From positions 62,001 to 126,000 of the forward strand of contig JALGVJ010000004.1 in NCBI GenBank assembly GCA_029838195.1: a stretch of 64,000 nt of DNA. The letters are read 5' to 3'. Under the pieces are notes generated by a model. The model saw only the letters and a list, made by a program, of their open reading frames with translations, did not search any database and was not told the DNA's origin. This document shows positions 1 through 64,000 of the stretch, one piece after another; position 1 is the first letter of the stretch; every line of letters begins with the position of its first letter. Source of the DNA: Promethearchaeota archaeon (GTDB lineage: Archaea > Asgardarchaeota > Lokiarchaeia > Sigyniarchaeales > SOKP01). The position numbers were made by a program, and so were the translations under genes.

Positions 1-104
1 GCTTTTCCCTTAAATTTACTCGGATGAGGTAATAATAATCTCGTTATGGAGCTTTTACCCACGTTAGAATTTCCAATAATGAGAAGAGAAGGTTTTTCTT
101 TCAT
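1..104 (-). CDS. engB: EngB/YihA-like GTP-binding protein, N-terminal fragment (cut by window edge)
   Basis: Too short for the ORF track. Read on the minus strand from the ATG at 104, the first 34 residues contain the P-loop GNSNVGKSS, the form typical of the EngB/YihA GTPase family, placed about ten residues from the start as in archaeal members. An in-frame stop about 27 bases upstream leaves this ATG as the only canonical start. EngB proteins act in large-subunit ribosome assembly. The gene lies just downstream of, and on the same strand as, the unknown acidic protein at 162-1001, so the two may be co-transcribed. Most of the protein lies outside the window, so the exact GTPase subfamily is not certain. 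Confidence 0.7.
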   Translation of the reverse strand, partial: MKEKPSLLIIGNSNVGKSSITRLLLPHPSKFKGK

Positions 105-161
105 GATACTTAATAAGATTCTAATACTTTATTCTTTTTTTCTCATCCTAATAATACAAGT

Positions 162-1001
162 CTAAATAAAATCAGAGAAATCCTCTTGCAAAAATTCCTT
201 GAACATCTTTTTTTTCTCATCTTCTTTTATAACCGGTCTTGTATCAATCGGTTCTCCAACCTTTTTTAAAATGTCTTTTAAAAGTTCCACGTCCACATTA
301 ATTTTAAATTTGCCTCCCAACATGTATCGTATTACCCGTACGCCATTAATCTCTAATTTCAAGAGATGACCCAAACCAAAATAAAATTTATGCGATTCAA
401 TGGGATCAATAGGACTTTTACTTACTTTTTCTTTCAACATTTCATACAATAACTCCTTACTCGCCACGTGATCTTCTACATTAAAAGTCAAGTAATAAAG
501 CGCATGATAATAAATCTTGTTTCTTTTATTTTTTAAATATTTCAAGAATTGTTCTGGTGTCCATTCTTCTTTTTCTACGCTTTTTTTCCTTTTTATGAGC
601 TCATCTTCAATTTTCTTTTCGATGAGAGTTTTTGCACCATTTTTGATGCTTACGCTCTTTTCTGCCGTTTCGTTCTCCATCATTTCTCCATATTTTACCA
701 ATTCAATTGCTTCTTTCATTTCTCTTAACTCATCTAGATCCATTTTTCCCAAATCAGAAAAATCTGCTATTAAATCGGTTTGATATCCCCTTTTGGCTTC
801 TTGATCCCGTTTAATTGCATCTATTCCATCATTTCGGGGCTTTCCATTCATTTTTTTGACTTGTTCTATTGCTTCTTGTATTTCCTGAATTTCTTCGATG
901 TCCAATTCTTCCAGATCAGAGAAGTCCGTTTTAAGTTGCTCCATCTCGTTGATATATTTTTTATAATCGCTTTCTTCATGATCTTCTTCATCTTCATTCA
1001 T
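162..1001 (-). CDS. Unknown acidic protein with a duplicated DFSDL helical motif
   Basis: Not recognised. The 279-residue product is very rich in Glu and Lys and has no membrane segment or signal peptide. A motif of about 26 residues beginning DFSDL, followed by an acidic helix ending in EAIExVK, occurs at residues 26-51 and again at 80-104; the last residues read DFSDFI, a third partial copy. Between and after the repeats are charged linkers, then a more globular part (about residues 145-250) with aromatic and hydrophobic residues. The start is supported by AAGGTG eight bases before the ATG, the ribosome-binding motif common in this window. It precedes the EngB-like gene on the same strand. 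Function unknown; the repeats could be peptide docking motifs. Confidence 0.7.
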   Translation of the reverse strand: MNEDEEDHEESDYKKYINEMEQLKTDFSDLEELDIEEIQEIQEAIEQVKKMNGKPRNDGIDAIKRDQEAKRGYQTDLIADFSDLGKMDLDELREMKEAIELVKYGEMMENETAEKSVSIKNGAKTLIEKKIEDELIKRKKSVEKEEWTPEQFLKYLKNKRNKIYYHALYYLTFNVEDHVASKELLYEMLKEKVSKSPIDPIESHKFYFGLGHLLKLEINGVRVIRYMLGGKFKINVDVELLKDILKKVGEPIDTRPVIKEDEKKKMFKEFLQEDFSDFI

Positions 1002-1187
1002 GTTATTATCACCTTGTGAATCCTTTCTTATGGTTTATTTTTTAAGTGAAGTGCTTTCAAAAAACAAATTAATCTTGTTCTCTTCTATATTTATCATGAA
1101 GCTCTTAATAATTAAAATTAAGCACATCTAACTAAAATGAGGAAATAAAGAATTATTTAAATTAGAACAGAAAAAAATGACAAGAAT

Positions 1188-3440
1188 TCAAGTCCTCTTG
1201 TATATGAATCGTTCCCAACTCGATTTGTTGGGGAGTTCCTCCTTCATGCCCTTTCTCTTGCGTATTTCAAATATTAGATCCTTTTCAATATTAGCAGGAA
1301 CTTTTTCAAATCCTTTAAATTCATAACCGAAGAATGCTCTACCTTGCGTGGTGCCTCTAATTTCATCTGCAATTCCAATCAATTCAGCAGCAGGAAGCTC
1401 TCCTTTTACTCTAACAAATTCTCCTTCAGGAATCACGTCAATAACTTGCCCTCGATGTTTATTTATGGTTGAAATAACACCACTTTCAGTACCTTGGGGA
1501 GTTTTAACATCTATAATTTGTATGGGTTCATATAAATGAGGATCTGCATCAAGCATCGCTAAAGAAAGAGCGGAATACGTCATACTGGCAGTTTGAGCAA
1601 ATTGCGTGTGGCGAGGATCTTCGTGAATTGTTAAATCCGTGAACACGGCTTTTATTCCCATGGCTGGTTCCCGTGCTAAAATGCACTCTTCCGTCCAACT
1701 TCGAAAGGCACTCACCAAATCGTTCTTAATTCGATCGAATCGTTGTAATCCGGAAGCTCCATTAACCAAGGCATTTCCTTTATACACGTCAACGATTCTT
1801 CTAGCTTCTTTCATATCCCATCCCGCTTCTTTATTAAGAATTTGGGCACGTTCTTTTTCATTCATCAAATCCGTGATCTTTCCCGTTTCAATTAATTTTT
1901 CTGCAACGGGATCAAGGGGTTCTACGTATAAGAGAATACGATTATGCGCATTAGAAGATTTTGTATAAAATTCTCGGCTTTTCTTGGTAACTTTTTCCCG
2001 ATAGACGATAATTGGCTCTCCAACATCAATAGGCACTTGATTGTTTATCCTCTTGGTTAGAATTTCGATCTGGAGGGGATCAATCCCACTTAAAATGTAT
2101 TCTTTTGATTCTTTATTTAGTCTAAATTCCGCAGTAGGATCTGCTTGAAGCCATTTTGAAACCACTTCTCCTAATTTAGCTAAATCTTGAGGATCCTTTG
2201 GTTTTATGCTTCTTGACACGACTGCTTCACAAGCATATTGAATCTTTTCAAAAGAAGGAATTAAACTTGCCTCTTCCTTATCTTTTGGAACAGCATTTGC
2301 AGCGATGAAGGTCTCACCTGAAGGACAAATAAAACCATATAATGCAAACAAGTTTCCCGCCGGAATTTGAGGAATATCGAGGATATCCGTAATCTCCATT
2401 ACACCCAAGCGTTTAATGCGTTTTTTAACTCTTTGGTTTACCAAGTATAAAACTTCGGATAAATCTAAGGTCCCTGAAAACACCCTGCCAATAAGCGTTG
2501 GACGATACCCTTGTTTGGGATCCAAAAAGATTTTCGTGATCATCCCATAAAGAGGCCCATTTGGATCACATTTTACGAGAGCTTGTCCTAATTCGGAATT
2601 TAAATCGCCCCCCCAAATCTTAGGTATTCGATATTTAGCCGCTTTAATGGGATCGGGTAAGTGATCTACCACCATTCTTAAAATGGGTTCATCAAGGGGC
2701 AAATTCTCTCGTAACCAGAGTATATCTCCTTCATTATATTTCTCAAATACGGTTATCGGAGTAATTCCTTTCTCTTTCAAGATTTCATACGTAAATCCCC
2801 AACCATGCTTTGCTGAACCGATAGCTACACTATTTTGAGCGAAATCAATGCTCCAATTTGAACCTTTTGGACGAACTTTCTTTATTAAATCATTCACTTG
2901 CTTGGTAATCTCATCAATTCGAGCATAGGTCTTCTGAGGAGTTAATTTTAATTCACTAATTAACCGATCCACTTTATTAATAAAGAGTACCGGTTTACAA
3001 TATTCTTCTCCTACAGCAAGGCGTATGTTAGTTTCAGTTTGTGTCATTACACCTTCGAGGGCATCAACTAAAATGATTGCACCATCACTCCCTCGTAAGG
3101 CACGAGACACTTCTCCTGTAAATGAAATGTGCCCCGGCGTGTCATTTATTTGTAAAATATAAGGCTCTTTATCATCAGGTTTGCGTGGATCGGTAAAGGA
3201 AAGGAGAACGACCGAGGTAAATATCGTGATTCCTCTTTCTTGTTCTTCCTCGTCACTATCTGTCATTTGTAGTTGTCCGGCATCCTCTTCGCGCATTAGA
3301 CCCGCCCTTCTCAGCAGATAGTCACTTGCGGTTGTTTTCCCGTGATCTATGTGCGCTACAATTGAGAAAATACGCTTTTTTTCATAACTGCCCTTGGTGA
3401 CTAATCGAGAAATCTCATCAGCGTTTTTTACTTTGACCAT
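1188..3440 (-). CDS. fusA: Elongation factor 2 (aEF-2) with a degenerate diphthamide loop
   Basis: A GTPase that drives ribosomal translocation. The 750-residue length fits archaeal EF-2. Domain I opens with AHIDHGKTT (G1), followed by NDTPGH (G3) and NKVD (G4). Domains II-V follow, ending in the usual IRKRKG stretch. The domain IV tip reads HEDPRHTQFAQ: His611 sits where the diphthamide histidine is expected, but the normally near-invariant HRGPAQ context is replaced by HTQFAQ. Several Asgard genomes are known to carry a second EF-2 without the diphthamide motif, so this may be that paralogue rather than the main factor; the window cannot tell. It is monocistronic and far from rps7/rps12, unlike the common archaeal arrangement. 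Confidence 0.95.
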   Translation of the reverse strand: MVKVKNADEISRLVTKGSYEKKRIFSIVAHIDHGKTTASDYLLRRAGLMREEDAGQLQMTDSDEEEQERGITIFTSVVLLSFTDPRKPDDKEPYILQINDTPGHISFTGEVSRALRGSDGAIILVDALEGVMTQTETNIRLAVGEEYCKPVLFINKVDRLISELKLTPQKTYARIDEITKQVNDLIKKVRPKGSNWSIDFAQNSVAIGSAKHGWGFTYEILKEKGITPITVFEKYNEGDILWLRENLPLDEPILRMVVDHLPDPIKAAKYRIPKIWGGDLNSELGQALVKCDPNGPLYGMITKIFLDPKQGYRPTLIGRVFSGTLDLSEVLYLVNQRVKKRIKRLGVMEITDILDIPQIPAGNLFALYGFICPSGETFIAANAVPKDKEEASLIPSFEKIQYACEAVVSRSIKPKDPQDLAKLGEVVSKWLQADPTAEFRLNKESKEYILSGIDPLQIEILTKRINNQVPIDVGEPIIVYREKVTKKSREFYTKSSNAHNRILLYVEPLDPVAEKLIETGKITDLMNEKERAQILNKEAGWDMKEARRIVDVYKGNALVNGASGLQRFDRIKNDLVSAFRSWTEECILAREPAMGIKAVFTDLTIHEDPRHTQFAQTASMTYSALSLAMLDADPHLYEPIQIIDVKTPQGTESGVISTINKHRGQVIDVIPEGEFVRVKGELPAAELIGIADEIRGTTQGRAFFGYEFKGFEKVPANIEKDLIFEIRKRKGMKEELPNKSSWERFIYKRT

Positions 3441-4219
3441 TGTTAATTTTCACTTAAAAAAATTCTGATTTTCATAAATCCAAGTTATAATTGAGGGAAA
3501 AAATGATGAAAAAAATAAAAATTTTATGAATATAAGGCATAAAACGCTTTTATTTTGAAGATTTTAAAAATCTTCTCAAATTAGGACAATGGTTTCTAAG
3601 TTTTCAGGAAAATGAGTAAAGTTTTTCCATCTAGATTAGGAGAGATTTTTATGTTGGATGATTTATTCAAAATTTTAATAATTTTTCGAAGCATGAACAT
3701 CGTGTAAAGAGTATAAAAGAGAAGAAAGACATTAATAATGAGAAATATTTGAGCAGAAATACTAACGATAAAATAATGAAAAGTTTCTAAGGGAATATTA
3801 AAAATACGTGCTAAATTTATCCAAAATTGAAAAAACTTGATTGTTGTAGAGAAAGAAAGAAAAAGTTCAATTTAACATTTAATGAAAATCCACCCGATTA
3901 ATCATTAAAGATTCCAAGTTTTAAGAAAATATTTCGAAATAATTTTCATTTTTTCTAAAGAAAATTTTAAAATGGGATGATTTATAGCAATTTCATGAAA
4001 TTTTTTACATTTAAGCTTCACTCGGGAAATAAAATTAGGAATGCATTAAATTTATCAAAAAAGATAAGATAAAAAGACGATAAAAGAAATTATCATGAGG
4101 AAAACATTTGGTTTAAAGGGAGGGATTTTTTTAAGAAATGATGTAAGAAAAAATAAAGTTTATTGAGAAAAAGAAGCATTAGAAAAAAAAATAGTCCATG
4201 ATGATAATTTTTAACTCAA
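3441..4219. other. 780-bp gene-free AT-rich stretch
   Basis: No ORF of 60 codons or more, no recognisable tRNA, and no clear hairpin or repeat was seen. A tiny plus-strand frame at 3651-3707 (MLDDLF..., 18 codons) has a purine-rich AGGAGA upstream but nothing else to support it. The stretch is long for this otherwise compact segment and lies upstream of EF-2, so it may hold the EF-2 promoter, a non-coding RNA or a decayed gene. None of these can be shown from the sequence alone. Confidence 0.5.
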
Positions 4220-4855
4220 TTAAGAGGCAGAGAGGAGATTTTTAATGTGTTTAACACCGTCGACAGCATCGGGGGCAAAATCATCCGCACCAAGCTTTTT
4301 AGCAAGTTCCATGTTTAAGGGGGCTCCTCCTACTATCAATTTCACTTTATCTCTTAACCCCGCTTCCTTAAAAGCTTTATCCACTTCCGTAATTTGTGGA
4401 ACAGTCATGGTTAAAAGCGAGCTCAAACCAATGATTTTTGCTCCAGTTTTCTTAGCTGTTTCGACGAAATCTTTAGGATCAACGTCCATACCCAGATCAA
4501 TCACCTCGTACCCCGAACTTAAAAGAAGAGTCCCCAATAGATTTTTCCCAATATCATGATTGTCCCCCTTTACCGTCCCAATAATGATTTTCTCTTTTTG
4601 TTTGGATTGGTCGCTCTCGGCAATAGCGGGTTTTAGGACATTAAATGCTTCTTTCATGGTCTCTCCCGCTAAGACGAGTTCGGCAAGGTAATAGATGTCT
4701 TGTTCATAGCGGCGGCCAACTTCATCCATGCCTTTTGTTAGGGCGTTGAGGATATCGAAGGGATCCTTACCTTCATCCAAGGCTTCTTTTACTGCATTTA
4801 CTATTTCATCTACTTCTAGTTCTATAACCAATTCTGTAATTTTTTCAAAATCCAT
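4220..4855 (-). CDS. Methyltransferase cognate corrinoid (B12-binding) protein
   Basis: A methyl carrier that shuttles a methyl group on cobalamin between a substrate-specific methyltransferase and a second methyltransferase (MttC/MtbC/MtmC type). The 211 residues show the family's two parts: an N-terminal helical cap (about 1-85, with the segment AGETMKEAF) and a Rossmann-like B12 domain with the lower-ligand motif DNHDIG (His100), then GYEVIDLGMD and IVGGAPLN. The length is typical. No substrate methyltransferase, MtaA-like partner or reductive activator lies beside it; the upstream neighbour is CCA transferase and downstream is an empty stretch, so the substrate (methylamine, methoxy compound, betaine or other) cannot be inferred. 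Confidence 0.9.
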   Translation of the reverse strand: MDFEKITELVIELEVDEIVNAVKEALDEGKDPFDILNALTKGMDEVGRRYEQDIYYLAELVLAGETMKEAFNVLKPAIAESDQSKQKEKIIIGTVKGDNHDIGKNLLGTLLLSSGYEVIDLGMDVDPKDFVETAKKTGAKIIGLSSLLTMTVPQITEVDKAFKEAGLRDKVKLIVGGAPLNMELAKKLGADDFAPDAVDGVKHIKNLLSAS

Positions 4856-4969
4856 GTATTATTCACAAACGTTTTATCATTTAAGGTAGATTTAGTTTTT
4901 AAAATATTTAAAGATTAAAAATATTGAGTAATTCATGATCCTTTTCGGGTCCAATTTAGTTCAAGGGGA

Positions 4970-6424
4970 TCAAGAGCAGAAAGGCAATATCATGTTTTTT
5001 AACACGTAAAGAGCTTGCATTCCGGAGTCTGTTTTCACGTTAAAAGCATTTGATAAATTCACGAGTTTTAAATGAGAGGGGAGGTTTTTCTTTACGTGAT
5101 CTTGAAGAAAAGAAAGGAATTGATGATGGGTACGGACGGTTTCAACCCAAAGAAAGCCATTTTTAATCACGTGATTAGGGTTTACTTCTTTAAATTTTTT
5201 GGCGTGTTTTTTAGCCTTAAGAGGCGGTCCTCTCCTGAGGTATGATTTGGAAATTTCGGGATCTTCGCAATAAAGCGCTAAATTGTATTCCTCGCAGTCT
5301 ATAATAAAATATACTTCAAATTCAATCTTACCAAATTTTTTCGCATGAGAAAATTCTTTTTCTCCGTGAATTTTTATGCTTTCTCCTAAAGAATAAAGCT
5401 TGTCTCGAGCAACGGTGTAGTGGAGATTTTCTTTTCCTTTTTTAAATTCGATGATAAAAAGATGGGAGAGAAGGTCTTTATCTTTGGTTAAATCAATTGG
5501 TGGAATGGGAGTAATTTCAAAAAATTTCTTATCTGGTTGGTTTAAAAAAGCATGAATTCGATGATTGCAATAATTATAAGCCTTTTCTGAAATGGCAGAG
5601 GCGACATTTCTATTACTATCAATAGGATCAATTATAAAGAGCCAATCATTTTGAAAATGCCGGATTTGTTTTAATTGTTCTAAAGTGCGATTATTTTTAT
5701 CAAGGGGATATTCTTTAAGAGTCTCAAAATTCTGAAACACGGTAAGCAGCGTTTTATAGAAATAAATTAATAATTCAGCACTATATCCTATGAAGCCTAT
5801 TCTTCCAACAGGGCTTTTATCCCCATAACTGTGACACGCCTTAAAAAATTGCTTTAAAAGTCGAACCTCATTTTTTTGTTGAGTGTTCAATTCTTTTTGA
5901 ATAAAACGACCATGCCAAGGAGTACGATCCACAGCAGTAATGGGACCATATTTATTGATATATTCTAAAGGTAAATCAAAATACAATACGATGTCGATTT
6001 TCACTTTTTTTTCCTTATTAATATAGTCCACGGTGACATATGGGTGTTCTGCGTATAATAATCGAGCATTCTGAAATTCGGGAAGGTTTAGAGAAGGGAG
6101 GAGCCAATCATTGCATAGTCTGAGAAATTCTTTTTTAAATTCTTGTTTTTTTTTACTCTTGCTTAATCCCTTGTATTTTAATTCATAGTTTTCATAATTT
6201 AATCCGATAAAAAAATCAATATCAAAATCATCACGTAATTGGGTTTGTTTAATTCCTGTGGAACCTTGAGGTTCCATCCGAGTATACTGAATATTTAATT
6301 CATCGGCTTTTTTAATTAAAAGAGTGGTTAATAAATTGACGATATCTGAGATGAGTCGTAATTCCTTGGAAGTGGGCTTGATTTCTTCCAAGACATCATT
6401 AAATATTTGCTCAATTGTACTCAT
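4970..6424 (-). CDS. cca: CCA-adding enzyme (archaeal class I tRNA nucleotidyltransferase)
   Basis: Adds or repairs the 3' CCA end of tRNAs. The 484 residues match archaeal class I enzymes. The nucleotidyltransferase signature GSTGIKQTQLRDDFDIDFF places the two metal-binding aspartates at residues 68 and 70; the third carboxylate is in KIDIVLYF. Family landmarks AVDRTPWH and DPIDSNRNVA follow, then a tail domain. The head-domain motif differs slightly from the usual GSxARGT form (here GSTGIKQ). It lies 45 bp downstream of aIF5B on the same strand, so a translation-related two-gene unit is likely. Confidence 0.93.
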   Translation of the reverse strand: MSTIEQIFNDVLEEIKPTSKELRLISDIVNLLTTLLIKKADELNIQYTRMEPQGSTGIKQTQLRDDFDIDFFIGLNYENYELKYKGLSKSKKKQEFKKEFLRLCNDWLLPSLNLPEFQNARLLYAEHPYVTVDYINKEKKVKIDIVLYFDLPLEYINKYGPITAVDRTPWHGRFIQKELNTQQKNEVRLLKQFFKACHSYGDKSPVGRIGFIGYSAELLIYFYKTLLTVFQNFETLKEYPLDKNNRTLEQLKQIRHFQNDWLFIIDPIDSNRNVASAISEKAYNYCNHRIHAFLNQPDKKFFEITPIPPIDLTKDKDLLSHLFIIEFKKGKENLHYTVARDKLYSLGESIKIHGEKEFSHAKKFGKIEFEVYFIIDCEEYNLALYCEDPEISKSYLRRGPPLKAKKHAKKFKEVNPNHVIKNGFLWVETVRTHHQFLSFLQDHVKKNLPSHLKLVNLSNAFNVKTDSGMQALYVLKNMILPFCS

Positions 6425-6469
6425 TTTTCTAATTTAATAATTTTAATGAAATGGGATGAGAAAAACGAT

Positions 6470-8275
6470 TCACATGCCCCACCAAGGATGTTGGGTTTCT
6501 CTCATCAACTTGATAAATTCTTGAAGGGCTTCTTTTTGGTCAGAAGTTAATTCATTCAAGAATTTGGAGATCAATTGTCTCACGTGAGATTCGGGCACAT
6601 TTACGAATAAGATTTCGTCCTTATCGATATCTCTTCCTATTTCAATTCCTCGGATGGAGATAGCCACCTCAGAGTTCGCATCTGCTTTATCAAGACTCTG
6701 CCCTTTATCTTGTATTTGATGCACGCGCCCGACTTTTTTACCCTTACTCGTGATTAAAGGTACTTTTGGTCTTAAAGTACCTGCTTCTATGCTCACGCCA
6801 AATACAGCCGGATTAGAATGCCGGAAAATGAATTCTGGAAGCATTTTAAGCTTGGCAGGCAATATTAGTTCTCCTAATTCTTTTGCAGTATCTTCTGCTT
6901 TTCTCGTTTCTCTATATTCTATATAATCTTCAAGCAAGCGATAAATCACGTCATTAGTAAAAATGCGCACGTTATCTAAATTAGCCTGCTCTCGAGCTTC
7001 AGGTAGAATGGGAACATTGAATCCTAAAATCACGGCTGAATAGGGATCAAATTGTTTCACGAGATTGGCATTAATCACATCTTCCTTTTTTATTGGCCCA
7101 ACATCCGCAATACTGATTTTGACGCCATTTTGAATGAAATGATTTTCTAATGCTTCTAATGAGCCTAAGGTGTCTGCTTTTAATACTACTCCTGCTTTTT
7201 CTGTTTTGATGCGAATGGCTTGAACCTCCGATTCAATTACTCTATAAACCTCTTCTTCTTCCGCAGAATCGGATATTCCCATGAAGGGAGAGCCTGCAAC
7301 AACATCTTCAATATTCGGTGAGAGGATTTTTACTCCTGCCGCTGCAGAAACCATATCTTGAGAATCGAACTTTTGTCGAGGATCCCGTATCTCATCCAAG
7401 GGTTTAGGAGTCAATAATGCCCGTACTTTTGATTTTACGGGGCCATTCAAGCCTCCTACGATAAAGTCGTCACCTTTTTTCAAAATTCCATCATAGATTA
7501 ACACGTCCATAGTTTTTCCGTATCCTTTCTCTTTCTTAACTTCTAGCACAACTCCTCTTGCGGGGCCTTCTGAAAATTTAAGATTTTCCTTTAGATATTG
7601 TTGGGTTAATCCTAAAAGAATCATGAGCAAGGTAGAGATGCCTTCTCCCGTAACGGCACTTGTCGGGACAATGGCTACTTTCTTTGTAAAATCTTTTATT
7701 TTATCATATCTATCACAGCCTTTAAACCCTTCTTCTAAGAAATCTCCAATTATTTGATAAATTTTTTCATCCAAGTATTCTCTCACGTGAGGCTTTTGTT
7801 TATTATAAGTATCCAAGAAGTCAGCATCTCTAATCGATTTCCACCCCGTAATTCGATCGATTTTATTGGCCGCGATGACGAAAGGAGTTCTTCTTTCCCT
7901 TAAAATTCGCACGGACTCCCAGGTAATGGGCATAGTACCTGCAGTGACATCCACGACTAAAATGGCAATATCTGCTACTGCCCCACCCCGTTTTCTAAGA
8001 TTCATGAAGGCTGCATGACCCGGGGTGTCGACGATGAGAATGCCCGGCACGAAGAATTTTTTTTCTGCAAATTCAGGTTTCGATTTTCTTAAAAATTCAA
8101 CGATGGCTTGGGTAGGAAAATAGGAAGCACCGATGTGTTGGGTGATTCCAGCAGCCTCTCTTTTTTGAACAACCGTGCCTCGAATATAATCCAAGAGCGA
8201 GGTCTTTCCATGATCAATATGGCCCAAAATGCAAGCAATGGGTGCTCTAGTGATTTTTTTTTCTTGCGCTGTCAT
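6470..8275 (-). CDS. infB: Translation initiation factor aIF5B (IF-2 family)
   Basis: A GTPase that promotes subunit joining and initiator tRNA placement. The protein has the short archaeal form without the long eukaryotic N-terminal extension. G motifs: GHIDHGKTS near the N-terminus, DTPGHAAF, NKIDR. It then shows the beta-barrel, domain III and C-terminal barrel, ending in a helical tail with a terminal HPWWGM. The ORF track opens ten codons earlier at 8305; the inner ATG at 8275 (MTAQEKK) is preferred because the conserved domain begins right after it, but no strong ribosome-binding site decides the matter. No intein is present. Upstream of cca on the same strand, 45 bp apart. Confidence 0.95.
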   Translation of the reverse strand: MTAQEKKITRAPIACILGHIDHGKTSLLDYIRGTVVQKREAAGITQHIGASYFPTQAIVEFLRKSKPEFAEKKFFVPGILIVDTPGHAAFMNLRKRGGAVADIAILVVDVTAGTMPITWESVRILRERRTPFVIAANKIDRITGWKSIRDADFLDTYNKQKPHVREYLDEKIYQIIGDFLEEGFKGCDRYDKIKDFTKKVAIVPTSAVTGEGISTLLMILLGLTQQYLKENLKFSEGPARGVVLEVKKEKGYGKTMDVLIYDGILKKGDDFIVGGLNGPVKSKVRALLTPKPLDEIRDPRQKFDSQDMVSAAAGVKILSPNIEDVVAGSPFMGISDSAEEEEVYRVIESEVQAIRIKTEKAGVVLKADTLGSLEALENHFIQNGVKISIADVGPIKKEDVINANLVKQFDPYSAVILGFNVPILPEAREQANLDNVRIFTNDVIYRLLEDYIEYRETRKAEDTAKELGELILPAKLKMLPEFIFRHSNPAVFGVSIEAGTLRPKVPLITSKGKKVGRVHQIQDKGQSLDKADANSEVAISIRGIEIGRDIDKDEILFVNVPESHVRQLISKFLNELTSDQKEALQEFIKLMRETQHPWWGM

Positions 8276-8567
8276 TAAAATCGTCCGCCAACTCACGATA
8301 TACACATGATTTTATTTATTCATGATAAACAAAATTCAAGGTAAGATTAGAATTTTTCCATGAAGCAATGGTTTTACTGGAAAAAAAATGAGACCGTGAT
8401 TTTATTGAATTGAGAGGTAAAGGTATTTTTTTAAAGTATCTGGAGTCATGTAGAAATTTTAATTAATCTTGTTGTTTTCAAGCTTCCCCGAGCACTTTAA
8501 TGAGAAAGATAATTAATTATGGTATGCGTATGTTGGACGTTACATAATTCCTTTCATGAGATAATTT

Positions 8568-11468
8568 TTAATTACATTTCCTTTCCAAATATTTTTTTAA
8601 AAATTGGCCCGTGTAGGAATTTTTGTTTTTAATAATTTCTTCAGGCGTGCCTTCTGCAACGATTTTTCCACCATCTTCGCCCCCTTCTGGTCCCAAGTCA
8701 ATGATATAATCTGCGGATTTTATGATTTCCATGTTATGCTCTATGATTATAACCGTATTTCCTTTATCAACAAGACGTTGCAAAACTTTTAATAGAATTT
8801 GAATATCGTAAACGCTTAGTCCGGTGGTTGGTTCATCCAGAATGTATAATGTATTGCCCGTGCTTTTTTTCCGAAGCTCTCGGGCAATTTTTAATCGCTG
8901 TGATTCACCTCCACTTAATGTGGTTGATGATTGCCCCAGTTCTAAATAGCCTAATCCCACATCGATTACCGTTTTGATGGTATTAGTGAGATTAGGAAAG
9001 TTTTCAAAAAACTTAAGCGCACCGTCAAATGTCAGGGAAAGCACGTCTGAAATGTTTTTATCTTTATACTTGATTTCTAACGTTTCTCGATTATATCGAT
9101 GCCCTTTACACAAATCACATTTAATATAGACATCGGGCAAGAAATACATTTCTTTGAGAATATATCCCGTTCCGTGACATTTCTTGCATTGCCCCGATTT
9201 GTTATTAAATGAAAATCGTCCTTTTTTATATCCTCTTTCTCTAGCTTCTGGCAATGAAGCGAAAATTTCTCGGACGTAATCAAAGGCTTTTGAATAGGTG
9301 GCGGGTACTGATCTTGGAGTTTTTCCTATAGGAGACTGATCAATATTAATCACTTTATCGATTAAATTGGCTCCCATGATTTCATCAAATTCTCCCTCTT
9401 GAAGCGGCTTGCTTCTCACGTTCACGAGGTTATGTAATCCTTTATAAAGACAATCAATGATCAAGCTTGTTTTTCCCGCTCCTGAAACTCCCGTGACGCA
9501 CGTCAATACTCCCAGGGGAATTTTGACATCGATATTTTTTAAATTGTTTTCTCTTGCTCCTTTAATCAGGATATAATTGGGTTCTCCTTTCTCTTGAAAC
9601 TTTACTTCTCTTCTTTTTTTTGGTAATTGAATGCTCGCTGTTCCTGACAGATACTTGCCCGTTAGAGAATCCGCCTTTAAGATGGTGTCCAAAGGGCCTT
9701 GAGCCACAACTTGGCCCCCGTGTTCTCCTGCCCGAGGGCCCAAATCGATGATATGATCTGCATTTCGAATGATGTCTTCATCATGTTCCACCACAACGAC
9801 CGTGTTCCCGAGATCCCTTAGCTTTTTTAGCATTCTGATGAGCCTATCAATATCTCGAGCATGAAGTCCCACGCTAGGTTCATCTAATACATACAAGACA
9901 CCTACTAAACTGGAGCCGAGTTGCGTGGCAAGCCTAATTCTTTCAGCTTCTCCAACGGAGAGCGTATCTGCCCTTCTACTTAATGAGATATAATCCAATC
10001 CCACGTTATTTAAAAAGGATAACCGGGCATTAATTTCCTTCAACACTTCTTTAACAATGGCTTGCTCGGTTTCACTTAATTTTAAGTTCTTAAAGAAATT
10101 GATAGCTTCTTTAACCGATAAATCACTTAACTGGGCGATATTCAACCCATTAATCGTGACAGCTCTGCTTTCCTCTCTTAACCTACTTCCCTTACATTCA
10201 GGACATTCTACTTGGTTCATGAAACTTTCATAAATGATTCGTGCTCGTTCAGAGGAGGTTTCCATATAACGACGATGTAACATGGGAAGAATTCCCTCGA
10301 AAGGTTTTTTAAATTTATAAGAAGATTGAAAAGAGGTTTCAGTCCACCTTGAATTATAATCTCCATTACTTTTAAGATTAAATTCTATGGCTTCTTTACC
10401 CGTTCCAAATAAAATTTTTTTTAATTTTTCTTCATCCAGCTTTTTGATGGGTGTACGTTCCAAATCTATATCATAATGCCTAGCTACTTGTTTAATCATT
10501 TGCCAGCTATATCCATCCAAGGACCCAAATCCCGGAATGTTTCGAATGCCACTCTCTTGTAAGGGTACATCTAAACTAGGCCCTAAAATGAGTTTATAAT
10601 CAAACTCCATTACCATGCCTAAACCGCTGCAATATCGACAGCTACCATGGGGGATGTTAAACGAAAACATCTTATGGTCCAATGGTGGGATAGAAATTTG
10701 ACAATCAACGCATGCTAAATGTTCGGAATAGAGAACTTCTCCTTCTTCAAGGATCTCAATGATAATGATTCCATTTCCTAATTCTAACGCCGTTTCAATA
10801 GAGTCTGCCAATCTGGTTTTAATACCCTCTTTCATGACCAAGCGATCGACAATGATATTAATGTCATGCTTAACATTCTTGTCCATGGGTATTTCTTCAT
10901 CGAGTGTATATTGAATACCATCTACTTCTACTCTCACATATCCTTTCTTTTTCAAGTCCATGAGCAAGTCTCGATATTCTCCTTTTCTATTACGAATAAT
11001 AGGGGCTTTAATCAAAAATTTCTTATTTTCTTGCATGTTGGATAATACTTGTTCGATTATTTGCTGCGGAGTCTGAGGTTTTATTTCTTTTCCACATTTA
11101 GGACAATGCGGAATTCCTACATTCGCATATAACAAACGATAATAATCATATATTTCCGTGACGGTTCCTACCGTGCTTCTCGGATTTTTTGATAAGGGTT
11201 TTTGTTCAATGGCAATAGCCGGTGATAATCCTTCTATGCTATCGACATCCGGTTTATCCATTTCTCCCAAGAATTGGCGTGCATAGCTCGATAAAGATTC
11301 AAGAAATCGTCGCTGTCCTTCTGCATATAAGGTATCCATTGCTAAACTGGATTTACCGCTACCACTGATGCCCGTTATGACAACTAATTTATTTCTTGGG
11401 ATTTCTACATTAATATTTTTTAGATTGTTTTGACGAGCTCCCCTTATAATAATGGCATTATCACTCAT
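8568..11468 (-). CDS. uvrA: UvrA, excision nuclease ATPase subunit
   Basis: The damage-recognition subunit of bacterial-type nucleotide excision repair. The 966 residues carry two ABC ATPase modules: Walker A GISGSGKS and GVSGAGKT, signatures LSVGEAERIRLA and LSGGESQRLKIA, and two DEP(S/T)xGL Walker B regions. Zinc-binding cysteine pairs are visible (CPKCGKE; CVDC with CRYC; CKKCHGTG with CDLCKG). Full length, no truncation. It follows uvrB after only 24 bp and is therefore probably co-transcribed. UvrABC is bacterial in origin and patchy in archaea, so ancient transfer is likely; base composition is not visibly different from its neighbours. No uvrC is in the window. Confidence 0.97.
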   Translation of the reverse strand: MSDNAIIIRGARQNNLKNINVEIPRNKLVVITGISGSGKSSLAMDTLYAEGQRRFLESLSSYARQFLGEMDKPDVDSIEGLSPAIAIEQKPLSKNPRSTVGTVTEIYDYYRLLYANVGIPHCPKCGKEIKPQTPQQIIEQVLSNMQENKKFLIKAPIIRNRKGEYRDLLMDLKKKGYVRVEVDGIQYTLDEEIPMDKNVKHDINIIVDRLVMKEGIKTRLADSIETALELGNGIIIIEILEEGEVLYSEHLACVDCQISIPPLDHKMFSFNIPHGSCRYCSGLGMVMEFDYKLILGPSLDVPLQESGIRNIPGFGSLDGYSWQMIKQVARHYDIDLERTPIKKLDEEKLKKILFGTGKEAIEFNLKSNGDYNSRWTETSFQSSYKFKKPFEGILPMLHRRYMETSSERARIIYESFMNQVECPECKGSRLREESRAVTINGLNIAQLSDLSVKEAINFFKNLKLSETEQAIVKEVLKEINARLSFLNNVGLDYISLSRRADTLSVGEAERIRLATQLGSSLVGVLYVLDEPSVGLHARDIDRLIRMLKKLRDLGNTVVVVEHDEDIIRNADHIIDLGPRAGEHGGQVVAQGPLDTILKADSLTGKYLSGTASIQLPKKRREVKFQEKGEPNYILIKGARENNLKNIDVKIPLGVLTCVTGVSGAGKTSLIIDCLYKGLHNLVNVRSKPLQEGEFDEIMGANLIDKVINIDQSPIGKTPRSVPATYSKAFDYVREIFASLPEARERGYKKGRFSFNNKSGQCKKCHGTGYILKEMYFLPDVYIKCDLCKGHRYNRETLEIKYKDKNISDVLSLTFDGALKFFENFPNLTNTIKTVIDVGLGYLELGQSSTTLSGGESQRLKIARELRKKSTGNTLYILDEPTTGLSVYDIQILLKVLQRLVDKGNTVIIIEHNMEIIKSADYIIDLGPEGGEDGGKIVAEGTPEEIIKNKNSYTGQFLKKYLERKCN

Positions 11469-11492
11469 GATTTAGCGTACAATAAGATTTTT

Positions 11493-13505
11493 CTAATTAG
11501 AATACACTTTTTCTTTTATTTGATATTTCTCTTTCAATTCTTTGATTTTATCTCTCAAATAAGCTGCATCTTCGAAGCGAAGCTCATTTGCTGCCAGTAA
11601 CATTTTAGTTTCTAAATATTGAATCATCACATCAATATCTTCCATTTGTTCCAAAGTTTCATCTACAACTTTCTTTAATCGCTTGATTTCTCGTTCTTTA
11701 TATTCTTTTTCTTCTGAAAGTGATTGTAATATGTTTTTCTTAATAGTTTTGGGGGTAATTCCATGAGTCTTGTTATATAATAATTGTTTTGCACGACGTC
11801 GATTAGTCTCATTAATCGCATCTTGCATGGCTTGCGTGATTTTATTAGCATATAAAATTGCCCTTCCATTAACGTTTCGTGAAGCTCTTCCTATGGTTTG
11901 AATTAGAGATCTCGTATCTCTTAAAAATCCTAATTTATCCGCATCTAAAATGGCAACCAATTCTACTTCGGGCAAATCTAATCCTTCTCTAAGCAAGTTT
12001 ATTCCGACAATAGCATCAAAAGTACCATCTCGTAATTTTCTTAAAATATCAAAGCGTTCAACCGTATCTACTTCTGAATGCAAGTAAGCTATTTTTATAC
12101 CTAATTCAGAATAATATTCCGAGATATCCTCTGCCATTCTTTTTGTCAGCGTGGTAATTAAAATCCTTCCTCCCCGATTAATGACACCCCGCAGTTCATT
12201 AAGCAAATCATCAATTTGATTATCAGCCGGGCGCACTTCTACTTCGGGATCTACCAAGCCCGTGGGTCTGATAATTTGTTCAGCAGAAATTCCTCCGCTT
12301 TTCTTTAATTCATATTCACCGGGAGTGGCAGACATGAAAATAATATATTTAATTTTTTGTTCCCATTCTTCAAATTTTAAAGGCCTATTATCAAAAGCAC
12401 TGGGTAGTCGCCATCCATACTCAACAAGATTTTTTTTTCGAGAGATATCTCCTTCAATCATGCCGTGAATTTGGGGGATGGTAATGTGGGACTCATCCAC
12501 AACAATTAGAAAATCTTCCGGGAAATAATCGATCAAGCACATGGGTGGCGTGCCAGGAGGCCTTCCATCCAAGTGTCTAGAATAATTTTCTATTCCCTTA
12601 CAATACCCCATTTCCCGCATCATTTCTAAATCAAATTTAACCCTTTTTTCAATCCTCTGAGCCTCCGCATATTTTTTTTCTGCTTTAAACTTGGCTATTT
12701 GTTGTTCTAATTCTTTTTCGATTGATTCTAATGCTTTTTGCTTATTTTCATCCGGGATGATAAAATGAGTTGCTGGAAAGATGCGACAATTGGGCATGGA
12801 TTTAATGATATCATTACTGACGGGGTGAATTTCATGAATAGATTCAATCTCATCTCCAAAAAGAGAGATTCGTATTGCCGTGTCCAAGTAAGCGGGGAAA
12901 ACATCCACGATATCTCCTTTGACTCTTACTTGGCCTCGTTTAAATTCAACAGCACTTCTCTCATAATTCATCTTAATGAGTTTTTCTAAAATTTCTGAAC
13001 GTTTTATTTGTTGTCCCACTTCCAAGCTTATTGCAACATTGGTCCACACTTCGGGATTACCGATTCCATAAATACATGATACGGTCGCTACGATGATGAC
13101 ATCTTTTCTTGTTCTGATGGCATGAGTAGCTGCTAAGCGTAACTTTTCAATCTCCTCATTTACGCTAAAATCTTTTTCTATGTACATCCCTGTAGCGGGT
13201 AGATACGCTTCTGGTTGATAATAATCATAGTATGAAACGAAATAATGCACGGCATTATCTGGAAATAATTCTTTAAGTTCATTATATAATTGGGCAGCTA
13301 AAGTTTTATTAGGAGCCATTACTAACGTGGGTTTTTGGATTTCCTGAATGATATTCGCAATTGAAAACGTCTTGCCTGTTCCCGTCGCGCCAAGCAATGT
13401 TTGAAATCTTTTTCCTTTCATTATATTTTCTGCTAACGTTTTGATTGCTTCAGGTTGATCTCCCTTAGGAGAATAATCGGATTTTAATTTAAATTCAGAA
13501 GGCAT
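11493..13505 (-). CDS. uvrB: UvrB, excision nuclease helicase-like subunit
   Basis: Receives damaged DNA from UvrA and prepares it for incision by UvrC. The 670-residue protein has Walker A GATGTGKT, the damage-verification beta-hairpin region (YYDYYQPEAYLP), the Walker B motif VVDESH, helicase motif VI as QTIGRASRN, and a C-terminal UVR helical hairpin (ELRFEDAAYLRDKI) that contacts UvrC. Length and order match bacterial UvrB. It is the first gene of a uvrB-uvrA pair; a roughly 300-bp intergenic stretch separates it from aglB. Confidence 0.97.
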   Translation of the reverse strand: MPSEFKLKSDYSPKGDQPEAIKTLAENIMKGKRFQTLLGATGTGKTFSIANIIQEIQKPTLVMAPNKTLAAQLYNELKELFPDNAVHYFVSYYDYYQPEAYLPATGMYIEKDFSVNEEIEKLRLAATHAIRTRKDVIIVATVSCIYGIGNPEVWTNVAISLEVGQQIKRSEILEKLIKMNYERSAVEFKRGQVRVKGDIVDVFPAYLDTAIRISLFGDEIESIHEIHPVSNDIIKSMPNCRIFPATHFIIPDENKQKALESIEKELEQQIAKFKAEKKYAEAQRIEKRVKFDLEMMREMGYCKGIENYSRHLDGRPPGTPPMCLIDYFPEDFLIVVDESHITIPQIHGMIEGDISRKKNLVEYGWRLPSAFDNRPLKFEEWEQKIKYIIFMSATPGEYELKKSGGISAEQIIRPTGLVDPEVEVRPADNQIDDLLNELRGVINRGGRILITTLTKRMAEDISEYYSELGIKIAYLHSEVDTVERFDILRKLRDGTFDAIVGINLLREGLDLPEVELVAILDADKLGFLRDTRSLIQTIGRASRNVNGRAILYANKITQAMQDAINETNRRRAKQLLYNKTHGITPKTIKKNILQSLSEEKEYKEREIKRLKKVVDETLEQMEDIDVMIQYLETKMLLAANELRFEDAAYLRDKIKELKEKYQIKEKVYSN

Positions 13506-13804
13506 GATATTTTTGAGGAACTAATTTTATTTTTATTTGGAACTCTAAACAACATCTAATTAATAGAAAATTATTAGTCAATAGTAATGATTTTTCATTA
13601 ATGATTTTTATTCTTATTTATTAAAACGAGGAAAATAAGGTTTAGGGAAAAATCAAACAAGAGAGATTACTATAATTAAGGGGAAATTTAATTAGAAATT
13701 ACATCATTCGAGCAAATCTGAGTATTTTAGAGGGGTGTTTCTCTTTTTATTTAAATATCGTTTTCATGAAAAAATGAGAAATTTTTATTGAATAATGATC
13801 ACAT
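13506..13804. other. AT-rich spacer between aglB and uvrB
   Basis: About 300 bp with no ORF, tRNA-like fold or repeat that could be recognised. It lies downstream of aglB and upstream of uvrB, so it should contain the uvrBA promoter and the aglB terminator, but no element could be assigned with confidence. Confidence 0.4.
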
Positions 13805-16800
13805 TTAAGAGACCGTTTCTACATGAGCATCTTCAGCGCCTTCTGCCGTTCTTACCAAAATTTCAATCTTATTTCCAGATACAAAGGACCCTGCATTAGA
13901 TAGAGCCGTAGTCAAGGTCGTGGAGCCTCCCAATCCCTCAATGGTTTCTCCATTACTGAAGGTAAATTTAGACAAGGAAATTTGAGTACCATTAATAAAA
14001 ACGGATTCAATGGACACGTCTAACCTTGCAATATTCTCCACGTTTATTATCAAATCTCCACCTTCCGTTGCTGAGGTCCCCTCATCATTTATTCTAATGG
14101 CATGGAAGCGAGCGTCTACAGTAGCCTCTATGATTGTTTCATGAGAAGTGGCCGTCGCTGATATTTTAAGATTAATCTTATTAGATTCATTTATTTTTAG
14201 AGCAGGAATTGAAAAAGAGATGTAGGCGCATTCTTGGGGGGATAATACCTCATCTCCATGAAGAAATTCGACATCCTTGGGAATGGCTCGCGTGATGGTA
14301 TTATTAATAGTAAGTTGAGTGAGCGTGATGGCTGTATTTCCGGTATTTTTAATAACTACTTGCCCCGTTTCATTTGCTCTCACATGGGAAATGGTAATGT
14401 TATTAAATGTTTCAACTATTCTCACGCTAGGTTGTTTTTTCATGACATGAACGTATCCGACATCAGAAGCTTTAGTTTCTCCATTGAAACTCCCTGTAAT
14501 GGTAATCTTTATCTTATCATTAAGTTGAAACACATCTTTTTGCTTCGTTTCCATGATGATGGTATCGCTCTGTCCTGGAGTTAAAACAAAATCACCATAA
14601 ATCTTCGTCCAAGAATCGGGCTTGGTAAGAAGAATGGAATCGATTCCAAAAACGGTTTCTCCCGTGTTTTTTACTTCAATCTCGAGTCTGGTCTTGCCAT
14701 TATCTTGAAGAACCGCATGAGTAGAGCTTTCATTCAGTTGTATCGTATCTCTTAAAGTATCATTACCGATAGCCGTCGCTTCTGGAGAAGCGATGCGCTC
14801 TTCATTTAAAATACTTAATTCATAATTAGGATAATTTGAACTAAGGAGTAATTCATCTGAAATTCCATTTAAAGTAATAATTCCAATACTATTGGCAGTT
14901 CCAAGAGGAAAAAACGAAACTGAAGCATTCGGAAGATAGATCGAAACTTTTTCTCCCGGCGCTAAGACTTGAGACCCTTCTAAATATTCAATTTTACTGG
15001 TATTAAATCGATTTTCCGGAGTATTATTATTAATATAAAAGGTATCTAAAACCTCAATAGAACCACCATCATTCTCTACTTCTAAATAGACGTTAGCGAA
15101 AGTTTCATTAATTTGCTCCACCCGGCTATTTTCTTTATTAATTTTAATAGAACCGGGTTCAACACCTTCTACGAAAAAGTATTTTGTATAATTACTAAAG
15201 ATATATTTTTTATTTTCTAAAGCTTCCGCTTCAGCAGTTACATTGTAAAATACGGTATCTTTTAATCGAAACTCATTTAATCCCGTATCCACGAAGATTG
15301 TAGTTTTTTGTCCCGCAGGGATTAACGTGTTATTATTTAATTGGCTTGTAGTAAAGTTGTATTTAATATTATTAATATATACGTTATCAATATTTAAATC
15401 TCGTGTTCCCGTATTATGAAGAATAAATGTTCCATACCCACTATTATATATTTTTGGATTTTCAATGGAAAAACTTGATTCTAAAGCAGTATAATCAATT
15501 TTATACAATTTAACTAATCCATTTCGCGAAAAATACTCCTTATTAAAGACCTTAAAATCATATAAGCCATTAGGCGGAATGTGAGACGCATATGTATTTC
15601 CATTATCATCTTTTTGATTATTAATGTAATTAGCATAATACCCTTTTAAGGTGTTGGAACTATATAAATTGGGATTCGTGGGCTCTTCATATGTTAACAA
15701 TTTAAATAATTGAGATTGGAACCAATAATCTTCATATTTTCCCGTAGAACTGTTAATGTACTTGCTTTCATCAAAAACGGCATCTTGTTCCCAATTATCC
15801 TCTTCCCATCCTTTATCTTTATAAATTTCATAATTATCATTACAAATTCTAACCATCCACTGCCATTTTCCTTCATCTCCGGCAAAACCTGATATGAAAA
15901 ATCCAAAGTATACTAGTACATAATCAGCTTTCAATCTTTTAAAAGCCTTTGCACTATATATTTCATTTGTTTGCATCATTCCCATACCAGTAAGACCAAT
16001 TCTAGTTGAATTTACGGTCGCATTATCATTTACAGAGGTTACATTCCCTATTGGCGTGACCCAATAACCATAATCCCACCAACACGCAACCACATCATCT
16101 CCATCAAGATTATTTTCCATCCATGTCAAGGTTTCTTCCCAATCGTGAAATTGTCCATTAACAATCATCTGAGTGTACGAAAGTTGATTAATGGAAATAT
16201 TCGTCCCGTGCAAGATTTGGGCAAACACTAAAAATCCTATTATGAAATACACCGTGAAAATTTCGGATTCTCCTAATGCTCTTTTTATTTGCCTCCGTCT
16301 TTTTCTACTAATTCCGAATTTTCTTTCACCATATAAGCTTCCATAAAGTTTTAAAACATTAACTAATCCATAAGCCCCCATTAGGGAAGCTGCTGGCGCA
16401 AATAATAAGATGATTCTTATCATGCTTCCGGTAAGATAAAATAATGTTAAAAGAAAAATGATTAAAAATACATCCGATACATCCGATCGCTTAAAACAGA
16501 AAAATAATCCAAGTGGAAGAATAATCATGGGAATTAAGGTATTATAGTAAAATACACTCCACGCACTAGGCGCGTGCTCAGCAACCGAAGCTACTAAACT
16601 TAGATCTTCTCTTATTAATGGACTTAATATGCTTTTCAGTCGTGGTCCAAAACCAAGAGGAATTAAATCGGGTTTAACCCAAACAATGATTGCTAAAATC
16701 AAGACTGCTGGTATTAATCCCCACTTTATGCCATTTAAAAATCCGGCATAAAATCTCGGATATTTGCTCTTCGATTTATAGAGAAAATGATAAAAAATCA

Positions 16801-17656
16801 TTATTATAGTGAAGAGGAACACCCCTAGATTTTTATAATCAGAAAATAATTCATTATAATTATACAAAACAAACAAGGAATTGACAAGAAAGCCCATGCC
16901 TTCCACGCCAGCATAGGCGATTAATAGATTTTCATCATATTTTTTAATTAAGATTAAAACAAACGTGATTAAAGGAATCATTAAATATACATATGAATAA
17001 CCCCCCCAGCTTAATCCTAAATAACCTAAGAATAATCCTCCAATCATAGAATAGGTAATTTTCCCGGTTTTTACTGCTTTAATGAAGAATAAGAAAGTCA
17101 TTAATGTAGCAAACACGCCAATCGTCTCATTGTCGAAAAAACCAGCCATGGTACGTTGCATATGTCCCACATTAAAAGCTAAGAAAAACGCAGCGAATAA
17201 CCCACATCCGCGATTTAATATCTCTTTTCCTAAAAAATACATTACAAGAACGGTGACACCTCCCATGAAAGCGGGAAAAAAATAGCATACTTCATAAATG
17301 CTGATGGATAATCCGAAAAAATTCAAAATCTTATAAATAATGACCACGGTAAAAGTTAATCCTGGTCGGAGTGTCCCTCTATCGAAGCCTTCGGGATACC
17401 AGCTCTTGCTATCATGCCAATTAAAATATTCATAAAGTGAATGTTCAGAAAGATATTTAGCATTATAATATTGGATCCAAGGGTCAAAAGCTTTAATAAG
17501 ATAAGGTCCTCTAAGAATGGGAGTTAACCTAATCATTATAGCGAGAAGTACAGTTAAAAAAAGAGCGATAAATAAGAGAATATTTTCTCTTCGAACGTTT
17601 AATTTCGCTCTTGCGATGTCAGTTAAATTTTGAATGCTCTCGCTAATTTTAGACAT
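13805..17656 (-). CDS. aglB: Oligosaccharyltransferase AglB/STT3 with a long C-terminal beta-repeat tail
   Basis: The catalytic subunit of archaeal N-glycosylation, transferring a lipid-linked glycan to Asn-X-Ser/Thr on the outer face of the membrane. Residues from about 30 to 480 are a run of hydrophobic helices typical of STT3. Conserved pieces: FDPW in the first outer loop, GFFDNET in the second acidic motif, and WWDYGYW, the sequon-recognition motif. At 1283 residues it is longer than most AglB proteins. The excess lies after about residue 740, where beta-rich segments recur at about residues 747, 860, 997, 1102 and 1207, four of them with NTG/NDGG turns, resembling CARDB/APHP adhesion-type modules. 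No glycosyltransferase genes are adjacent. Confidence 0.93.
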   Translation of the reverse strand: MSKISESIQNLTDIARAKLNVRRENILLFIALFLTVLLAIMIRLTPILRGPYLIKAFDPWIQYYNAKYLSEHSLYEYFNWHDSKSWYPEGFDRGTLRPGLTFTVVIIYKILNFFGLSISIYEVCYFFPAFMGGVTVLVMYFLGKEILNRGCGLFAAFFLAFNVGHMQRTMAGFFDNETIGVFATLMTFLFFIKAVKTGKITYSMIGGLFLGYLGLSWGGYSYVYLMIPLITFVLILIKKYDENLLIAYAGVEGMGFLVNSLFVLYNYNELFSDYKNLGVFLFTIIMIFYHFLYKSKSKYPRFYAGFLNGIKWGLIPAVLILAIIVWVKPDLIPLGFGPRLKSILSPLIREDLSLVASVAEHAPSAWSVFYYNTLIPMIILPLGLFFCFKRSDVSDVFLIIFLLTLFYLTGSMIRIILLFAPAASLMGAYGLVNVLKLYGSLYGERKFGISRKRRRQIKRALGESEIFTVYFIIGFLVFAQILHGTNISINQLSYTQMIVNGQFHDWEETLTWMENNLDGDDVVACWWDYGYWVTPIGNVTSVNDNATVNSTRIGLTGMGMMQTNEIYSAKAFKRLKADYVLVYFGFFISGFAGDEGKWQWMVRICNDNYEIYKDKGWEEDNWEQDAVFDESKYINSSTGKYEDYWFQSQLFKLLTYEEPTNPNLYSSNTLKGYYANYINNQKDDNGNTYASHIPPNGLYDFKVFNKEYFSRNGLVKLYKIDYTALESSFSIENPKIYNSGYGTFILHNTGTRDLNIDNVYINNIKYNFTTSQLNNNTLIPAGQKTTIFVDTGLNEFRLKDTVFYNVTAEAEALENKKYIFSNYTKYFFVEGVEPGSIKINKENSRVEQINETFANVYLEVENDGGSIEVLDTFYINNNTPENRFNTSKIEYLEGSQVLAPGEKVSIYLPNASVSFFPLGTANSIGIITLNGISDELLLSSNYPNYELSILNEERIASPEATAIGNDTLRDTIQLNESSTHAVLQDNGKTRLEIEVKNTGETVFGIDSILLTKPDSWTKIYGDFVLTPGQSDTIIMETKQKDVFQLNDKIKITITGSFNGETKASDVGYVHVMKKQPSVRIVETFNNITISHVRANETGQVVIKNTGNTAITLTQLTINNTITRAIPKDVEFLHGDEVLSPQECAYISFSIPALKINESNKINLKISATATSHETIIEATVDARFHAIRINDEGTSATEGGDLIINVENIARLDVSIESVFINGTQISLSKFTFSNGETIEGLGGSTTLTTALSNAGSFVSGNKIEILVRTAEGAEDAHVETVS

Positions 17657-17837
17657 GTTTAATGGTAAAAATTCCGATTTGATTAAACTCTGCTTGTTGA
17701 ATATTAAAAATTTACTTATCTTTAAAAGATTTTTCTTAATCTTAAAGAAACGGGTAGGTATTTTAGAAATATGTTGAGAATGCTTAAGAATATTAGTGGA
17801 TTTTCATTATTCTCACTTACAAGAAAATTATGAAATA

Positions 17838-18689
17838 ATGAATGAAAAGAAATACTTGATACGATTCTATTACATTGGAAAAAAGAAATATTACGGAACG
17901 CAGAGGCAATCCCCTGACATTTTAACTATAGAACAATGCTTGATTGAAGCATTGATTAAAAGAAATTACATGCAGGAGCCAAGAAGTGCTAAGTTTGAGC
18001 TTGCAAGTCGAACGGATAGGGGGGTTTCAGCACGCGCTGCTTGTTTTTCCTTTTTTTCGATGAGAACACCAATATTAATGGAACTAAACTCCATTCTTCC
18101 TCCTTCTATAGGACTCTACTCTTTCTGTGAAGTTCCAAAAAATTTTTCTTCCCGCCATGATGCAATAATGAGACATTACAAGTATATCGTACCCATCCCC
18201 CTTTCCATTTTCAAAAAAGAAAAGGAGTTAAATTTAGATATGATGAGACAGGCTTGTAACGCCTTAAAGGGACGTCATAATTTTGTTAATTTTCATAAAT
18301 GGGGGAAGGAAAAAGTGAATACCGTTAGAGACCTTGAGGTTGCTAGCATGGAGGTAATTAGTGATTTTATAGTATTCGATTTTAAAAGTCAAGGATTTCT
18401 CAGACAACAAGTAAGGCGCATGGTAAAAAAAATCTTGGAAGTAGGAATGGGTTTGATAAAATTTGATGATTTTTTAGAATTATTTAACCCTGAAAAGGGC
18501 ATTTCTTACCAACCTGCCGATCCTGTAGGACTCATTTTATGGGATATTTTATATAATCCCGATATTAAATTCCGGCAAGATCCAAAATCGTTAAAGAGAA
18601 TGAAACGTTATTTTCAAACCCATTATTTAAAGTACCGACATAGAGCATTACTCTTTAGCCTCTTGGAGCAAGGCAATGCGAGAAAATAA
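17838..18689 (+). CDS. truA: tRNA pseudouridine synthase A (TruA)
   Basis: Converts uridines at positions 38-40 of the tRNA anticodon arm to pseudouridine. The catalytic aspartate is in SRTDRGVSA, followed by the conserved FSSRHDA-like and HKWGK segments and the late FLRQQVRRM motif. Length is normal for the family. The ORF track opens at a GTG at 17796; the ATG at 17838 (MNEKKYLIRF) is preferred because the fold starts there. A 20-codon frame (MLRMLK...) starting at the ATG around 17771 ends in a TGA just before this ATG and might be a leader peptide. The gene is convergent with, and overlaps by 42 bp, the RFC small subunit gene. Confidence 0.9.
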   Translation: MNEKKYLIRFYYIGKKKYYGTQRQSPDILTIEQCLIEALIKRNYMQEPRSAKFELASRTDRGVSARAACFSFFSMRTPILMELNSILPPSIGLYSFCEVPKNFSSRHDAIMRHYKYIVPIPLSIFKKEKELNLDMMRQACNALKGRHNFVNFHKWGKEKVNTVRDLEVASMEVISDFIVFDFKSQGFLRQQVRRMVKKILEVGMGLIKFDDFLELFNPEKGISYQPADPVGLILWDILYNPDIKFRQDPKSLKRMKRYFQTHYLKYRHRALLFSLLEQGNARK

Positions 18690-19616
18690 TGCTTGTAGTT
18701 GAATCTCTTCTGTAGCGCCTTGGCTCAACCGATATTCAAATTCAGCCAAAATTTTAATTAATTCTAATTTTTGTTTTTCAGGTATTTCTAAATCATAGAT
18801 TTCTTGATGAATGTTTTTTATAATACTTCGACCTGAAAGGCCGTATTCCTTAATTAAATCATCCAACAATTTTAAGACTAGTGGTAAGTGTCCCTCCAGA
18901 GCGGTTTCTAAAATTTTTTTAATTTTATCAGAGGGTACCTCTCCAGCAACGCGAAATATAAGATCAGCATCTATTTTTTTCGAGAGCGTTCCACAAGATT
19001 GTAAATAGTTAATTGCCCGTCTACAATCTCCTCCCGACACATCCACTAAGGCATTTAATCCATCTTCCGTGATCTGAAGTTTTTCATTTTTTGCGACAAA
19101 TTTCACTCTTTTTTTAATATCTTCTTTACTTAACAAAGAAAATCTGAACACCACGCATCTAGATTGAATGGGAGGGATAATTTTATTGGAATAATTACAT
19201 ATCAATATCATTCTACAATTCTTCGTGTACTTTTCCATAGTTCGTCTCAAGGCTTGTTGGGCAGGTGCCGTCATGTTATCTGCCTCATCTAGAATCAAGA
19301 TTTTAAATGGAATGTCATGAGGGGGTTTGGATTTAGCAAAATCTTTAATAATTGTTCTGATAACATCAATACCGCGAGCATCACTCGCATTTAACTCGAT
19401 GTGAGTGTTATTAGGACTCATGTTCTTACCATACAATTCTCTCACGATTGCCAAGGCAGAGGTGGTTTTTCCCGTTCCAGCGGGTCCCGCAAAAATCAAA
19501 TGGGGCATTGATTGATCTTTTACAAACTGTTTTAATCGCTTGATGATTCCTTTTTGATTAATTATATCATCTAATATACGTGGTCGGTATTTTTCCACCC
19601 AAGGATATGCTGACAT
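18648..19616 (-). CDS. rfcS: Replication factor C small subunit (clamp loader)
   Basis: An AAA+ ATPase that, with the RFC large subunit, loads PCNA onto primer-template junctions. From the ATG at 19616 the product is 322 residues, opening with PWVEKYRPRILDDI, the standard RFC start. Walker A is GPAGTGKTT, Walker B LILDEADNMT, sensor 1 CNYSNKI and the SRC arginine finger follows as QSRCVVFRF. The ORF track extends 32 codons further upstream, but that part is hydrophobic and lacks family similarity. No intein, although archaeal RFC genes often carry one. No large-subunit gene is next to it. Its 3' end overlaps truA. Confidence 0.95.
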   Translation of the reverse strand: MSAYPWVEKYRPRILDDIINQKGIIKRLKQFVKDQSMPHLIFAGPAGTGKTTSALAIVRELYGKNMSPNNTHIELNASDARGIDVIRTIIKDFAKSKPPHDIPFKILILDEADNMTAPAQQALRRTMEKYTKNCRMILICNYSNKIIPPIQSRCVVFRFSLLSKEDIKKRVKFVAKNEKLQITEDGLNALVDVSGGDCRRAINYLQSCGTLSKKIDADLIFRVAGEVPSDKIKKILETALEGHLPLVLKLLDDLIKEYGLSGRSIIKNIHQEIYDLEIPEKQKLELIKILAEFEYRLSQGATEEIQLQALFSRIALLQEAKE

Positions 19617-19875
19617 GTTAAAATGAACAAAATTATCTATTTTTATTAATGGATAAGAAGGAATCGAAATAAATTTTATTAACAATAGATATGATGGTTT
19701 TAGATAAACCAATCTAAAAGGAATTTTTTTCCATTTTTATCATCCAAGGAGCGTTTAATTTTATTAACAAGGATATTTGAAATTTAATGAAAAGAAATAA
19801 GAGGAATGAATGAATTTTCATTTTTAATACAATTTAAAGATTACATAGTAATTAATTAAAACGAAGAGAAATCAC

Positions 19876-21177
19876 ATGGAGAGTAAAATAACAAGAATAA
19901 AATCTCGATGGATATTGGATTCACGAGGTAATCCTACGGTAGAAACGGAAATATGGGCAAATAAAATGATGGCACGAGCAGCCGTTCCTTCAGGAGCATC
20001 TACGGGGGAGAATGAAGCTTTAGAATTAAGAGATGGTGGGGATGCTTTCCTTGGAAAGCATGTATCTAAAGCTGTTGCTAACGTGAATACGGTCATTGCG
20101 AAAAAATTAATTGGGTTAGATGTTTTTAATCAAGAGGAACTTGATAAAACCATGCTTGAATTAGATGGCACGGAAAATAAAAGCAAGTTAGGAGCTAATG
20201 CGATATTATCCGTTTCCATGGCAGTTGCTAAATTAGCAGCTAAAGTGGCTGAAAAGCCCCTCTTTCAATATCTTTATGAATTAATTCACGGGAAAACTGC
20301 GAACAAGTATTTATTGCCTATGCCTTTTTCAAATATTCTTAATGGGGGTGAACATGCGGGAAATAATCTTTCCATTCAAGAATTCATGATTATACCCGTG
20401 GGTGCAAAATCATTTTCTCAAGCCCTTAAAATGATCGTGGAAGTTTATCAAACTCTCAAGCAATTGTTGACTAAGAATTATGGAAAGCCTTCAGCTAACG
20501 TGGGAGATGAGGGAGGATTTGCTCCCAATTTTTCTAAAACTAGAGAGGCTTTGGACATCATCTTGGAAGCTATAGAGAAAGCCGGGTATTTAGAAGGTAC
20601 AGATTTTGTATTGGGCTTAGATGCTGCTGCGAGCGAATTCTATAAAGAAAACATGTATCAAATTGATGGGAGAAACTTGAACGAGGATGAGTTGCTCCAA
20701 TATTATCTTGACTTGCTCCATGATTATCCCATAAATTCCATTGAAGATCCCTTTGAAGAAAATGCCTTTCGTGCGTTTGCTAAATTAACTTCTAAGCTCG
20801 ACAAGTCCATTCAAATCGTTTGCGACGATCTTACGGTTACTAATATCAAATTATTAGAGAAAGCTATAAAGGAAAATGCGGGAAATACCTTGCTTTTAAA
20901 AGTTAATCAGATAGGCTCTTTAACAGAAGCAATTAAAGCTGCTAAATTAGCTTTTGAAAATCGATTTAATGTCATGGTATCCCATCGTTCAGGAGAAACA
21001 GAAGATATTTTCATAGCAGATTTAGCCGTAGGATTATGCTCTGGCCAAATAAAAACAGGAGCTCCTGCAAGAACGGATAGGACATGTAAATATAACCAGC
21101 TCTTACGTATTGAAGATTATTTAGGCGAGAATGCTCAATTTCCGGACTATTTTGATTCGTGGAAAAAGTTTCAATAA
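19876..21177 (+). CDS. eno: Enolase (phosphopyruvate hydratase)
   Basis: Interconverts 2-phosphoglycerate and phosphoenolpyruvate in glycolysis and gluconeogenesis. The 433 residues show the expected sequence: SRGNPTVE near the start, the mobile loop SGASTGENEA, metal-binding residues in DAAASEF, EDPF and CDDLTVTN, catalytic lysine in LLLKVNQIGS, and SHRSGETED. The ATG at 19876 is preceded by a purine-rich AGAGAAATC. It stands alone between the divergently transcribed rfcS and the convergent methylase gene. Confidence 0.97.
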   Translation: MESKITRIKSRWILDSRGNPTVETEIWANKMMARAAVPSGASTGENEALELRDGGDAFLGKHVSKAVANVNTVIAKKLIGLDVFNQEELDKTMLELDGTENKSKLGANAILSVSMAVAKLAAKVAEKPLFQYLYELIHGKTANKYLLPMPFSNILNGGEHAGNNLSIQEFMIIPVGAKSFSQALKMIVEVYQTLKQLLTKNYGKPSANVGDEGGFAPNFSKTREALDIILEAIEKAGYLEGTDFVLGLDAAASEFYKENMYQIDGRNLNEDELLQYYLDLLHDYPINSIEDPFEENAFRAFAKLTSKLDKSIQIVCDDLTVTNIKLLEKAIKENAGNTLLLKVNQIGSLTEAIKAAKLAFENRFNVMVSHRSGETEDIFIADLAVGLCSGQIKTGAPARTDRTCKYNQLLRIEDYLGENAQFPDYFDSWKKFQ

Positions 21178-21264
21178 CCCGCTCTATTCATTTTTAAGTG
21201 ATAATTTTTCTCTCTTAAAATAATAAAAACCAAAATTTTAAACTTTAAGGAATAAAACTCCATT

Positions 21265-21918
21265 TCAAGAACTTTTAATAAATCGATATACATTTACATT
21301 TATTTTTTTGCTTTTTAGTTCATGAAAATTATATGTTTTTTCTATAATTAAAGTATGAGGAAAGTAATAATCGATCTTCCATCCTAATTTTTCAACATGG
21401 CGTTTAATAAAGGCGTGATTTTTTTCTCCTGCTAAATGCATGGAATATACCACGTAGGAAAAAGAAAATGCTTGTTGTAAGAAAATTCTATCCGCATGTC
21501 GTTTTTTTACACCAAAAGGAGGATTCATGATGGTACAAATTTGAAGGTTTTCATTAATTTTTCCCATTCTCAAGGGAAAAAATTCTATATCCGCACATAT
21601 AACGTGAATGGGCGTTATAGGTTTTAATTTTAGTAGATTCATTCTTAAAACATAAAGAGCACTGGGGTCGATATCCATGCTAAAAATGCACGAGGGATGT
21701 AGAAAAATACTGGCAAGAGTTAACCGTCCAGTACCTGCCCCCAGATCAAAAACAACCTTGTTGGTAATATCATTAAATTCTACACCAGCAAAAAAAATAA
21801 GATCCACTGCACTGGTAGCATCAATGCAGTATTGTTCAAATTTAACGTTAGGTTGGTTAAAACTGTATAATTCTTGAATTAACTCAATAATTTCTTTTTT
21901 TTTCGTCTCAACCACCAC
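21265..21918 (-). CDS. METTL5-like RNA N6-adenine methyltransferase
   Basis: A SAM-dependent methylase of the METTL5 family; the eukaryotic member modifies an adenine in small-subunit rRNA. The SAM loop is DLGAGTGRLT (motif I), MDIDPSAL follows, and the catalytic motif is NPPFG with the downstream AD..FL typical of this family. The FEQYCIDATSA segment corresponds to the LEQYxT motif. The track start is GTG at 21918, followed by GTG GTT GAG ACG. An alternative is that these bases form a GGTG ribosome-binding site and translation starts at ACG (21906), giving an N-terminus (M)KKKEIIEL that aligns better with the family. Confidence 0.85.
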   Translation of the reverse strand: MVVETKKKEIIELIQELYSFNQPNVKFEQYCIDATSAVDLIFFAGVEFNDITNKVVFDLGAGTGRLTLASIFLHPSCIFSMDIDPSALYVLRMNLLKLKPITPIHVICADIEFFPLRMGKINENLQICTIMNPPFGVKKRHADRIFLQQAFSFSYVVYSMHLAGEKNHAFIKRHVEKLGWKIDYYFPHTLIIEKTYNFHELKSKKINVNVYRFIKSS

Positions 21919-22007
21919 GCTTGCGCTGTAAATTATAAAGTCTCATCCAAAAATTTATTTACCTTGAAAAATATATTTTCTATAAGATTGAGAAAGTTTA
22001 AAACCTT

Positions 22008-22619
22008 GTGTACATCAAAATGAACGAAAATTCGAAGAAAAAAAACCAGATCGCCATTACTGGGGAAAAGCTCGGTGTTGTAGAGGAATTCTTACCCGAT
22101 AAATATTCAACATATGTGAAAGATGGAGAAATTCGTGCCTCAAAAACGGGCATGATACAACTTAATAGAAAAAAATGTAAAATCGAGATTGAAACCCATC
22201 AAAGCGACCACAGGAAAAGCGTGCGAGAAGGCGATGTTGTTTTTGGCACGGTCGCTTTTATAAGAAAATATTCTATTGGAGTAATTTTTTATACAATTAA
22301 CGGAAAATTATTACTTAATTCTCCCTACATGGGCAACATCCACGTTTCCCAAATTTCTCACAAGTATGTAGATAACATTTCTGAAGCGTTCCAGCTCACG
22401 GATATAATTAGGGCTAAAGTAGTGGCTAAAGAAGGCACTGAGTTTTCCCTCAGCACGATTGGAAAAGAATTTGGCGTGGTCCACGCAGATTGCATCATTT
22501 GTGGAGATGCTTTGGAAAAAATTGATTATAATAAATTGCGATGTCCGCGATGTGGACACGTGGAAACTCGAAAATTAGCGGATGATTATCGAAACGTACA
22601 TCACGCCTTACGATTTTAA
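22008..22619 (+). CDS. csl4: Exosome subunit Csl4 (S1 domain plus zinc ribbon)
   Basis: An RNA-binding cap subunit of the archaeal exosome, which degrades or tails RNA from the 3' end. The order of parts is typical: an N-terminal domain with GEKLGVVEEF, an S1 domain (about residues 70-145, with GDVVFGTVAFI and IHVSQIS), and a C-terminal zinc ribbon CIICGDAL...CPRCGH. The track opens at GTG 22008; the ATG at 22020 (MNENSKKK) is an equal alternative. It begins a same-strand run with a small unknown gene, rpoL, an RNase III-like gene and DUF99, a transcription/RNA-processing neighbourhood. Confidence 0.93.
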   Translation: MYIKMNENSKKKNQIAITGEKLGVVEEFLPDKYSTYVKDGEIRASKTGMIQLNRKKCKIEIETHQSDHRKSVREGDVVFGTVAFIRKYSIGVIFYTINGKLLLNSPYMGNIHVSQISHKYVDNISEAFQLTDIIRAKVVAKEGTEFSLSTIGKEFGVVHADCIICGDALEKIDYNKLRCPRCGHVETRKLADDYRNVHHALRF

Positions 22620-22711
22620 ATTCTTAAAAATTCATTAACTATTAAATTATTATTATAAATCCCCTTGGTTCTTTTTTATATTCATGTAAATTATTGAAAA
22701 TAAAACGTATT

Positions 22712-22942
22712 ATGAAAAAAACGGGCAAAAAAATATTAAATTATTATAATCATAGTCATTCTCTCGAAAATATAATCAAATTCCTTGAAAGTATCCAAAA
22801 AAAGGTAAATTTCTTGGATCTAAACGTGTTGGTAGAGAGAAACGTTATTAGAGTGACGCTATATGGCCCTCGCGATTTACAATCTTTAGCCATAGAAAAA
22901 TTAAATGAGCTTGCTAACATGTTGTTAAAAAACCCCCCTTAA
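22712..22942 (+). CDS. Small unknown protein between csl4 and rpoL (possible Pcc1-like)
   Basis: Not firmly recognised. From the ATG at 22712 it is 76 residues; the ORF track starts six codons earlier at a TTG (22694). It shows a helix (LENIIKFLES), a beta pair (NVLVERNVIRVTLYG) and a final helix (RDLQSLAIEKLNELANML). Size, the R-D-L-x-S-L step and the position beside Csl4 and RpoL recall the KEOPS subunit Pcc1, but the N-terminal strand expected in Pcc1 is not clear, so this is only a suggestion. A KH-like or other small RNA-binding fold is the alternative. It ends about 80 bp before the likely rpoL start. Confidence 0.6.
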   Translation: MKKTGKKILNYYNHSHSLENIIKFLESIQKKVNFLDLNVLVERNVIRVTLYGPRDLQSLAIEKLNELANMLLKNPP

Positions 22943-23024
22943 TTTGCATGCTTTAGAAGGAACCATAAAAAATTTATTGAAAATAGTATTAATTTACATA
23001 ATTCCATTATCAATTCCACTTATC

Positions 23025-23525
23025 ATGGCAAAGAAAAAGAAAAAGGACTTGAATGAAGATCTCGAAAACGATCTCGAATTTAGCGCAGATGTCCCGATCG
23101 AAAGCGTGTATCCTAGCATTAAAGAACAACCCTCCGAAAAAGAAGCAGCAAAAGCAGAAAAAGACGATGCCACCATCGAAACAATTCCCGAGGTAGAATT
23201 AGAAGGAGCGCTAGAGGAAGAAGGACCGGAAAAACCAAAATATAAATATTTAGATCTTCACCTCTTAAAAGATCCCGAATTTAATAACTATGAATTAACT
23301 ATTGAAGGGCAATCTCACGGATTCTGCAACTTATTGGTAAAACACTTGTTACAAACCGAAGGCGTTATTTCCGCCGCCTATAAATCTACCGAACTCGAAC
23401 CCTCTAAAGTATTCATCCAAATTCGGGATAATTTTGATATTAAAACCATTCTTCAAAAAAGCATCGGATCTTTTCGAGAAGAAGTTACTAGTGCCCAAAA
23501 ATTATTCGAACAACTTCTCAGGTAA
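23025..23525 (+). CDS. rpoL: RNA polymerase subunit L (Rpb11) with an acidic N-terminal extension
   Basis: The Rpb11-like subunit that pairs with RpoD (Rpb3) to nucleate RNA polymerase assembly. The last 95 residues carry the family core: YELTIEGQSHGFCNLL, then VISAAYKSTELEPSKVFIQI and the C-terminal helix. The ATG at 23025 (MAKKKKKDL) is preferred over the upstream track start at 22944, whose leader is hydrophobic and unlike RpoL. Even so about 65 residues precede the core, made mainly of Lys, Glu and Asp; archaeal RpoL normally starts directly at the core. The extension is probably disordered. Same-strand neighbours are Csl4 upstream and the RNase III-like gene downstream. Confidence 0.9.
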   Translation: MAKKKKKDLNEDLENDLEFSADVPIESVYPSIKEQPSEKEAAKAEKDDATIETIPEVELEGALEEEGPEKPKYKYLDLHLLKDPEFNNYELTIEGQSHGFCNLLVKHLLQTEGVISAAYKSTELEPSKVFIQIRDNFDIKTILQKSIGSFREEVTSAQKLFEQLLR

Positions 23526-23583
23526 TTATATCTTCTCTCTATTTTTACCAATTTTAACGTGTTTCATAAAATACCGCACTCCC

Positions 23584-24036
23584 ATGTCATACAAATTCTT
23601 GCTTCAAGACCTTCAAGAAACCCCAATATCAATTGGAACGGATAAAGGCCTCGCCAAAATTGGAGATGCCCTTGTAAATCTCTCTTATTCCATTGCTAAA
23701 TCCATCATCATGTCTAAAAATAATGATACTAATAAAATCATCCGAACGGGTACTAAAGTCAGCAAAGAAATCCTCTCCAATGCGTTAAAACAAGCAGGCT
23801 TGAAATATTTTGCCAAAAAAAGAGCGGATGCTCATGACATGGCAAACACCGTAGAAGCAATTCTCGCTTATCTATGGTTGAAAAACGCCATTTCCTTGGA
23901 CGAGATCGTCTCTTTCTTGTCAGAACACTTGAAAGGTAATTTGTCAAATAGAAAGGATGAAATCGCCATTGCCATTCAAGCCTTCAAAAATCTCCTCCTC
24001 CACGTCAAATCTTCACTACCCACAAATACCCCGTGA
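23584..24036 (+). CDS. Archaeal ribonuclease III-like protein
   Basis: A 150-residue helical protein matching the archaeal RNase III-like family (Pfam Ribonucleas_3_2). Landmarks: DKGLAKIGDALVNLSYSIAKS near the N-terminus, where GDALVN corresponds to an RNase III-type helix, KVSKEILSNALKQAGL, and DMANTVEAILAYLWL. The track start at 23434 lies inside rpoL in another frame; the ATG at 23584 (MSYKFLLQDL) gives the family length. Biochemical role is not established for most archaeal members; double-stranded RNA or rRNA processing is the usual suggestion. It is followed after 15 bp by the DUF99 gene. Confidence 0.75.
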   Translation: MSYKFLLQDLQETPISIGTDKGLAKIGDALVNLSYSIAKSIIMSKNNDTNKIIRTGTKVSKEILSNALKQAGLKYFAKKRADAHDMANTVEAILAYLWLKNAISLDEIVSFLSEHLKGNLSNRKDEIAIAIQAFKNLLLHVKSSLPTNTP

Positions 24037-24051
24037 AAAAGGCACCTCCCA

Positions 24052-24612
24052 ATGAAAGATCATCCCATCACCATCGGCATTGATGATTCCCCATTCCACT
24101 TTGATGATGCCTCCAGAAAAACCTCCCTCATTGCCGTGGTCTGCCAAGGTACTCGATTAATGAACGTATTGAAAGCTTACATAACAATTGACGGAAATGA
24201 CTCCACCTCAACCATCATACACCTCGTTAAACAAGCAGAAAAACACGTCCAGTACATCCTCCTCGATACAATCACCTTCGGAGGATTTAATATTTGCGAC
24301 CTTGCCACTATTTACCACGAAACCCATAAACCCGTCATTGCCGTGAGTGAAAAAAAAATTGACTTGGACGGCGTGAAAATGGCTCTCCTTAAGAAATTCC
24401 CCAGCACCTACCATGAAAAATTATATAAAATTATCAACGCTGGAAACCTTTTTGAAATAACTATTAAAACGGCAGGAGGGCCATCCACGATCTACCTCCA
24501 CTTAAAAGGAATCTCCTTAAAAGAAACAAAATCTTTATTAGAAAAAATTTGTATCGACTCTAAGCTCCCGGAATGCATTCGCATGGCTCACATCATCGGA
24601 AGAGCCTTGTAA
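24052..24612 (+). CDS. DUF99 family protein (endonuclease V-related fold)
   Basis: The 186 residues match the archaeal DUF99 family: GIDDSPF at the start, a central strand ending in ITIDGNDST, then LLDTITFGGFNICDL and KPVIAVSE. DUF99 is thought to share the RNase H/endonuclease V fold; the early GIDD supplies acidic residues at the place expected of that fold. Activity is not established. The gene follows the RNase III-like gene by 15 bp and its 3' end faces the Arf-like GTPase gene. Its coding strand is notably rich in C, as is the plus strand of the oppositely oriented GTPase gene next door. Confidence 0.88.
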   Translation: MKDHPITIGIDDSPFHFDDASRKTSLIAVVCQGTRLMNVLKAYITIDGNDSTSTIIHLVKQAEKHVQYILLDTITFGGFNICDLATIYHETHKPVIAVSEKKIDLDGVKMALLKKFPSTYHEKLYKIINAGNLFEITIKTAGGPSTIYLHLKGISLKETKSLLEKICIDSKLPECIRMAHIIGRAL

Positions 24613-24701
24613 AATCTTTTGACGCATTATGAGACCAAGTCTACTTCCCATCTTCCACCTTTAACTTCCTGAAGATGTACTTCCCTTGATTCCCCCTTAA
24701 T

Positions 24702-25205
24702 TTAATTAGAAATCTCCGCCTCTAAGATGGACTTTATCTTATCCCTCATCTCTCGCCGAATCGCCGACATTCCATAGGTTTTTATCCCCAATCTAGCTTG
24801 TACCTCATCCACGCTCATCGCCCCTTCCAAATCTTGCTTGTTTGCAATCGCAATCACCCGTGAACCCAATTTTCTCGAATATCTCTGGCAAATCTCCCGT
24901 GTTTTCTCCACATTACCCTCCGTAGAATCACATACCAATACCGTCAAGCCTACGCCCCTTAAAAAATCTTCCCATAAAAATTTAAACCGCTCCTGACCCG
25001 ACATATCCCAAATAGCACACTTTACCCCATTTAATACCGAATCCTCGATCTCCACGCCAATCGTCGGAGATTTCACGCTTTCTTTCCCAAGTAATAAGCC
25101 AACTAAGGTAGATTTACCTACCCGACTCTCTCCTATGAACGCAATTTTGCTCTTTCCTAACCCCATCCCTTCTTTCTCCCCACTTGCTCCTTCATTTTTC
25201 ATCAT
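24702..25205 (-). CDS. Arf-like small GTPase
   Basis: A compact Ras-superfamily GTPase of the Arf/Sar side. Motifs: P-loop GESRVGKS (residues 25-32), switch I threonine in SPTIGVE (Thr48), WDMSGQERF with the catalytic glutamine at residue 71, and ANKQDLEGAMS (NKQD at 122-125), whose NKQDL-xx-AMS pattern is characteristic of eukaryotic Arf proteins. No N-terminal myristoylation glycine or amphipathic helix is evident, and no C-terminal cysteine for lipidation. Expanded small-GTPase sets are a hallmark of Asgard archaea. It is convergent with DUF99 and upstream of a 500-bp gene-free stretch; no cognate exchange factor or activating protein is adjacent. Confidence 0.9.
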   Translation of the reverse strand: MMKNEGASGEKEGMGLGKSKIAFIGESRVGKSTLVGLLLGKESVKSPTIGVEIEDSVLNGVKCAIWDMSGQERFKFLWEDFLRGVGLTVLVCDSTEGNVEKTREICQRYSRKLGSRVIAIANKQDLEGAMSVDEVQARLGIKTYGMSAIRREMRDKIKSILEAEISN

Positions 25206-25710
25206 TTATAATAAATCGAATGACTATCAAAAAAGTAAATAATATCCGTGTATTACTCTTCGCTTTATCATTTATTTCCCCCATTTTCTATCAACTCACA
25301 TTTCCTCGTATCCTCCACGGTCTGCTCTCCTCTCAACCAATCTTACACCTATTCTCTCCATGATTTCACCCAAACTTGAACTACTCCTAAAATAGAAAAA
25401 TAAATGATTCAATTAATACATTAATTAATTTAATTAATAGATCTATTAAAAAAAATAAATGAATGAAAAAATAACACACTTAGCCATAAAACTTTCCAAA
25501 AAAGTTAATCCAATAAGAAAATTACCATGCCTCCACAAATCTGTATTCTTCTTTCAAAAACCCTAAACCTCATACCCTCTCAAGAGCATGAATTCCCTTG
25601 GTTCAAGCCTAAAAAAAGAAAAATAAAAATAGAAAAATGATAAAAATGAATCTCCTTAATCGTAAGAATAATAGAAAGAAAAAATTTTTATTATTACATG
25701 AGGCTGCCAA
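25206..25710. other. 505-bp gene-free stretch between the Arf-like GTPase and EF-1A
   Basis: No ORF, tRNA or clear repeat was recognised. The plus strand is C-rich over the first 180 bases, then very AT-rich with runs of ATTAATTAATT around 25415-25440. It lies upstream of the GTPase gene and downstream of EF-1A, so GTPase promoter elements and the EF-1A terminator are expected here. Confidence 0.4.
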
Positions 25711-27015
25711 TTAACCCGTAACAATATCCTTTACAATACCCACGGCTACAGTCCTCCCCATATCCCGAATTGCAAAACGTCCCATCTCTGGAATCTCCTC
25801 ATATTTCTCAATGCAAAGCTTCTTGATCGGTTTGAACTTCACGATAGCTGACTCGTTCTTCTTAAGAAACTTTGGATTATCCTCAATAACGGCTCCCGTC
25901 TTTTGATCAAGTTTTTTCATCAGCTCCACGAATTTCGCCGCCACCTGTGCCGTATGAGCATGTATCACCGGCGTATACCCTTGTGCAATCGCCGTAGGAT
26001 GCCAAATCACGATGATCTGGCCCACCCACTCACCATTCGGTGTGATTACCGTGGGCGGATTGTCCGGATGACCAATGCAATCTCCACGCCCCACATCCTT
26101 CATCTGTAATCCACGAATGCTAATGCCGATATTGTCTCCGGGTATCGCCTCAGGAATCTCCTCATGATGCATCTCGATAGACCTTACCTCTCCTTGAAAC
26201 TCCGTTGGCATTATGATAACTTTATCTCCCTTTTTCAATACACCTGTCTCCACCCTGCCTACCGGAACTACACCCGTACCCTTGATCTTATACGCATCTT
26301 GAATGGGCAACCGCAACGGCTTGTCAATCGGCTTCTCCGGCACCTCAAACTTGTCTATCGCCTCGATTAACGTCGGTCCATCATACCACGGCATCTTATC
26401 CGATTTAGTCGTCAGATTTTCCCCTTTCAATCCGCTAACGGGAACGAAATGAATTTTCTTTATCGGAAATCCTATGTTCCGCAAGAGTTGCGAAACTGCC
26501 TCCTTGCACTCGTTAAATCGATCCTCACTATACTCATATGCATCCGCCTTGTTGATCGCCACCACTAATTGCTTCACCCCTAATGTCTGAGCTAAATACG
26601 CATGCTCCCTCGTCTGCCCGTTTGCTGCTATTCCCACTTCCATTTCTCCTTTTTTTCCAGAAACGACAAGCACCGCAGCGTCCGCCTGGCTTGCGCCCGT
26701 TATCATGTTCTTAACAAAATCGGCATGCCCGGGAGCATCGATAATGGTAAAGTACTTGCTCGGAGTTTCGAATTTTCGGAAAGCAAGATCGATGGTAATG
26801 CCTCTTTGGCGCTCCTCTTTTAGTCTATCGAATACATATGCGTAGGACCACGAATCTCTATCGTATTCTTTTGCGATTTTTTCGAGCTCTCTTGCTTCTC
26901 TTTCCGATACAGCGCCAGTTTGTATGAGAAGAGCGCCCATCATTGTTGATTTGCCGTGGTCGATGTGTCCGATGATGACGAGGTTAAGATGGGGTTTTTC
27001 TGTTTTAGACGACAT
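25711..27015 (-). CDS. tuf: Elongation factor 1-alpha (aEF-1A)
   Basis: Delivers aminoacyl-tRNA to the ribosome. The 434 residues show G1 GHIDHGKST, G3 DAPGHADF, G4 NKAD, and the two following beta-barrel domains, ending in IRDMGRTVAVGIVKDI. Length and order are standard. The ATG is preceded by TTAGTGGAAGATAA. In many archaea this gene lies with rps7/rps12 and rps10; here it stands alone. Codon use is more GC-rich than in most neighbours, as expected for a highly expressed gene, and the G-versus-C strand bias reverses within its 5' end. Confidence 0.97.
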   Translation of the reverse strand: MSSKTEKPHLNLVIIGHIDHGKSTMMGALLIQTGAVSEREARELEKIAKEYDRDSWSYAYVFDRLKEERQRGITIDLAFRKFETPSKYFTIIDAPGHADFVKNMITGASQADAAVLVVSGKKGEMEVGIAANGQTREHAYLAQTLGVKQLVVAINKADAYEYSEDRFNECKEAVSQLLRNIGFPIKKIHFVPVSGLKGENLTTKSDKMPWYDGPTLIEAIDKFEVPEKPIDKPLRLPIQDAYKIKGTGVVPVGRVETGVLKKGDKVIIMPTEFQGEVRSIEMHHEEIPEAIPGDNIGISIRGLQMKDVGRGDCIGHPDNPPTVITPNGEWVGQIIVIWHPTAIAQGYTPVIHAHTAQVAAKFVELMKKLDQKTGAVIEDNPKFLKKNESAIVKFKPIKKLCIEKYEEIPEMGRFAIRDMGRTVAVGIVKDIVTG

Positions 27016-27387
27016 TTATCTTCCACTAAATTTGTAATTTTAATTGATATAGATAAAATTTGATTCAGAATGTTAAAAATATACAGTTGATATTGTAATT
27101 AAATGATAAGGAATATAAATTTTTTTCGATATTTTTTTAAATTTTTAGGTTGAGAGAGGGGAGGAGAATAGATTTCGGATTTTTTTGAGTTTCTAAGGTC
27201 CGAGAAAGTGATGTTTATGAAAATCATGAGAGATTTTTAAGGTTTTTTGAATTTGAATTCAAAATTGGATATTAAATTATTATTGACATCTTTTAAAAAA
27301 TGATCAATTTTAATCGCGTGCTGATGTAAAAAATAGGAATTTTGCTTCCATGATGTATGTATTGAACACGTTCATTTATTAATAAAT
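26900..27387. other. Strand-composition switch and AT-rich gap; candidate replication origin
   Basis: From about 23.3 to 26.9 kb the plus strand has more C than G; from about 26.94 kb to at least 28.1 kb it has more G than C. Hand counts: 20 C/8 G at 24061-24120, 20/10 at 26581-26640, then 8/20 at 26941-27000, 2/16 at 27121-27180, 10/22 at 27841-27900. The gap 27016-27387 contains AT-rich DNA, a purine tract (GAGAGAGGGGAGGAG) and the palindrome TTTGAATTCAAA (27252-27263). No ORF was seen in the gap. No orc1/cdc6 gene is in the window, so the origin idea is an inference only. Confidence 0.3.
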
Positions 27388-27807
27388 TTAAGAAATTTGC
27401 GAATTTCCTTTCAGATCTTCCAGGAATTCTTTTTTATTCTTTTTAAGGAGCGAAAAGATATCGTTAATTTCTCGAGTGAAAGAGATAATTTCGTGATTGT
27501 TTAACATGAAACGAGGAGGAATTTTTTTGAAAAGGAATTCCCGAAAAACGGAATCGAAGTCATATATATTGACCCTTGTTTCTCGAAAGAAATCCAGTAG
27601 GTGATGGAGGTACAATGCTTTGACATGGATATATTGGGATGAGAACTTTTTTTCCTTGTCTTTCTTGTAAAAATATTTTAATTGTCTGAGGGGAGTAGGG
27701 TCGTTTTCATTATAATAAAATTTCAAAGAACTTAAATTTTCATGTAAAAAAGATGATAAAAGTAAAAAGAGATACGATCTTAAATATATTAAATAGAATA
27801 ACTTCAT
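27388..27807 (-). CDS. Small unknown protein divergent from aIF2-alpha
   Basis: Not recognised. From the ATG at 27807 (MKLFYLIYLRS) the product is 139 residues; the track's longer form overlaps the start of aIF2-alpha on the other strand and is unlikely. The first 25 residues are hydrophobic with few charges, possibly a membrane-associating helix, and the rest is helical and rich in Lys, Phe and Tyr. Its start lies 37 bp from the divergent aIF2-alpha start, so the two probably share a promoter region. No motif suggests a function, and it could be lineage-specific. Confidence 0.55.
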   Translation of the reverse strand: MKLFYLIYLRSYLFLLLSSFLHENLSSLKFYYNENDPTPLRQLKYFYKKDKEKKFSSQYIHVKALYLHHLLDFFRETRVNIYDFDSVFREFLFKKIPPRFMLNNHEIISFTREINDIFSLLKKNKKEFLEDLKGNSQIS

Positions 27808-27843
27808 GTTAATTATTTTGATGGTGATAGGAGAGGAATCATC

Positions 27844-28659
27844 ATGGTACGGTCTCGGACGAAGTTTCCATCGGAAGGGGAGTTTGTAGTAGCGCGAGTG
27901 AGAGAGATTCAAGATCAACACGTATACGTGGATTTGTTGGATTATGAGGGATTAGACCATGAAAAAACGGCACGAGGAATGGTCCACATCTCAGAGATAA
28001 GCTCTAGATGGGTGAAAAACATTCGAAATTATCTTCGAGAGGGGCAACGAGTGGTCTTACGTGTTTTACGAGTAGATCCCGTGAAAGGTCACGTGGATTT
28101 ATCTTATCGGCGAACGAATTCTGCCCAGCGAGAAAATCGCATGAAAGAATGGAAATATGCGATTAAATATGAGAATTTATTACAATTTTTAGCAGAAGAG
28201 ACAAACATTACGCTAGATGAAGCCTATGACATGATTGGATGGCCTGTATTAGACATGTATAACACGTATCAAGAAGCCATTGAAGAGTTAAAGGAGAATG
28301 GAGAGGAAATCCTTAGTAAATTGAAAATTCCACCTGATATCAAGGAGAAATTTTTAAAAATCGTGGATGAAAATATTAGTATTTCTACTGTGAGCGTGAA
28401 AGGCAGGATAAGGCTTACGATTCGAACGGGAGATGGGATTGAGAAATTAAAAAACATTTTATTAGAAGCAATGAAAGTGATTGACAATCCAAAACCAACG
28501 AGGAATTTAAAGTTAATTTATTTAGGTGCTCCTTATTATAAAATAGAAGTGATTTCAAAAGATTATTTAGATGCGGAAAACATTTTATCGGAAGTTTTAG
28601 ATACCATAGAATCCAAGGTGAAAGAAGTGGATGGTGTATTTGAGTTCATTCGTGATTAA
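27844..28659 (+). CDS. eif2a: Translation initiation factor aIF2 subunit alpha
   Basis: A subunit of the ternary complex that brings initiator tRNA to the small ribosomal subunit. The 271 residues show an N-terminal S1 domain (FVVARVREIQDQHVYVDLLDY, then GMVHISEIS and GHVDLSYRR), a helical middle domain and a C-terminal alpha/beta domain that contacts the gamma subunit. The ATG at 27844 is preceded by GATAGGAGAGGAATC, a strong ribosome-binding site. It is followed after 38 bp by nop10, a neighbour pair that is widely conserved in archaea. Confidence 0.96.
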   Translation: MVRSRTKFPSEGEFVVARVREIQDQHVYVDLLDYEGLDHEKTARGMVHISEISSRWVKNIRNYLREGQRVVLRVLRVDPVKGHVDLSYRRTNSAQRENRMKEWKYAIKYENLLQFLAEETNITLDEAYDMIGWPVLDMYNTYQEAIEELKENGEEILSKLKIPPDIKEKFLKIVDENISISTVSVKGRIRLTIRTGDGIEKLKNILLEAMKVIDNPKPTRNLKLIYLGAPYYKIEVISKDYLDAENILSEVLDTIESKVKEVDGVFEFIRD

Positions 28660-28697
28660 CTACACCATTTATAAAAAATAAGGATAAAGGGGACAAA

Positions 28698-28907
28698 ATG
28701 GTAAAATATCTCATGAAATGCCCGAATTGTGGAGAATATAGATTATACAACCCCGAGATGAGATGTAAGAAATGTGGAAGCGTTTTAATCAATCCACGTC
28801 CGGCGAAATTTTCTTTAATTGATAAATACGGCAAGCATCGATTGCAATATTTTAAAGAGAAATATCCACGCCCCGCTTTGGAGGAACAACCATCAAAAGC
28901 TAGTTAA
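28698..28907 (+). CDS. nop10: H/ACA ribonucleoprotein subunit Nop10
   Basis: A small zinc-binding component of the H/ACA guide RNP that directs rRNA pseudouridylation with Cbf5, Gar1 and L7Ae. The 69 residues carry CPNCGEY and CKKCGS, the zinc ribbon, then the linear segment INPRPAKFSLIDKYGKHR, which matches the Cbf5-binding stretch of Nop10. A clear AAAGGGGAC precedes the ATG. Archaeal genomes often have a PAC2-family gene after nop10; here a convergent gins gene follows instead. Confidence 0.93.
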   Translation: MVKYLMKCPNCGEYRLYNPEMRCKKCGSVLINPRPAKFSLIDKYGKHRLQYFKEKYPRPALEEQPSKAS

Positions 28908-28933
28908 TCCTTTCTTTTGTTGAACTTGCCTTC

Positions 28934-29707
28934 TCATTCCTTGATAAGAGGTTCTGCGAACTTTTCTGAAATTAATATTTTCGCATTTTTAAAAGGCAAG
29001 CATGCGATATCTTCTTTTTCAAAAGGTCCATAGTTTAATAGATCAATTCCTACTAATGCAGGAGTTTCTTTTAAAAATCTCACGATCATATATTCCTGTT
29101 TTTCCTCTTGTTCTAATTTTTGAGAAGGAAATTTAGAAAGGACGCCTTCTTTGATGATCTCTACATTTGGGGTGGAAGTAGAAGGGGCTAAATGGGAAGG
29201 CGGAAGACTAGATGGAGAAGAAGAGGGCCCAACTTGAGAATTCTTTTCAAGAAGCGTTTTTTCAGACAATTCTTCCTTCTCAATGCCTTTTTGAACGGTT
29301 TTAGAGGATACGAGCTGAGGAACAGGCATTTCTTGTACGATCTCGTGAAGCGAATGACGTAATACTTTTTCATATCCTTTTAGCGAACTCATGATGTTTT
29401 GATACAATAATTTTTCGGGTTCAATGAGAGCTTTTAAGTCAAGTTCTTGTAAAGAGAGAGCCGCATCTAAAATTTTTTGTTTTCTTAATTCAAGTAAATC
29501 ATCAAAAAGAAAATCGAAATTATTTTTAATTACTTCAAAAACATAAGATTTTATTTCATCCTCATGATTTAATTGAAAATTTTGAAGAAATGATTTACTA
29601 TTTTTGAAGCGTTTAAAATCTGCGTCCGTTAATGGGAATATGTTCTCATTTTCTAACTCTTTTAACCATCGCTCATACAAGCGCTCATATTCTGATTTGA
29701 TATTCAT
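28934..29707 (-). CDS. GINS complex subunit Gins51 (Gins15)
   Basis: A component of the CMG replicative helicase together with MCM and the Cdc45/RecJ-like protein. The 257 residues have the archaeal Gins51 order: an N-terminal helical A domain (about 1-135), a low-complexity Ser/Pro linker (about 165-185), and a C-terminal B domain with ALVGIDLLNYGPFEKEDIA and NAKILI, the family hallmark. It is followed upstream on the same strand by PriS, PriL and PCNA; gins-priS clustering is common in archaea and supports the call. The intervals (102 bp to priS) allow either one operon or separate promoters. Confidence 0.9.
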   Translation of the reverse strand: MNIKSEYERLYERWLKELENENIFPLTDADFKRFKNSKSFLQNFQLNHEDEIKSYVFEVIKNNFDFLFDDLLELRKQKILDAALSLQELDLKALIEPEKLLYQNIMSSLKGYEKVLRHSLHEIVQEMPVPQLVSSKTVQKGIEKEELSEKTLLEKNSQVGPSSSPSSLPPSHLAPSTSTPNVEIIKEGVLSKFPSQKLEQEEKQEYMIVRFLKETPALVGIDLLNYGPFEKEDIACLPFKNAKILISEKFAEPLIKE

Positions 29708-29808
29708 GGATAAGGTTCAAGTTCAAGAATAATTTAAATCTAACCCGCAAGAAATTACGCCAACCATTATTAGTATAATGGAAGGTAAACTACTTAAACA
29801 TATTTGAA

Positions 29809-31086
29809 TTAAATGGTTATTGCCACCTCCTTACTGAGAAAGAATACGGCTACATGATTGGGAACTTCTATAATTGCATCTTTGGTGTAGGGTCCATAGG
29901 TTTCATTTTTCATGGTAATTATCGGAACTTTTGGGACTGTGATTTTTAATTTTTGAAGATTATCACTTTCAAATACGATTGGATCAAGGGTTTCATCATT
30001 TTCATTTAAAGGATCGAAGTCTTCTAATTGTTCGTGGGAAAGTTCTGAAACTTTAAAACCCGTTTTTCCGTGTAAGGAGCCCGGATAACGTATTAACCGA
30101 TGGATATCTATTGAAACGGGTTGATCAATCTCCACTGAGATTTCTTTTACTACTGCTTCTAAAAATTTTTTCCATCGACTCATTGTCATGTGTTCAATAT
30201 TCCATATATTAGTTTCATCCTTGTAGATGACAGATAAAAGGTGATTTCCATTTCGCATGAAAGCATCTGCTATATTAGCACTAAATCCTACTTTTCGTTT
30301 ATCCGTTAAAAAAGCTTTAATCTCAGAAGGAGATTTATTTAATAAATCTTCAATGAATTGCAAAATTTTTCTTGACCATCCAATATTGGATTTGGATAAT
30401 CCATAAATGACACCTCCTTTTTCATTTAACCCAAGTAATTCAAGAGTGAGATTTTCACCCGTAAGATAATCCACGATTTCTCGTCTTTTTTCACTGGATA
30501 ACATGCGCAATTTTTCATCTTCTAATTTCACGTGATAGCCCCGATGTCCTGAAAAAGCACATTTTATTCTGGATTCTTCAATTCCAAAATCAGGAACAAG
30601 AAAATGATTAATTACTTTGAACACTTCTTTTTTAGCCTCGTTAAGACATCGTTTACAGATCCACGTGAGGGTACTTAATTTAGGACTTCCGCATTTTTTA
30701 CATGTATTTACCATTCCCTTGCCTTTAGCACCGCAACTTTTACAATACCAAAGGTCATGATTTTCTTTACAAGGTGTATAAAAATGATCCACATCAATAT
30801 CTATTAAAAAATCACAGCCCTTGTATTCTTTTTGATTCATGTCTTGATTCTCTGGATAATTATATAAAGAACCGCTGGCATACACGTGTCTTGGGCTCTT
30901 TTCAATTAAAAAATTTTTTAATTCTTCTTCAGATTCAAATCCCACGTGCCTGATCATCATGGGCTTTTCCCACGGGATAAATCCAAATTCTCTCTGTTGT
31001 AATGAATTGATGGTTGGGAGTTCACTTTTCTTTTCTTGATAATAAGCCTTAAATAATCGTTGTAAAAATATTTTAGAAGATGTCAT
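29809..31086 (-). CDS. priS: DNA primase small (catalytic) subunit PriS
   Basis: Synthesises primers for replication. The 425 residues contain the catalytic aspartate pair in DFLIDIDVDHF, a zinc-binding module made of CKSCGAKG and CKKCGS plus CKRC, then CAFSGHRGYHVKL, whose SGxxGxH segment is the nucleotide-binding signature, and a late DIHRLIRYPGSLHGKTG region carrying the third catalytic residue. Length is somewhat above that of Pyrococcus PriS owing to the enlarged zinc region. Its start overlaps the priL stop by 4 bp (ATGA), so the two subunits are translationally coupled. Confidence 0.96.
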   Translation of the reverse strand: MTSSKIFLQRLFKAYYQEKKSELPTINSLQQREFGFIPWEKPMMIRHVGFESEEELKNFLIEKSPRHVYASGSLYNYPENQDMNQKEYKGCDFLIDIDVDHFYTPCKENHDLWYCKSCGAKGKGMVNTCKKCGSPKLSTLTWICKRCLNEAKKEVFKVINHFLVPDFGIEESRIKCAFSGHRGYHVKLEDEKLRMLSSEKRREIVDYLTGENLTLELLGLNEKGGVIYGLSKSNIGWSRKILQFIEDLLNKSPSEIKAFLTDKRKVGFSANIADAFMRNGNHLLSVIYKDETNIWNIEHMTMSRWKKFLEAVVKEISVEIDQPVSIDIHRLIRYPGSLHGKTGFKVSELSHEQLEDFDPLNENDETLDPIVFESDNLQKLKITVPKVPIITMKNETYGPYTKDAIIEVPNHVAVFFLSKEVAITI

Positions 31087-32261
31087 GACTTCTCTTTCTC
31101 ACCCGTTTGTTGGGGCCTCGATGAACGATAATTCTTTATTTGGACATAAAAAAGAGGATGTCGGATGGTTCTTTGTTCCTGATATGTTTTAGAATAATAT
31201 CCTTTCAAGCAGATGGGATCATCATAGTGCTTCGCTTTACACAAAGTCAATGATTTTAAAGTAGCACAAGAATGGGGTGTATATTGCTTTTTTTTAGCAA
31301 ATTGTACTTGATAAGTAGTAATATCTCTATTAAAATCAGGTAATTTAATAAAAAGATTTACAATGTTTTCTTCAGGAAAATTAAAGGAATTGAGAAAAAA
31401 TACTAAAAAGAGTCTCTCCACATGGGTAATATTTTGTCCTTCTTCTATTTTTTTTATTATCTCTTTAACACAAGGGGGAAACATCTCTACAAGGTTATTA
31501 TTTTTATCAAATTGAAGTTCAGTAAAATAATTTATGTCTTCTTTCTTTAATTCCCATCGATTTGAAATCTCATCATACAACTCCCTAAATTCATTAATTC
31601 TCAGCATTCCTTCCTTAAAAGTTTTGACATTTTCAACGTTTCTATTTTCGTAGGGAAATACTTTTTGGCGAACGTACTCTTGTATTAAACGTGCTAATCG
31701 TCTTTCTTGTAAGTAGACAAATCCTTCATGAAGTGCATTATTTATTAACTTTCCATTTGGATCTCTAAGAGAACTCGCGAGTTCTAAATAATCAATATAA
31801 TGAATTCTAAAATGAGTACTGAGTAGAAGAATCTGGTGTTTAGACGTAATTTTTTTATAAATCCAAGGGGGATCGTTGTATTCAATATTGATTTTCAAAT
31901 CCGAACAAATTTCATACAAATTATATTCATTTTCCTGGAGAAGAAGAGCATAATTTAATTTAGAGTATAAATTAGCAACCCGATGAGAGATCATGTTATC
32001 ATTTAAACAATAGAGCAAGATTTTTAAGGTTAAGTATAAATAGATGTTTAACTCATCAATCTTATATTCTGAAAAGGTTTCGCTATTATTAAACGCATTT
32101 TCGATTAACAGAATGATTCTTTTATATAATTCTTCTCCATTTTTCCCGGTTAACACGGTCGTGATAAATTCCTCTGTACTTAAAACTTGGAGATGAGGAT
32201 AATATAATTTTAAGGAAGGAAGCCATGGATACCGATATACCAATTCTCGTCTAATTTCCAT
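31083..32261 (-). CDS. priL: DNA primase large subunit PriL
   Basis: The regulatory subunit that helps PriS start and end primers. The 392 residues are helical in the N-terminal part and carry the iron-sulfur cysteines in the C-terminal domain: PPCVKEII, HSCATLKSL, LCKAKHYDDPIC, then LKGYY. Four cysteines spaced as in archaeal/eukaryotic PriL indicate a 4Fe-4S cluster. A GAAGGTG lies 11 bases before the ATG. It is directly upstream of, and overlaps by 4 bp, priS. PCNA lies 113 bp further upstream on the same strand. Confidence 0.94.
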   Translation of the reverse strand: MEIRRELVYRYPWLPSLKLYYPHLQVLSTEEFITTVLTGKNGEELYKRIILLIENAFNNSETFSEYKIDELNIYLYLTLKILLYCLNDNMISHRVANLYSKLNYALLLQENEYNLYEICSDLKINIEYNDPPWIYKKITSKHQILLLSTHFRIHYIDYLELASSLRDPNGKLINNALHEGFVYLQERRLARLIQEYVRQKVFPYENRNVENVKTFKEGMLRINEFRELYDEISNRWELKKEDINYFTELQFDKNNNLVEMFPPCVKEIIKKIEEGQNITHVERLFLVFFLNSFNFPEENIVNLFIKLPDFNRDITTYQVQFAKKKQYTPHSCATLKSLTLCKAKHYDDPICLKGYYSKTYQEQRTIRHPLFYVQIKNYRSSRPQQTGEKEKS

Positions 32262-32374
32262 GGCTTTTTTAACACCTTCTTTTTGGATTTGAAAGGGTTA
32301 TTAACAAGTTAAAAGAGGAAATTTTAAAAAATTAAGACTCTATAAATTTTCTATTATTTGAGAAAAAACCGATT

Positions 32375-33172
32375 TTAGTACTCTTCCTCTTCTTCCCCGA
32401 ATTCTGCTTCTTCCACGCGAGGCGCCAAGAAATAAATGAGTTCTCCTCCTTCTAACAAATTAAATTTCATTTTTAAGGGATGATCCGTGCGTGTAGAAAT
32501 TTCTAATTTCTCAGTAATGGATGATAGATTTAAAATTGCTTTTAGAAAAGTAAGAGAATATGCTCCCTCGCTCATTTCTGAGATATTAGCATCGAGTAAA
32601 TCATCTAATGATAAGCTATATTCCATTTCCCCTATTTGCCCGGTAGAACTAAAGATCAAGCCTTCATCTTTTACTGCCTTTATATTAATGAGCTCTGAAT
32701 AGATTTCCGCATCTTTAATTGCTTCTACGAGATATTCCGGTGACATTACCCAACTTACTGGATATTCACTGTTAAGGATGTTATCAATGGGTAACTCTTC
32801 AAATTCCATATCCAAAACAGCCAAACTAAACGTGCGGGTCCTAGAAACACCTTCCTTTTGCATTTTAATAAGGATTTTTTGGTCTTTTTCCTTGAAATTT
32901 AATTCAATAGAATCATCCGGCGCACTTCTTTTTAATATCTTATTTAGATCATCTAAATTTAATCCAACTTTAGATTCCTGGCTACATTTAAATTCATCGA
33001 AATTCTCTTTCTGAATCGAGAGTTTTAAAAGACAAATCCGACTGGGATCCATTGCAGAAATAGAAAATTCAGCAGGTGTCACCTTGAATTCCGTCTCATC
33101 AATAATGTTAGCCAAGGTCTCAATAATAACTTTTAAAATCCGACTATTTTCTAATTTTAATGTAAATGAAAT
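32375..33172 (-). CDS. pcn: DNA sliding clamp PCNA, apparently initiated at an AUU codon
   Basis: The homotrimeric ring that tethers polymerases and other factors to DNA. Core landmarks: IDETEFKVTPAEFSISAMDPSRI near the start, LNLDDLNKIL, the interdomain region, and the C-terminal APRVEEAEFGEEE. The ORF track opens at a TTG (33115), which would delete the first beta strand and helix. Reading the same frame further upstream gives ISFTLKLENSRILKVIIETLAN, which matches the missing PCNA N-terminus, and a TAA directly precedes the ATT at 33172-33170. AAGGTG lies seven bases before this ATT. Taking ATT as the start gives 265 residues. A sequencing error (ATG to ATT) is the alternative. Confidence 0.93.
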   Translation of the reverse strand: MSFTLKLENSRILKVIIETLANIIDETEFKVTPAEFSISAMDPSRICLLKLSIQKENFDEFKCSQESKVGLNLDDLNKILKRSAPDDSIELNFKEKDQKILIKMQKEGVSRTRTFSLAVLDMEFEELPIDNILNSEYPVSWVMSPEYLVEAIKDAEIYSELINIKAVKDEGLIFSSTGQIGEMEYSLSLDDLLDANISEMSEGAYSLTFLKAILNLSSITEKLEISTRTDHPLKMKFNLLEGGELIYFLAPRVEEAEFGEEEEEY

Positions 33173-33179
33173 TTATAAG

Positions 33180-33185
33180 CACCTT
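33180..33185 (-). promoter_or_regulatory. Shine-Dalgarno motif that fixes the PCNA start at ATT
   Basis: AAGGTG followed by CTTATAA and then ATT. The divergent neighbour at 33370 has AAGGTG, ATTATAA and then ATG, the same motif and spacing in front of a normal start. S27e (GGTG, seven bases, ATG) and the gene at 162-1001 (GGTG, eight bases, ATG) follow the same pattern, so the ATT is in the position a start codon would occupy. Confidence 0.7.
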
Positions 33186-33369
33186 GTTTCCTTTTTTTAT
33201 GATAAGATAGAGTTATTCACACTAATTAAAAAATTTAATATTAACCTTTTATTAAACAATAATAATATTAATACCCTTATTATTCTAATGTTCAACTTAA
33301 ACTTTTAATAGTTATTTTAAATTTCTATCCTAAATTATTTTTACCATGTTCCTTCTAAGGTGATTATAA

Positions 33370-33702
33370 ATGGAATCTCAACACGCTCGGCAAAGAACTA
33401 TCGAAGATATTATAAACAACGATATTTACATTCAAATCACGGGTTATGTAAAAGAATTACTCGAAAATAATCAAATCATTTTGAAGGATAATACAGGTAA
33501 GATTAAAATTGATCTCGGTGAAATTGAATTTCCCTACAAAAAGAACGATTTGATTAATGTCATTGGAGAATTAAACATTACCATGGCAGGGGAAAAAATC
33601 ATCCAAGCTAAAATAATTCAGGACATGAGGAATTTAAACTTCGAATATTATGAAAAACTTTATAAAATCAAGAAAGAATTCATTAAACCGGATTCTTATT
33701 GA
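33370..33702 (+). CDS. Small OB-fold nucleic-acid-binding protein (RPA-like candidate)
   Basis: A 110-residue protein with the strand pattern of an OB-fold: IYIQITGYVKELLENNQIILKD, GKIKIDLGEI, LINVIGELNITMAGEKIIQA. The V-G-x-V/E strands and short loops resemble single OB-fold subunits of replication protein A or Stn1/Ten1-type proteins, but no finer family can be assigned. It is transcribed away from PCNA across a 197-bp gap, in a cluster of replication genes, which supports a single-stranded-DNA role by context. The start is well supported by AAGGTG seven bases before the ATG. Confidence 0.75.
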   Translation: MESQHARQRTIEDIINNDIYIQITGYVKELLENNQIILKDNTGKIKIDLGEIEFPYKKNDLINVIGELNITMAGEKIIQAKIIQDMRNLNFEYYEKLYKIKKEFIKPDSY

Positions 33703-33845
33703 ACTTACTTGAATCTTTAAAAATTCAAAATTTTTCACTTGAATTTTTGGGAGAGGAGTTTTTCACCTAAATTATGTGAAAAATACCTTTTTCTTTAATT
33801 AAATATTTTAACTAATTAAAAATCTAAAGAATTGGAGAAATATTC

Positions 33846-34184
33846 ATGATTCAATTTTGTCCTAAATGTGATGGCCTCCTCCGTAAACAAGTCATTAATG
33901 GAAAAGTTTATCTTGAATGTAAATGCGGTTATAAAATTGAAGCTAAAGAGGATAAGGAAAATTTAAAAAAACGTGTTCAGAGAAAAAAAGAATCCTTAGA
34001 GAAAAATTTAATTATCGTTACACAAGAAGATAAAATCTCAATACATCCAAAAGTTATTAGAACCTGTCCCAAGTGTGGCCATGAAGAGGCAGAAACTTGG
34101 CAAGAACAAACGAGGAGTGCAGATGAGCCGAGTACTCATTTTTTTAGATGTTTAAAATGTAGATATACTTGGCGGGAATATTAA
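33846..34184 (+). CDS. tfs: Transcription factor S (TFS, TFIIS/RpoM-like)
   Basis: A cleavage-stimulating factor that rescues backtracked archaeal RNA polymerase. The 112 residues contain an N-terminal zinc ribbon (CPKCDGLL...CKCGY) and a C-terminal one (CPKCGHEEA...CLKCRYTW) joined by a basic linker. The invariant acidic tip that enters the polymerase pore is present as QTRSADEPSTHFFRC. Length is normal. It is separately placed from the RNA polymerase operon. Confidence 0.95.
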   Translation: MIQFCPKCDGLLRKQVINGKVYLECKCGYKIEAKEDKENLKKRVQRKKESLEKNLIIVTQEDKISIHPKVIRTCPKCGHEEAETWQEQTRSADEPSTHFFRCLKCRYTWREY

Positions 34185-34242
34185 TTATTTGTTTAAATCT
34201 TTGAAATGTGACCTAACCAAGTTAATAATAATTAAATATTGC

Positions 34243-34446
34243 TTACGTTAGTACTTCTAAAATTTTCGTTAATATTCGAGCTTTACCACCCGTGGATTGT
34301 AAGAGGGTCTTTCCGCATACTAAACATTCCACATCTGTGGCGGCGCAACCAAAAACAATTTGTTGATTTCCACAATTAAGGCATTTGACCCTTAAAAACC
34401 TGCTTTTAGGTTGCGGTATTAATTCTTTTTTTTTCTTGTTGCGCAT
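34243..34446 (-). CDS. rps27e: Small ribosomal subunit protein eS27 (S27e)
   Basis: A zinc-ribbon ribosomal protein shared by archaea and eukaryotes. The 67 residues show [35 protein letters not shown] and TGGKARI, all typical. The start has GGTG seven bases upstream of the ATG. It lies 19 bp downstream of L44e on the same strand, the conserved L44e-S27e pair; in many archaea aIF2-alpha and Nop10 follow, but here those genes are about 6 kb away in a separate block. Confidence 0.96.
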
Positions 34447-34465
34447 GAGCTTACACCTTCTTTAA

Positions 34466-34747
34466 TCAAACTTCCTGTAATTCTATTTTTTTCACACGAT
34501 ACGATTTAGCATAATGTTTTTTATTACATTCCGTGCATTCCAAAACTGGAACAGTTTTTTTGTTAATTTTAGCATTTTTATGAAAAATTTCTTTGGGAAA
34601 AGATCCATAACCTTTTTTCTTTCGTTCTAATCTTCTCCTTCCGTGATTTAACATCCGTTCTTTTCCTTTTTTATATATAGTTACATTATGCACCGTATGT
34701 GCGCGACAATAAGGACAATAACGACGGATCGTTTTAGGGTACTTCAT
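34466..34747 (-). CDS. rpl44e: Large ribosomal subunit protein eL42 (L44e)
   Basis: A zinc-binding 60S-type ribosomal protein near the E site. The 93 residues contain YCPYCRAHTVH, a basic middle segment with GRRRLERKKKGYGS, and CTECNKKH near the C-terminus. Length is as expected for archaea. First gene of the L44e-S27e pair, divergent from pyrB across a 255-bp gap. Confidence 0.96.
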   Translation of the reverse strand: MKYPKTIRRYCPYCRAHTVHNVTIYKKGKERMLNHGRRRLERKKKGYGSFPKEIFHKNAKINKKTVPVLECTECNKKHYAKSYRVKKIELQEV

Positions 34748-34960
34748 TCATCATCCCACATAAATCGAAAATAACTTAGGATTTATAATTTTATATTGAA
34801 ATTAAATTTTATTAATAAATTAGAAGTAAACTTATCTCTTTAATTAAAATCTTTATCGAAAAACTTCACGGATATGATGATGGGCACATTTGTATTATAA
34901 AATAGTTTTAACGGCGCGTGATCTCTCATTTAAAAAACGAATTTGAGGAAACAAAAAATA

Positions 34961-34969
34961 ATTTAAATA
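34961..34969 (+). promoter_or_regulatory. Possible TATA box of pyrB
   Basis: ATTTAAATA preceded by an A-rich, BRE-like stretch (GAGGAAACAAA) lies about 45 bases before the pyrB ATG, a normal distance for an archaeal promoter with a short leader. Assigned only from position and composition. Confidence 0.3.
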
Positions 34970-35008
34970 GCACTTGATTTATTGTTATAAAAAAGGAAAG
35001 TAGTGTTC

Positions 35009-35929
35009 ATGTTTAAAGAGAAATTTCGAAAGGGCATTATTAGTGCTAAACAATTTAATAGGGAAGATCTCGAATATATTTTAAAAAAAGCAAAGGAAAT
35101 GATGAGTATTCAAAATTCCAATATTTTACAAGGAAAGATATTGGCAACCTTATTTTTTGAACCTTCTACAAGGACACGTCTCAGTTTTGAATCGGCGATG
35201 TATCGATTGGGGGGAAAGGTGATAGGATTTCAATCAAGAGAGGTTTCCTCTATCAAGAAAGGAGAATCCCTGGCAGATACCATTAGAACAGTGCAAAATT
35301 ATTGTGATTGCATTGTCATACGGCATTCATTAGAAGGAGCTGCGAAATTGGCTTCAAGATTTGCTAAAGTTCCTATCATTAATGCAGGATCGGGTAGTGG
35401 AGAGCATCCAACGCAAGCTTTACTGGATTTATTTACAATAAAAGAAGAATGTGGTACGATCGATGGATTAAATATCGGGATCATGGGTGATTTAAAATAT
35501 GGAAGAACTGTTCATTCCCTTTCCGTATTATTAATAAATTTTGATGTGAACATATATTTTATTAGTCCAAAAGAATTGGTCATGAGAGATAGCGATAAGG
35601 ATTTTTTACTCTCCCGTCAAGTAAAGGTTAAAGAAATTTTCGATTACAGAAAGGTCTTAGATATTTTAGATGTACTTTACATGACAAGAATTCAAAAAGA
35701 ACGATTTATAGATCCTGAAGAATATGAAAAAATGAAAAATATCTATAAATTCACGGAGAAGGATCTGGAGCTAACTAAAGATAATTTTATTTTACTACAT
35801 CCTCTTCCCCGGGTTACAGAGATTTCTTATAACATAGACAAATATGAAAACAAAGCAAAATATTTTAAGCAAGTATATTATGGATTGCAATTACGAAAGG
35901 CTCTTTTAGCCGAATTATTAGCAGATTAA
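35009..35929 (+). CDS. pyrB: Aspartate carbamoyltransferase catalytic subunit
   Basis: Joins carbamoyl phosphate and aspartate in the first committed step of pyrimidine synthesis. Carbamoyl-phosphate motif FEPSTRTRLSFESAM, then GSGEHPTQALLDL and HPLPRVTEI are all present and intact. About 306 residues, the normal length. The track opens at a GTG (35003) two codons before the ATG at 35009; AAGGAAAG upstream fits either. No pyrI regulatory-subunit gene follows; instead the convergent wHTH/ATP-cone/NrdD-like gene lies 20 bp beyond. Confidence 0.96.
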   Translation: MFKEKFRKGIISAKQFNREDLEYILKKAKEMMSIQNSNILQGKILATLFFEPSTRTRLSFESAMYRLGGKVIGFQSREVSSIKKGESLADTIRTVQNYCDCIVIRHSLEGAAKLASRFAKVPIINAGSGSGEHPTQALLDLFTIKEECGTIDGLNIGIMGDLKYGRTVHSLSVLLINFDVNIYFISPKELVMRDSDKDFLLSRQVKVKEIFDYRKVLDILDVLYMTRIQKERFIDPEEYEKMKNIYKFTEKDLELTKDNFILLHPLPRVTEISYNIDKYENKAKYFKQVYYGLQLRKALLAELLAD

Positions 35930-35949
35930 ATCTCTGTAAAATTTTAAAT

Positions 35950-37956
35950 TTATGAATTTTTAATGCTAAAAAATGGGATATTCGACTTGAATAAAAGTCG
36001 CTCTATTTCTCGAACTTCTTGATTGTCAATTGAGGGCATGAACACGTTAAATAATGACCCTCCATTCATGAATTGAGATAGTTTTTCATGTAGTTTAATT
36101 CTTTCTTGTAAGGATAACGATGTTTTTTTCTTTATTAACGTTGTATTGAATTTTATTTGAGAATTTTTCATTTCTCCTCCATATTCCCGATGTTTCTTTA
36201 ATCCTCGATTAAGGACATGAGGTTGAGTTAATGTATAATTGATATTTTCATCTTCTTTCCGCTCTTGAATCAAGGAATTCATTTCTTTTAAGATTTTTAG
36301 TCCAAAATGCATGCTACTTTGAGATTTTTCAAAATCTAGACCACAGTGGGTAATAATGGCTTCCCTAAAGTTAAAAAAACTAATAGATCGTACAGCTGAT
36401 TCCATACATTCTTTTGCGGAATCCTCAAAACATTTAGAAATAAAATAATTCCACCATTTGTTCTTTCCTATTTTTTGAGTAATAAAAGATTCTTTAAAAG
36501 AAAACAATTCAAAAACAGAATTTAACCGATCATCAACTTTTTCAAGAAAAAAATCGTCATTACCTTTAGATAATGATGCTATGGATAGAAGATTTATCAA
36601 AATTTTATCCATAATTAGTTGGTTTGCTATATGATTATTTCTTGTCTCTTTTGATATTTTAATAAGAGCGGAATTTAACAAATTAGAGTATTCATTTACA
36701 TGAAAAATAATGTTATTTTTTCCACCATTGATTAGCCGAATTTTTTGAAGAAAAGAAACTTTATCATTCTTTAAAAATCTAGGTAATTGAATTAAAATTA
36801 ATGGCTTGACAGGAAAACCACCGTAAAAACCCTCATTTTCATTTAAAATTTGAGTGATTTTCTTAAAAAATGTTAAATTCTCCTCATTTTTATCTTGTTC
36901 TTGAAGGCTCTGAGAAAAGTCTAATCCTAAATTCGGAACGAAGGAATCTCTTGTTTTATTTAAAAAATAGGTTATTCGGGATTGTAATACTGATGATATA
37001 ACAGGATTATATGAATGATTTTTGAATTTATCCAAAAAAAATTGATCAAAATCCCCTAAAATAATATCTTCTGAAAAGAATTGAGAGATATTTTCTAAAA
37101 AATCGAAACTTTTTAAGATACATTCGGTAATAGAATGTTGGTCATTATTATTAAGAGGAGGCAGATGTTCTTTTTCTTGAATAAAATTCATTAAATTGTT
37201 TGTATTCAAAAGACAAGAAAAAGGGCGTAAATTCCAAGTATTTAAATGTAATAATAAAATATCATTAGAAAGATATGAATCCGCTAAATTATTTGGTAAT
37301 AAATTTAATAATAAAAATTGTTCAGAAACATCGGAACCTAATTTTTTCAAATAATGTGCGGGCAGAATATTATTATCATTAAATAACTTAAATACCTCAT
37401 GAGGAGGACTTCCCAGACGCGTGAGTTTATGCCTAACTTTCTCAAGGCCATTTTCTATTAAAATTGCGTTAATTAATTCTCTCATCAAGGGGGCAGTAAG
37501 ATATTCTATATTTGTTTTTTGGAGCCTCTCAATAGTCTCATTTGCTATTTTTTTAGCCAAATTTTGCTCCAAATTTCCTTCTTTTATTAAATATTCCTCG
37601 ATTTTTTCGATTTTAAAAGGCTCCTTAGAATACTTTGAAGTTCGTATCATCACTGTTTCATTCTCTTCATTTAAAATATTTTCAATGGTTTCAAGACTTT
37701 TTACCATTTTTTGTCCTAAAGGCGTGAGTAAATAGCCATTTTTAGAGCTCTTAATGAGATTATTATTTTTTAATGTATTCAGGTGGAACGATAAATTAAC
37801 ATTATTCGAATAGTGCATCGAAATTTTCTTCTTTAAATAAGAAAAAGACAGGGGATGAGATGAGCGCTGCAACGATTTCAATAAATTGATTCTAACTTCA
37901 TGGCTAATAATTTTTAATTGCTCTTCTAATAATCGTGCGATTTCGTCGGCGAGCAT
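35950..37956 (-). CDS. wHTH - ATP-cone - NrdD-like protein without the glycyl-radical site (possible nucleotide-sensing regulator)
   Basis: Three parts are visible in 668 residues. Residues 1-95 look like an ArsR-type winged helix (HEVRINLLKSLQ..., NGYLLTPLGQKM). Residues 100-185 match an ATP-cone (RTSKYSKEPFKIEKIEEYL to IENGLEKVRHKL), the nucleotide-binding allosteric domain of ribonucleotide reductases and NrdR. The remainder resembles class III reductase NrdD, for example the SISFFNFREAIITHCGLD region and the late QFMNGGSLFNVF segment followed by SNIPFFSI. The protein ends there, where NrdD would continue into its cysteine motif and glycyl-radical loop, so reductase activity is not expected. 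A dNTP/ATP-responsive DNA-binding regulator is an inference. Convergent with pyrB. Confidence 0.75.
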   Translation of the reverse strand: MLADEIARLLEEQLKIISHEVRINLLKSLQRSSHPLSFSYLKKKISMHYSNNVNLSFHLNTLKNNNLIKSSKNGYLLTPLGQKMVKSLETIENILNEENETVMIRTSKYSKEPFKIEKIEEYLIKEGNLEQNLAKKIANETIERLQKTNIEYLTAPLMRELINAILIENGLEKVRHKLTRLGSPPHEVFKLFNDNNILPAHYLKKLGSDVSEQFLLLNLLPNNLADSYLSNDILLLHLNTWNLRPFSCLLNTNNLMNFIQEKEHLPPLNNNDQHSITECILKSFDFLENISQFFSEDIILGDFDQFFLDKFKNHSYNPVISSVLQSRITYFLNKTRDSFVPNLGLDFSQSLQEQDKNEENLTFFKKITQILNENEGFYGGFPVKPLILIQLPRFLKNDKVSFLQKIRLINGGKNNIIFHVNEYSNLLNSALIKISKETRNNHIANQLIMDKILINLLSIASLSKGNDDFFLEKVDDRLNSVFELFSFKESFITQKIGKNKWWNYFISKCFEDSAKECMESAVRSISFFNFREAIITHCGLDFEKSQSSMHFGLKILKEMNSLIQERKEDENINYTLTQPHVLNRGLKKHREYGGEMKNSQIKFNTTLIKKKTSLSLQERIKLHEKLSQFMNGGSLFNVFMPSIDNQEVREIERLLFKSNIPFFSIKNS

Positions 37957-38111
37957 CAGTTATTCTGTAATGTCCCAATTTTTTTAGAAAATATCTAAAA
38001 AATAATAGGACTCTTACTTATAAAAAAATTTGGGACAGATCTCATGGAAAATTAAATTCTAATAATATCCCGGTGATATTTTATGAAAAATAGAAAATTT
38101 TTTTGTTTGTC

Positions 38112-38732
38112 TTACCGGGCAGAGACCGCAATCCTTTCAATTTCGTCTTTTCTTTTAATTGCCTTTGATTCTTGGCTATTTTGAGCCGCACTAATAAGTT
38201 CTCGGGTAATGCTTTCTTCAAATCGTCTGATAGTATTGTGGGAATCTGTCGCAATTGCTTGGACTAAAAGTTTCAATGCAAGATCTACTCTTCTTTGAGG
38301 CGAAATGTCCACGGCGGAAGCATAGGAAATGCCCCCCATGGCAATCCTAGTGGTTTCTTCTCGTGGAGCTACGTTAACGATAGCATCTACTAACACTTGG
38401 ATGGGATTTTGTCCGGTATTTAAATGAATCAAGGTAAATGCTTCCTCGACACTTCGGATAATTTTTTTCTTTTTTCCAGAATTATAGGAGGACTTATGCC
38501 CTTTTATCTTATTATCAATGAATCCCGGTGAGAGTAATCGATTAATGAATCGTTCGACAATTGAAACCTTTTGTGATTTCCAAAATTTTTTATGAGAATG
38601 ATTTCCTCCGGTACTTGGTACGATTATTTTTTTCAAATTAATGTATTTTTCCAAGCTAAAATCCTTTATTTCGATACCGTCGAAAGACCATTTGTTAAAA
38701 AGTTTAATATCTTCTTTTTTCGTTTTACTCAT
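38112..38732 (-). CDS. rps7: Small ribosomal subunit protein uS7
   Basis: Binds the 3' major domain of 16S rRNA near the decoding region. The 206 residues include INRLLSPGFIDNKIKGHKSS, LIHLNTGQNPIQVLVDAIVN and GGISYASAVDISPQRRVDLAL, ending in ISAAQNSQESKAIKRKDEIERIA, typical of archaeal S7 (length also typical). It lies 136 bp from rps12 but is transcribed in the opposite direction, which is unusual for this normally co-directional pair. Confidence 0.97.
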   Translation of the reverse strand: MSKTKKEDIKLFNKWSFDGIEIKDFSLEKYINLKKIIVPSTGGNHSHKKFWKSQKVSIVERFINRLLSPGFIDNKIKGHKSSYNSGKKKKIIRSVEEAFTLIHLNTGQNPIQVLVDAIVNVAPREETTRIAMGGISYASAVDISPQRRVDLALKLLVQAIATDSHNTIRRFEESITRELISAAQNSQESKAIKRKDEIERIAVSAR

Positions 38733-38877
38733 TGATCCACAGCATAATTAATATTAAATTACTTATTATTGTAAATAATTGCTCATTTTAATTTTTTATG
38801 ATAAGTAATCTTGAAATACAAAATTTTAAGAGATATCACGTATTAAATTTAATCATATATTATAAAAGGTGAATACG

Positions 38878-39312
38878 ATCGGAAAAACGAAAGGCCTATA
38901 TGCTGCAAGAAAATTAAAAAATAATCGCAAGAAATTTCGATGGTCAAAATCTAAATATAAAAGAAAAAAATTGAAATTAAAGCAAAAAGTAGACCCTTTA
39001 GAAGGTTCACCTCAAGCTACGGGTATCGTTCTCCAGAAAGTGGGGAGAGAAAGCAAGCAACCCAACTCTGCGATTCGAAAATGTGTCCGTGTTCAATTGA
39101 AGAAAAATGGAAAAGGAATTACTGCTTTTTTACCTGGTGATGGTGCATTAAACTTTATAGATGAACATGATACCGTACTTGTAGAAGGAATTGGAGGATC
39201 AAAAGGAAGAAGTATTGGAGATCTTCCCGGAGTTCGATGGAAAGTAGTTAAGGTAAATGGTGTCAGCTTGGAGGCTCTAATTAAAGGAAAGAAAGAGAAG
39301 CCCATCCGTTAA
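38878..39312 (+). CDS. rps12: Small ribosomal subunit protein uS12, probably initiated at AUC
   Basis: A decoding-centre protein. Motifs [22 protein letters not shown] and [34 protein letters not shown] are typical. The ORF track opens at a GTG (38869) that itself lies inside AAAGGTGA, a ribosome-binding motif. Six bases after GGTG comes ATC GGA AAA, giving (M)[12 protein letters not shown], which aligns residue for residue with eukaryotic RPS23 (MGKCRGLRTARKL). ATC at 38878 is therefore the likelier start. The gene sits on the plus strand inside an otherwise minus-strand rpoA1-rpoA2-rpl30e-nusA-rps7 cluster, so it has been inverted. Confidence 0.95.
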
Positions 39313-39424
39313 TCGAAGCTTCATTATTATTAAAAAAGTTCCACTACTCTCTTCTTGAATCTTTTTAATTATCTAAGGAATTAACGAATTAAAAGAAAGA
39401 TAATATTACGTGTTTAAAAACAAG

Positions 39425-39898
39425 CTAATTTTTCGTATTTATAATAACGTTATCCACATCAAAATGTCGTAGTACGAGATGTTTTATTTTTCTAATCATT
39501 GATCCATTTTTACCGATTGCTTTTCCTCGATCTTGGGGCCTTACGGAAATGATGACCGTTTTCTTTTCATTTCGGGACTCTCTAATCTCTATATTTTGAA
39601 TTTTAATGGAATTTCTCGAAGTATTGAGAATATATTGGATGAATTTATTGAGTTGTTCAGAAAAGGGGATCACGTCGATTTTCTTTTGAAGTCGTGCCAT
39701 TAAATCTTTCACGTGCTCTCCATCCCGACCAATAGCTTTCCCTATATCCTCTTTTTTTACCAGAAAGATTATTACTTCGGAATCATCATTTGGTAATTGA
39801 AAGGTCAAACAATCTTTAATAATAGCTCCGCTAATATTATTAAATAAAGACATTAACTCCATGGACTCCCGATCAATTTTAATATTTTTTTTCAACAT
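39425..39898 (-). CDS. nusA: NusA-like KH-domain transcription factor
   Basis: The short archaeal NusA, consisting of two KH domains without the bacterial N-terminal and S1 parts. In 157 residues the two GxxG loops appear as GKAIGRDGEHVK and GKAIGKNGSMIR. It acts in transcription elongation or termination and rRNA synthesis. It follows rpl30e on the same strand by about 40 bp, the conserved archaeal order, but the expected next gene, rps12, is reversed here and converges on it. Confidence 0.94.
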   Translation of the reverse strand: MLKKNIKIDRESMELMSLFNNISGAIIKDCLTFQLPNDDSEVIIFLVKKEDIGKAIGRDGEHVKDLMARLQKKIDVIPFSEQLNKFIQYILNTSRNSIKIQNIEIRESRNEKKTVIISVRPQDRGKAIGKNGSMIRKIKHLVLRHFDVDNVIINTKN

Positions 39899-39937
39899 TT
39901 TAAGAACCCAACCTGCTTTAAGAATTCACGATGCTTT

Positions 39938-40294
39938 CTATTTTTTAGGTATGACGGAGAGAATATCTGAATCTCCTGGATCCACAATTCCTAACACGGA
40001 TACCCAGTAAGGTAAAGCTAAGGCTAAACCTAGTTCGAGACTCGACCCTTTATATTTATAAATATAAGGTTTGTCCTTCAAGAGAGAAACATAATAATTA
40101 AATTGAGTTTCTAATTCTTGAGGAATATTATTCGCAATAACGAGCATTTTAAAGGGATTATTTCTCAAGGCTTTAAGAACTTGATTTTTCCCATATATTA
40201 TTTTTCCCGTCTTAAAAGCAACTTTAAGATTGGTCTCGAAATCAATTCCTTTCTTTGCTTTTTTACTTCGTGAAAAATCGATTTTACTCGACAT
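39938..40294 (-). CDS. rpl30e: Large ribosomal subunit protein eL30 (L30e)
   Basis: An L7Ae-fold ribosomal protein that binds kink-turn RNA. The 118 residues show TGKIIYGKNQVLKALRNN, the LVIANNIPQ strand-turn and GSSLELGLALALPYWVSVLGI. It carries a short basic N-terminal extension of about 20 residues (SSKIDFSRSKKAKKG) before the core. Located between rpoA'' and nusA as in most archaea. Confidence 0.94.
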   Translation of the reverse strand: MSSKIDFSRSKKAKKGIDFETNLKVAFKTGKIIYGKNQVLKALRNNPFKMLVIANNIPQELETQFNYYVSLLKDKPYIYKYKGSSLELGLALALPYWVSVLGIVDPGDSDILSVIPKK

Positions 40295-40419
40295 ATATTC
40301 GTGTAGTATTTGTAGTTATAATTAATATATTTATTTTTAAAAAAAAAACCTTTATGTTAATTACATGTTATATTTCATGGTATTTATTAAATTGTTAGTA
40401 AATTCCTTCTTCATAAAAA

Positions 40420-43200
40420 TTATTTCTTTCTAGATTTAATAAGCTCCAGGTTTTTATCGAGATCAAACATGATATGGACCGATCCGGTGCCTATTGGCGA
40501 CACTTGTCCTACAATAACGTTTTCGGGTATTCCTAATAATCTTTCTTCCTCTCCATAAAGACCGGCATCTAAAAGTTGGTTAACGGTTACTTCGAAGGCA
40601 GCCCTGGCAAAAACGCTTGATTTTGAACCTGAAATCCCGTGTCGGCCAATGGATTGGATGGTTCCTGTACTACACATTAAATCGGCCAGAATTAATAAGT
40701 GACGCAAATCCACGTCTAACCCTTGTTGTTCTAAAACTTTTTGAGATTCTATTATGATTAAGTTACGAGCGGCTTCAATTCCGAATAATTTTTCCACTTC
40801 ATGTAAGTGATTGGAAATGGTTCTTGTAGGATCTACGCCTTCAATTTGAATGGCTCCTTGTAAATTCGTACCTTCGGTTTTAATTACCCATTCATTTCCA
40901 TCTTCGGTAGGGGTGAGAAGACCCCTTTTAATTCCTCTTATTCCTTTTATTACTTTTTTTAATATTTTTTCACGCAATTTTTGTAAACTCTGTAGATCTT
41001 CTATACCGGGGTCAATGATGATAGAATTCTTTTCTCTCTTGATAGTTCCTTTTTTCTTATACCTCTTTAAAATTTCGGGAATTTCATCAACATTAATCCC
41101 TTTTTTTTCACAAAGTTCGGGTATGAGATTTACCACGATATTCCAATTCACGAAATCAATATCCGCATCCGAGGTGATTTGCTCAATTCGTATTTGCTCA
41201 ATTCGATTATGTACCTTTATCGCTTCTTCTTCGCTCTTGTTATAAGGCTCTTCTAAATATATCGTCATCTGAGGAGTACTAGGAAATCTACGAGCATCTA
41301 CGATTTCGATTAAACGTGGAAGACCTTGCGTTACTGAAAACTCTTCTACGCCAGCGTAGTGAAATGTCCGTAATGTATTATGGGTAATTAAACCCTCCGC
41401 TGTAGTGAAATTTTCATGATTTTCAATTGAAAAATCGTATAAATATGGTGTAGGTGATTTTATTAATCTAATAGAAATAATTTCATCCCATATAATATCA
41501 CTTTGCAATGCTTTATGTAGAATATTCAATTCCTCGCTGATATCGATGCCCTCTTCTTTTGCCCTTCGTTCAAATATTTTTATATACCGATGAAGGGTTT
41601 GGCGTCTGATTTTTTGCTTGCGAGTATATTTTTTAATACTTGCTGCTAAAGCAGAATGCGCATCTATTTTTAATTTCATGTAGAGATTATTTAAAACTTT
41701 TCCAAATCCCGGAATTATATCTAAGCTATCACGTGATGAATCTTTTGATAGCTCTCTCTCCACTATTTTATTTAAAATAATATTCTTTTCAGATATGATT
41801 GAGCCAATTTTTTTCTTATATGTTGGAGCATATTTTCCTGAAATCCTTAAACAATAACAATTTTTTTCCTTGAATTTTGAAGCAATTATTCCAAATCTAG
41901 ATAATAATAAGCATATCCCATCTCTTAATTCCTTGGAACTTGTACTTGCCCTAATTTGCATTCTTTCGGCAGAAAAATTACCATCTCCATCAAAATAGGC
42001 TTGAAGTAACCCGGCTATAAAATCATCAGGCGCATTTAATGCCCACGAGGGTATAAATTTATTTCTTGCTCCTTTTCCGCAAAGTCTTTTAAAAATTGTT
42101 CCCAATAATGATGAAGAAAGAATAATTGATGAATTTGGTCCAAATTCTCCTTTTTCTTCATTTAAACTCCAAGAAATAGAATAGCTATTCGCAAAATCTA
42201 ATACTCGCTTCTTAAAATTTTCATCAATATTGGTTAATGCTATGAAATTTCCGGCATTAGTTCCTTCAGATAAATATGCTCCCATGATCCAACCAAAAGA
42301 AAAATTAAGAGGTAATTTATCCGGAATTACTATATTCGGATTCGAACAGGTTTTAGGATATATCTGACTATCTTGAAGCAAATCATTTTTCCCGGTTTTT
42401 AACGCTTTTAGTAATCCATTTACTCCAACTGGGATAGTATATTCTATATTGAATTCTTCCTTCCGGTTTCTTCCCATCCAATCTTTTGATTCTTTAACTG
42501 CATTTAACTCGGAACCAAACCAAGCCTCTTTTTTTGATACGTATTGTTTGATGTCCATGAAATCGATGGGATCTTCTGTCGGCAGATTTTTTATTAAGGG
42601 AATCCGATCTCCTATTTTTAATGTTCGCCCCTCGACAGGAATAATTTTATTATTTTTTCTCATCAAAAATGAATGTGAAAGGGTTGCCTCTATACTTCTA
42701 CCCGAACGTGTCTTTATCCTCAAAATTTCTCGTTTAGCAGGATGTCTACTTACTTGTTGAATGCGCCCCCAGTGAATCTTTTCATCTTGACCTAAACAAG
42801 GAACTTTTATTTCCTTAGAATCTAAATTTAATACTTCACAGTCGCCAACATGTTCTAAAATTTCTGCGTTTGACATTAATTCATCAATAAAATCTCCAAT
42901 ATTCAAGATTTTAGTATAGTTTCCCTCTTTTATGATTACTTTTTCTGTTCCCGGAATGCTCATCTGTGTTCCCGGTTCGCCAATAGATTGTGCGGCTACC
43001 GTGCCGACAGGTTCAGAAGCTTCCACGATTGCATTGGTATAATTAATGAAAATTTTATTCAAGAAATATTCTAATTGCTCTTCCTCTAAGTCTTCATCCT
43101 TAATTTTATCTCTAATCTTATCGATTAAATCTTCAGGAATACCATCTTCTTTCAATTCTTGTAATTTTTCTTCCAAAAACTTTTTTGTTACTTTTACCAT
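40420..43200 (-). CDS. rpoA2: RNA polymerase subunit A'' interrupted by an intein
   Basis: The C-terminal part of the largest RNA polymerase subunit, including the end of the bridge-helix/trigger-loop region and the cleft. The 926-residue precursor has an N-extein of 80 residues ending in AAQSIGEPGTQM and a C-extein from residue 609 (TLRTFHYAGVEEFSVTQG), together 398 residues, the normal A'' length. Later landmarks are the GSKSSVFARAAFEVT and VGQVSPIGTG segments. The 528-residue insert splits the highly conserved GEPGTQM/TLRTFH sequence. The start is supported by AGGAGGGAATAA. It follows rpoA' by 13 bp. Confidence 0.97.
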   Translation of the reverse strand: MVKVTKKFLEEKLQELKEDGIPEDLIDKIRDKIKDEDLEEEQLEYFLNKIFINYTNAIVEASEPVGTVAAQSIGEPGTQMSIPGTEKVIIKEGNYTKILNIGDFIDELMSNAEILEHVGDCEVLNLDSKEIKVPCLGQDEKIHWGRIQQVSRHPAKREILRIKTRSGRSIEATLSHSFLMRKNNKIIPVEGRTLKIGDRIPLIKNLPTEDPIDFMDIKQYVSKKEAWFGSELNAVKESKDWMGRNRKEEFNIEYTIPVGVNGLLKALKTGKNDLLQDSQIYPKTCSNPNIVIPDKLPLNFSFGWIMGAYLSEGTNAGNFIALTNIDENFKKRVLDFANSYSISWSLNEEKGEFGPNSSIILSSSLLGTIFKRLCGKGARNKFIPSWALNAPDDFIAGLLQAYFDGDGNFSAERMQIRASTSSKELRDGICLLLSRFGIIASKFKEKNCYCLRISGKYAPTYKKKIGSIISEKNIILNKIVERELSKDSSRDSLDIIPGFGKVLNNLYMKLKIDAHSALAASIKKYTRKQKIRRQTLHRYIKIFERRAKEEGIDISEELNILHKALQSDIIWDEIISIRLIKSPTPYLYDFSIENHENFTTAEGLITHNTLRTFHYAGVEEFSVTQGLPRLIEIVDARRFPSTPQMTIYLEEPYNKSEEEAIKVHNRIEQIRIEQITSDADIDFVNWNIVVNLIPELCEKKGINVDEIPEILKRYKKKGTIKREKNSIIIDPGIEDLQSLQKLREKILKKVIKGIRGIKRGLLTPTEDGNEWVIKTEGTNLQGAIQIEGVDPTRTISNHLHEVEKLFGIEAARNLIIIESQKVLEQQGLDVDLRHLLILADLMCSTGTIQSIGRHGISGSKSSVFARAAFEVTVNQLLDAGLYGEEERLLGIPENVIVGQVSPIGTGSVHIMFDLDKNLELIKSRKK
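41377..42960 (-). mobile_element. Intein with LAGLIDADG homing endonuclease inside RpoA''
   Basis: Residues 81-608 of the rpoA'' product. The first residue is Ser (SIPGTEK...), the splicing block B is visible as SIEATLSHSF, and the C-terminal block reads FTTAEGLITHN followed by Thr as the +1 nucleophile, so the splicing residues look intact. Between them are two LAGLIDADG-type motifs, FGWIMGAYLSEG and FIAGLLQAYFDGDG, each with an acidic catalytic residue, indicating a probably active homing endonuclease. The position in GEPGTQM/TLRTFH is a site where other archaeal RpoA'' proteins are known to carry inteins. Confidence 0.95.
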
Positions 43201-43213
43201 ATTTATTCCCTCC

Positions 43214-46195
43214 TTATTTTAATGAAGCTTTCCATTCTTTATATCCTTTAGTCATTTTCCCTCTCCAAATTGCATTTTTTCCAGTTTCCCTTTCGTATTG
43301 TGCCCGTAATTCCTCTTCGCTCATTTCTTCAATTAGTTTATGCTTGTCAATCTCCGATTCTGCAGATTCAACTTCTGCTTCTTTTTCAATTTTTGTTTCC
43401 GTCTTAGTTTTTGTTTTTTTTGATTCTTCAGCTTTAGAGATCATCTCTCTTGCTTGTTTTTCATATTTTTGAAGTTCCTCTCTTATTTTACTTACATCAA
43501 GACTCTTGGCTTTCAGAAGCAAGACATCTAAATTCACTGCATCTCCATGATCGGTCATTTGGGGATTTATTCCATCATCTCCATATTCAAATTGAATGAT
43601 ATTTTTATCTGCATTCCTTACGGTCCCATCGTTTTCAATGACCATATCTTGTAGTGCATTCACTAAACGACGTTGCATGTAGCCGCTCGTGGATGTCCGA
43701 ACTGCCGTGTCCACGAGTCCTTCCCTACCACCCATGGCATGGAAAAAGAATTCTGAAGGCTGTAGTCCATTTCGATAAGAAGAAGCAACAAAACCTCGTG
43801 CTTTTGGCGTTAAATCATTTACCTTGAAATGGGGCAATGTTCTCCACGTATATCCCCTATTAATTCGCTCTCCTCGAATAGCTTGTTGACCTACTACGGC
43901 GGACATTTGCCCTAAATTCAAAATATTTCCCCTCGCACCCGATTTCGTCATTATTACGGAATGAGCCTCATCTCCGATGTAATTAGCGGCTATTTCCATC
44001 GCTTTATTTCGAGCTTCTGCTAAGACTTGTCTTATTCGAAGTTCTAAAGTTTCTCTCATTGAACGTCCCGGAGCTCTTTTTAAAATCGTTGTATCATTAG
44101 TATAATACGCTTCAATTAATTTATCACATTCTTTGTCAGCAATCTCTAATTCTTCTTGAATTTTTTTATAGGCTTCTCCTTTCACATATACCTCATCAAG
44201 TCCCATTGTCATTCCATTTTTCCGAATGATGTATAACAACATTTTTGTTGCGCTGTCTAAAAATTCTCTACCTCGAGCATTCCCATGATCTTTAATGATT
44301 CGCTGTAATATACTGTTAGATTGCATCGGTCCAAAGGAATTTTCATCAATCGTTCCCGTGATTAATTTTCCATTCTTTATCATCACGTATGCATCATACG
44401 GACAATCTAATTCCTTACATTCCTCCCCTTCTATTGTATAACATTTCTTACAGAATTTAGAACGCACGTGAATATTTAGATCTTCCGGAAATAATGCACT
44501 AAAAATTTGTTTTCCCGAATATAAAGGTTCAGGCTCCTTAACCACGGGTTCAAAATCATTTATGGAAAAATTAGGATGCGTTTTGAAAATATCTGCCATG
44601 TAAAGTAATTTTAAAGCTTCCTTTTTTGTATAAAGAGAATCCTTACTGGTGAATTGAAATACACTGGAAATAAAATCTTGAATGCCCCCCAAAATAGGGC
44701 CCCCAAAACGAGGAGATAAAATGTGTTCTTGAACCTTTAATAAAAATTCTGCCTCTGTTCGAGCCTCTTCACTCTGGGGAACGTGTAAATTCATTTCATC
44801 TCCATCAAAATCCGCGTTGTAAGGGGGACAAACAGTAAGGTTAAGTCTAAAGGTTTTTCCATCCATGATTTTTACTTCATGGGCCATGATGGACATTCGA
44901 TGGAGGGAGGGCTGGCGATTAAAGAGGACTAAATCACCATCATTTAAGTGACGCTCCACGATAAACCCTGGTGCTAACATGTCTGCTATGATCTTCCGAT
45001 TCTTTACATATCGTAAATCAATCCGCCTGCGATCATTTCGAATGATATAATTCGCTCCAGGATGCTTGTTCGGACCATTTAATACTATTTGTTTCATTTC
45101 TTCAATGTTCCAATCATTTACATTGGTTGGAATCGTTAAAATTTTAGCGATATCGATGGGCACCCCCACTTCATTAATGCTAATGTGAGGATTAGGCGTG
45201 ATCACGCTCCGTGCTGAAAAATCTACCCGCTTGCCGCTTAAATTGCTCCGAAATCGCCCTTCCTTTCCCTTTAATCTTTGAGTAAGAGTTCTTAAAGCTC
45301 GTCCGGATCGGTGCCGTGCTGGAGGAATCCCTGAAACTTGATTGTCAAAATAAGTGGTTACGTGATATTGTAATAATTCCCATAAATCTTCTACAATCAA
45401 GTGAGGAGCACCGGCATCAATATTTTCCCTTAATCTCTGGTTAATACGGATGACATCCACTAATTTATGGGTTAAATCATCTTCTGAACGAATTCCACTA
45501 TCCAAGGTGATAGAAGGTCTCGCACAAACAGGGGGAATGGGTAATACCGTAAAAATAACCCACTCTAATCGAGCATTTTCCGGTTGAATGCCTAAAATTC
45601 GCATGTCACCATCCGGAATCTTTTTTAACCTCTCTAAAATTTCAATAGGAGTTAACCTTCGGGATCCCTTCCCCTCTTCCTCCTCATAAAAAGTTGTGGG
45701 TTTTTCTATTATGATCTTTTTTCTTTTCGTCCCACAATAAGGACAAATCCTGTTTTTCCGGGCTAATTTGAAAACATTTCGCGTGGTGTCTACATCGCCT
45801 TCAAAATACATTTGACGATGCTTTGATTGTTCTTTTCTAAACCGTTCTTTATCCTCTTCAGAAAGTAATAATCGGGAACATTCCGGACAAATCGAACGTA
45901 AGACTTTTAATACCTTTTTAGCATAACCAACATGAATGACTGGACGAGCTAATTCAATATGACCAAAATGCCCTAGACAATTCGAAACCAAATTACCGCA
46001 AGTTTGGCAACGCTGGCCAGGTTCAATCGTTCCTAAGCGCTGATCCATCAAACCAGATGGAATGGGAAGTCCATCTTCGTCGTATGTGTCTGCCGTAATT
46101 ATCCGTGCAGCAGACATTTTTCGAATCTCATCCGGACTCAATAATCCGAACTTGATTTTCTCGATTAATTTTGTTTTAGAAATGAAGTGGCTCAT
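43214..46195 (-). CDS. rpoA1: RNA polymerase subunit A'
   Basis: The N-terminal part of the largest RNA polymerase subunit, with the clamp and the active-site metal loop. The 993 residues contain the N-terminal zinc sites (CQTCGNLVSNCLGHFGHI, CPECS, CPYCGTKR), the conserved NLSGKRVDFSARSVI and the catalytic NADFDGDEMNLHVPQ with three metal-binding aspartates, and end in an acidic Lys/Glu-rich tail. The ATG has GAGG upstream. The usual upstream partners rpoH and rpoB are absent here: a 445-bp gap and a divergent accessory cluster precede it. Confidence 0.97.
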   Translation of the reverse strand: MSHFISKTKLIEKIKFGLLSPDEIRKMSAARIITADTYDEDGLPIPSGLMDQRLGTIEPGQRCQTCGNLVSNCLGHFGHIELARPVIHVGYAKKVLKVLRSICPECSRLLLSEEDKERFRKEQSKHRQMYFEGDVDTTRNVFKLARKNRICPYCGTKRKKIIIEKPTTFYEEEEGKGSRRLTPIEILERLKKIPDGDMRILGIQPENARLEWVIFTVLPIPPVCARPSITLDSGIRSEDDLTHKLVDVIRINQRLRENIDAGAPHLIVEDLWELLQYHVTTYFDNQVSGIPPARHRSGRALRTLTQRLKGKEGRFRSNLSGKRVDFSARSVITPNPHISINEVGVPIDIAKILTIPTNVNDWNIEEMKQIVLNGPNKHPGANYIIRNDRRRIDLRYVKNRKIIADMLAPGFIVERHLNDGDLVLFNRQPSLHRMSIMAHEVKIMDGKTFRLNLTVCPPYNADFDGDEMNLHVPQSEEARTEAEFLLKVQEHILSPRFGGPILGGIQDFISSVFQFTSKDSLYTKKEALKLLYMADIFKTHPNFSINDFEPVVKEPEPLYSGKQIFSALFPEDLNIHVRSKFCKKCYTIEGEECKELDCPYDAYVMIKNGKLITGTIDENSFGPMQSNSILQRIIKDHGNARGREFLDSATKMLLYIIRKNGMTMGLDEVYVKGEAYKKIQEELEIADKECDKLIEAYYTNDTTILKRAPGRSMRETLELRIRQVLAEARNKAMEIAANYIGDEAHSVIMTKSGARGNILNLGQMSAVVGQQAIRGERINRGYTWRTLPHFKVNDLTPKARGFVASSYRNGLQPSEFFFHAMGGREGLVDTAVRTSTSGYMQRRLVNALQDMVIENDGTVRNADKNIIQFEYGDDGINPQMTDHGDAVNLDVLLLKAKSLDVSKIREELQKYEKQAREMISKAEESKKTKTKTETKIEKEAEVESAESEIDKHKLIEEMSEEELRAQYERETGKNAIWRGKMTKGYKEWKASLK

Positions 46196-46640
46196 AGAAG
46201 TTTAACCTCATGAAGTTATAGAATTTTGATTATTTTTTTCATAAATGAGAGCAAACCTGCTATTAGAAAATTTTGTATTCATAGAAGAATGCACTCTTCT
46301 TCAATTTTAGATTTGATATAAGTGATAAAATGAGTTGATAAAGTACAGCACACTGTATTAGATTTAAATGTATTAAATTAAAAAAATTTTACGCTTTTTT
46401 CCATATAAAACATGATGATTCTTACATTATTATGAGTACGCAGTTGCACGTGAATGATAAACCGAAGTTGGATTTTATCTCTTTTACTTTACTCACTCAT
46501 TTCTATTCGTGGCAAAATTAACAAGTTTAGGAACAAGTTTTATAATTATTTTTTCTATTACGCTACAAACTTTTAAAAAAGAACCTTAATTTCTAAATAT
46601 TTCTATTTTTATATAAAATGTTTTATTTAATTAAATAGAA
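46196..46640. other. 445-bp intergenic region with a probable divergent promoter
   Basis: No ORF or RNA gene was recognised. It separates the RNA polymerase operon (minus) from the accessory run (plus). A TATA-like TTTTATATAAAA at 46607-46618 is centred about 28 bases before the ATG at 46641, which would give a leaderless transcript for the membrane-protein gene. Confidence 0.4.
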
Positions 46641-47240
46641 ATGAACAAGCTAAGAGTAATTCTGGAGAAGAAAATAGTTATTTTCATCATGCAATTCAGT
46701 TTTTTATCCTTGCTCCTTCAAGTTGGAGATTATCACGTTAATTTACTTTTTGATGAAGGCATTATAGAAGTGAGGAGAACAATCATCTCCTTTCTTGGAA
46801 GATTGATTATATATCAAACGCACCATGACTTTTTATTTCTTAATGCTTGCTGGATGTTTATTTCCTTGATCCCCTCGCTTTTATATTTAGATTATAAAAA
46901 AGCCACTTCCATGAATTTGACCACGTTTTTCATTCCTAATTTCTTTTTTTATATATTTTTTTCCCGTTATTCTCCCGATTATTTTTCTATGTATTTTACC
47001 AAATTTTTCCTTCAAACAATCATCATGGGCTTAATAATAATTTCTTTTTCAATTGCTAGTGCTTTAGTGCTATTGAAAATTAAAAATTTTTTCGCAACCA
47101 CGTGGAGGAAAGAAGCAAATAAAGTTGAATTGAATATTCAATCCAAATGTCCGTATTGTGGAACCGAATTTCAATCCATGCCAAAAATTTGCTATAATTG
47201 TTCGAAAGAATTAAAAGAAGAGGTACGGGAACATGAGTGA
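46641..47240 (+). CDS. Membrane protein with a C-terminal zinc ribbon
   Basis: Not recognised as a known family. The 199 residues contain about four hydrophobic segments (roughly residues 12-30, 68-85, 95-112 and 130-155), then a cytoplasmic tail with a zinc ribbon, CPYCGTEF and CYNCSKEL (about 173-193). Its 3' end overlaps by 8 bp the start of the following acyl-CoA-synthetase-like gene, so the two are co-transcribed and possibly translationally coupled. This suggests a membrane anchor or sensor linked to that protein. The TATA box at 46607-46618 points to a leaderless message. Confidence 0.75.
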   Translation: MNKLRVILEKKIVIFIMQFSFLSLLLQVGDYHVNLLFDEGIIEVRRTIISFLGRLIIYQTHHDFLFLNACWMFISLIPSLLYLDYKKATSMNLTTFFIPNFFFYIFFSRYSPDYFSMYFTKFFLQTIIMGLIIISFSIASALVLLKIKNFFATTWRKEANKVELNIQSKCPYCGTEFQSMPKICYNCSKELKEEVREHE

Positions 47241-48675
47241 AAGGGATTTTCATGCTTTATTTTATCCTAAAACAGTCGTGATCCAAGAAGCAAAGGAAAA
47301 AATTGCCTTTTTCATCAAGGGATTTAAAAGACAAGGCTTTCCTTTAGAAAACTTGTATTTAATTAATTCAAGAGAGCAGAATTTACTTGGTTTAAAATGT
47401 TATCCATCCATTGACGAAATCCCCATTGAAACGATTGATTACTTGATTTTTGCAATAAGAAGAGAAAAAACAATCGACTCTCTCAATGAAATATTATCAA
47501 AGAAAAAGGTTAAATTCATTCATATTTTTACTGCTGGAATGGGAGAAGCTGATGAAATTGGAAGCCAAATTGAGAAAGAAATAAAAAATTTACTCGATAA
47601 ATATCCCAAAACTCGTGCTATAGGCCCCAATTGCATGGGCGTGTATTGTCCACGAGGAAAAAACGCATATTATTCATCTTTTCCCGTAGAAAGTGGTACT
47701 ATTGGATTAATATTTCAATCAGGCGATCTTCATTCTCGTATGATAAAATTTGGCTCTAGATTATATGGTTTGAGGTTTGCCAAGGGAATTTCCATTGGAA
47801 ATACCGTTGATCTCCAAGTCTCTGAGTTTTTGGAATATTTTAATGAAGATCCCGAAATTGAGATCATCTGTGTCTATTTTGAAGGTTTTTCTCCCCTTCA
47901 TGAAAAAGAGCCGAAACGATTTTTAGAAACCGTGAAAAAGGTTAAAAAACCCGTGCTTTTCATGCGCGGAGGACGGACTAAACGAGCCCAGACGGCTATA
48001 ATATCTCATACGGGAACGTTAGCATCCTCTCAAAAGATATGGTCAGCAATCTATAAGCAAACACCCTTGTTGGAAATACCGCCTTCCTTGGAAGATCTAT
48101 TAGATACCACCTACATGTTTAAAAATTATATATCCAGATTTAAAAACGGGAAAAATATACTATTTCCCCAAAATAAGCGGGTTTTAATCGTTTTATGGTC
48201 CGGGGGATTTGGGATTTTAGCGACAGATACCCTAACAGAATTAGGTTTTAAAATTCCTCAATTTAAAAAAAAAGCATTAGATGAATTAAAAAAGATCTAC
48301 CCCTTGAAAATTGGCTCCCTTTCGAATCCTCTTGACATGCCTTGGATCACTTCAAAAAAAGCATTTGTCGATATTACAATTAAAGCCTTAGAACAAGGCA
48401 TTGATTTCTTGATAATTGAAACGGATGCGTGGCGAAACATGGAAGGAGAAGAATTTAAAAATTATTACAATAATTTGAAAAAAATAAAGGAGCACGTGGA
48501 GAGTTCGAATAAAGTTTTTTCCATTGTGCTACATCAATATCCGAGTAGTTCAAGAGAAAAATTTTATTCCATGCTAATTAAGGATAATTTTCTCGTATAT
48601 TCCACCATAGAGAGAGCCGCAAGAGCATTTTTAAAACTTCTTGAATATGGTAAAAAAGTGGAGAAATTTACTTGA
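47233..48675 (+). CDS. Divergent ADP-forming acyl-CoA synthetase alpha-like protein (copy 1)
   Basis: The 480 residues follow the alpha-subunit layout of ADP-forming acetyl/acyl-CoA synthetases: a CoA-binding Rossmann-like domain, two succinyl-CoA-ligase-like domains, with AIGPNCMGVY, LIFQSGD and SHTGTLAS, whose His259 corresponds to the phosphorylated histidine. The N-terminal CoA-binding turn is degenerate: where relatives have a GAS(x)nG glycine-rich stretch, this protein has VIQEAKEKIAFF. No ATP-grasp beta domain is fused or adjacent. It is paralogous to the next gene and overlaps the upstream membrane-protein gene. Catalysis is uncertain; a regulatory or acyl-binding role is possible. 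Confidence 0.8.
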   Translation: MSERDFHALFYPKTVVIQEAKEKIAFFIKGFKRQGFPLENLYLINSREQNLLGLKCYPSIDEIPIETIDYLIFAIRREKTIDSLNEILSKKKVKFIHIFTAGMGEADEIGSQIEKEIKNLLDKYPKTRAIGPNCMGVYCPRGKNAYYSSFPVESGTIGLIFQSGDLHSRMIKFGSRLYGLRFAKGISIGNTVDLQVSEFLEYFNEDPEIEIICVYFEGFSPLHEKEPKRFLETVKKVKKPVLFMRGGRTKRAQTAIISHTGTLASSQKIWSAIYKQTPLLEIPPSLEDLLDTTYMFKNYISRFKNGKNILFPQNKRVLIVLWSGGFGILATDTLTELGFKIPQFKKKALDELKKIYPLKIGSLSNPLDMPWITSKKAFVDITIKALEQGIDFLIIETDAWRNMEGEEFKNYYNNLKKIKEHVESSNKVFSIVLHQYPSSSREKFYSMLIKDNFLVYSTIERAARAFLKLLEYGKKVEKFT

Positions 48676-48817
48676 TTGATAACGAGACTTAAATATAACC
48701 ATTTTGCTTCCATGAGAATCTTAAACTCTAAATCTAATCCTTAATTTTATTAAATAATTTTTAATAAAACGTCGTTTAACTTAAAACACTAAAAAATCTT
48801 TAATTGAGATTTTTATC

Positions 48818-50275
48818 ATGCCGAATTTAGACCTTCTATTTGCTCCAAAAACCGTTGCCATTTACGAGGCAAAAGAGAAATTTCAATATTTTATAGAAGG
48901 ATTTAAATCTCAAGGATTTAATCTTGAAAATCTATTTTTAATTACGCCCTCTTACGACCATTTATTTGGTATTAAATGTTATCCCTCTTTTGAAGAAATT
49001 CCCGTATCCTCCATAGATCTATTAATTTTAGCTATCGGGAGAAATAGAGTCGCTAATGAATTAGAACAAATATTAAAAATAAAGAAAGTAAAATTTATAC
49101 ATTTATTCACTGCGGGTTTGGGAGAATTTGATGAAAAGGGCATGCAAATCGAAAGAAAATTAAAGGAACTCATAGATTCCAATGAAGACGTAAGAGCTTT
49201 TGGTCCAAATTGCATGGGGGTATACTCTCCAGCAGGAAAAAACGCTTATCTTCCCGACTTTCCTGTTGTAAGCGGAAAAATTGGATTGATTTATCAATCT
49301 GGTGATCTTTTGACTCAAACCATTCGATTTGGCTACACTCGCCATGGACTCACCTTTTCTAAAGGAATTTCTGTTGGAAATTGCATGGATTTACAAGTTT
49401 CTGATTTTTTAGAATATTTTAATGATGACCCGGAAATTGAAATTATTGGAATTTATTTTGAAGGTTTCCCTAAATACCGACCAAGTGAAGGAAAAAGATT
49501 TTTTCACCGGTTGAAAAAAATAAAAAAGCCCATTCTATTTTTGAGAGGGGGAATTACAACTCGAGCTCAAACAGCGATCATGAGTCATACGGGAACCTTG
49601 AGTACGGATGATAAAATTTGGAACGGCATCTCCAGGCAATCCACCTTGATCAATGTAGAAAGTTCTTTAGATGATATGATTGACGCTCTTGCCATTTTCG
49701 ATCATATTTTTAGAAAATATCCGGCAATGTCTTTAAGAGAAAAAATTCAATTTCTTCCAAAAGGGAAGAATGCTTTGGTTCTTCTCTGGTCGGGAGGCTT
49801 GGGTGTTTTAGATACGGATACGCTAACCAAAATAGGACTCAATCTTCCTCTATTCAAGGAAGAAACAAAAGATAAATTATTGAAAATCTATCCGTTAAAA
49901 GTAGGGTCTCTTTCAAATCCCTTAGACTTACCTTGGATCACTCGTTCTGAAGTATTTTTTAAGCTATGCAAGGCGGCGATCACGGAAGAAATTGACGTTA
50001 TTATCATGCATACCAATATTTTTGTTTTACGAGATAATGAACGATTCAGGTTATATCTTGAAAATTTAAATAAATTAAAAGAGCATGTTGATTCCAACCA
50101 TAAAATTCTCATGCTAATCTTATTTGATTCCCCTGAAAAAGAATGGATTTACTATTATAACATCCTCAAGGAAAATGGTTTTCTCGTATATCCCAATTTA
50201 AAACGGGCGGCGAACGCCTTTTTAAAATTGCATGAATATCGTACAAGAATGCGATTTGATTCCTTGAAAAGATAA
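48818..50275 (+). CDS. Divergent ADP-forming acyl-CoA synthetase alpha-like protein (copy 2)
   Basis: A 485-residue tandem paralogue of the preceding gene, colinear over its whole length (for example FIHLFTAGLGEFDEKG against FIHIFTAGMGEADEIG). It has the same AFGPNCMGVY and SHTGTLST (His257) motifs and the same loss of the glycine-rich CoA-binding turn (AIYEAKEKFQYF). The conserved C-terminal piece LWSGGLGVLDTDTL and GSLSNPLDLPW is intact. A 142-bp gap separates the copies, so it may have its own promoter. The shared loss in both copies indicates that it preceded the duplication. Confidence 0.8.
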   Translation: MPNLDLLFAPKTVAIYEAKEKFQYFIEGFKSQGFNLENLFLITPSYDHLFGIKCYPSFEEIPVSSIDLLILAIGRNRVANELEQILKIKKVKFIHLFTAGLGEFDEKGMQIERKLKELIDSNEDVRAFGPNCMGVYSPAGKNAYLPDFPVVSGKIGLIYQSGDLLTQTIRFGYTRHGLTFSKGISVGNCMDLQVSDFLEYFNDDPEIEIIGIYFEGFPKYRPSEGKRFFHRLKKIKKPILFLRGGITTRAQTAIMSHTGTLSTDDKIWNGISRQSTLINVESSLDDMIDALAIFDHIFRKYPAMSLREKIQFLPKGKNALVLLWSGGLGVLDTDTLTKIGLNLPLFKEETKDKLLKIYPLKVGSLSNPLDLPWITRSEVFFKLCKAAITEEIDVIIMHTNIFVLRDNERFRLYLENLNKLKEHVDSNHKILMLILFDSPEKEWIYYYNILKENGFLVYPNLKRAANAFLKLHEYRTRMRFDSLKR

Positions 50276-50745
50276 GTTAAAAGCCCGTTAATTAAGAATT
50301 AAATATTTTCCTCTTTTTTTTAATGAGCATCATTTAGGATATCCCTCCAAATTCACTTTTAACTTTATTTTAATATAGTAATAAAAAAGGTCAAAATTTT
50401 TAAAAATTTAATAATAATAAACCTGAAAAATTTGAATATTAAGGAATAATTAGCTGATAAAATAAAGATGTTAAAGAGATGTTTATTTTTGTTTCTACTT
50501 TTGCAATAGGAGTTAATATCATATCGCTCTTTATTTTTTACTGGCCGAACTTTTGATTTCCATGAAAACGTAAGGGATATACCTTAGTTTCATTAAAAAG
50601 TGTGTCTATTACACTTGTTATTAATCTTAAATTTAAAAATGAATCATCTTAATAAAGGATAAAAAATTTAGAAAAACATTGATATATCATTTTGGACTCA
50701 TCTAATTTAATCAGAACCCAATTTTAAATTAGGAATAAAAAAAAT
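50276..50745. other. 470-bp gene-free stretch before the first sulfatase
   Basis: No full ORF or RNA gene was recognised. A 25-codon frame at 50479-50556 (MFIFVSTFAIGVNIISLFIF...) would encode one hydrophobic helix; it could be a small membrane peptide or the relic of a transporter, which sulfatase loci often include, but nothing else supports it. Confidence 0.4.
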
Positions 50746-52215
50746 ATGGTAGACAATCCTAATTTTATTATAATCATGCCCGATCAGCATAGAGCTGATG
50801 TATTAGGCATGGTAAATCCTCAAGTTAAAACACCAAACCTCGATCGACTTGCTTCTGAAGGCGTGAGATTTGCTAATGCGATCACTCAAAGTCCACTTTG
50901 TGTTCCTGCGAGAGCGGCATTCTTAGTAGGGAAGTATGTCCATGAAACAGGGGCATACACGAATAAGATGTTCATTCATAAAACCAATCCAATGTTGATA
51001 AAGGATTCTTTTTTAAATCTCTTAAAAAAGCGAGGTTATCGTAATATTGATATAGGAAAGATGCATCTTGTGCGTCATCATGGGTATGATGCTTTGAAAA
51101 AAGCGGGAGATAAAAACTTAAAAATAATTGATAATGTGAGTTTTCATTATGATAAAATGGAAGAATTAGGATTTACTGAATGCCAGGAAGTATGTGGAAA
51201 AATGGAAAGCGCTTACGTAGGCTCAAAATATATAGATTCTTTACAAGAACATGGATTTTTAAAGATATATCATGAGTGGGCAATGAAATATCCTATTCTT
51301 TTAGCAGAGCCCATGCCCATCCCGAAAGAGTTTTATATTGATTATTTCGTTGGCGATATGGCTATAAAATGGTTAGAAAATCATCTGAAAAGCCCAAAAT
51401 CTGACAAGCCATTCTGTTTATTTATTGGTTTTCCAGGTCCCCATGATCCATTTGATGTTGTAAAAGAATATGCTGATTTATATGATCCCGATGAGATTCA
51501 ATTAATTGATGAAGAGTTAGAAGAACCTAAACGACCATTTCCGAAATACATCATGCGATCAAGAATTATAAGTCGTAGCAAGCATGTAACTGAAGATTAT
51601 ATAAGAAAAGCTCGAGCAATGTATTATGGTAATGTAACATTAATAGATGAAAAGGTGGGAGAAATCAGAAAAATACTTGAAGAAAATGGGGTATTAGACA
51701 ATACTTGGATAATTTACACGAGCGATCATGGCGAACAATTAGGCTCTCATAAACTTTTCATGAAATTCGTGTTTTATCGGGAATCGGTAAATGTACCCTT
51801 GATCATTCGTCCTCCTCAAGGCATGAAAGGTAAGGTTATCGAAAATGATGTTGAGTTAATAGATGTTCCAACTACCCTTCTTGATATTCTCAATATAGAT
51901 CTTCCTCCAAACCATCGAGGAAAATCTTTATTGCCGCTGATCATGAATGAAAAGGAAGGAACTGATTACCAACATAAAGAATTATGCATTAGTCAAGTAG
52001 GGAATTATGCGATGGGGCTTACAAAAAAATGGAAATTCGTTGTCGATAGTTCAACCGGAAAATTATTAGAATTATATGAAAGAGAACATGATTATTATGA
52101 AAATAATAATTTAGCATTGATCTCAGAGGAAAAACATACAGGAGAACAACTTTATCGAAAATATTTGGAGAAAATTATTCCAAAAATAGAAATTCCAGGA
52201 GGGTTTCAATTATAG
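50746..52215 (+). CDS. Sulfatase (formylglycine type), copy 1
   Basis: A predicted sulfate-ester hydrolase of the alkaline-phosphatase fold. The 489 residues begin with FIIIMPDQHRADVLG, where the aspartates bind the metal, and carry SPLCVPARAAFLVGK: the CxPxR motif in which the cysteine becomes formylglycine. TSDHGEQLGSHK supplies the late metal ligands. No signal peptide is visible, so it would be cytoplasmic, acting on imported substrates. The maturing enzyme is not in the window. The second sulfatase, 245 bp downstream, is only distantly similar. Gene type and context suggest acquisition from bacteria. Confidence 0.9.
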   Translation: MVDNPNFIIIMPDQHRADVLGMVNPQVKTPNLDRLASEGVRFANAITQSPLCVPARAAFLVGKYVHETGAYTNKMFIHKTNPMLIKDSFLNLLKKRGYRNIDIGKMHLVRHHGYDALKKAGDKNLKIIDNVSFHYDKMEELGFTECQEVCGKMESAYVGSKYIDSLQEHGFLKIYHEWAMKYPILLAEPMPIPKEFYIDYFVGDMAIKWLENHLKSPKSDKPFCLFIGFPGPHDPFDVVKEYADLYDPDEIQLIDEELEEPKRPFPKYIMRSRIISRSKHVTEDYIRKARAMYYGNVTLIDEKVGEIRKILEENGVLDNTWIIYTSDHGEQLGSHKLFMKFVFYRESVNVPLIIRPPQGMKGKVIENDVELIDVPTTLLDILNIDLPPNHRGKSLLPLIMNEKEGTDYQHKELCISQVGNYAMGLTKKWKFVVDSSTGKLLELYEREHDYYENNNLALISEEKHTGEQLYRKYLEKIIPKIEIPGGFQL

Positions 52216-52374
52216 CTCCTAATAGTAAATTGCATGATATAAATCAAATCTATATTTAAATCCGGAATTTTATTTAGTTCAGTAGAAAAAAAGAGATCTC
52301 GTTGAATATTTTTATTTATCATAATATTGAAAATTAAAATCATAATTATAGAAAAGCAAACTCTAATGGACACG

Positions 52375-52415
52375 CAATCGTCGTTCTTTTATAAGAACAT
52401 GAGAAACGATGATTG
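52375..52415. promoter_or_regulatory. Inverted repeat upstream of the second sulfatase
   Basis: CAATCGTCGTT (52375-52385) pairs with AACGATGATTG (52405-52415) over 11 positions with one G-U step; a nested alternative pairs GTTCTT with AAGAAC (52383-52398). It ends 44 bases before the sulfatase start at 52460. Could be an operator, a leader hairpin or a terminator of the first sulfatase transcript. Confidence 0.45.
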
Positions 52416-52459
52416 TTTGAATTTTAAAATTTCCAAATAATCAAGAATTAACTTTTAAA

Positions 52460-53857
52460 ATGATTGAAGATAAACCAAACATTTTAATTTTTTTTCCGGA
52501 CCAGCATAGAGGAGATTGGATGCCTTATACTAGAGATGTATTTAAGCGTCTTGGAATGCAAGAATTACCTTTAAGGATGCCTAATATAAAGAAGATGATG
52601 AAAAACGGAGTATCATTTACAAATGCGATAACCTCCTCTCCTTTATGTGCTCCAGCAAGAGCATGTCTTGCCGCGGGATTGCGATATAAAAACTGTAAAG
52701 TAAAGGGAAACCATGAAAATTTTCCTATTGATCAGAAGGTTTATTATTCCATATTAAAGGAACATGAATATAGTGTCGGATCTGTTGGTAAATTAGATTT
52801 ACATAAACCATCACTTTATTGGGGTTTAAATGGGTGGATTCCAGATCTGGAAATGCTCGGTTTTACCCATGTGATCGATTGTGAAGGAAAATGGGATGCA
52901 ATATTATCTGTAATCATGGAAAATGATGATAAAGAGAAGAAAAAAAGGGTAAAACCAAAGGATTTTAAACCTAAAGGTCCCTATCTAAAATATCTTCAAG
53001 AAAATGACTTGTTAATTACCCATGTTAAAGATTTCTTAAAACGATTTGGTAAAAGAAATTTTAATACAGAACCAACACCCTTACCTGAAGATGCATATTG
53101 CGATAACTGGATTGGAAGAAAAGCGATAGAAATGCTGAGAAGATTTCCTGAAGATAAACCATGGCATCTAGTTGTCAATTTCACGGGACCTCATGATCCT
53201 TGGGACGTGACTAAAAGAATGAAGAAAGCATGGGAACATGTTTCTTTTCCAGCACCTCATGCCGGAAATGAAGAGACGGTTGATGATGAAATTAAAGTAA
53301 GGCAAAATTATGCTGCAATGTTAGAAAATATTGACCGCAATATTGGTTTGATTCTTGAGGAAGTAAAAAAAGCAGGTCAATTATCAAACACGATTGTTAT
53401 CTATACGAGTGATCACGGGGAAATGTTAGGTGATTTCAAACGATATGGCAAAACTAGACCTGAAAGAGGGTCAGTAAAAATTCCCTTGGTTATAACGGGG
53501 CCAAATATAGAAAAAGGGAAATATTCAGATGCACTTGTTGAGCTTCAAGATTTAACAAAAACGATCCTCGATTATGCGGGAGCAGAAATGAGAGAAGCAA
53601 GGGATTCACTCTCCTTTAGGAAAATCCTCGAAGGAACCGAAAAAGACCATAGGGAATGTCAAATTTCGGCTCTTGATCTTTCGGATATTGGTTCAATAAA
53701 ATGGAAGATGATATCAAATGGAAAATATAAGTTAATTATAGAAAATAGTGAAAACATTCGATTACATGATATGGAAGTGGATCCTTGGGAAGATCACAAT
53801 ATCGCAGAAAAACGTCCATCCGTTGTAGCTGAATTATTAAAAAAATTAAATTGCTAA
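52460..53857 (+). CDS. Sulfatase (formylglycine type), copy 2
   Basis: The 465 residues contain ILIFFPDQHRGD (metal-binding aspartates), SSPLCAPARACLAAG (the CxPxR formylglycine site) and TSDHGEMLGDFKRYG (late metal ligands). The fold and order are those of type I sulfatases, without a signal peptide. It differs markedly from the first sulfatase in the middle region, which suggests separate substrates rather than a recent duplication. With the GH127 enzyme nearby it could belong to degradation of sulfated, arabinose-containing glycans. The following minus-strand DNA contains a broken oxidoreductase gene. Confidence 0.9.
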   Translation: MIEDKPNILIFFPDQHRGDWMPYTRDVFKRLGMQELPLRMPNIKKMMKNGVSFTNAITSSPLCAPARACLAAGLRYKNCKVKGNHENFPIDQKVYYSILKEHEYSVGSVGKLDLHKPSLYWGLNGWIPDLEMLGFTHVIDCEGKWDAILSVIMENDDKEKKKRVKPKDFKPKGPYLKYLQENDLLITHVKDFLKRFGKRNFNTEPTPLPEDAYCDNWIGRKAIEMLRRFPEDKPWHLVVNFTGPHDPWDVTKRMKKAWEHVSFPAPHAGNEETVDDEIKVRQNYAAMLENIDRNIGLILEEVKKAGQLSNTIVIYTSDHGEMLGDFKRYGKTRPERGSVKIPLVITGPNIEKGKYSDALVELQDLTKTILDYAGAEMREARDSLSFRKILEGTEKDHRECQISALDLSDIGSIKWKMISNGKYKLIIENSENIRLHDMEVDPWEDHNIAEKRPSVVAELLKKLNC

Positions 53858-53877
53858 AATCATCAATATTTCCGAAT

Positions 53878-54250
53878 TCATTTTAACACGTTTTTAATGA
53901 GCTGTTTTAGCATTCGAGCTGTATCAATAATGATGTTGTTTAAACCTGCCCCACTTTCGCTTTGGGAGCCGATAAACCATAAATTCTTAATAGGTGTTTC
54001 ATGAGGAATTTTTGGCATGTCCTTTATCGGAGCCATCCCGCCAAATGCGTGGTGTTTTACTCGGATTATTTTCTTAAAAATCTTCTGTGGTTAAGAGGAT
54101 TTTTATTTTTACGTGCTTCCGCAAGTCGGGAATGAATTTTTCTGCTTGAATTAATAATTTTTCAGTAAATCCTTCCTTTTTTTCTTCCCAGCTCCTGCAT
54201 TCTAATTTATTCTCTATGAAAATAGAGAAGAGGATAAATTTTCAGCATTT
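53878..54250 (-). pseudogene. Remnant of a CrtI/phytoene-desaturase-like FAD oxidoreductase
   Basis: Absent from the ORF track because it is broken. The minus strand, ending at TGA 53878-53880, encodes HHAFGGMAPIKDMPKIP and TPIKNLWFIGSQSESGAGLNN, which matches the FAD-binding C-terminus of phytoene-desaturase/amine-oxidase-like enzymes. In another frame just upstream (about 54090-54250) lies SWEEKKEGFTEKLLIQAEKF and IPDLRKHVKIKILLTTEDF, the preceding part of the same family, interrupted by a stop and a frame change. The N-terminal two thirds of the gene are missing. Confidence 0.75.
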
Positions 54251-54648
54251 ATAGCAGTCTTTTAGCATTATTTTGTAAAAAAATCTCAACTATGCGTTAA
54301 TTTTAAAATTTTCATTTTAGGATATTTTATTATACCCTTTCTATTCATACTAATTCATTATGATCGTGAAACTTCTGTTTCTCGAAAAAACAAGTTTATC
54401 GGTATATTATAATCATTTATATTTAAGTAATTCTTTTACCATTATTTTTCATGATATCCTTCATGATAATTTTAAAATATTATTTCTCTTTTCTTCTACT
54501 AGAATTTTTGCCATTAATTTTTCTCAGAGAAATTGTTTATAGACTTGATGTTCTTTTCTTAAATCAATGCTTTCATTATCTAGCATTTTAGATTCTTGCG
54601 TGAAATGGATCAAGTTCCTATCCCCCAAATAAAAACCTTGCTATTTGG

Positions 54649-54670
54649 CATGATTAATTGATTAATCATG
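54649..54670. repeat. 22-nt inverted repeat, 10-bp arms
   Basis: CATGATTAAT and ATTAATCATG are exact reverse complements separated by two bases. The symmetry suits a dimeric DNA-binding protein. It lies about 240 bases before the histone start. Confidence 0.5.
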
Positions 54671-54811
54671 GGACATGGGATTCACTATTAAAAAAAAATA
54701 TATTTTCTAATAAATAGGTTTTTTGTCGAATAGAATTGAGTAAAATTTTTCATCCGGTACCCGCTATCAACCATCACATTTAAATAGGAAAAAAACCAAT
54801 ATTTAACTAAG

Positions 54812-54848
54812 TACCTTAAATTTATAGGACATTTCAAAATTTAAGGTA
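54812..54848. promoter_or_regulatory. 12-bp inverted repeat in the histone upstream region
   Basis: TACCTTAAATTT (54812-54823) and AAATTTAAGGTA (54837-54848) are perfect reverse complements separated by 13 bases. The right arm ends 60 bases before the histone ATG, so the element overlaps the promoter or the leader. It may be an operator or an RNA hairpin. Confidence 0.5.
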
Positions 54849-54908
54849 TCGCATAAATAAGCAATTAGAATAAAAATATTAAATAAAAAAGTGGAGGAAT
54901 AAAAAATC

Positions 54909-55115
54909 ATGCCAGCTTTTGCATGGTCGCCCCTACGTGCTTTAATGAAAAAAGCAGGGGCAGAAATCGTAAGTCGTGCTGCTGTAGACAAATTAATGGA
55001 TTACTTAGAAGAATATGCTAAAGAATTAACCGCATGTGCTCTTGACATTGCCAAGCATTCCGGAAGAAAGAAAATTACAGCGGATGACATGAAATTAGCC
55101 ATTAAAATGGTCTAA
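54909..55115 (+). CDS. Archaeal histone
   Basis: A 68-residue protein made of a single histone fold with no tails: short helix (SPLRALMKKAG), long central helix (VSRAAVDKLMDYLEEYAKELTACALDIAKHSG), the RKKITADDMKLAIK loop and final helix. This is the standard size of tail-less archaeal histones, which wrap DNA as dimers and multimers. GTGGAGGAATAA precedes the ATG, and a long T tract follows the gene. It lies between the oxidoreductase remnant and the GH127 gene, away from other core genes. Confidence 0.96.
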   Translation: MPAFAWSPLRALMKKAGAEIVSRAAVDKLMDYLEEYAKELTACALDIAKHSGRKKITADDMKLAIKMV

Positions 55116-55153
55116 ATTTAAAAACAATTAATTAGCACGACCAAATACTTAAA

Positions 55154-55179
55154 ATTTTATTTTATTTTTTTTTTTTTTT
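55154..55179 (+). terminator. Poly-T transcription terminator after the histone gene
   Basis: TTTTATTTTATT followed by a run of 15 T residues, about 40-65 bases beyond the histone stop codon. Oligo-T tracts on the coding strand without a hairpin are the usual intrinsic archaeal terminators. Confidence 0.7.
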
Positions 55180-55229
55180 CTTGATATAATCCATCTTATA
55201 ATTAAAGGAAAAAATTTTAGTGATTAGAA

Positions 55230-55245
55230 GCGAACTATAGTTCGC
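55230..55245. promoter_or_regulatory. 16-nt perfect palindrome upstream of GH127
   Basis: GCGAACTATAGTTCGC is fully self-complementary and GC-richer than the surrounding DNA; AAGGAATTTTTTTTA follows. It lies about 200 bases before the GH127 start. It may be an operator for the glycosidase gene or, with the T run, a back-up terminator for the histone message. Confidence 0.5.
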
Positions 55246-55447
55246 AAGGAATTTTTTTTATTTTAATATTTTTCAAATTTATCTATTTTCTTGTTGTCAA
55301 TCTGATTAAATACCATTAGATTTTAGAGGGGGTTATAAATCTTACCTTGTATTCATGAAAGATTGTTATTTACATTTTAGTATGAAAAAGTGTAAAAAGT
55401 AAGGGAGAAATCAAAAACGATAAAATGAAAGAAGAATTTTAAAAAAT

Positions 55448-57433
55448 ATGGATGGAGACCCTCAGAGAAGGCCTTTTACCAAATTATATTCGATCCCTTT
55501 CCATGAAGTAGAGATCACGGATGAGTTTTGGTCGAAGAAGCAAGAGATTAATGCAACAATTTCCCTGTATAAAATGTATGGAGAACTTGAGAAACACCAT
55601 CACGTGGATAATTTTAGAGTGGCGGCGGGTGTAAAGAAAGGGATTCAAATGGGAGATTTTTATTACGATTCGGATCTTTATAAGTGGTTAGAAGGGGCTT
55701 GTTATTTTTTAAAATTAAAAAAAAATTATGATTTAGAGCGAATAATTAGAGAAATTGTCGAGCTAATTAAGAAAGCACAATTAAAAGATGGATATATAAA
55801 TACGTTTTTTTCAACTAAATTTATTGAGAAGAGATTTACTAATTTTATGGTTTTTCATGAATTATACTGTGCGGGTCATCTTTTTGAAGCTGCCGTGGCA
55901 CATCATGAGACTTTTAAAAATTCAGAATTATTAGAAGTAGCTAAGCGATTTGCAAATCTATTGGTAAATTTGTTTTTAGAAGGTCAGATAGTGGATACCG
56001 CCGGACATCCTGAAATAGAATTAGCATTAATGAGATTAAATGAGATTACCGGAATAAAAGAATATGTGGAACTAACACGGAATTTAATTGAATTAAGGGG
56101 AAATTTACCGAGGTATAAGACGTATGTTTTAAGAAATTTAATCCACTTGATAAGAACATTAAATGCAGCGGAAAAAATCAAGAAAGAATACATGAAAGAA
56201 GCAGGCATTTTAGAATTACCGAAAGAGGAAGTTTCGGAATTTATTGCCGGTTTAAATATGTCTGATGGAGTACAATTTTTATTAGAAAATTTAAATGGTA
56301 AGTATTATCAATTAGATAAACCAATAAGAGAGGTTTGGGAGCCAGTAGGACATTGCGTTCGAGCTTTATATCTTTATTGCGGTGTGTTAGATTTATATTG
56401 CCTGATAGGAGATGAATCATTATTAACAGCCATGGAAAGAACGTGGTTAAAGATGGTGAAGGCTCGAATGTACGTAACCGGGGGTGTAGGGAATACGAGA
56501 GGTACAGAAGGATTCTTAAATGATTTTAATTTAAAAAATGAGGATTCATATTCAGAAACTTGTGCTACCATTGCTAATTTCTTCTGGAATTGGCGTTTAT
56601 TAAATGTAACGGGAAAAAGCAAGCACGCAGATTTAATGGAGAAGCTCATGTATAATGCTATATTAGTAGGGCAATCCTTAGATGGAAAAAAATATTTTTA
56701 TTCTAATCCGATGCTTTCAAAGGGAAAGGATGAGCGCAAGGAATGGTTCAAGTGTGCTTGTTGTCCAACAAATTTCATACGATTCATTCCAACTATTGGT
56801 CAATATATTTATGGTTTTAATGAAAGGGGTATATGGGTCCATCAATATATTAGCAGTAAAACTACCTTGAAACTTCCATCGGGGCAAGAAATTTCTCTAA
56901 CTCAAAAAAGTGGGTTTCCATGGAAAGGAAATGTGGAGCTCCAATTAGAATCGGATAAAGATGGAAGATATTCTCTTTTTCTACGTATTCCAGAATGGGC
57001 TCAATCCACGAAACTTAGTTTAAATGATGAGCCTTATCAAGGAAATGTTCAATCAGGCAGGTATCTTCAAATTATAAAAAGTTGGAACAAGGAAGAGAAG
57101 ATTAACTTGAATTTTAAGATGGCCCCTTATCTTATTAAAAGTGATCCTCGAATAAAATCAAATAGAAATAAAATAGTAATAGCATGTGGACCATTAATTT
57201 ATTGCATGGAACAAGTTGATAATAAAGATTTTGACATCTTTCAATGTAAGATTTCAAAGCAACCGAATTTAGTTGTAAAAAAGAAACCCGACCTTTTAGA
57301 AGGGATACATGTAATTCAAGGTGAAACATCGAAGGGTAAAATTTTTACGGCAATTCCTTATTATGCCTGGTGCAATCGTGGTCCGACGGCCATGCAAGTG
57401 TGGTTACCAATCGAGACAATTGAACGAGAGTGA
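55448..57433 (+). CDS. Glycoside hydrolase family 127 protein (beta-L-arabinofuranosidase-like)
   Basis: A predicted glycosidase of the GH127 family, first defined by a bifidobacterial beta-L-arabinofuranosidase. The 661 residues start with an N-terminal strand region (VEITDEFWSKKQEIN), followed by an alpha/alpha barrel with HHVDNFRVAAG and YVTGGVGNTRGTEGF. The zinc-binding catalytic set is complete: ETCATIANF (Glu370, Cys372) and CACCPTNF (Cys438, Cys439), matching the Glu/Cys/Cys/Cys arrangement of the type enzyme. A C-terminal beta domain follows. No signal peptide is seen, implying a cytoplasmic enzyme. The family is mainly bacterial, so acquisition by transfer is likely. Substrate is unproved. 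Confidence 0.9.
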   Translation: MDGDPQRRPFTKLYSIPFHEVEITDEFWSKKQEINATISLYKMYGELEKHHHVDNFRVAAGVKKGIQMGDFYYDSDLYKWLEGACYFLKLKKNYDLERIIREIVELIKKAQLKDGYINTFFSTKFIEKRFTNFMVFHELYCAGHLFEAAVAHHETFKNSELLEVAKRFANLLVNLFLEGQIVDTAGHPEIELALMRLNEITGIKEYVELTRNLIELRGNLPRYKTYVLRNLIHLIRTLNAAEKIKKEYMKEAGILELPKEEVSEFIAGLNMSDGVQFLLENLNGKYYQLDKPIREVWEPVGHCVRALYLYCGVLDLYCLIGDESLLTAMERTWLKMVKARMYVTGGVGNTRGTEGFLNDFNLKNEDSYSETCATIANFFWNWRLLNVTGKSKHADLMEKLMYNAILVGQSLDGKKYFYSNPMLSKGKDERKEWFKCACCPTNFIRFIPTIGQYIYGFNERGIWVHQYISSKTTLKLPSGQEISLTQKSGFPWKGNVELQLESDKDGRYSLFLRIPEWAQSTKLSLNDEPYQGNVQSGRYLQIIKSWNKEEKINLNFKMAPYLIKSDPRIKSNRNKIVIACGPLIYCMEQVDNKDFDIFQCKISKQPNLVVKKKPDLLEGIHVIQGETSKGKIFTAIPYYAWCNRGPTAMQVWLPIETIERE

Positions 57434-57505
57434 GAATATTTAATATTCAATAATAAGAAAAAAGGTTTTTTTAGCATTTTTCGATTATTTCTTTTAAAAT
57501 TTATA

Positions 57506-58786
57506 TTACTGAGAAGAAGTTCTCTTTTTAATGAATTCTTTGAATCTACACATCCTATCTAAGGCCTTGGCTGTTAAATCAATGGATTCAAAAATGGGAA
57601 TTCCATGCTTGAAGAGTTCTTGCTTGAATTTTAATTTCTCTTTGTAATCATCCACGTTATCTATCACTTTATTCGTTAATCCACTCCCTCCTAAATCTAA
57701 AGGATTGCGAATGATCGTGTTGACCGAAGGTAAGAACTTGTTAAATTCACGCGCCGTTTCCGTTGTCAATTTTGGTACTTTTAAATTGTAAAATTCCATT
57801 TGCTCGGTTAATTCAATGGAAGAGCCTCCTCCTACTGCCACAATTCCCAAATTGCGATCAACTAATTCTATATCCAAATAATTAAAAGCCATTGCTAAGG
57901 TGACTAATTCAAAAGAATCTTGTACTAAATTTGCCCCCGTTTGACTCGCTATCGCCTTCCAAATCCTTGTAGAACCCGCCATCCCTCCTGTATGTGAAAA
58001 AATAGCTTCTCTCGCAGATTCTCCGCTTCCAACCTTCCAAAGAATTACGGGTTTTTTATTCAAAGATAATTCTTTTACAACATGTAGAAATTCTCTCCCG
58101 GTTTTTTGACTCTTAATGTTTTCCAAGTAAATTCCAATGACTTTAGTTTCTTGATCCTTCAAGAAATATTTTAAAAAATCCACGACATTTAAATCAATTT
58201 GATTTCCGATAGAAATTAGCTTGCTCACGTTCGTTCCGTAGGTATATGTCGCCATGTTAGAAATGTTTATAGAGAGTCCACCCGATTGACTGATTACTCC
58301 AAAATTACCGGACTCCGTGGTATGCCATCGACTCACGGCTAACTTTGATTTTGGATTATAAATTCCAAGACAATTGGGGCCAATTATCCTCATATTGTAT
58401 TTTCGAGCAATTTCCAGTAATTTTTTTTCCAAATCCTTGTTCCCTATTTCAGAAAAGCCCGAGGAAAAAATAGTTACAAAAGGAACACCTTTTTTACCCA
58501 CTTCTTCTAATAATTGCGGACATATGGGAGCAGGTACCGCCATGATCACGTAATCGATGGGTTCATTTTCAGGAATTTCTAAAATGGAGCCGTGGACCTG
58601 CAACCCTTCTAAAATTTGTCCTTTCAAGCGCGGATTAAATAAATAGAGGGGTCTATCAAAGCCAATGGACTTTAAACATCGTAAAAAATATCCTCCTCCA
58701 TATGGTTTATTATTTGCTCCAATTATCGCAACAGCTCTTGGATTAAATAATCGTTCAAAATCAATTTGTTCAAAATCAGCTGGCAT
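57506..58786 (-). CDS. ADP-forming acyl-CoA synthetase alpha-like protein with intact CoA-binding turn
   Basis: Alpha subunits of this family bind acyl-CoA and carry a phosphohistidine in ATP-yielding thioester cleavage. The 426 residues show AIIGANNKPYGGGYF, the glycine-rich CoA turn, then IIGPNCLGIYNP, VISQSGGLS and SHTGGMAGS with His265. The last domain (LGIVAVGGGSSIELTE, NPLDLGGSG) is shorter than usual. It lacks the ATP-grasp beta part, which must come from elsewhere. Compared with the two tandem copies at 47-50 kb it keeps the nucleotide/CoA turn. Convergent with GH127. Confidence 0.85.
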   Translation of the reverse strand: MPADFEQIDFERLFNPRAVAIIGANNKPYGGGYFLRCLKSIGFDRPLYLFNPRLKGQILEGLQVHGSILEIPENEPIDYVIMAVPAPICPQLLEEVGKKGVPFVTIFSSGFSEIGNKDLEKKLLEIARKYNMRIIGPNCLGIYNPKSKLAVSRWHTTESGNFGVISQSGGLSINISNMATYTYGTNVSKLISIGNQIDLNVVDFLKYFLKDQETKVIGIYLENIKSQKTGREFLHVVKELSLNKKPVILWKVGSGESAREAIFSHTGGMAGSTRIWKAIASQTGANLVQDSFELVTLAMAFNYLDIELVDRNLGIVAVGGGSSIELTEQMEFYNLKVPKLTTETAREFNKFLPSVNTIIRNPLDLGGSGLTNKVIDNVDDYKEKLKFKQELFKHGIPIFESIDLTAKALDRMCRFKEFIKKRTSSQ

Positions 58787-58885
58787 GATGAGAAAAATGA
58801 AGTTATAAGTAATTATGGAAGATAATTATTAATGTAATAATAATTTAATTCTAAGGAACTGCGAAAATACGCGCAGATATTATTG

Positions 58886-59470
58886 CTATTTTAAGACATA
58901 TTTCGCAAATAAGCATTGAGTCATTATATTAAAAGCTTTCTCAACATTCTCTCCAGTTTTTGAGCTTAATTCAATGTAATGCTTCAAATTATATTTTAAT
59001 GCCGTTAATTCCCCTTCTTTTTGTGAGACTGCTCGAAATTCATCTAAATCAAGCTTTGATCCAATTAAAATAATGGGAATATCTCCAGCGACTTCTCGGA
59101 CTATACTTGTCCAATCCGGGAGATGGGAAATTGTGAGGGCATTAGTAATATCAAAGAGGAAAAAAGCACCATTTGCGCCCTTGCAATATTGAGATAATAA
59201 ATATCTGAATCGAATTTCTCCACCAAAATCCCAGATTTGGAGTTTTACTTTTTTACCATTAAATTCCGTTATTTTGGAATAAAAATCCACGCCAATAGTG
59301 AGTCTAAGATCTTCAAGGAAATATCCTGAAACATATCTTACAGTGAGCGAGGTTTTTCCTACAGAGGCATCGCCCAACATTAATATTTTAAAAGTATAAT
59401 CGTACTCTGGAGTCATGAATGGATTTAAATTGGAATTTGGTTTTAGAATTTGTATTTTATTAACGTTCAA
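58886..59470 (-). CDS. Ras/Rab-like small GTPase with altered G3 and G4 motifs
   Basis: A Ras-superfamily GTPase. P-loop GDASVGKT (residues 33-40), switch I threonine in LTIGVDF (Thr58), then WDFGGEIRF where the catalytic glutamine position (Ras Gln61) is Glu85, and the base-specificity motif is SKLD (138-141) rather than NKxD. SSKTGEN forms the G5 loop. No C-terminal cysteine for prenylation. The inner ATG at 59416 (MTPEYDYTFK) is a reasonable alternative start, because the first 18 residues are not part of the fold. Asgard genomes are rich in such proteins. It follows the acyl-CoA-synthetase-like gene by 100 bp on the same strand. Confidence 0.88.
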   Translation of the reverse strand: MNVNKIQILKPNSNLNPFMTPEYDYTFKILMLGDASVGKTSLTVRYVSGYFLEDLRLTIGVDFYSKITEFNGKKVKLQIWDFGGEIRFRYLLSQYCKGANGAFFLFDITNALTISHLPDWTSIVREVAGDIPIILIGSKLDLDEFRAVSQKEGELTALKYNLKHYIELSSKTGENVEKAFNIMTQCLFAKYVLK

Positions 59471-59709
59471 ATAGATATCCTAGTAAAGAAAAACAAGTCA
59501 TGTTAATTTAAAATTAATTGAAGATATATTTAATATTAATTATATTTTTAGAAATTCTCTAAGAATATTATTTTGTTTATTATAATAACCTAAAAAACTT
59601 ATTAATATTTTTACCCTTAGAAGGATAGAGTTTTCTTTTAAGGAATAAAAAATCAAAAAATCAAGGATCTCTTGGTTTTTAATTTTTAAGATTTTTATTA
59701 GGAATCAAG

Positions 59710-60969
59710 ATGACCCTTGACAGCAAAAAAATTGAGGCAATTGAAAATTTAGAAACTGAACAAATTCCTTTTGGCTTAACCAAAGAACAGATATTTTCTA
59801 ATAATTTAAAATTAATTGCTAATAAATTAATTAATCTTGAGCATCATAAAATACAATTTTCTGAATTATTATTAAAAAATTTAGATAAATTAGATTTTTC
59901 AGATTTCGTGGATGATCCTTATTTTCTTATCAAGGAAAAAAGAATCAAAACGCGCGTGGAAGCTTCCAACATTTATGGATTGAATTATGCCTGCGTGGAT
60001 GGAAGTTCAGTTCTGAAAAATTTTATGAATATCGATTTCTCTTTTTTGAAAGCTATCGTTGTCAAATATTATTTCAAGGATAATTTTAATGCCGACATCA
60101 GCTATTTTCCAGATTTAAATGGATTTAATAACTATGCCATCGAGGGCAATTATTTAAACACTGAAGAGCAAGTGATGGATGCTAAAGTCTCCTTGGATTT
60201 GAGATTCATGGAATTAAATCTACTCAATGAATTGCTTACCAGAGAATCAGATATAGATTTAATCATTATTGATGGTTCGATCTTAATTACTCCCATCAAT
60301 CTAATATTTTCTAAAAATTACGAAATTTCCCAGACATACGATAAATTATTACAAGAATACCAAAAATTATATTATAATTGTAAGGAAAATCGAGTTCTTT
60401 TAGTTGGGGTCATCAAGGATACTAAAACGAGTGCATTAACCAATGAACTTAGAGAAGCAATAAATTTATTGAAACCAAACACCATAAATCTCCAACATTT
60501 TCTTACTTCTAATTATCGCATACTCATGGATTATTTCACGGATCTTGATTTGTTTAATCGAGTATTAGAAAAAGGAGAGAGGAGTTGCGTTTTTAAAATA
60601 AAACGTGAAATCGATAAAATTAGGGATGATGGCATTAAAAAAGAGATTCCCTATTATTTTCCCTTAGATTTTCATGCTTTTTATCTCAAATCTGTTCGCC
60701 ATGATTTTCCCATTCGAATTGAATTTTTCTTGGAAAAAGGGAGCTCTCGAAATGATGTCATTTCTAAAGCAAATTTAATTGCTTCCTTGCTCCTTCCAAT
60801 ATCGAGCTGTAATGAAAATTATGCGCTTCCCATACCTCAGATTGAAGCTCATAAAAGAGCTACTTTTAAACCATCAGAAATTGATTTTCTTTTTAATAAC
60901 CTTGTTAGATCCTTACATAAACATGGTCTACAATTGGTGGAAAAAAGAAGAAACAGAAGACCTTTTTAA
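59710..60969 (+). CDS. nurA: NurA 5'-3' nuclease
   Basis: The nuclease partner of the HerA helicase in archaeal DNA end resection. The 419 residues carry the NurA landmarks: NYACVDGSSVL (first catalytic aspartate), LIIIDGSILI (second acidic strand), LLVGVIKDTKTSAL, a YFPLDFHAFYLK region and the terminal PIPQIEAHKRATFK. Length is within the family range. HerA, Mre11 and Rad50, which often adjoin nurA, are not in the window; the gene stands alone between two minus-strand clusters. A purine-rich TTAGGAATCAAG precedes the ATG. Confidence 0.88.
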   Translation: MTLDSKKIEAIENLETEQIPFGLTKEQIFSNNLKLIANKLINLEHHKIQFSELLLKNLDKLDFSDFVDDPYFLIKEKRIKTRVEASNIYGLNYACVDGSSVLKNFMNIDFSFLKAIVVKYYFKDNFNADISYFPDLNGFNNYAIEGNYLNTEEQVMDAKVSLDLRFMELNLLNELLTRESDIDLIIIDGSILITPINLIFSKNYEISQTYDKLLQEYQKLYYNCKENRVLLVGVIKDTKTSALTNELREAINLLKPNTINLQHFLTSNYRILMDYFTDLDLFNRVLEKGERSCVFKIKREIDKIRDDGIKKEIPYYFPLDFHAFYLKSVRHDFPIRIEFFLEKGSSRNDVISKANLIASLLLPISSCNENYALPIPQIEAHKRATFKPSEIDFLFNNLVRSLHKHGLQLVEKRRNRRPF

Positions 60970-61035
60970 CTGGATTAAAGAGAATTAATTTGAATAAAAA
61001 GCGAAGGTTCCATATTAACTACTACCTCTAACGTT

Positions 61036-61719
61036 TCATTTAATACTACATCGATTTAAAACGATATCCTCGAAAAATACATGTTTTTTAGTAACAATCT
61101 CGTTCTTGTATCCTTTTTCCTTCAAGATGGAATTTAATTTTGTCATGTCTGTGGCACCAGAACTAACGAAATAAATATAACATTCATGAGAAAGGTTTAA
61201 AAAAGAAGTTACTTCCTCAAAGAACCTTTTAAGAATTTCAATTCCCCCAATCCCCCCATTCCAACTTGCATCGATTTTAGCGTGGTTCTCATCCTTTTCA
61301 ATAATTAATTCTAAGGGAGGGAGATAAGGTGGATTAAAAATAATTACATCAAATAACCCTTGAAATTGAGTGGGAAAAGATTTAAAAAGATCCGATTGAA
61401 TGAATTGAATCTTATCTTTGATATGATTTATTTGCTTATTCTTTCTTAGGCTTTCTTCACTCTCTTCTAAAATATCCGACGCAACGATTCTTACTGAGGC
61501 GAAATTAGGATTAATTCTCTTAACCAAGCATAAAAATATAGCTATAATTCCGGTTCCTGTTCCAAGATCCAAAATATTTTTTACTTGATTAATGTTTAAT
61601 TCATCAAATTGATTAAGAGTAATGTTCTCTTTCAAGTAATCAATTAATAGATAAGTATCATCCGAGGGGGTATAAAGCACTTCGCTCGAGAATTCTATTT
61701 TTGGATCGGGATATTTCAT
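61036..61719 (-). CDS. HemK/PrmC-type methyltransferase (N6AMT1-like)
   Basis: A SAM-dependent methylase of the HemK family; relatives methylate the glutamine of release factors, and archaeal/eukaryotic ones act with a Trm112-like partner. The 227 residues begin with EVLYTPSDDTYLLIDYL, followed by DLGTGTGIIAIFL (SAM loop), ASDILEES and the catalytic NPPYLPP motif, ending in a strand-rich part. Length matches archaeal members. It follows ksgA by 18 bp in the conserved rpl21e-rpoF-DUF655-ksgA-hemK run. Confidence 0.92.
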   Translation of the reverse strand: MKYPDPKIEFSSEVLYTPSDDTYLLIDYLKENITLNQFDELNINQVKNILDLGTGTGIIAIFLCLVKRINPNFASVRIVASDILEESEESLRKNKQINHIKDKIQFIQSDLFKSFPTQFQGLFDVIIFNPPYLPPLELIIEKDENHAKIDASWNGGIGGIEILKRFFEEVTSFLNLSHECYIYFVSSGATDMTKLNSILKEKGYKNEIVTKKHVFFEDIVLNRCSIK

Positions 61720-61737
61720 TAGGAATAGGCTCCAAGT

Positions 61738-62586
61738 TTATTCATTCATTAAAGAATAAAAGATTTCGCTTAATTGGATGAGCTGATCTAGAGAGAGATT
61801 AAATACTTTACAATTTTTAAAGCCATATTGAGTTAATAGAATTAAAATGGTATCTTTTTCGAGAGTAAATTTAAAATGATGTTTTAAACCTAAATGAATG
61901 GCATTTATCAAACTTTTGTTTTTGTAAGGGAATAGAGCAGCGATAAAATCTAAATAAAATTTTCGCGTGTTCTTTTTTAATAAAAAAGACGGAATGCCGC
62001 GTTTAGGAACAGTTTTAATGATAGATAACTGAATAGAAGGAATAGGGAAAAACGCATGCCGAGGGATATCAATTTTTTTTTCTACTCGCATGAATGTACC
62101 ATGAATAATTCCAAGTCGAGAAATTTTTTTATATTCACCATGCAAAATTAATTTATCTGCAAGAGTGCGTTCAATAGTAATAACTCCAATGGGAGAGTCT
62201 TCATAATAAAATAATTTTTCTAAGAGTGGACCTGTTATGGAGTAAGGAATATTAGAAACAACTTTATCGTGTGGAGGTAATTTTGTGGTAAGAATATCGC
62301 CATTAATGAGTGTAAGATTGTCAAAATTAGAAAATTTGTTAGAAAGGTAATTATATAAAACCGGATCAATTTCAATTGCAATTACTTTTTTAGCAAGGGT
62401 TAATAATGGTTTTGTTAATGCCCCTAATCCAGCTCCAACTTCAAGGACGATATCCTGAGGAGAAATATCTGCTAACGTCACGATTTCATGACAAACTTTT
62501 TCGTTTATTAAAAAATTTTGCCCGTATTTTTTCTTAGGGGTAAATTGAAGATTATTCAGTAAGGATAAGACTTGATTTTTATTCAT
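61738..62586 (-). CDS. ksgA: rRNA adenine dimethyltransferase KsgA/Dim1
   Basis: Dimethylates two adjacent adenosines in the 3' terminal helix of 16S rRNA during small-subunit maturation. The 282 residues include KKYGQNFLINEKV, EVGAGLGALTKPLL (SAM loop), IEIDPVLYNYL, NGDILTTKLP, NIPYSITGPLLEKL (catalytic NIPY motif) and a C-terminal helical domain. Length is typical. The order DUF655-ksgA-hemK on one strand is conserved across archaea. Confidence 0.96.
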   Translation of the reverse strand: MNKNQVLSLLNNLQFTPKKKYGQNFLINEKVCHEIVTLADISPQDIVLEVGAGLGALTKPLLTLAKKVIAIEIDPVLYNYLSNKFSNFDNLTLINGDILTTKLPPHDKVVSNIPYSITGPLLEKLFYYEDSPIGVITIERTLADKLILHGEYKKISRLGIIHGTFMRVEKKIDIPRHAFFPIPSIQLSIIKTVPKRGIPSFLLKKNTRKFYLDFIAALFPYKNKSLINAIHLGLKHHFKFTLEKDTILILLTQYGFKNCKVFNLSLDQLIQLSEIFYSLMNE

Positions 62587-62608
62587 GATGTATTATTAAC
62601 ATGAAAAA

Positions 62609-63265
62609 TTATTCATATCGTTGGGTTTTACTAAAAATGTAATATTTTGCATCTCTTTGAAGTTCCTTAATAATTCGTTGAGCGATCAATTTCGCAGGGT
62701 TCGAAATACTTGTTCGATCAATGATATCTTGAAAAGTAGTAAATTTTTGACGATCACGAGCCTCTAAAATCTCCCACATGTGTTTTTGTCCAATGCCAGG
62801 TAGCAATTTTAGAGCATGCATGCGCGGGGTAATTGAACTTGAATTGTTAAAAAAATTAATGAACATCTCTTCATAATTAACTACTTCTCGTTCTAAAATA
62901 GGTTCTAAAAGAGCTTTCGAAGTAGTGGTTAAATCATCGTAGTCAATTTTTCTTAAAACATCTTTTAGTTGGCCTCTTGCGATGAAATTTTCATAGATGT
63001 CTTTATCCTGAATGTTTAGATTTGTCTCTCTCTCGCTTAATCTTACCTCATACAGAACAAAGTCAGGAAAAGTAAGAACTTGTGCGAGGGGTTGCTTGGT
63101 CCAACTCGGTCGCTCATCATCTGGATGCCCATAAGGTAATATGTCTAAGATAATCAACTCTCGAGACTTTTTTATGAACTGTTTTTTTTTTCCTTTGAGA
63201 TCTCTGTCTCGAGATTGCCGCCTGTAGGGAGGCCTCCTTTGAGTTCTCCGATAATTCCTTTCCAT
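62609..63265 (-). CDS. DUF655 putative RNA-binding protein
   Basis: The archaeal DUF655 family consists of an OB-fold part and helix-hairpin-helix segments. Visible here: an N-terminal Arg-rich region (RNYRRTQRRPPYRRQSRDRD), ILDILPYGHPDDERP, VLYEVRLSERETN, a central helical part and MHALKLLPGIGQKHMWEIL, an HhH motif, then the KLIAQRIIKEL helix. The ATG at 63265 (MERNYRR) is preferred over the track's TTG three codons upstream. Exact function is unknown; conserved placement between rpoF and ksgA suggests a role in ribosome assembly or RNA binding. Confidence 0.9.
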   Translation of the reverse strand: MERNYRRTQRRPPYRRQSRDRDLKGKKKQFIKKSRELIILDILPYGHPDDERPSWTKQPLAQVLTFPDFVLYEVRLSERETNLNIQDKDIYENFIARGQLKDVLRKIDYDDLTTTSKALLEPILEREVVNYEEMFINFFNNSSSITPRMHALKLLPGIGQKHMWEILEARDRQKFTTFQDIIDRTSISNPAKLIAQRIIKELQRDAKYYIFSKTQRYE

Positions 63266-63467
63266 ACCTACCAATTTTTTTATTTAATGATTTTATAATA
63301 TTCATAATATTTGTTATTCAGCGTTCAAGAACATTATAAAAAAGTGACTTCAATTGTTGGACCGTCTATAAAGATTAAAATGATTCAAGTATATAAACTC
63401 TTTTATTTTTATAAGAAAGCCCATGTTTATTTTTAATAAGAGAAAAGTAGCGTTCTTTAGAAATTTT

Positions 63468-63830
63468 TCAAGATTTTAATTCTTCAATTTCGTATAAAAT
63501 TTGTCGCAATTGTTCCTCATCAAATGTTTTTCCATGAAAGGATTTTTCAAGAATGACGCGTAATTCCAGAGTAGTTTTTGGGTCTATATTCACGATATTT
63601 ATCGCAAATTCTTCCTCTATGTCATAAGTTTCCATGAGATGTTTAATAATTTTTTTCGCCGTTTTATCATCCATTTTCGCAAACTTCTGAACGTAGTTAT
63701 AAGTAATTTCTTGAAAATGAGAAAGTCCCTCTTCACTATCAATTTCCATAATTTTTTCATTCAAATCTTCCATAATCTTTTTAACTTCAGGGATAGAAAC
63801 CGTCCTCTCATCAATTTTTCTGCCAAACAT
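63468..63830 (-). CDS. rpoF: RNA polymerase subunit F (Rpb4)
   Basis: One half of the Rpb4/7 stalk that guides nascent RNA and aids initiation. The 120 residues are helical: an N-terminal tip (VSIPEVKKIMEDL), the HFQEITYNYVQKFAKMDD HRDC-like region, MDDKTAKKIIKHLMETYDIEEEFAINIVNIDPKT, and a C-terminal helix, as in archaeal RpoF. Its place directly after rpl21e and before DUF655 is conserved in archaea and confirms the call. RpoE is not in the window. Confidence 0.92.
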   Translation of the reverse strand: MFGRKIDERTVSIPEVKKIMEDLNEKIMEIDSEEGLSHFQEITYNYVQKFAKMDDKTAKKIIKHLMETYDIEEEFAINIVNIDPKTTLELRVILEKSFHGKTFDEEQLRQILYEIEELKS

Positions 63831-63866
63831 TTTTATCTTTCAAGTTTTCTTTTAATTTCATGATTT

Positions 63867-64000
63867 TTATTCTTTTATAGATGCATGATTTAATCGCAGG
63901 TGTTCTCGCCCAATAATCAATAATTTCTTTTTATTTTGAAGTTTTACTTCTACCTCAAAACATCGTCCCCGTTTTCCTACAATGATTCCCGTTTTTCCAT
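63867..64000 (-). CDS. rpl21e: Large ribosomal subunit protein eL21 (L21e), C-terminal part
   Basis: Cut by the window edge and not in the ORF track. The minus strand, ending at TAA 63867-63869, encodes GKTGIIVGKRGRCFEVEVKL followed by a basic stretch and IIGREHLRLN, which matches the C-terminal half of archaeal L21e (GxTGxVVGxRGxxYxVxV...RPEHL). The N-terminal half lies beyond position 64000. First gene seen of the rpl21e-rpoF-DUF655-ksgA-hemK run. Confidence 0.88.
   Translation of the reverse strand, partial: GKTGIIVGKRGRCFEVEVKLQNKKKLLIIGREHLRLNHASIKE

Follow-up and report, generated by a model that had tools for sequence, protein, structure and literature searches.

A likely AUU start of the PCNA gene in a Lokiarchaeon and the recurrence of probable AUH start codons behind GGUG Shine-Dalgarno motifs

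The PCNA gene (pcn) of this Lokiarchaeon is most likely translated from an AUU codon, as one of many real AUH starts (AUA, AUC or AUU; ATH in DNA) that are paired with a GGUG-type Shine-Dalgarno (SD) motif. Initiation itself is inferred, with no read, peptide or footprint data at hand, while the position of the start, the coding constraint, the SD, the recurrence of AUH and the statistics are shown below. Archaeal start codons are thought to be limited to AUG, GUG and UUG, with rare exceptions.

Results

Start region of pcn

The gene is carried by a contig of 237 kb in a Lokiarchaeal MAG of 4.5 Mb (96.6% complete, 7.9% contamination), from which a window (the whole stretch of 64,000 nucleotides, whose positions are used here) was analysed. 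Its features are collected in Table 1. Direct reading of the letters on the minus strand gives ACAAGGTGCTTATAA-ATT-TCA at 33190-33165, and from the SD onward the leader runs AAGGTG-CTTATAA-ATT-TCA-TTT-ACA, with AAGGTG at 33185-33180 and a spacer of 7 bases. A sequence-only reading of the window had claimed the TAA-ATT juxtaposition, the AAGGTG with its 7-base spacer and the reading frame, all of which held. It had also claimed that the TTG start of the supplied ORF truncates PCNA, which held too, as did, for codons in frame, its claim that no ATG, GTG or other TTG could replace the ATT. Before codon 20 there is no in-frame ATG, GTG or TTG, the first one being the TTG at 33115, 19 codons downstream of the ATT. 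The sole other start-like codon nearby, the GTG within AAGGTG (33182-33180), is out of frame and runs into a stop after 12 codons.

Read from the ATT, the protein matches Pfam PCNA_N (PF00705; 1.3e-20) over residues 3-124, starting at profile position 2, and PCNA_C (PF02747; 3.2e-08) over residues 134-251. Together these domains make up the whole length of the product, meeting the criterion for membership of the sliding clamps, and the NCBIfam sliding clamp model matches at 7.3e-52. The N-terminal strand of the clamp is recovered on reading from the ATT, as judged at the sequence level only from the PF00705 match and the alignment to relatives. A genome-wide search found this intact gene as the sole PCNA match.

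Table 1. Features of the pcn and uS12 start regions in the window.
Feature	Position	Strand	Basis or remark
pcn (PCNA sliding clamp)	32375..33172	-	265 codons from ATT, plus TAA stop
Proposed pcn start codon ATT	33170..33172	-	ATG in the aligned position in 45/60 distinct relatives
TAA, in frame, directly 5' of the ATT	33173..33175	-	Sequence
TTG, pcn start in the mechanical ORF list; rejected	33113..33115	-	Homology reaches 19 codons above
pcn Shine-Dalgarno AGGTG	33180..33184	-	T of GGTG 9 nt before start; pairs with 16S 3' end GGATCACCTCC
Possible BRE/TATA promoter element AAAAGGTTAATATTAAA	33234..33250	-	Inferred; similar AAAAGACTAATATCAAA at about equal distance in many relatives
Leader of divergent OB-fold gene AAGGTGATTATAAATG	33357..33372	+	pcn-like SD and spacing, normal ATG; Pfam Ten1_2 2e-06
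uS12 gene, start ATC	38878..39312	+	ATG at that codon in 14/14 matched relatives
uS12 Shine-Dalgarno GGTG	38868..38871	+	Contains in-frame GTG (38869)

Homologues fix the position of the pcn initiator at the ATT. In the start regions of 60 distinct relatives, ATG is aligned with this codon in 45, lies one codon off in 12 and is replaced by GTG in 1, which amounts to a canonical start at the ATT or one codon either side in 58/60. The two remaining regions consist of one partial match and one gene with a longer N-terminus. ATT as the pcn start was seen in none of the 60. Within the proposed frame, 46 pairs were compared over codons 2-19, and synonymous differences (293) outnumbered non-synonymous ones (137). 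Therefore, the frame above the TTG is translated and under constraint at the protein level. With AUH at the homologous initiator position and without an in-frame AUG, GUG or UUG as an alternative, pcn satisfies the criterion for an AUH start.

The first codon of pcn in close relatives had been proposed as a check on the AUU, with ATG in all relatives taken as a refutation. The check returned ATG nearly throughout, GTG once and ATT never, and the proposed refutation has to be corrected: the ATG of the relatives shows where the start lies without refuting the AUU, because other genes of this genome show a like replacement (see below). The comparison of pcn alone, however, cannot tell a real AUU from a base-call error, and the genus holds a single species, with no second genome of it among those compared.

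Shine-Dalgarno motif, promoter and divergent neighbour

The 3' end of the 16S rRNA found in this genome reads GGATCACCTCCT; the AGGTG of pcn is therefore a true 5-nt Shine-Dalgarno match. Its spacing is one in common use, which meets the criterion of a working distance. Matches of at least 5 nt within the usual spacing range occur in merely 12.7% of ATG-first ORFs. Further upstream, a promoter-like AAAAGRYTAATAT element is conserved among relatives, and the leader length counted from the conserved ATCTTA element equals that of many of them.

As the sequence-only reading had claimed, the divergent neighbour carries AAGGTG, a similar spacer and a normal ATG (AAGGTG-ATTATAA-ATG, with the ATG at 33370). 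This gene (33370-33702, plus strand) encodes a small OB-fold protein with a weak Ten1_2 match, and its leader is nearly identical to that of pcn (AAGGTGNTTATAAAT).

Spacing between GGTG and ATH

The scan covered 2.1 Mb of this genome (G000) and 0.4 Mb of a single-contig genome from another genus of the Lokiarchaeal family (G050), i.e. about 2.5 Mb from two family members. Where an ORF had no canonical start within 6 codons, ATH stood 9 nt downstream of the GGTG T in 14/23 cases, pcn itself among them, compared to 17/286 farther along, at 13-30 nt (p=2e-10). When all ORFs were considered, ATH at 8-9 nt after GGTG reached 20.8% against 8.8% (p=1.3e-5). In this all-ORF test neither reversed motifs nor GAGG/GGAG showed such an excess, which is thus specific to the GGTG-type SD. 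A pooled codon test around the SD, in which the spacing was not fixed, gave only a weak signal (p about 0.05); the sharp signal emerged only once the spacing had been fixed from the data themselves. Independently of the SD, homology above the first canonical start flagged about ten genes in G000, most of which have an SD of the GGTG or GGAGG type and, after it, ATT, ATA, ATC or, once, CTG.

Probable AUH starts in other genes

Within the window, uS12 is a second case. NCBIfam PRK04211 positions 6-146 of 146 are matched by its residues 4-144. Against an AUH start in this gene, the GTG inside the SD offers an in-frame alternative, and it is the codon at 38869 that gene finders would pick. In the case of uS3, a pattern search printing the bases gave ATT in G000 and ATG (6) or TTG (2) in relatives. 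In uS3, an SDR and an alcohol dehydrogenase (ADH), Met-1 of the full-length NCBIfam model falls on an ATT; in aIF5A that place reads ATT-ATT. The dapL gene has ATT after GGTG in two genera (G000 and G050), with TAA directly before the ATT in G050; a MinD-like gene in G017 reads TAG-ATT. SD-led SDR genes have ATT in G000, ATC in G055 and ATG in the other family members. Altogether, pcn is not upheld as the isolated oddity it had first been taken for, as its AUU fits a recurrent use of AUH in this family that includes uS12.

SD-led response regulators with AUH only made up 17/29 in this Lokiarchaeal family and 5/40 elsewhere in the phylum (p=7e-5), and within one genus an ATA start is common to the orthologues of several species. 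These pattern sets are small and were selected for GGTG, and the shares therefore apply to SD-led genes and not to genes at large.

Several candidates were dropped. Some (ABC ATPase C38:71717, C19:75662 and C56:118548) could be explained by an out-of-frame ATG plus one indel, and uL11 and, in G050, purA have a broken frame. As a point against the AUH reading, aIF5A, ADH and an ABC ATPase have a nearby out-of-frame ATG that one indel could bring into frame. In uL11 (G000 C47 about 5673, minus strand, locus L142), the frame is broken by an insert of some 31 bases that separates KALVTGG from ASGGPPIGPAVG and could be either a very short intron or an error of assembly. The frame of adenylosuccinate synthetase in G050 (292049, minus strand) is broken near the N-terminus, which suggests an indel in that assembly. 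Separately, in one relative (L060:1478, minus strand) the conserved N-terminus of aspartate carbamoyltransferase is closely preceded by an in-frame TAG.

Alternative explanations

The rival that survives best, though unlikely, is an assembly or sequencing error hiding a true ATG in pcn. In its favor, nearly all relatives carry ATG here, the genus of one species has no second assembly, and this MAG is not free of errors, as its frame breaks elsewhere (uL11). However, errors would not cluster on those start codons that follow GGTG by 9 nt (14/23 compared to 17/286), nor would they avoid AAG, ACG and AGG. Moreover, independently assembled genomes of other genera contain AUH starts as well, and orthologues have them in common.

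Translation from the TTG at 33115, or from the out-of-frame GTG at 33182 followed by a frameshift, is considered very unlikely. These are the only canonical start codons nearby, and the leader itself offers the GTG. Nevertheless, coding constraint is present already from codon 2, a TTG start would lose 19 residues covered by PCNA_N and has no homologous counterpart, and the GTG frame ends after 12 codons. Just as improbable is that the ATG of this strain underwent a real but isolated or damaging mutation, which is tolerated because expression is low and has nothing to do with any wider usage: the ATT is found in the pcn of this genome only, but the gene is intact and the only one for PCNA, and an equivalent replacement is seen in uS3 and uS12, which are essential as well.

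Discussion

Our preferred reading remains initiation of pcn at AUU as part of a wider AUH usage, and single precedents for such starts exist. In bacteria, infC (IF3) starts at AUU in E. coli and at ATC in Streptomyces, and sigR starts at GTC (PMC5472188). As proposed for pcn, these genes have a non-canonical codon (AUH in infC) as a genuine start that annotation missed. They are, however, individual genes of bacteria under autoregulation or repression by IF3, whereas the AUH set described here comprises many unrelated archaeal genes, is tied to a GGUG SD and shows no sign of autoregulation. The criterion for infC-type autoregulation, a product that controls start-codon fidelity, is not met by PCNA, a DNA clamp. 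Closer in phylum and reasoning is the Asgard (Kariarchaeaceae) tubulin AtubA, for which an ATT start was inferred (PMC13394414): there, too, an upstream ATT with a ribosome binding site at a plausible distance restores a missing first strand. AtubA, in contrast, is one gene in a different archaeal family that was presented as a rare case, while here half a genome and the phylum were tested.

Non-canonical starts are opposed by IF3 in bacteria and by aIF1 in archaea (PMC5472188, PMC6237735). In SD-led archaeal initiation, aIF1 normally proofreads the start codon, and AUG, GUG and UUG are described as starts (PMC6237735, PMC7531240). The cases reported here share with it the pairing of the SD with the 16S 3' end; in a cultured Lokiarchaeon, the SD is said not to be prevalent (PMC6237735, PMC7531240), whereas the AUH starts here accompany an SD. 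No description of regular AUH use in Lokiarchaea was found in the literature searched, which mostly lacked subscription papers and preprints.

As to a mechanism, the small subunit would be positioned by pairing of AGGUG with the 16S 3' end (CACCU). The initiator Met-tRNA would then pair with the first two bases of the codon (A-U, U-A), and a mismatch at the third base would be tolerated. AUA, AUC, AUU and perhaps rarely CUG may thus serve as starts in this Lokiarchaeal family when a GGUG-type SD lies about 9 nt upstream. Both methionine as the first residue and the relaxed check of the third base are inferred. When 2.1 Mb, only part of the genome, was scanned for an initiator tRNA of an unusual kind, no tRNA with a CAT anticodon turned up, and a search for aIF1 with an approximate query sequence and a regex gave no convincing match in the part of the genome searched.

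A bolder reading, towards which we lean only slightly, is that this Lokiarchaeal family has a second initiation signal, GGUG followed by AUH about 9 nt later. If true, a few percent of the genes would depend on this signal, those for the clamp and for ribosomal proteins among them; it would need relaxed proofreading of the third base (by aIF1, the initiator tRNA or the ribosome) and would also be present, less often, in other Asgard archaea. Standard gene finders overlook AUH starts. If regular AUH use holds, many Asgard protein N-termini would be misannotated or truncated, including those of proteins expressed for structural work, and its presence in the closest archaeal relatives of eukaryotes would be relevant to the evolution of start-codon fidelity.
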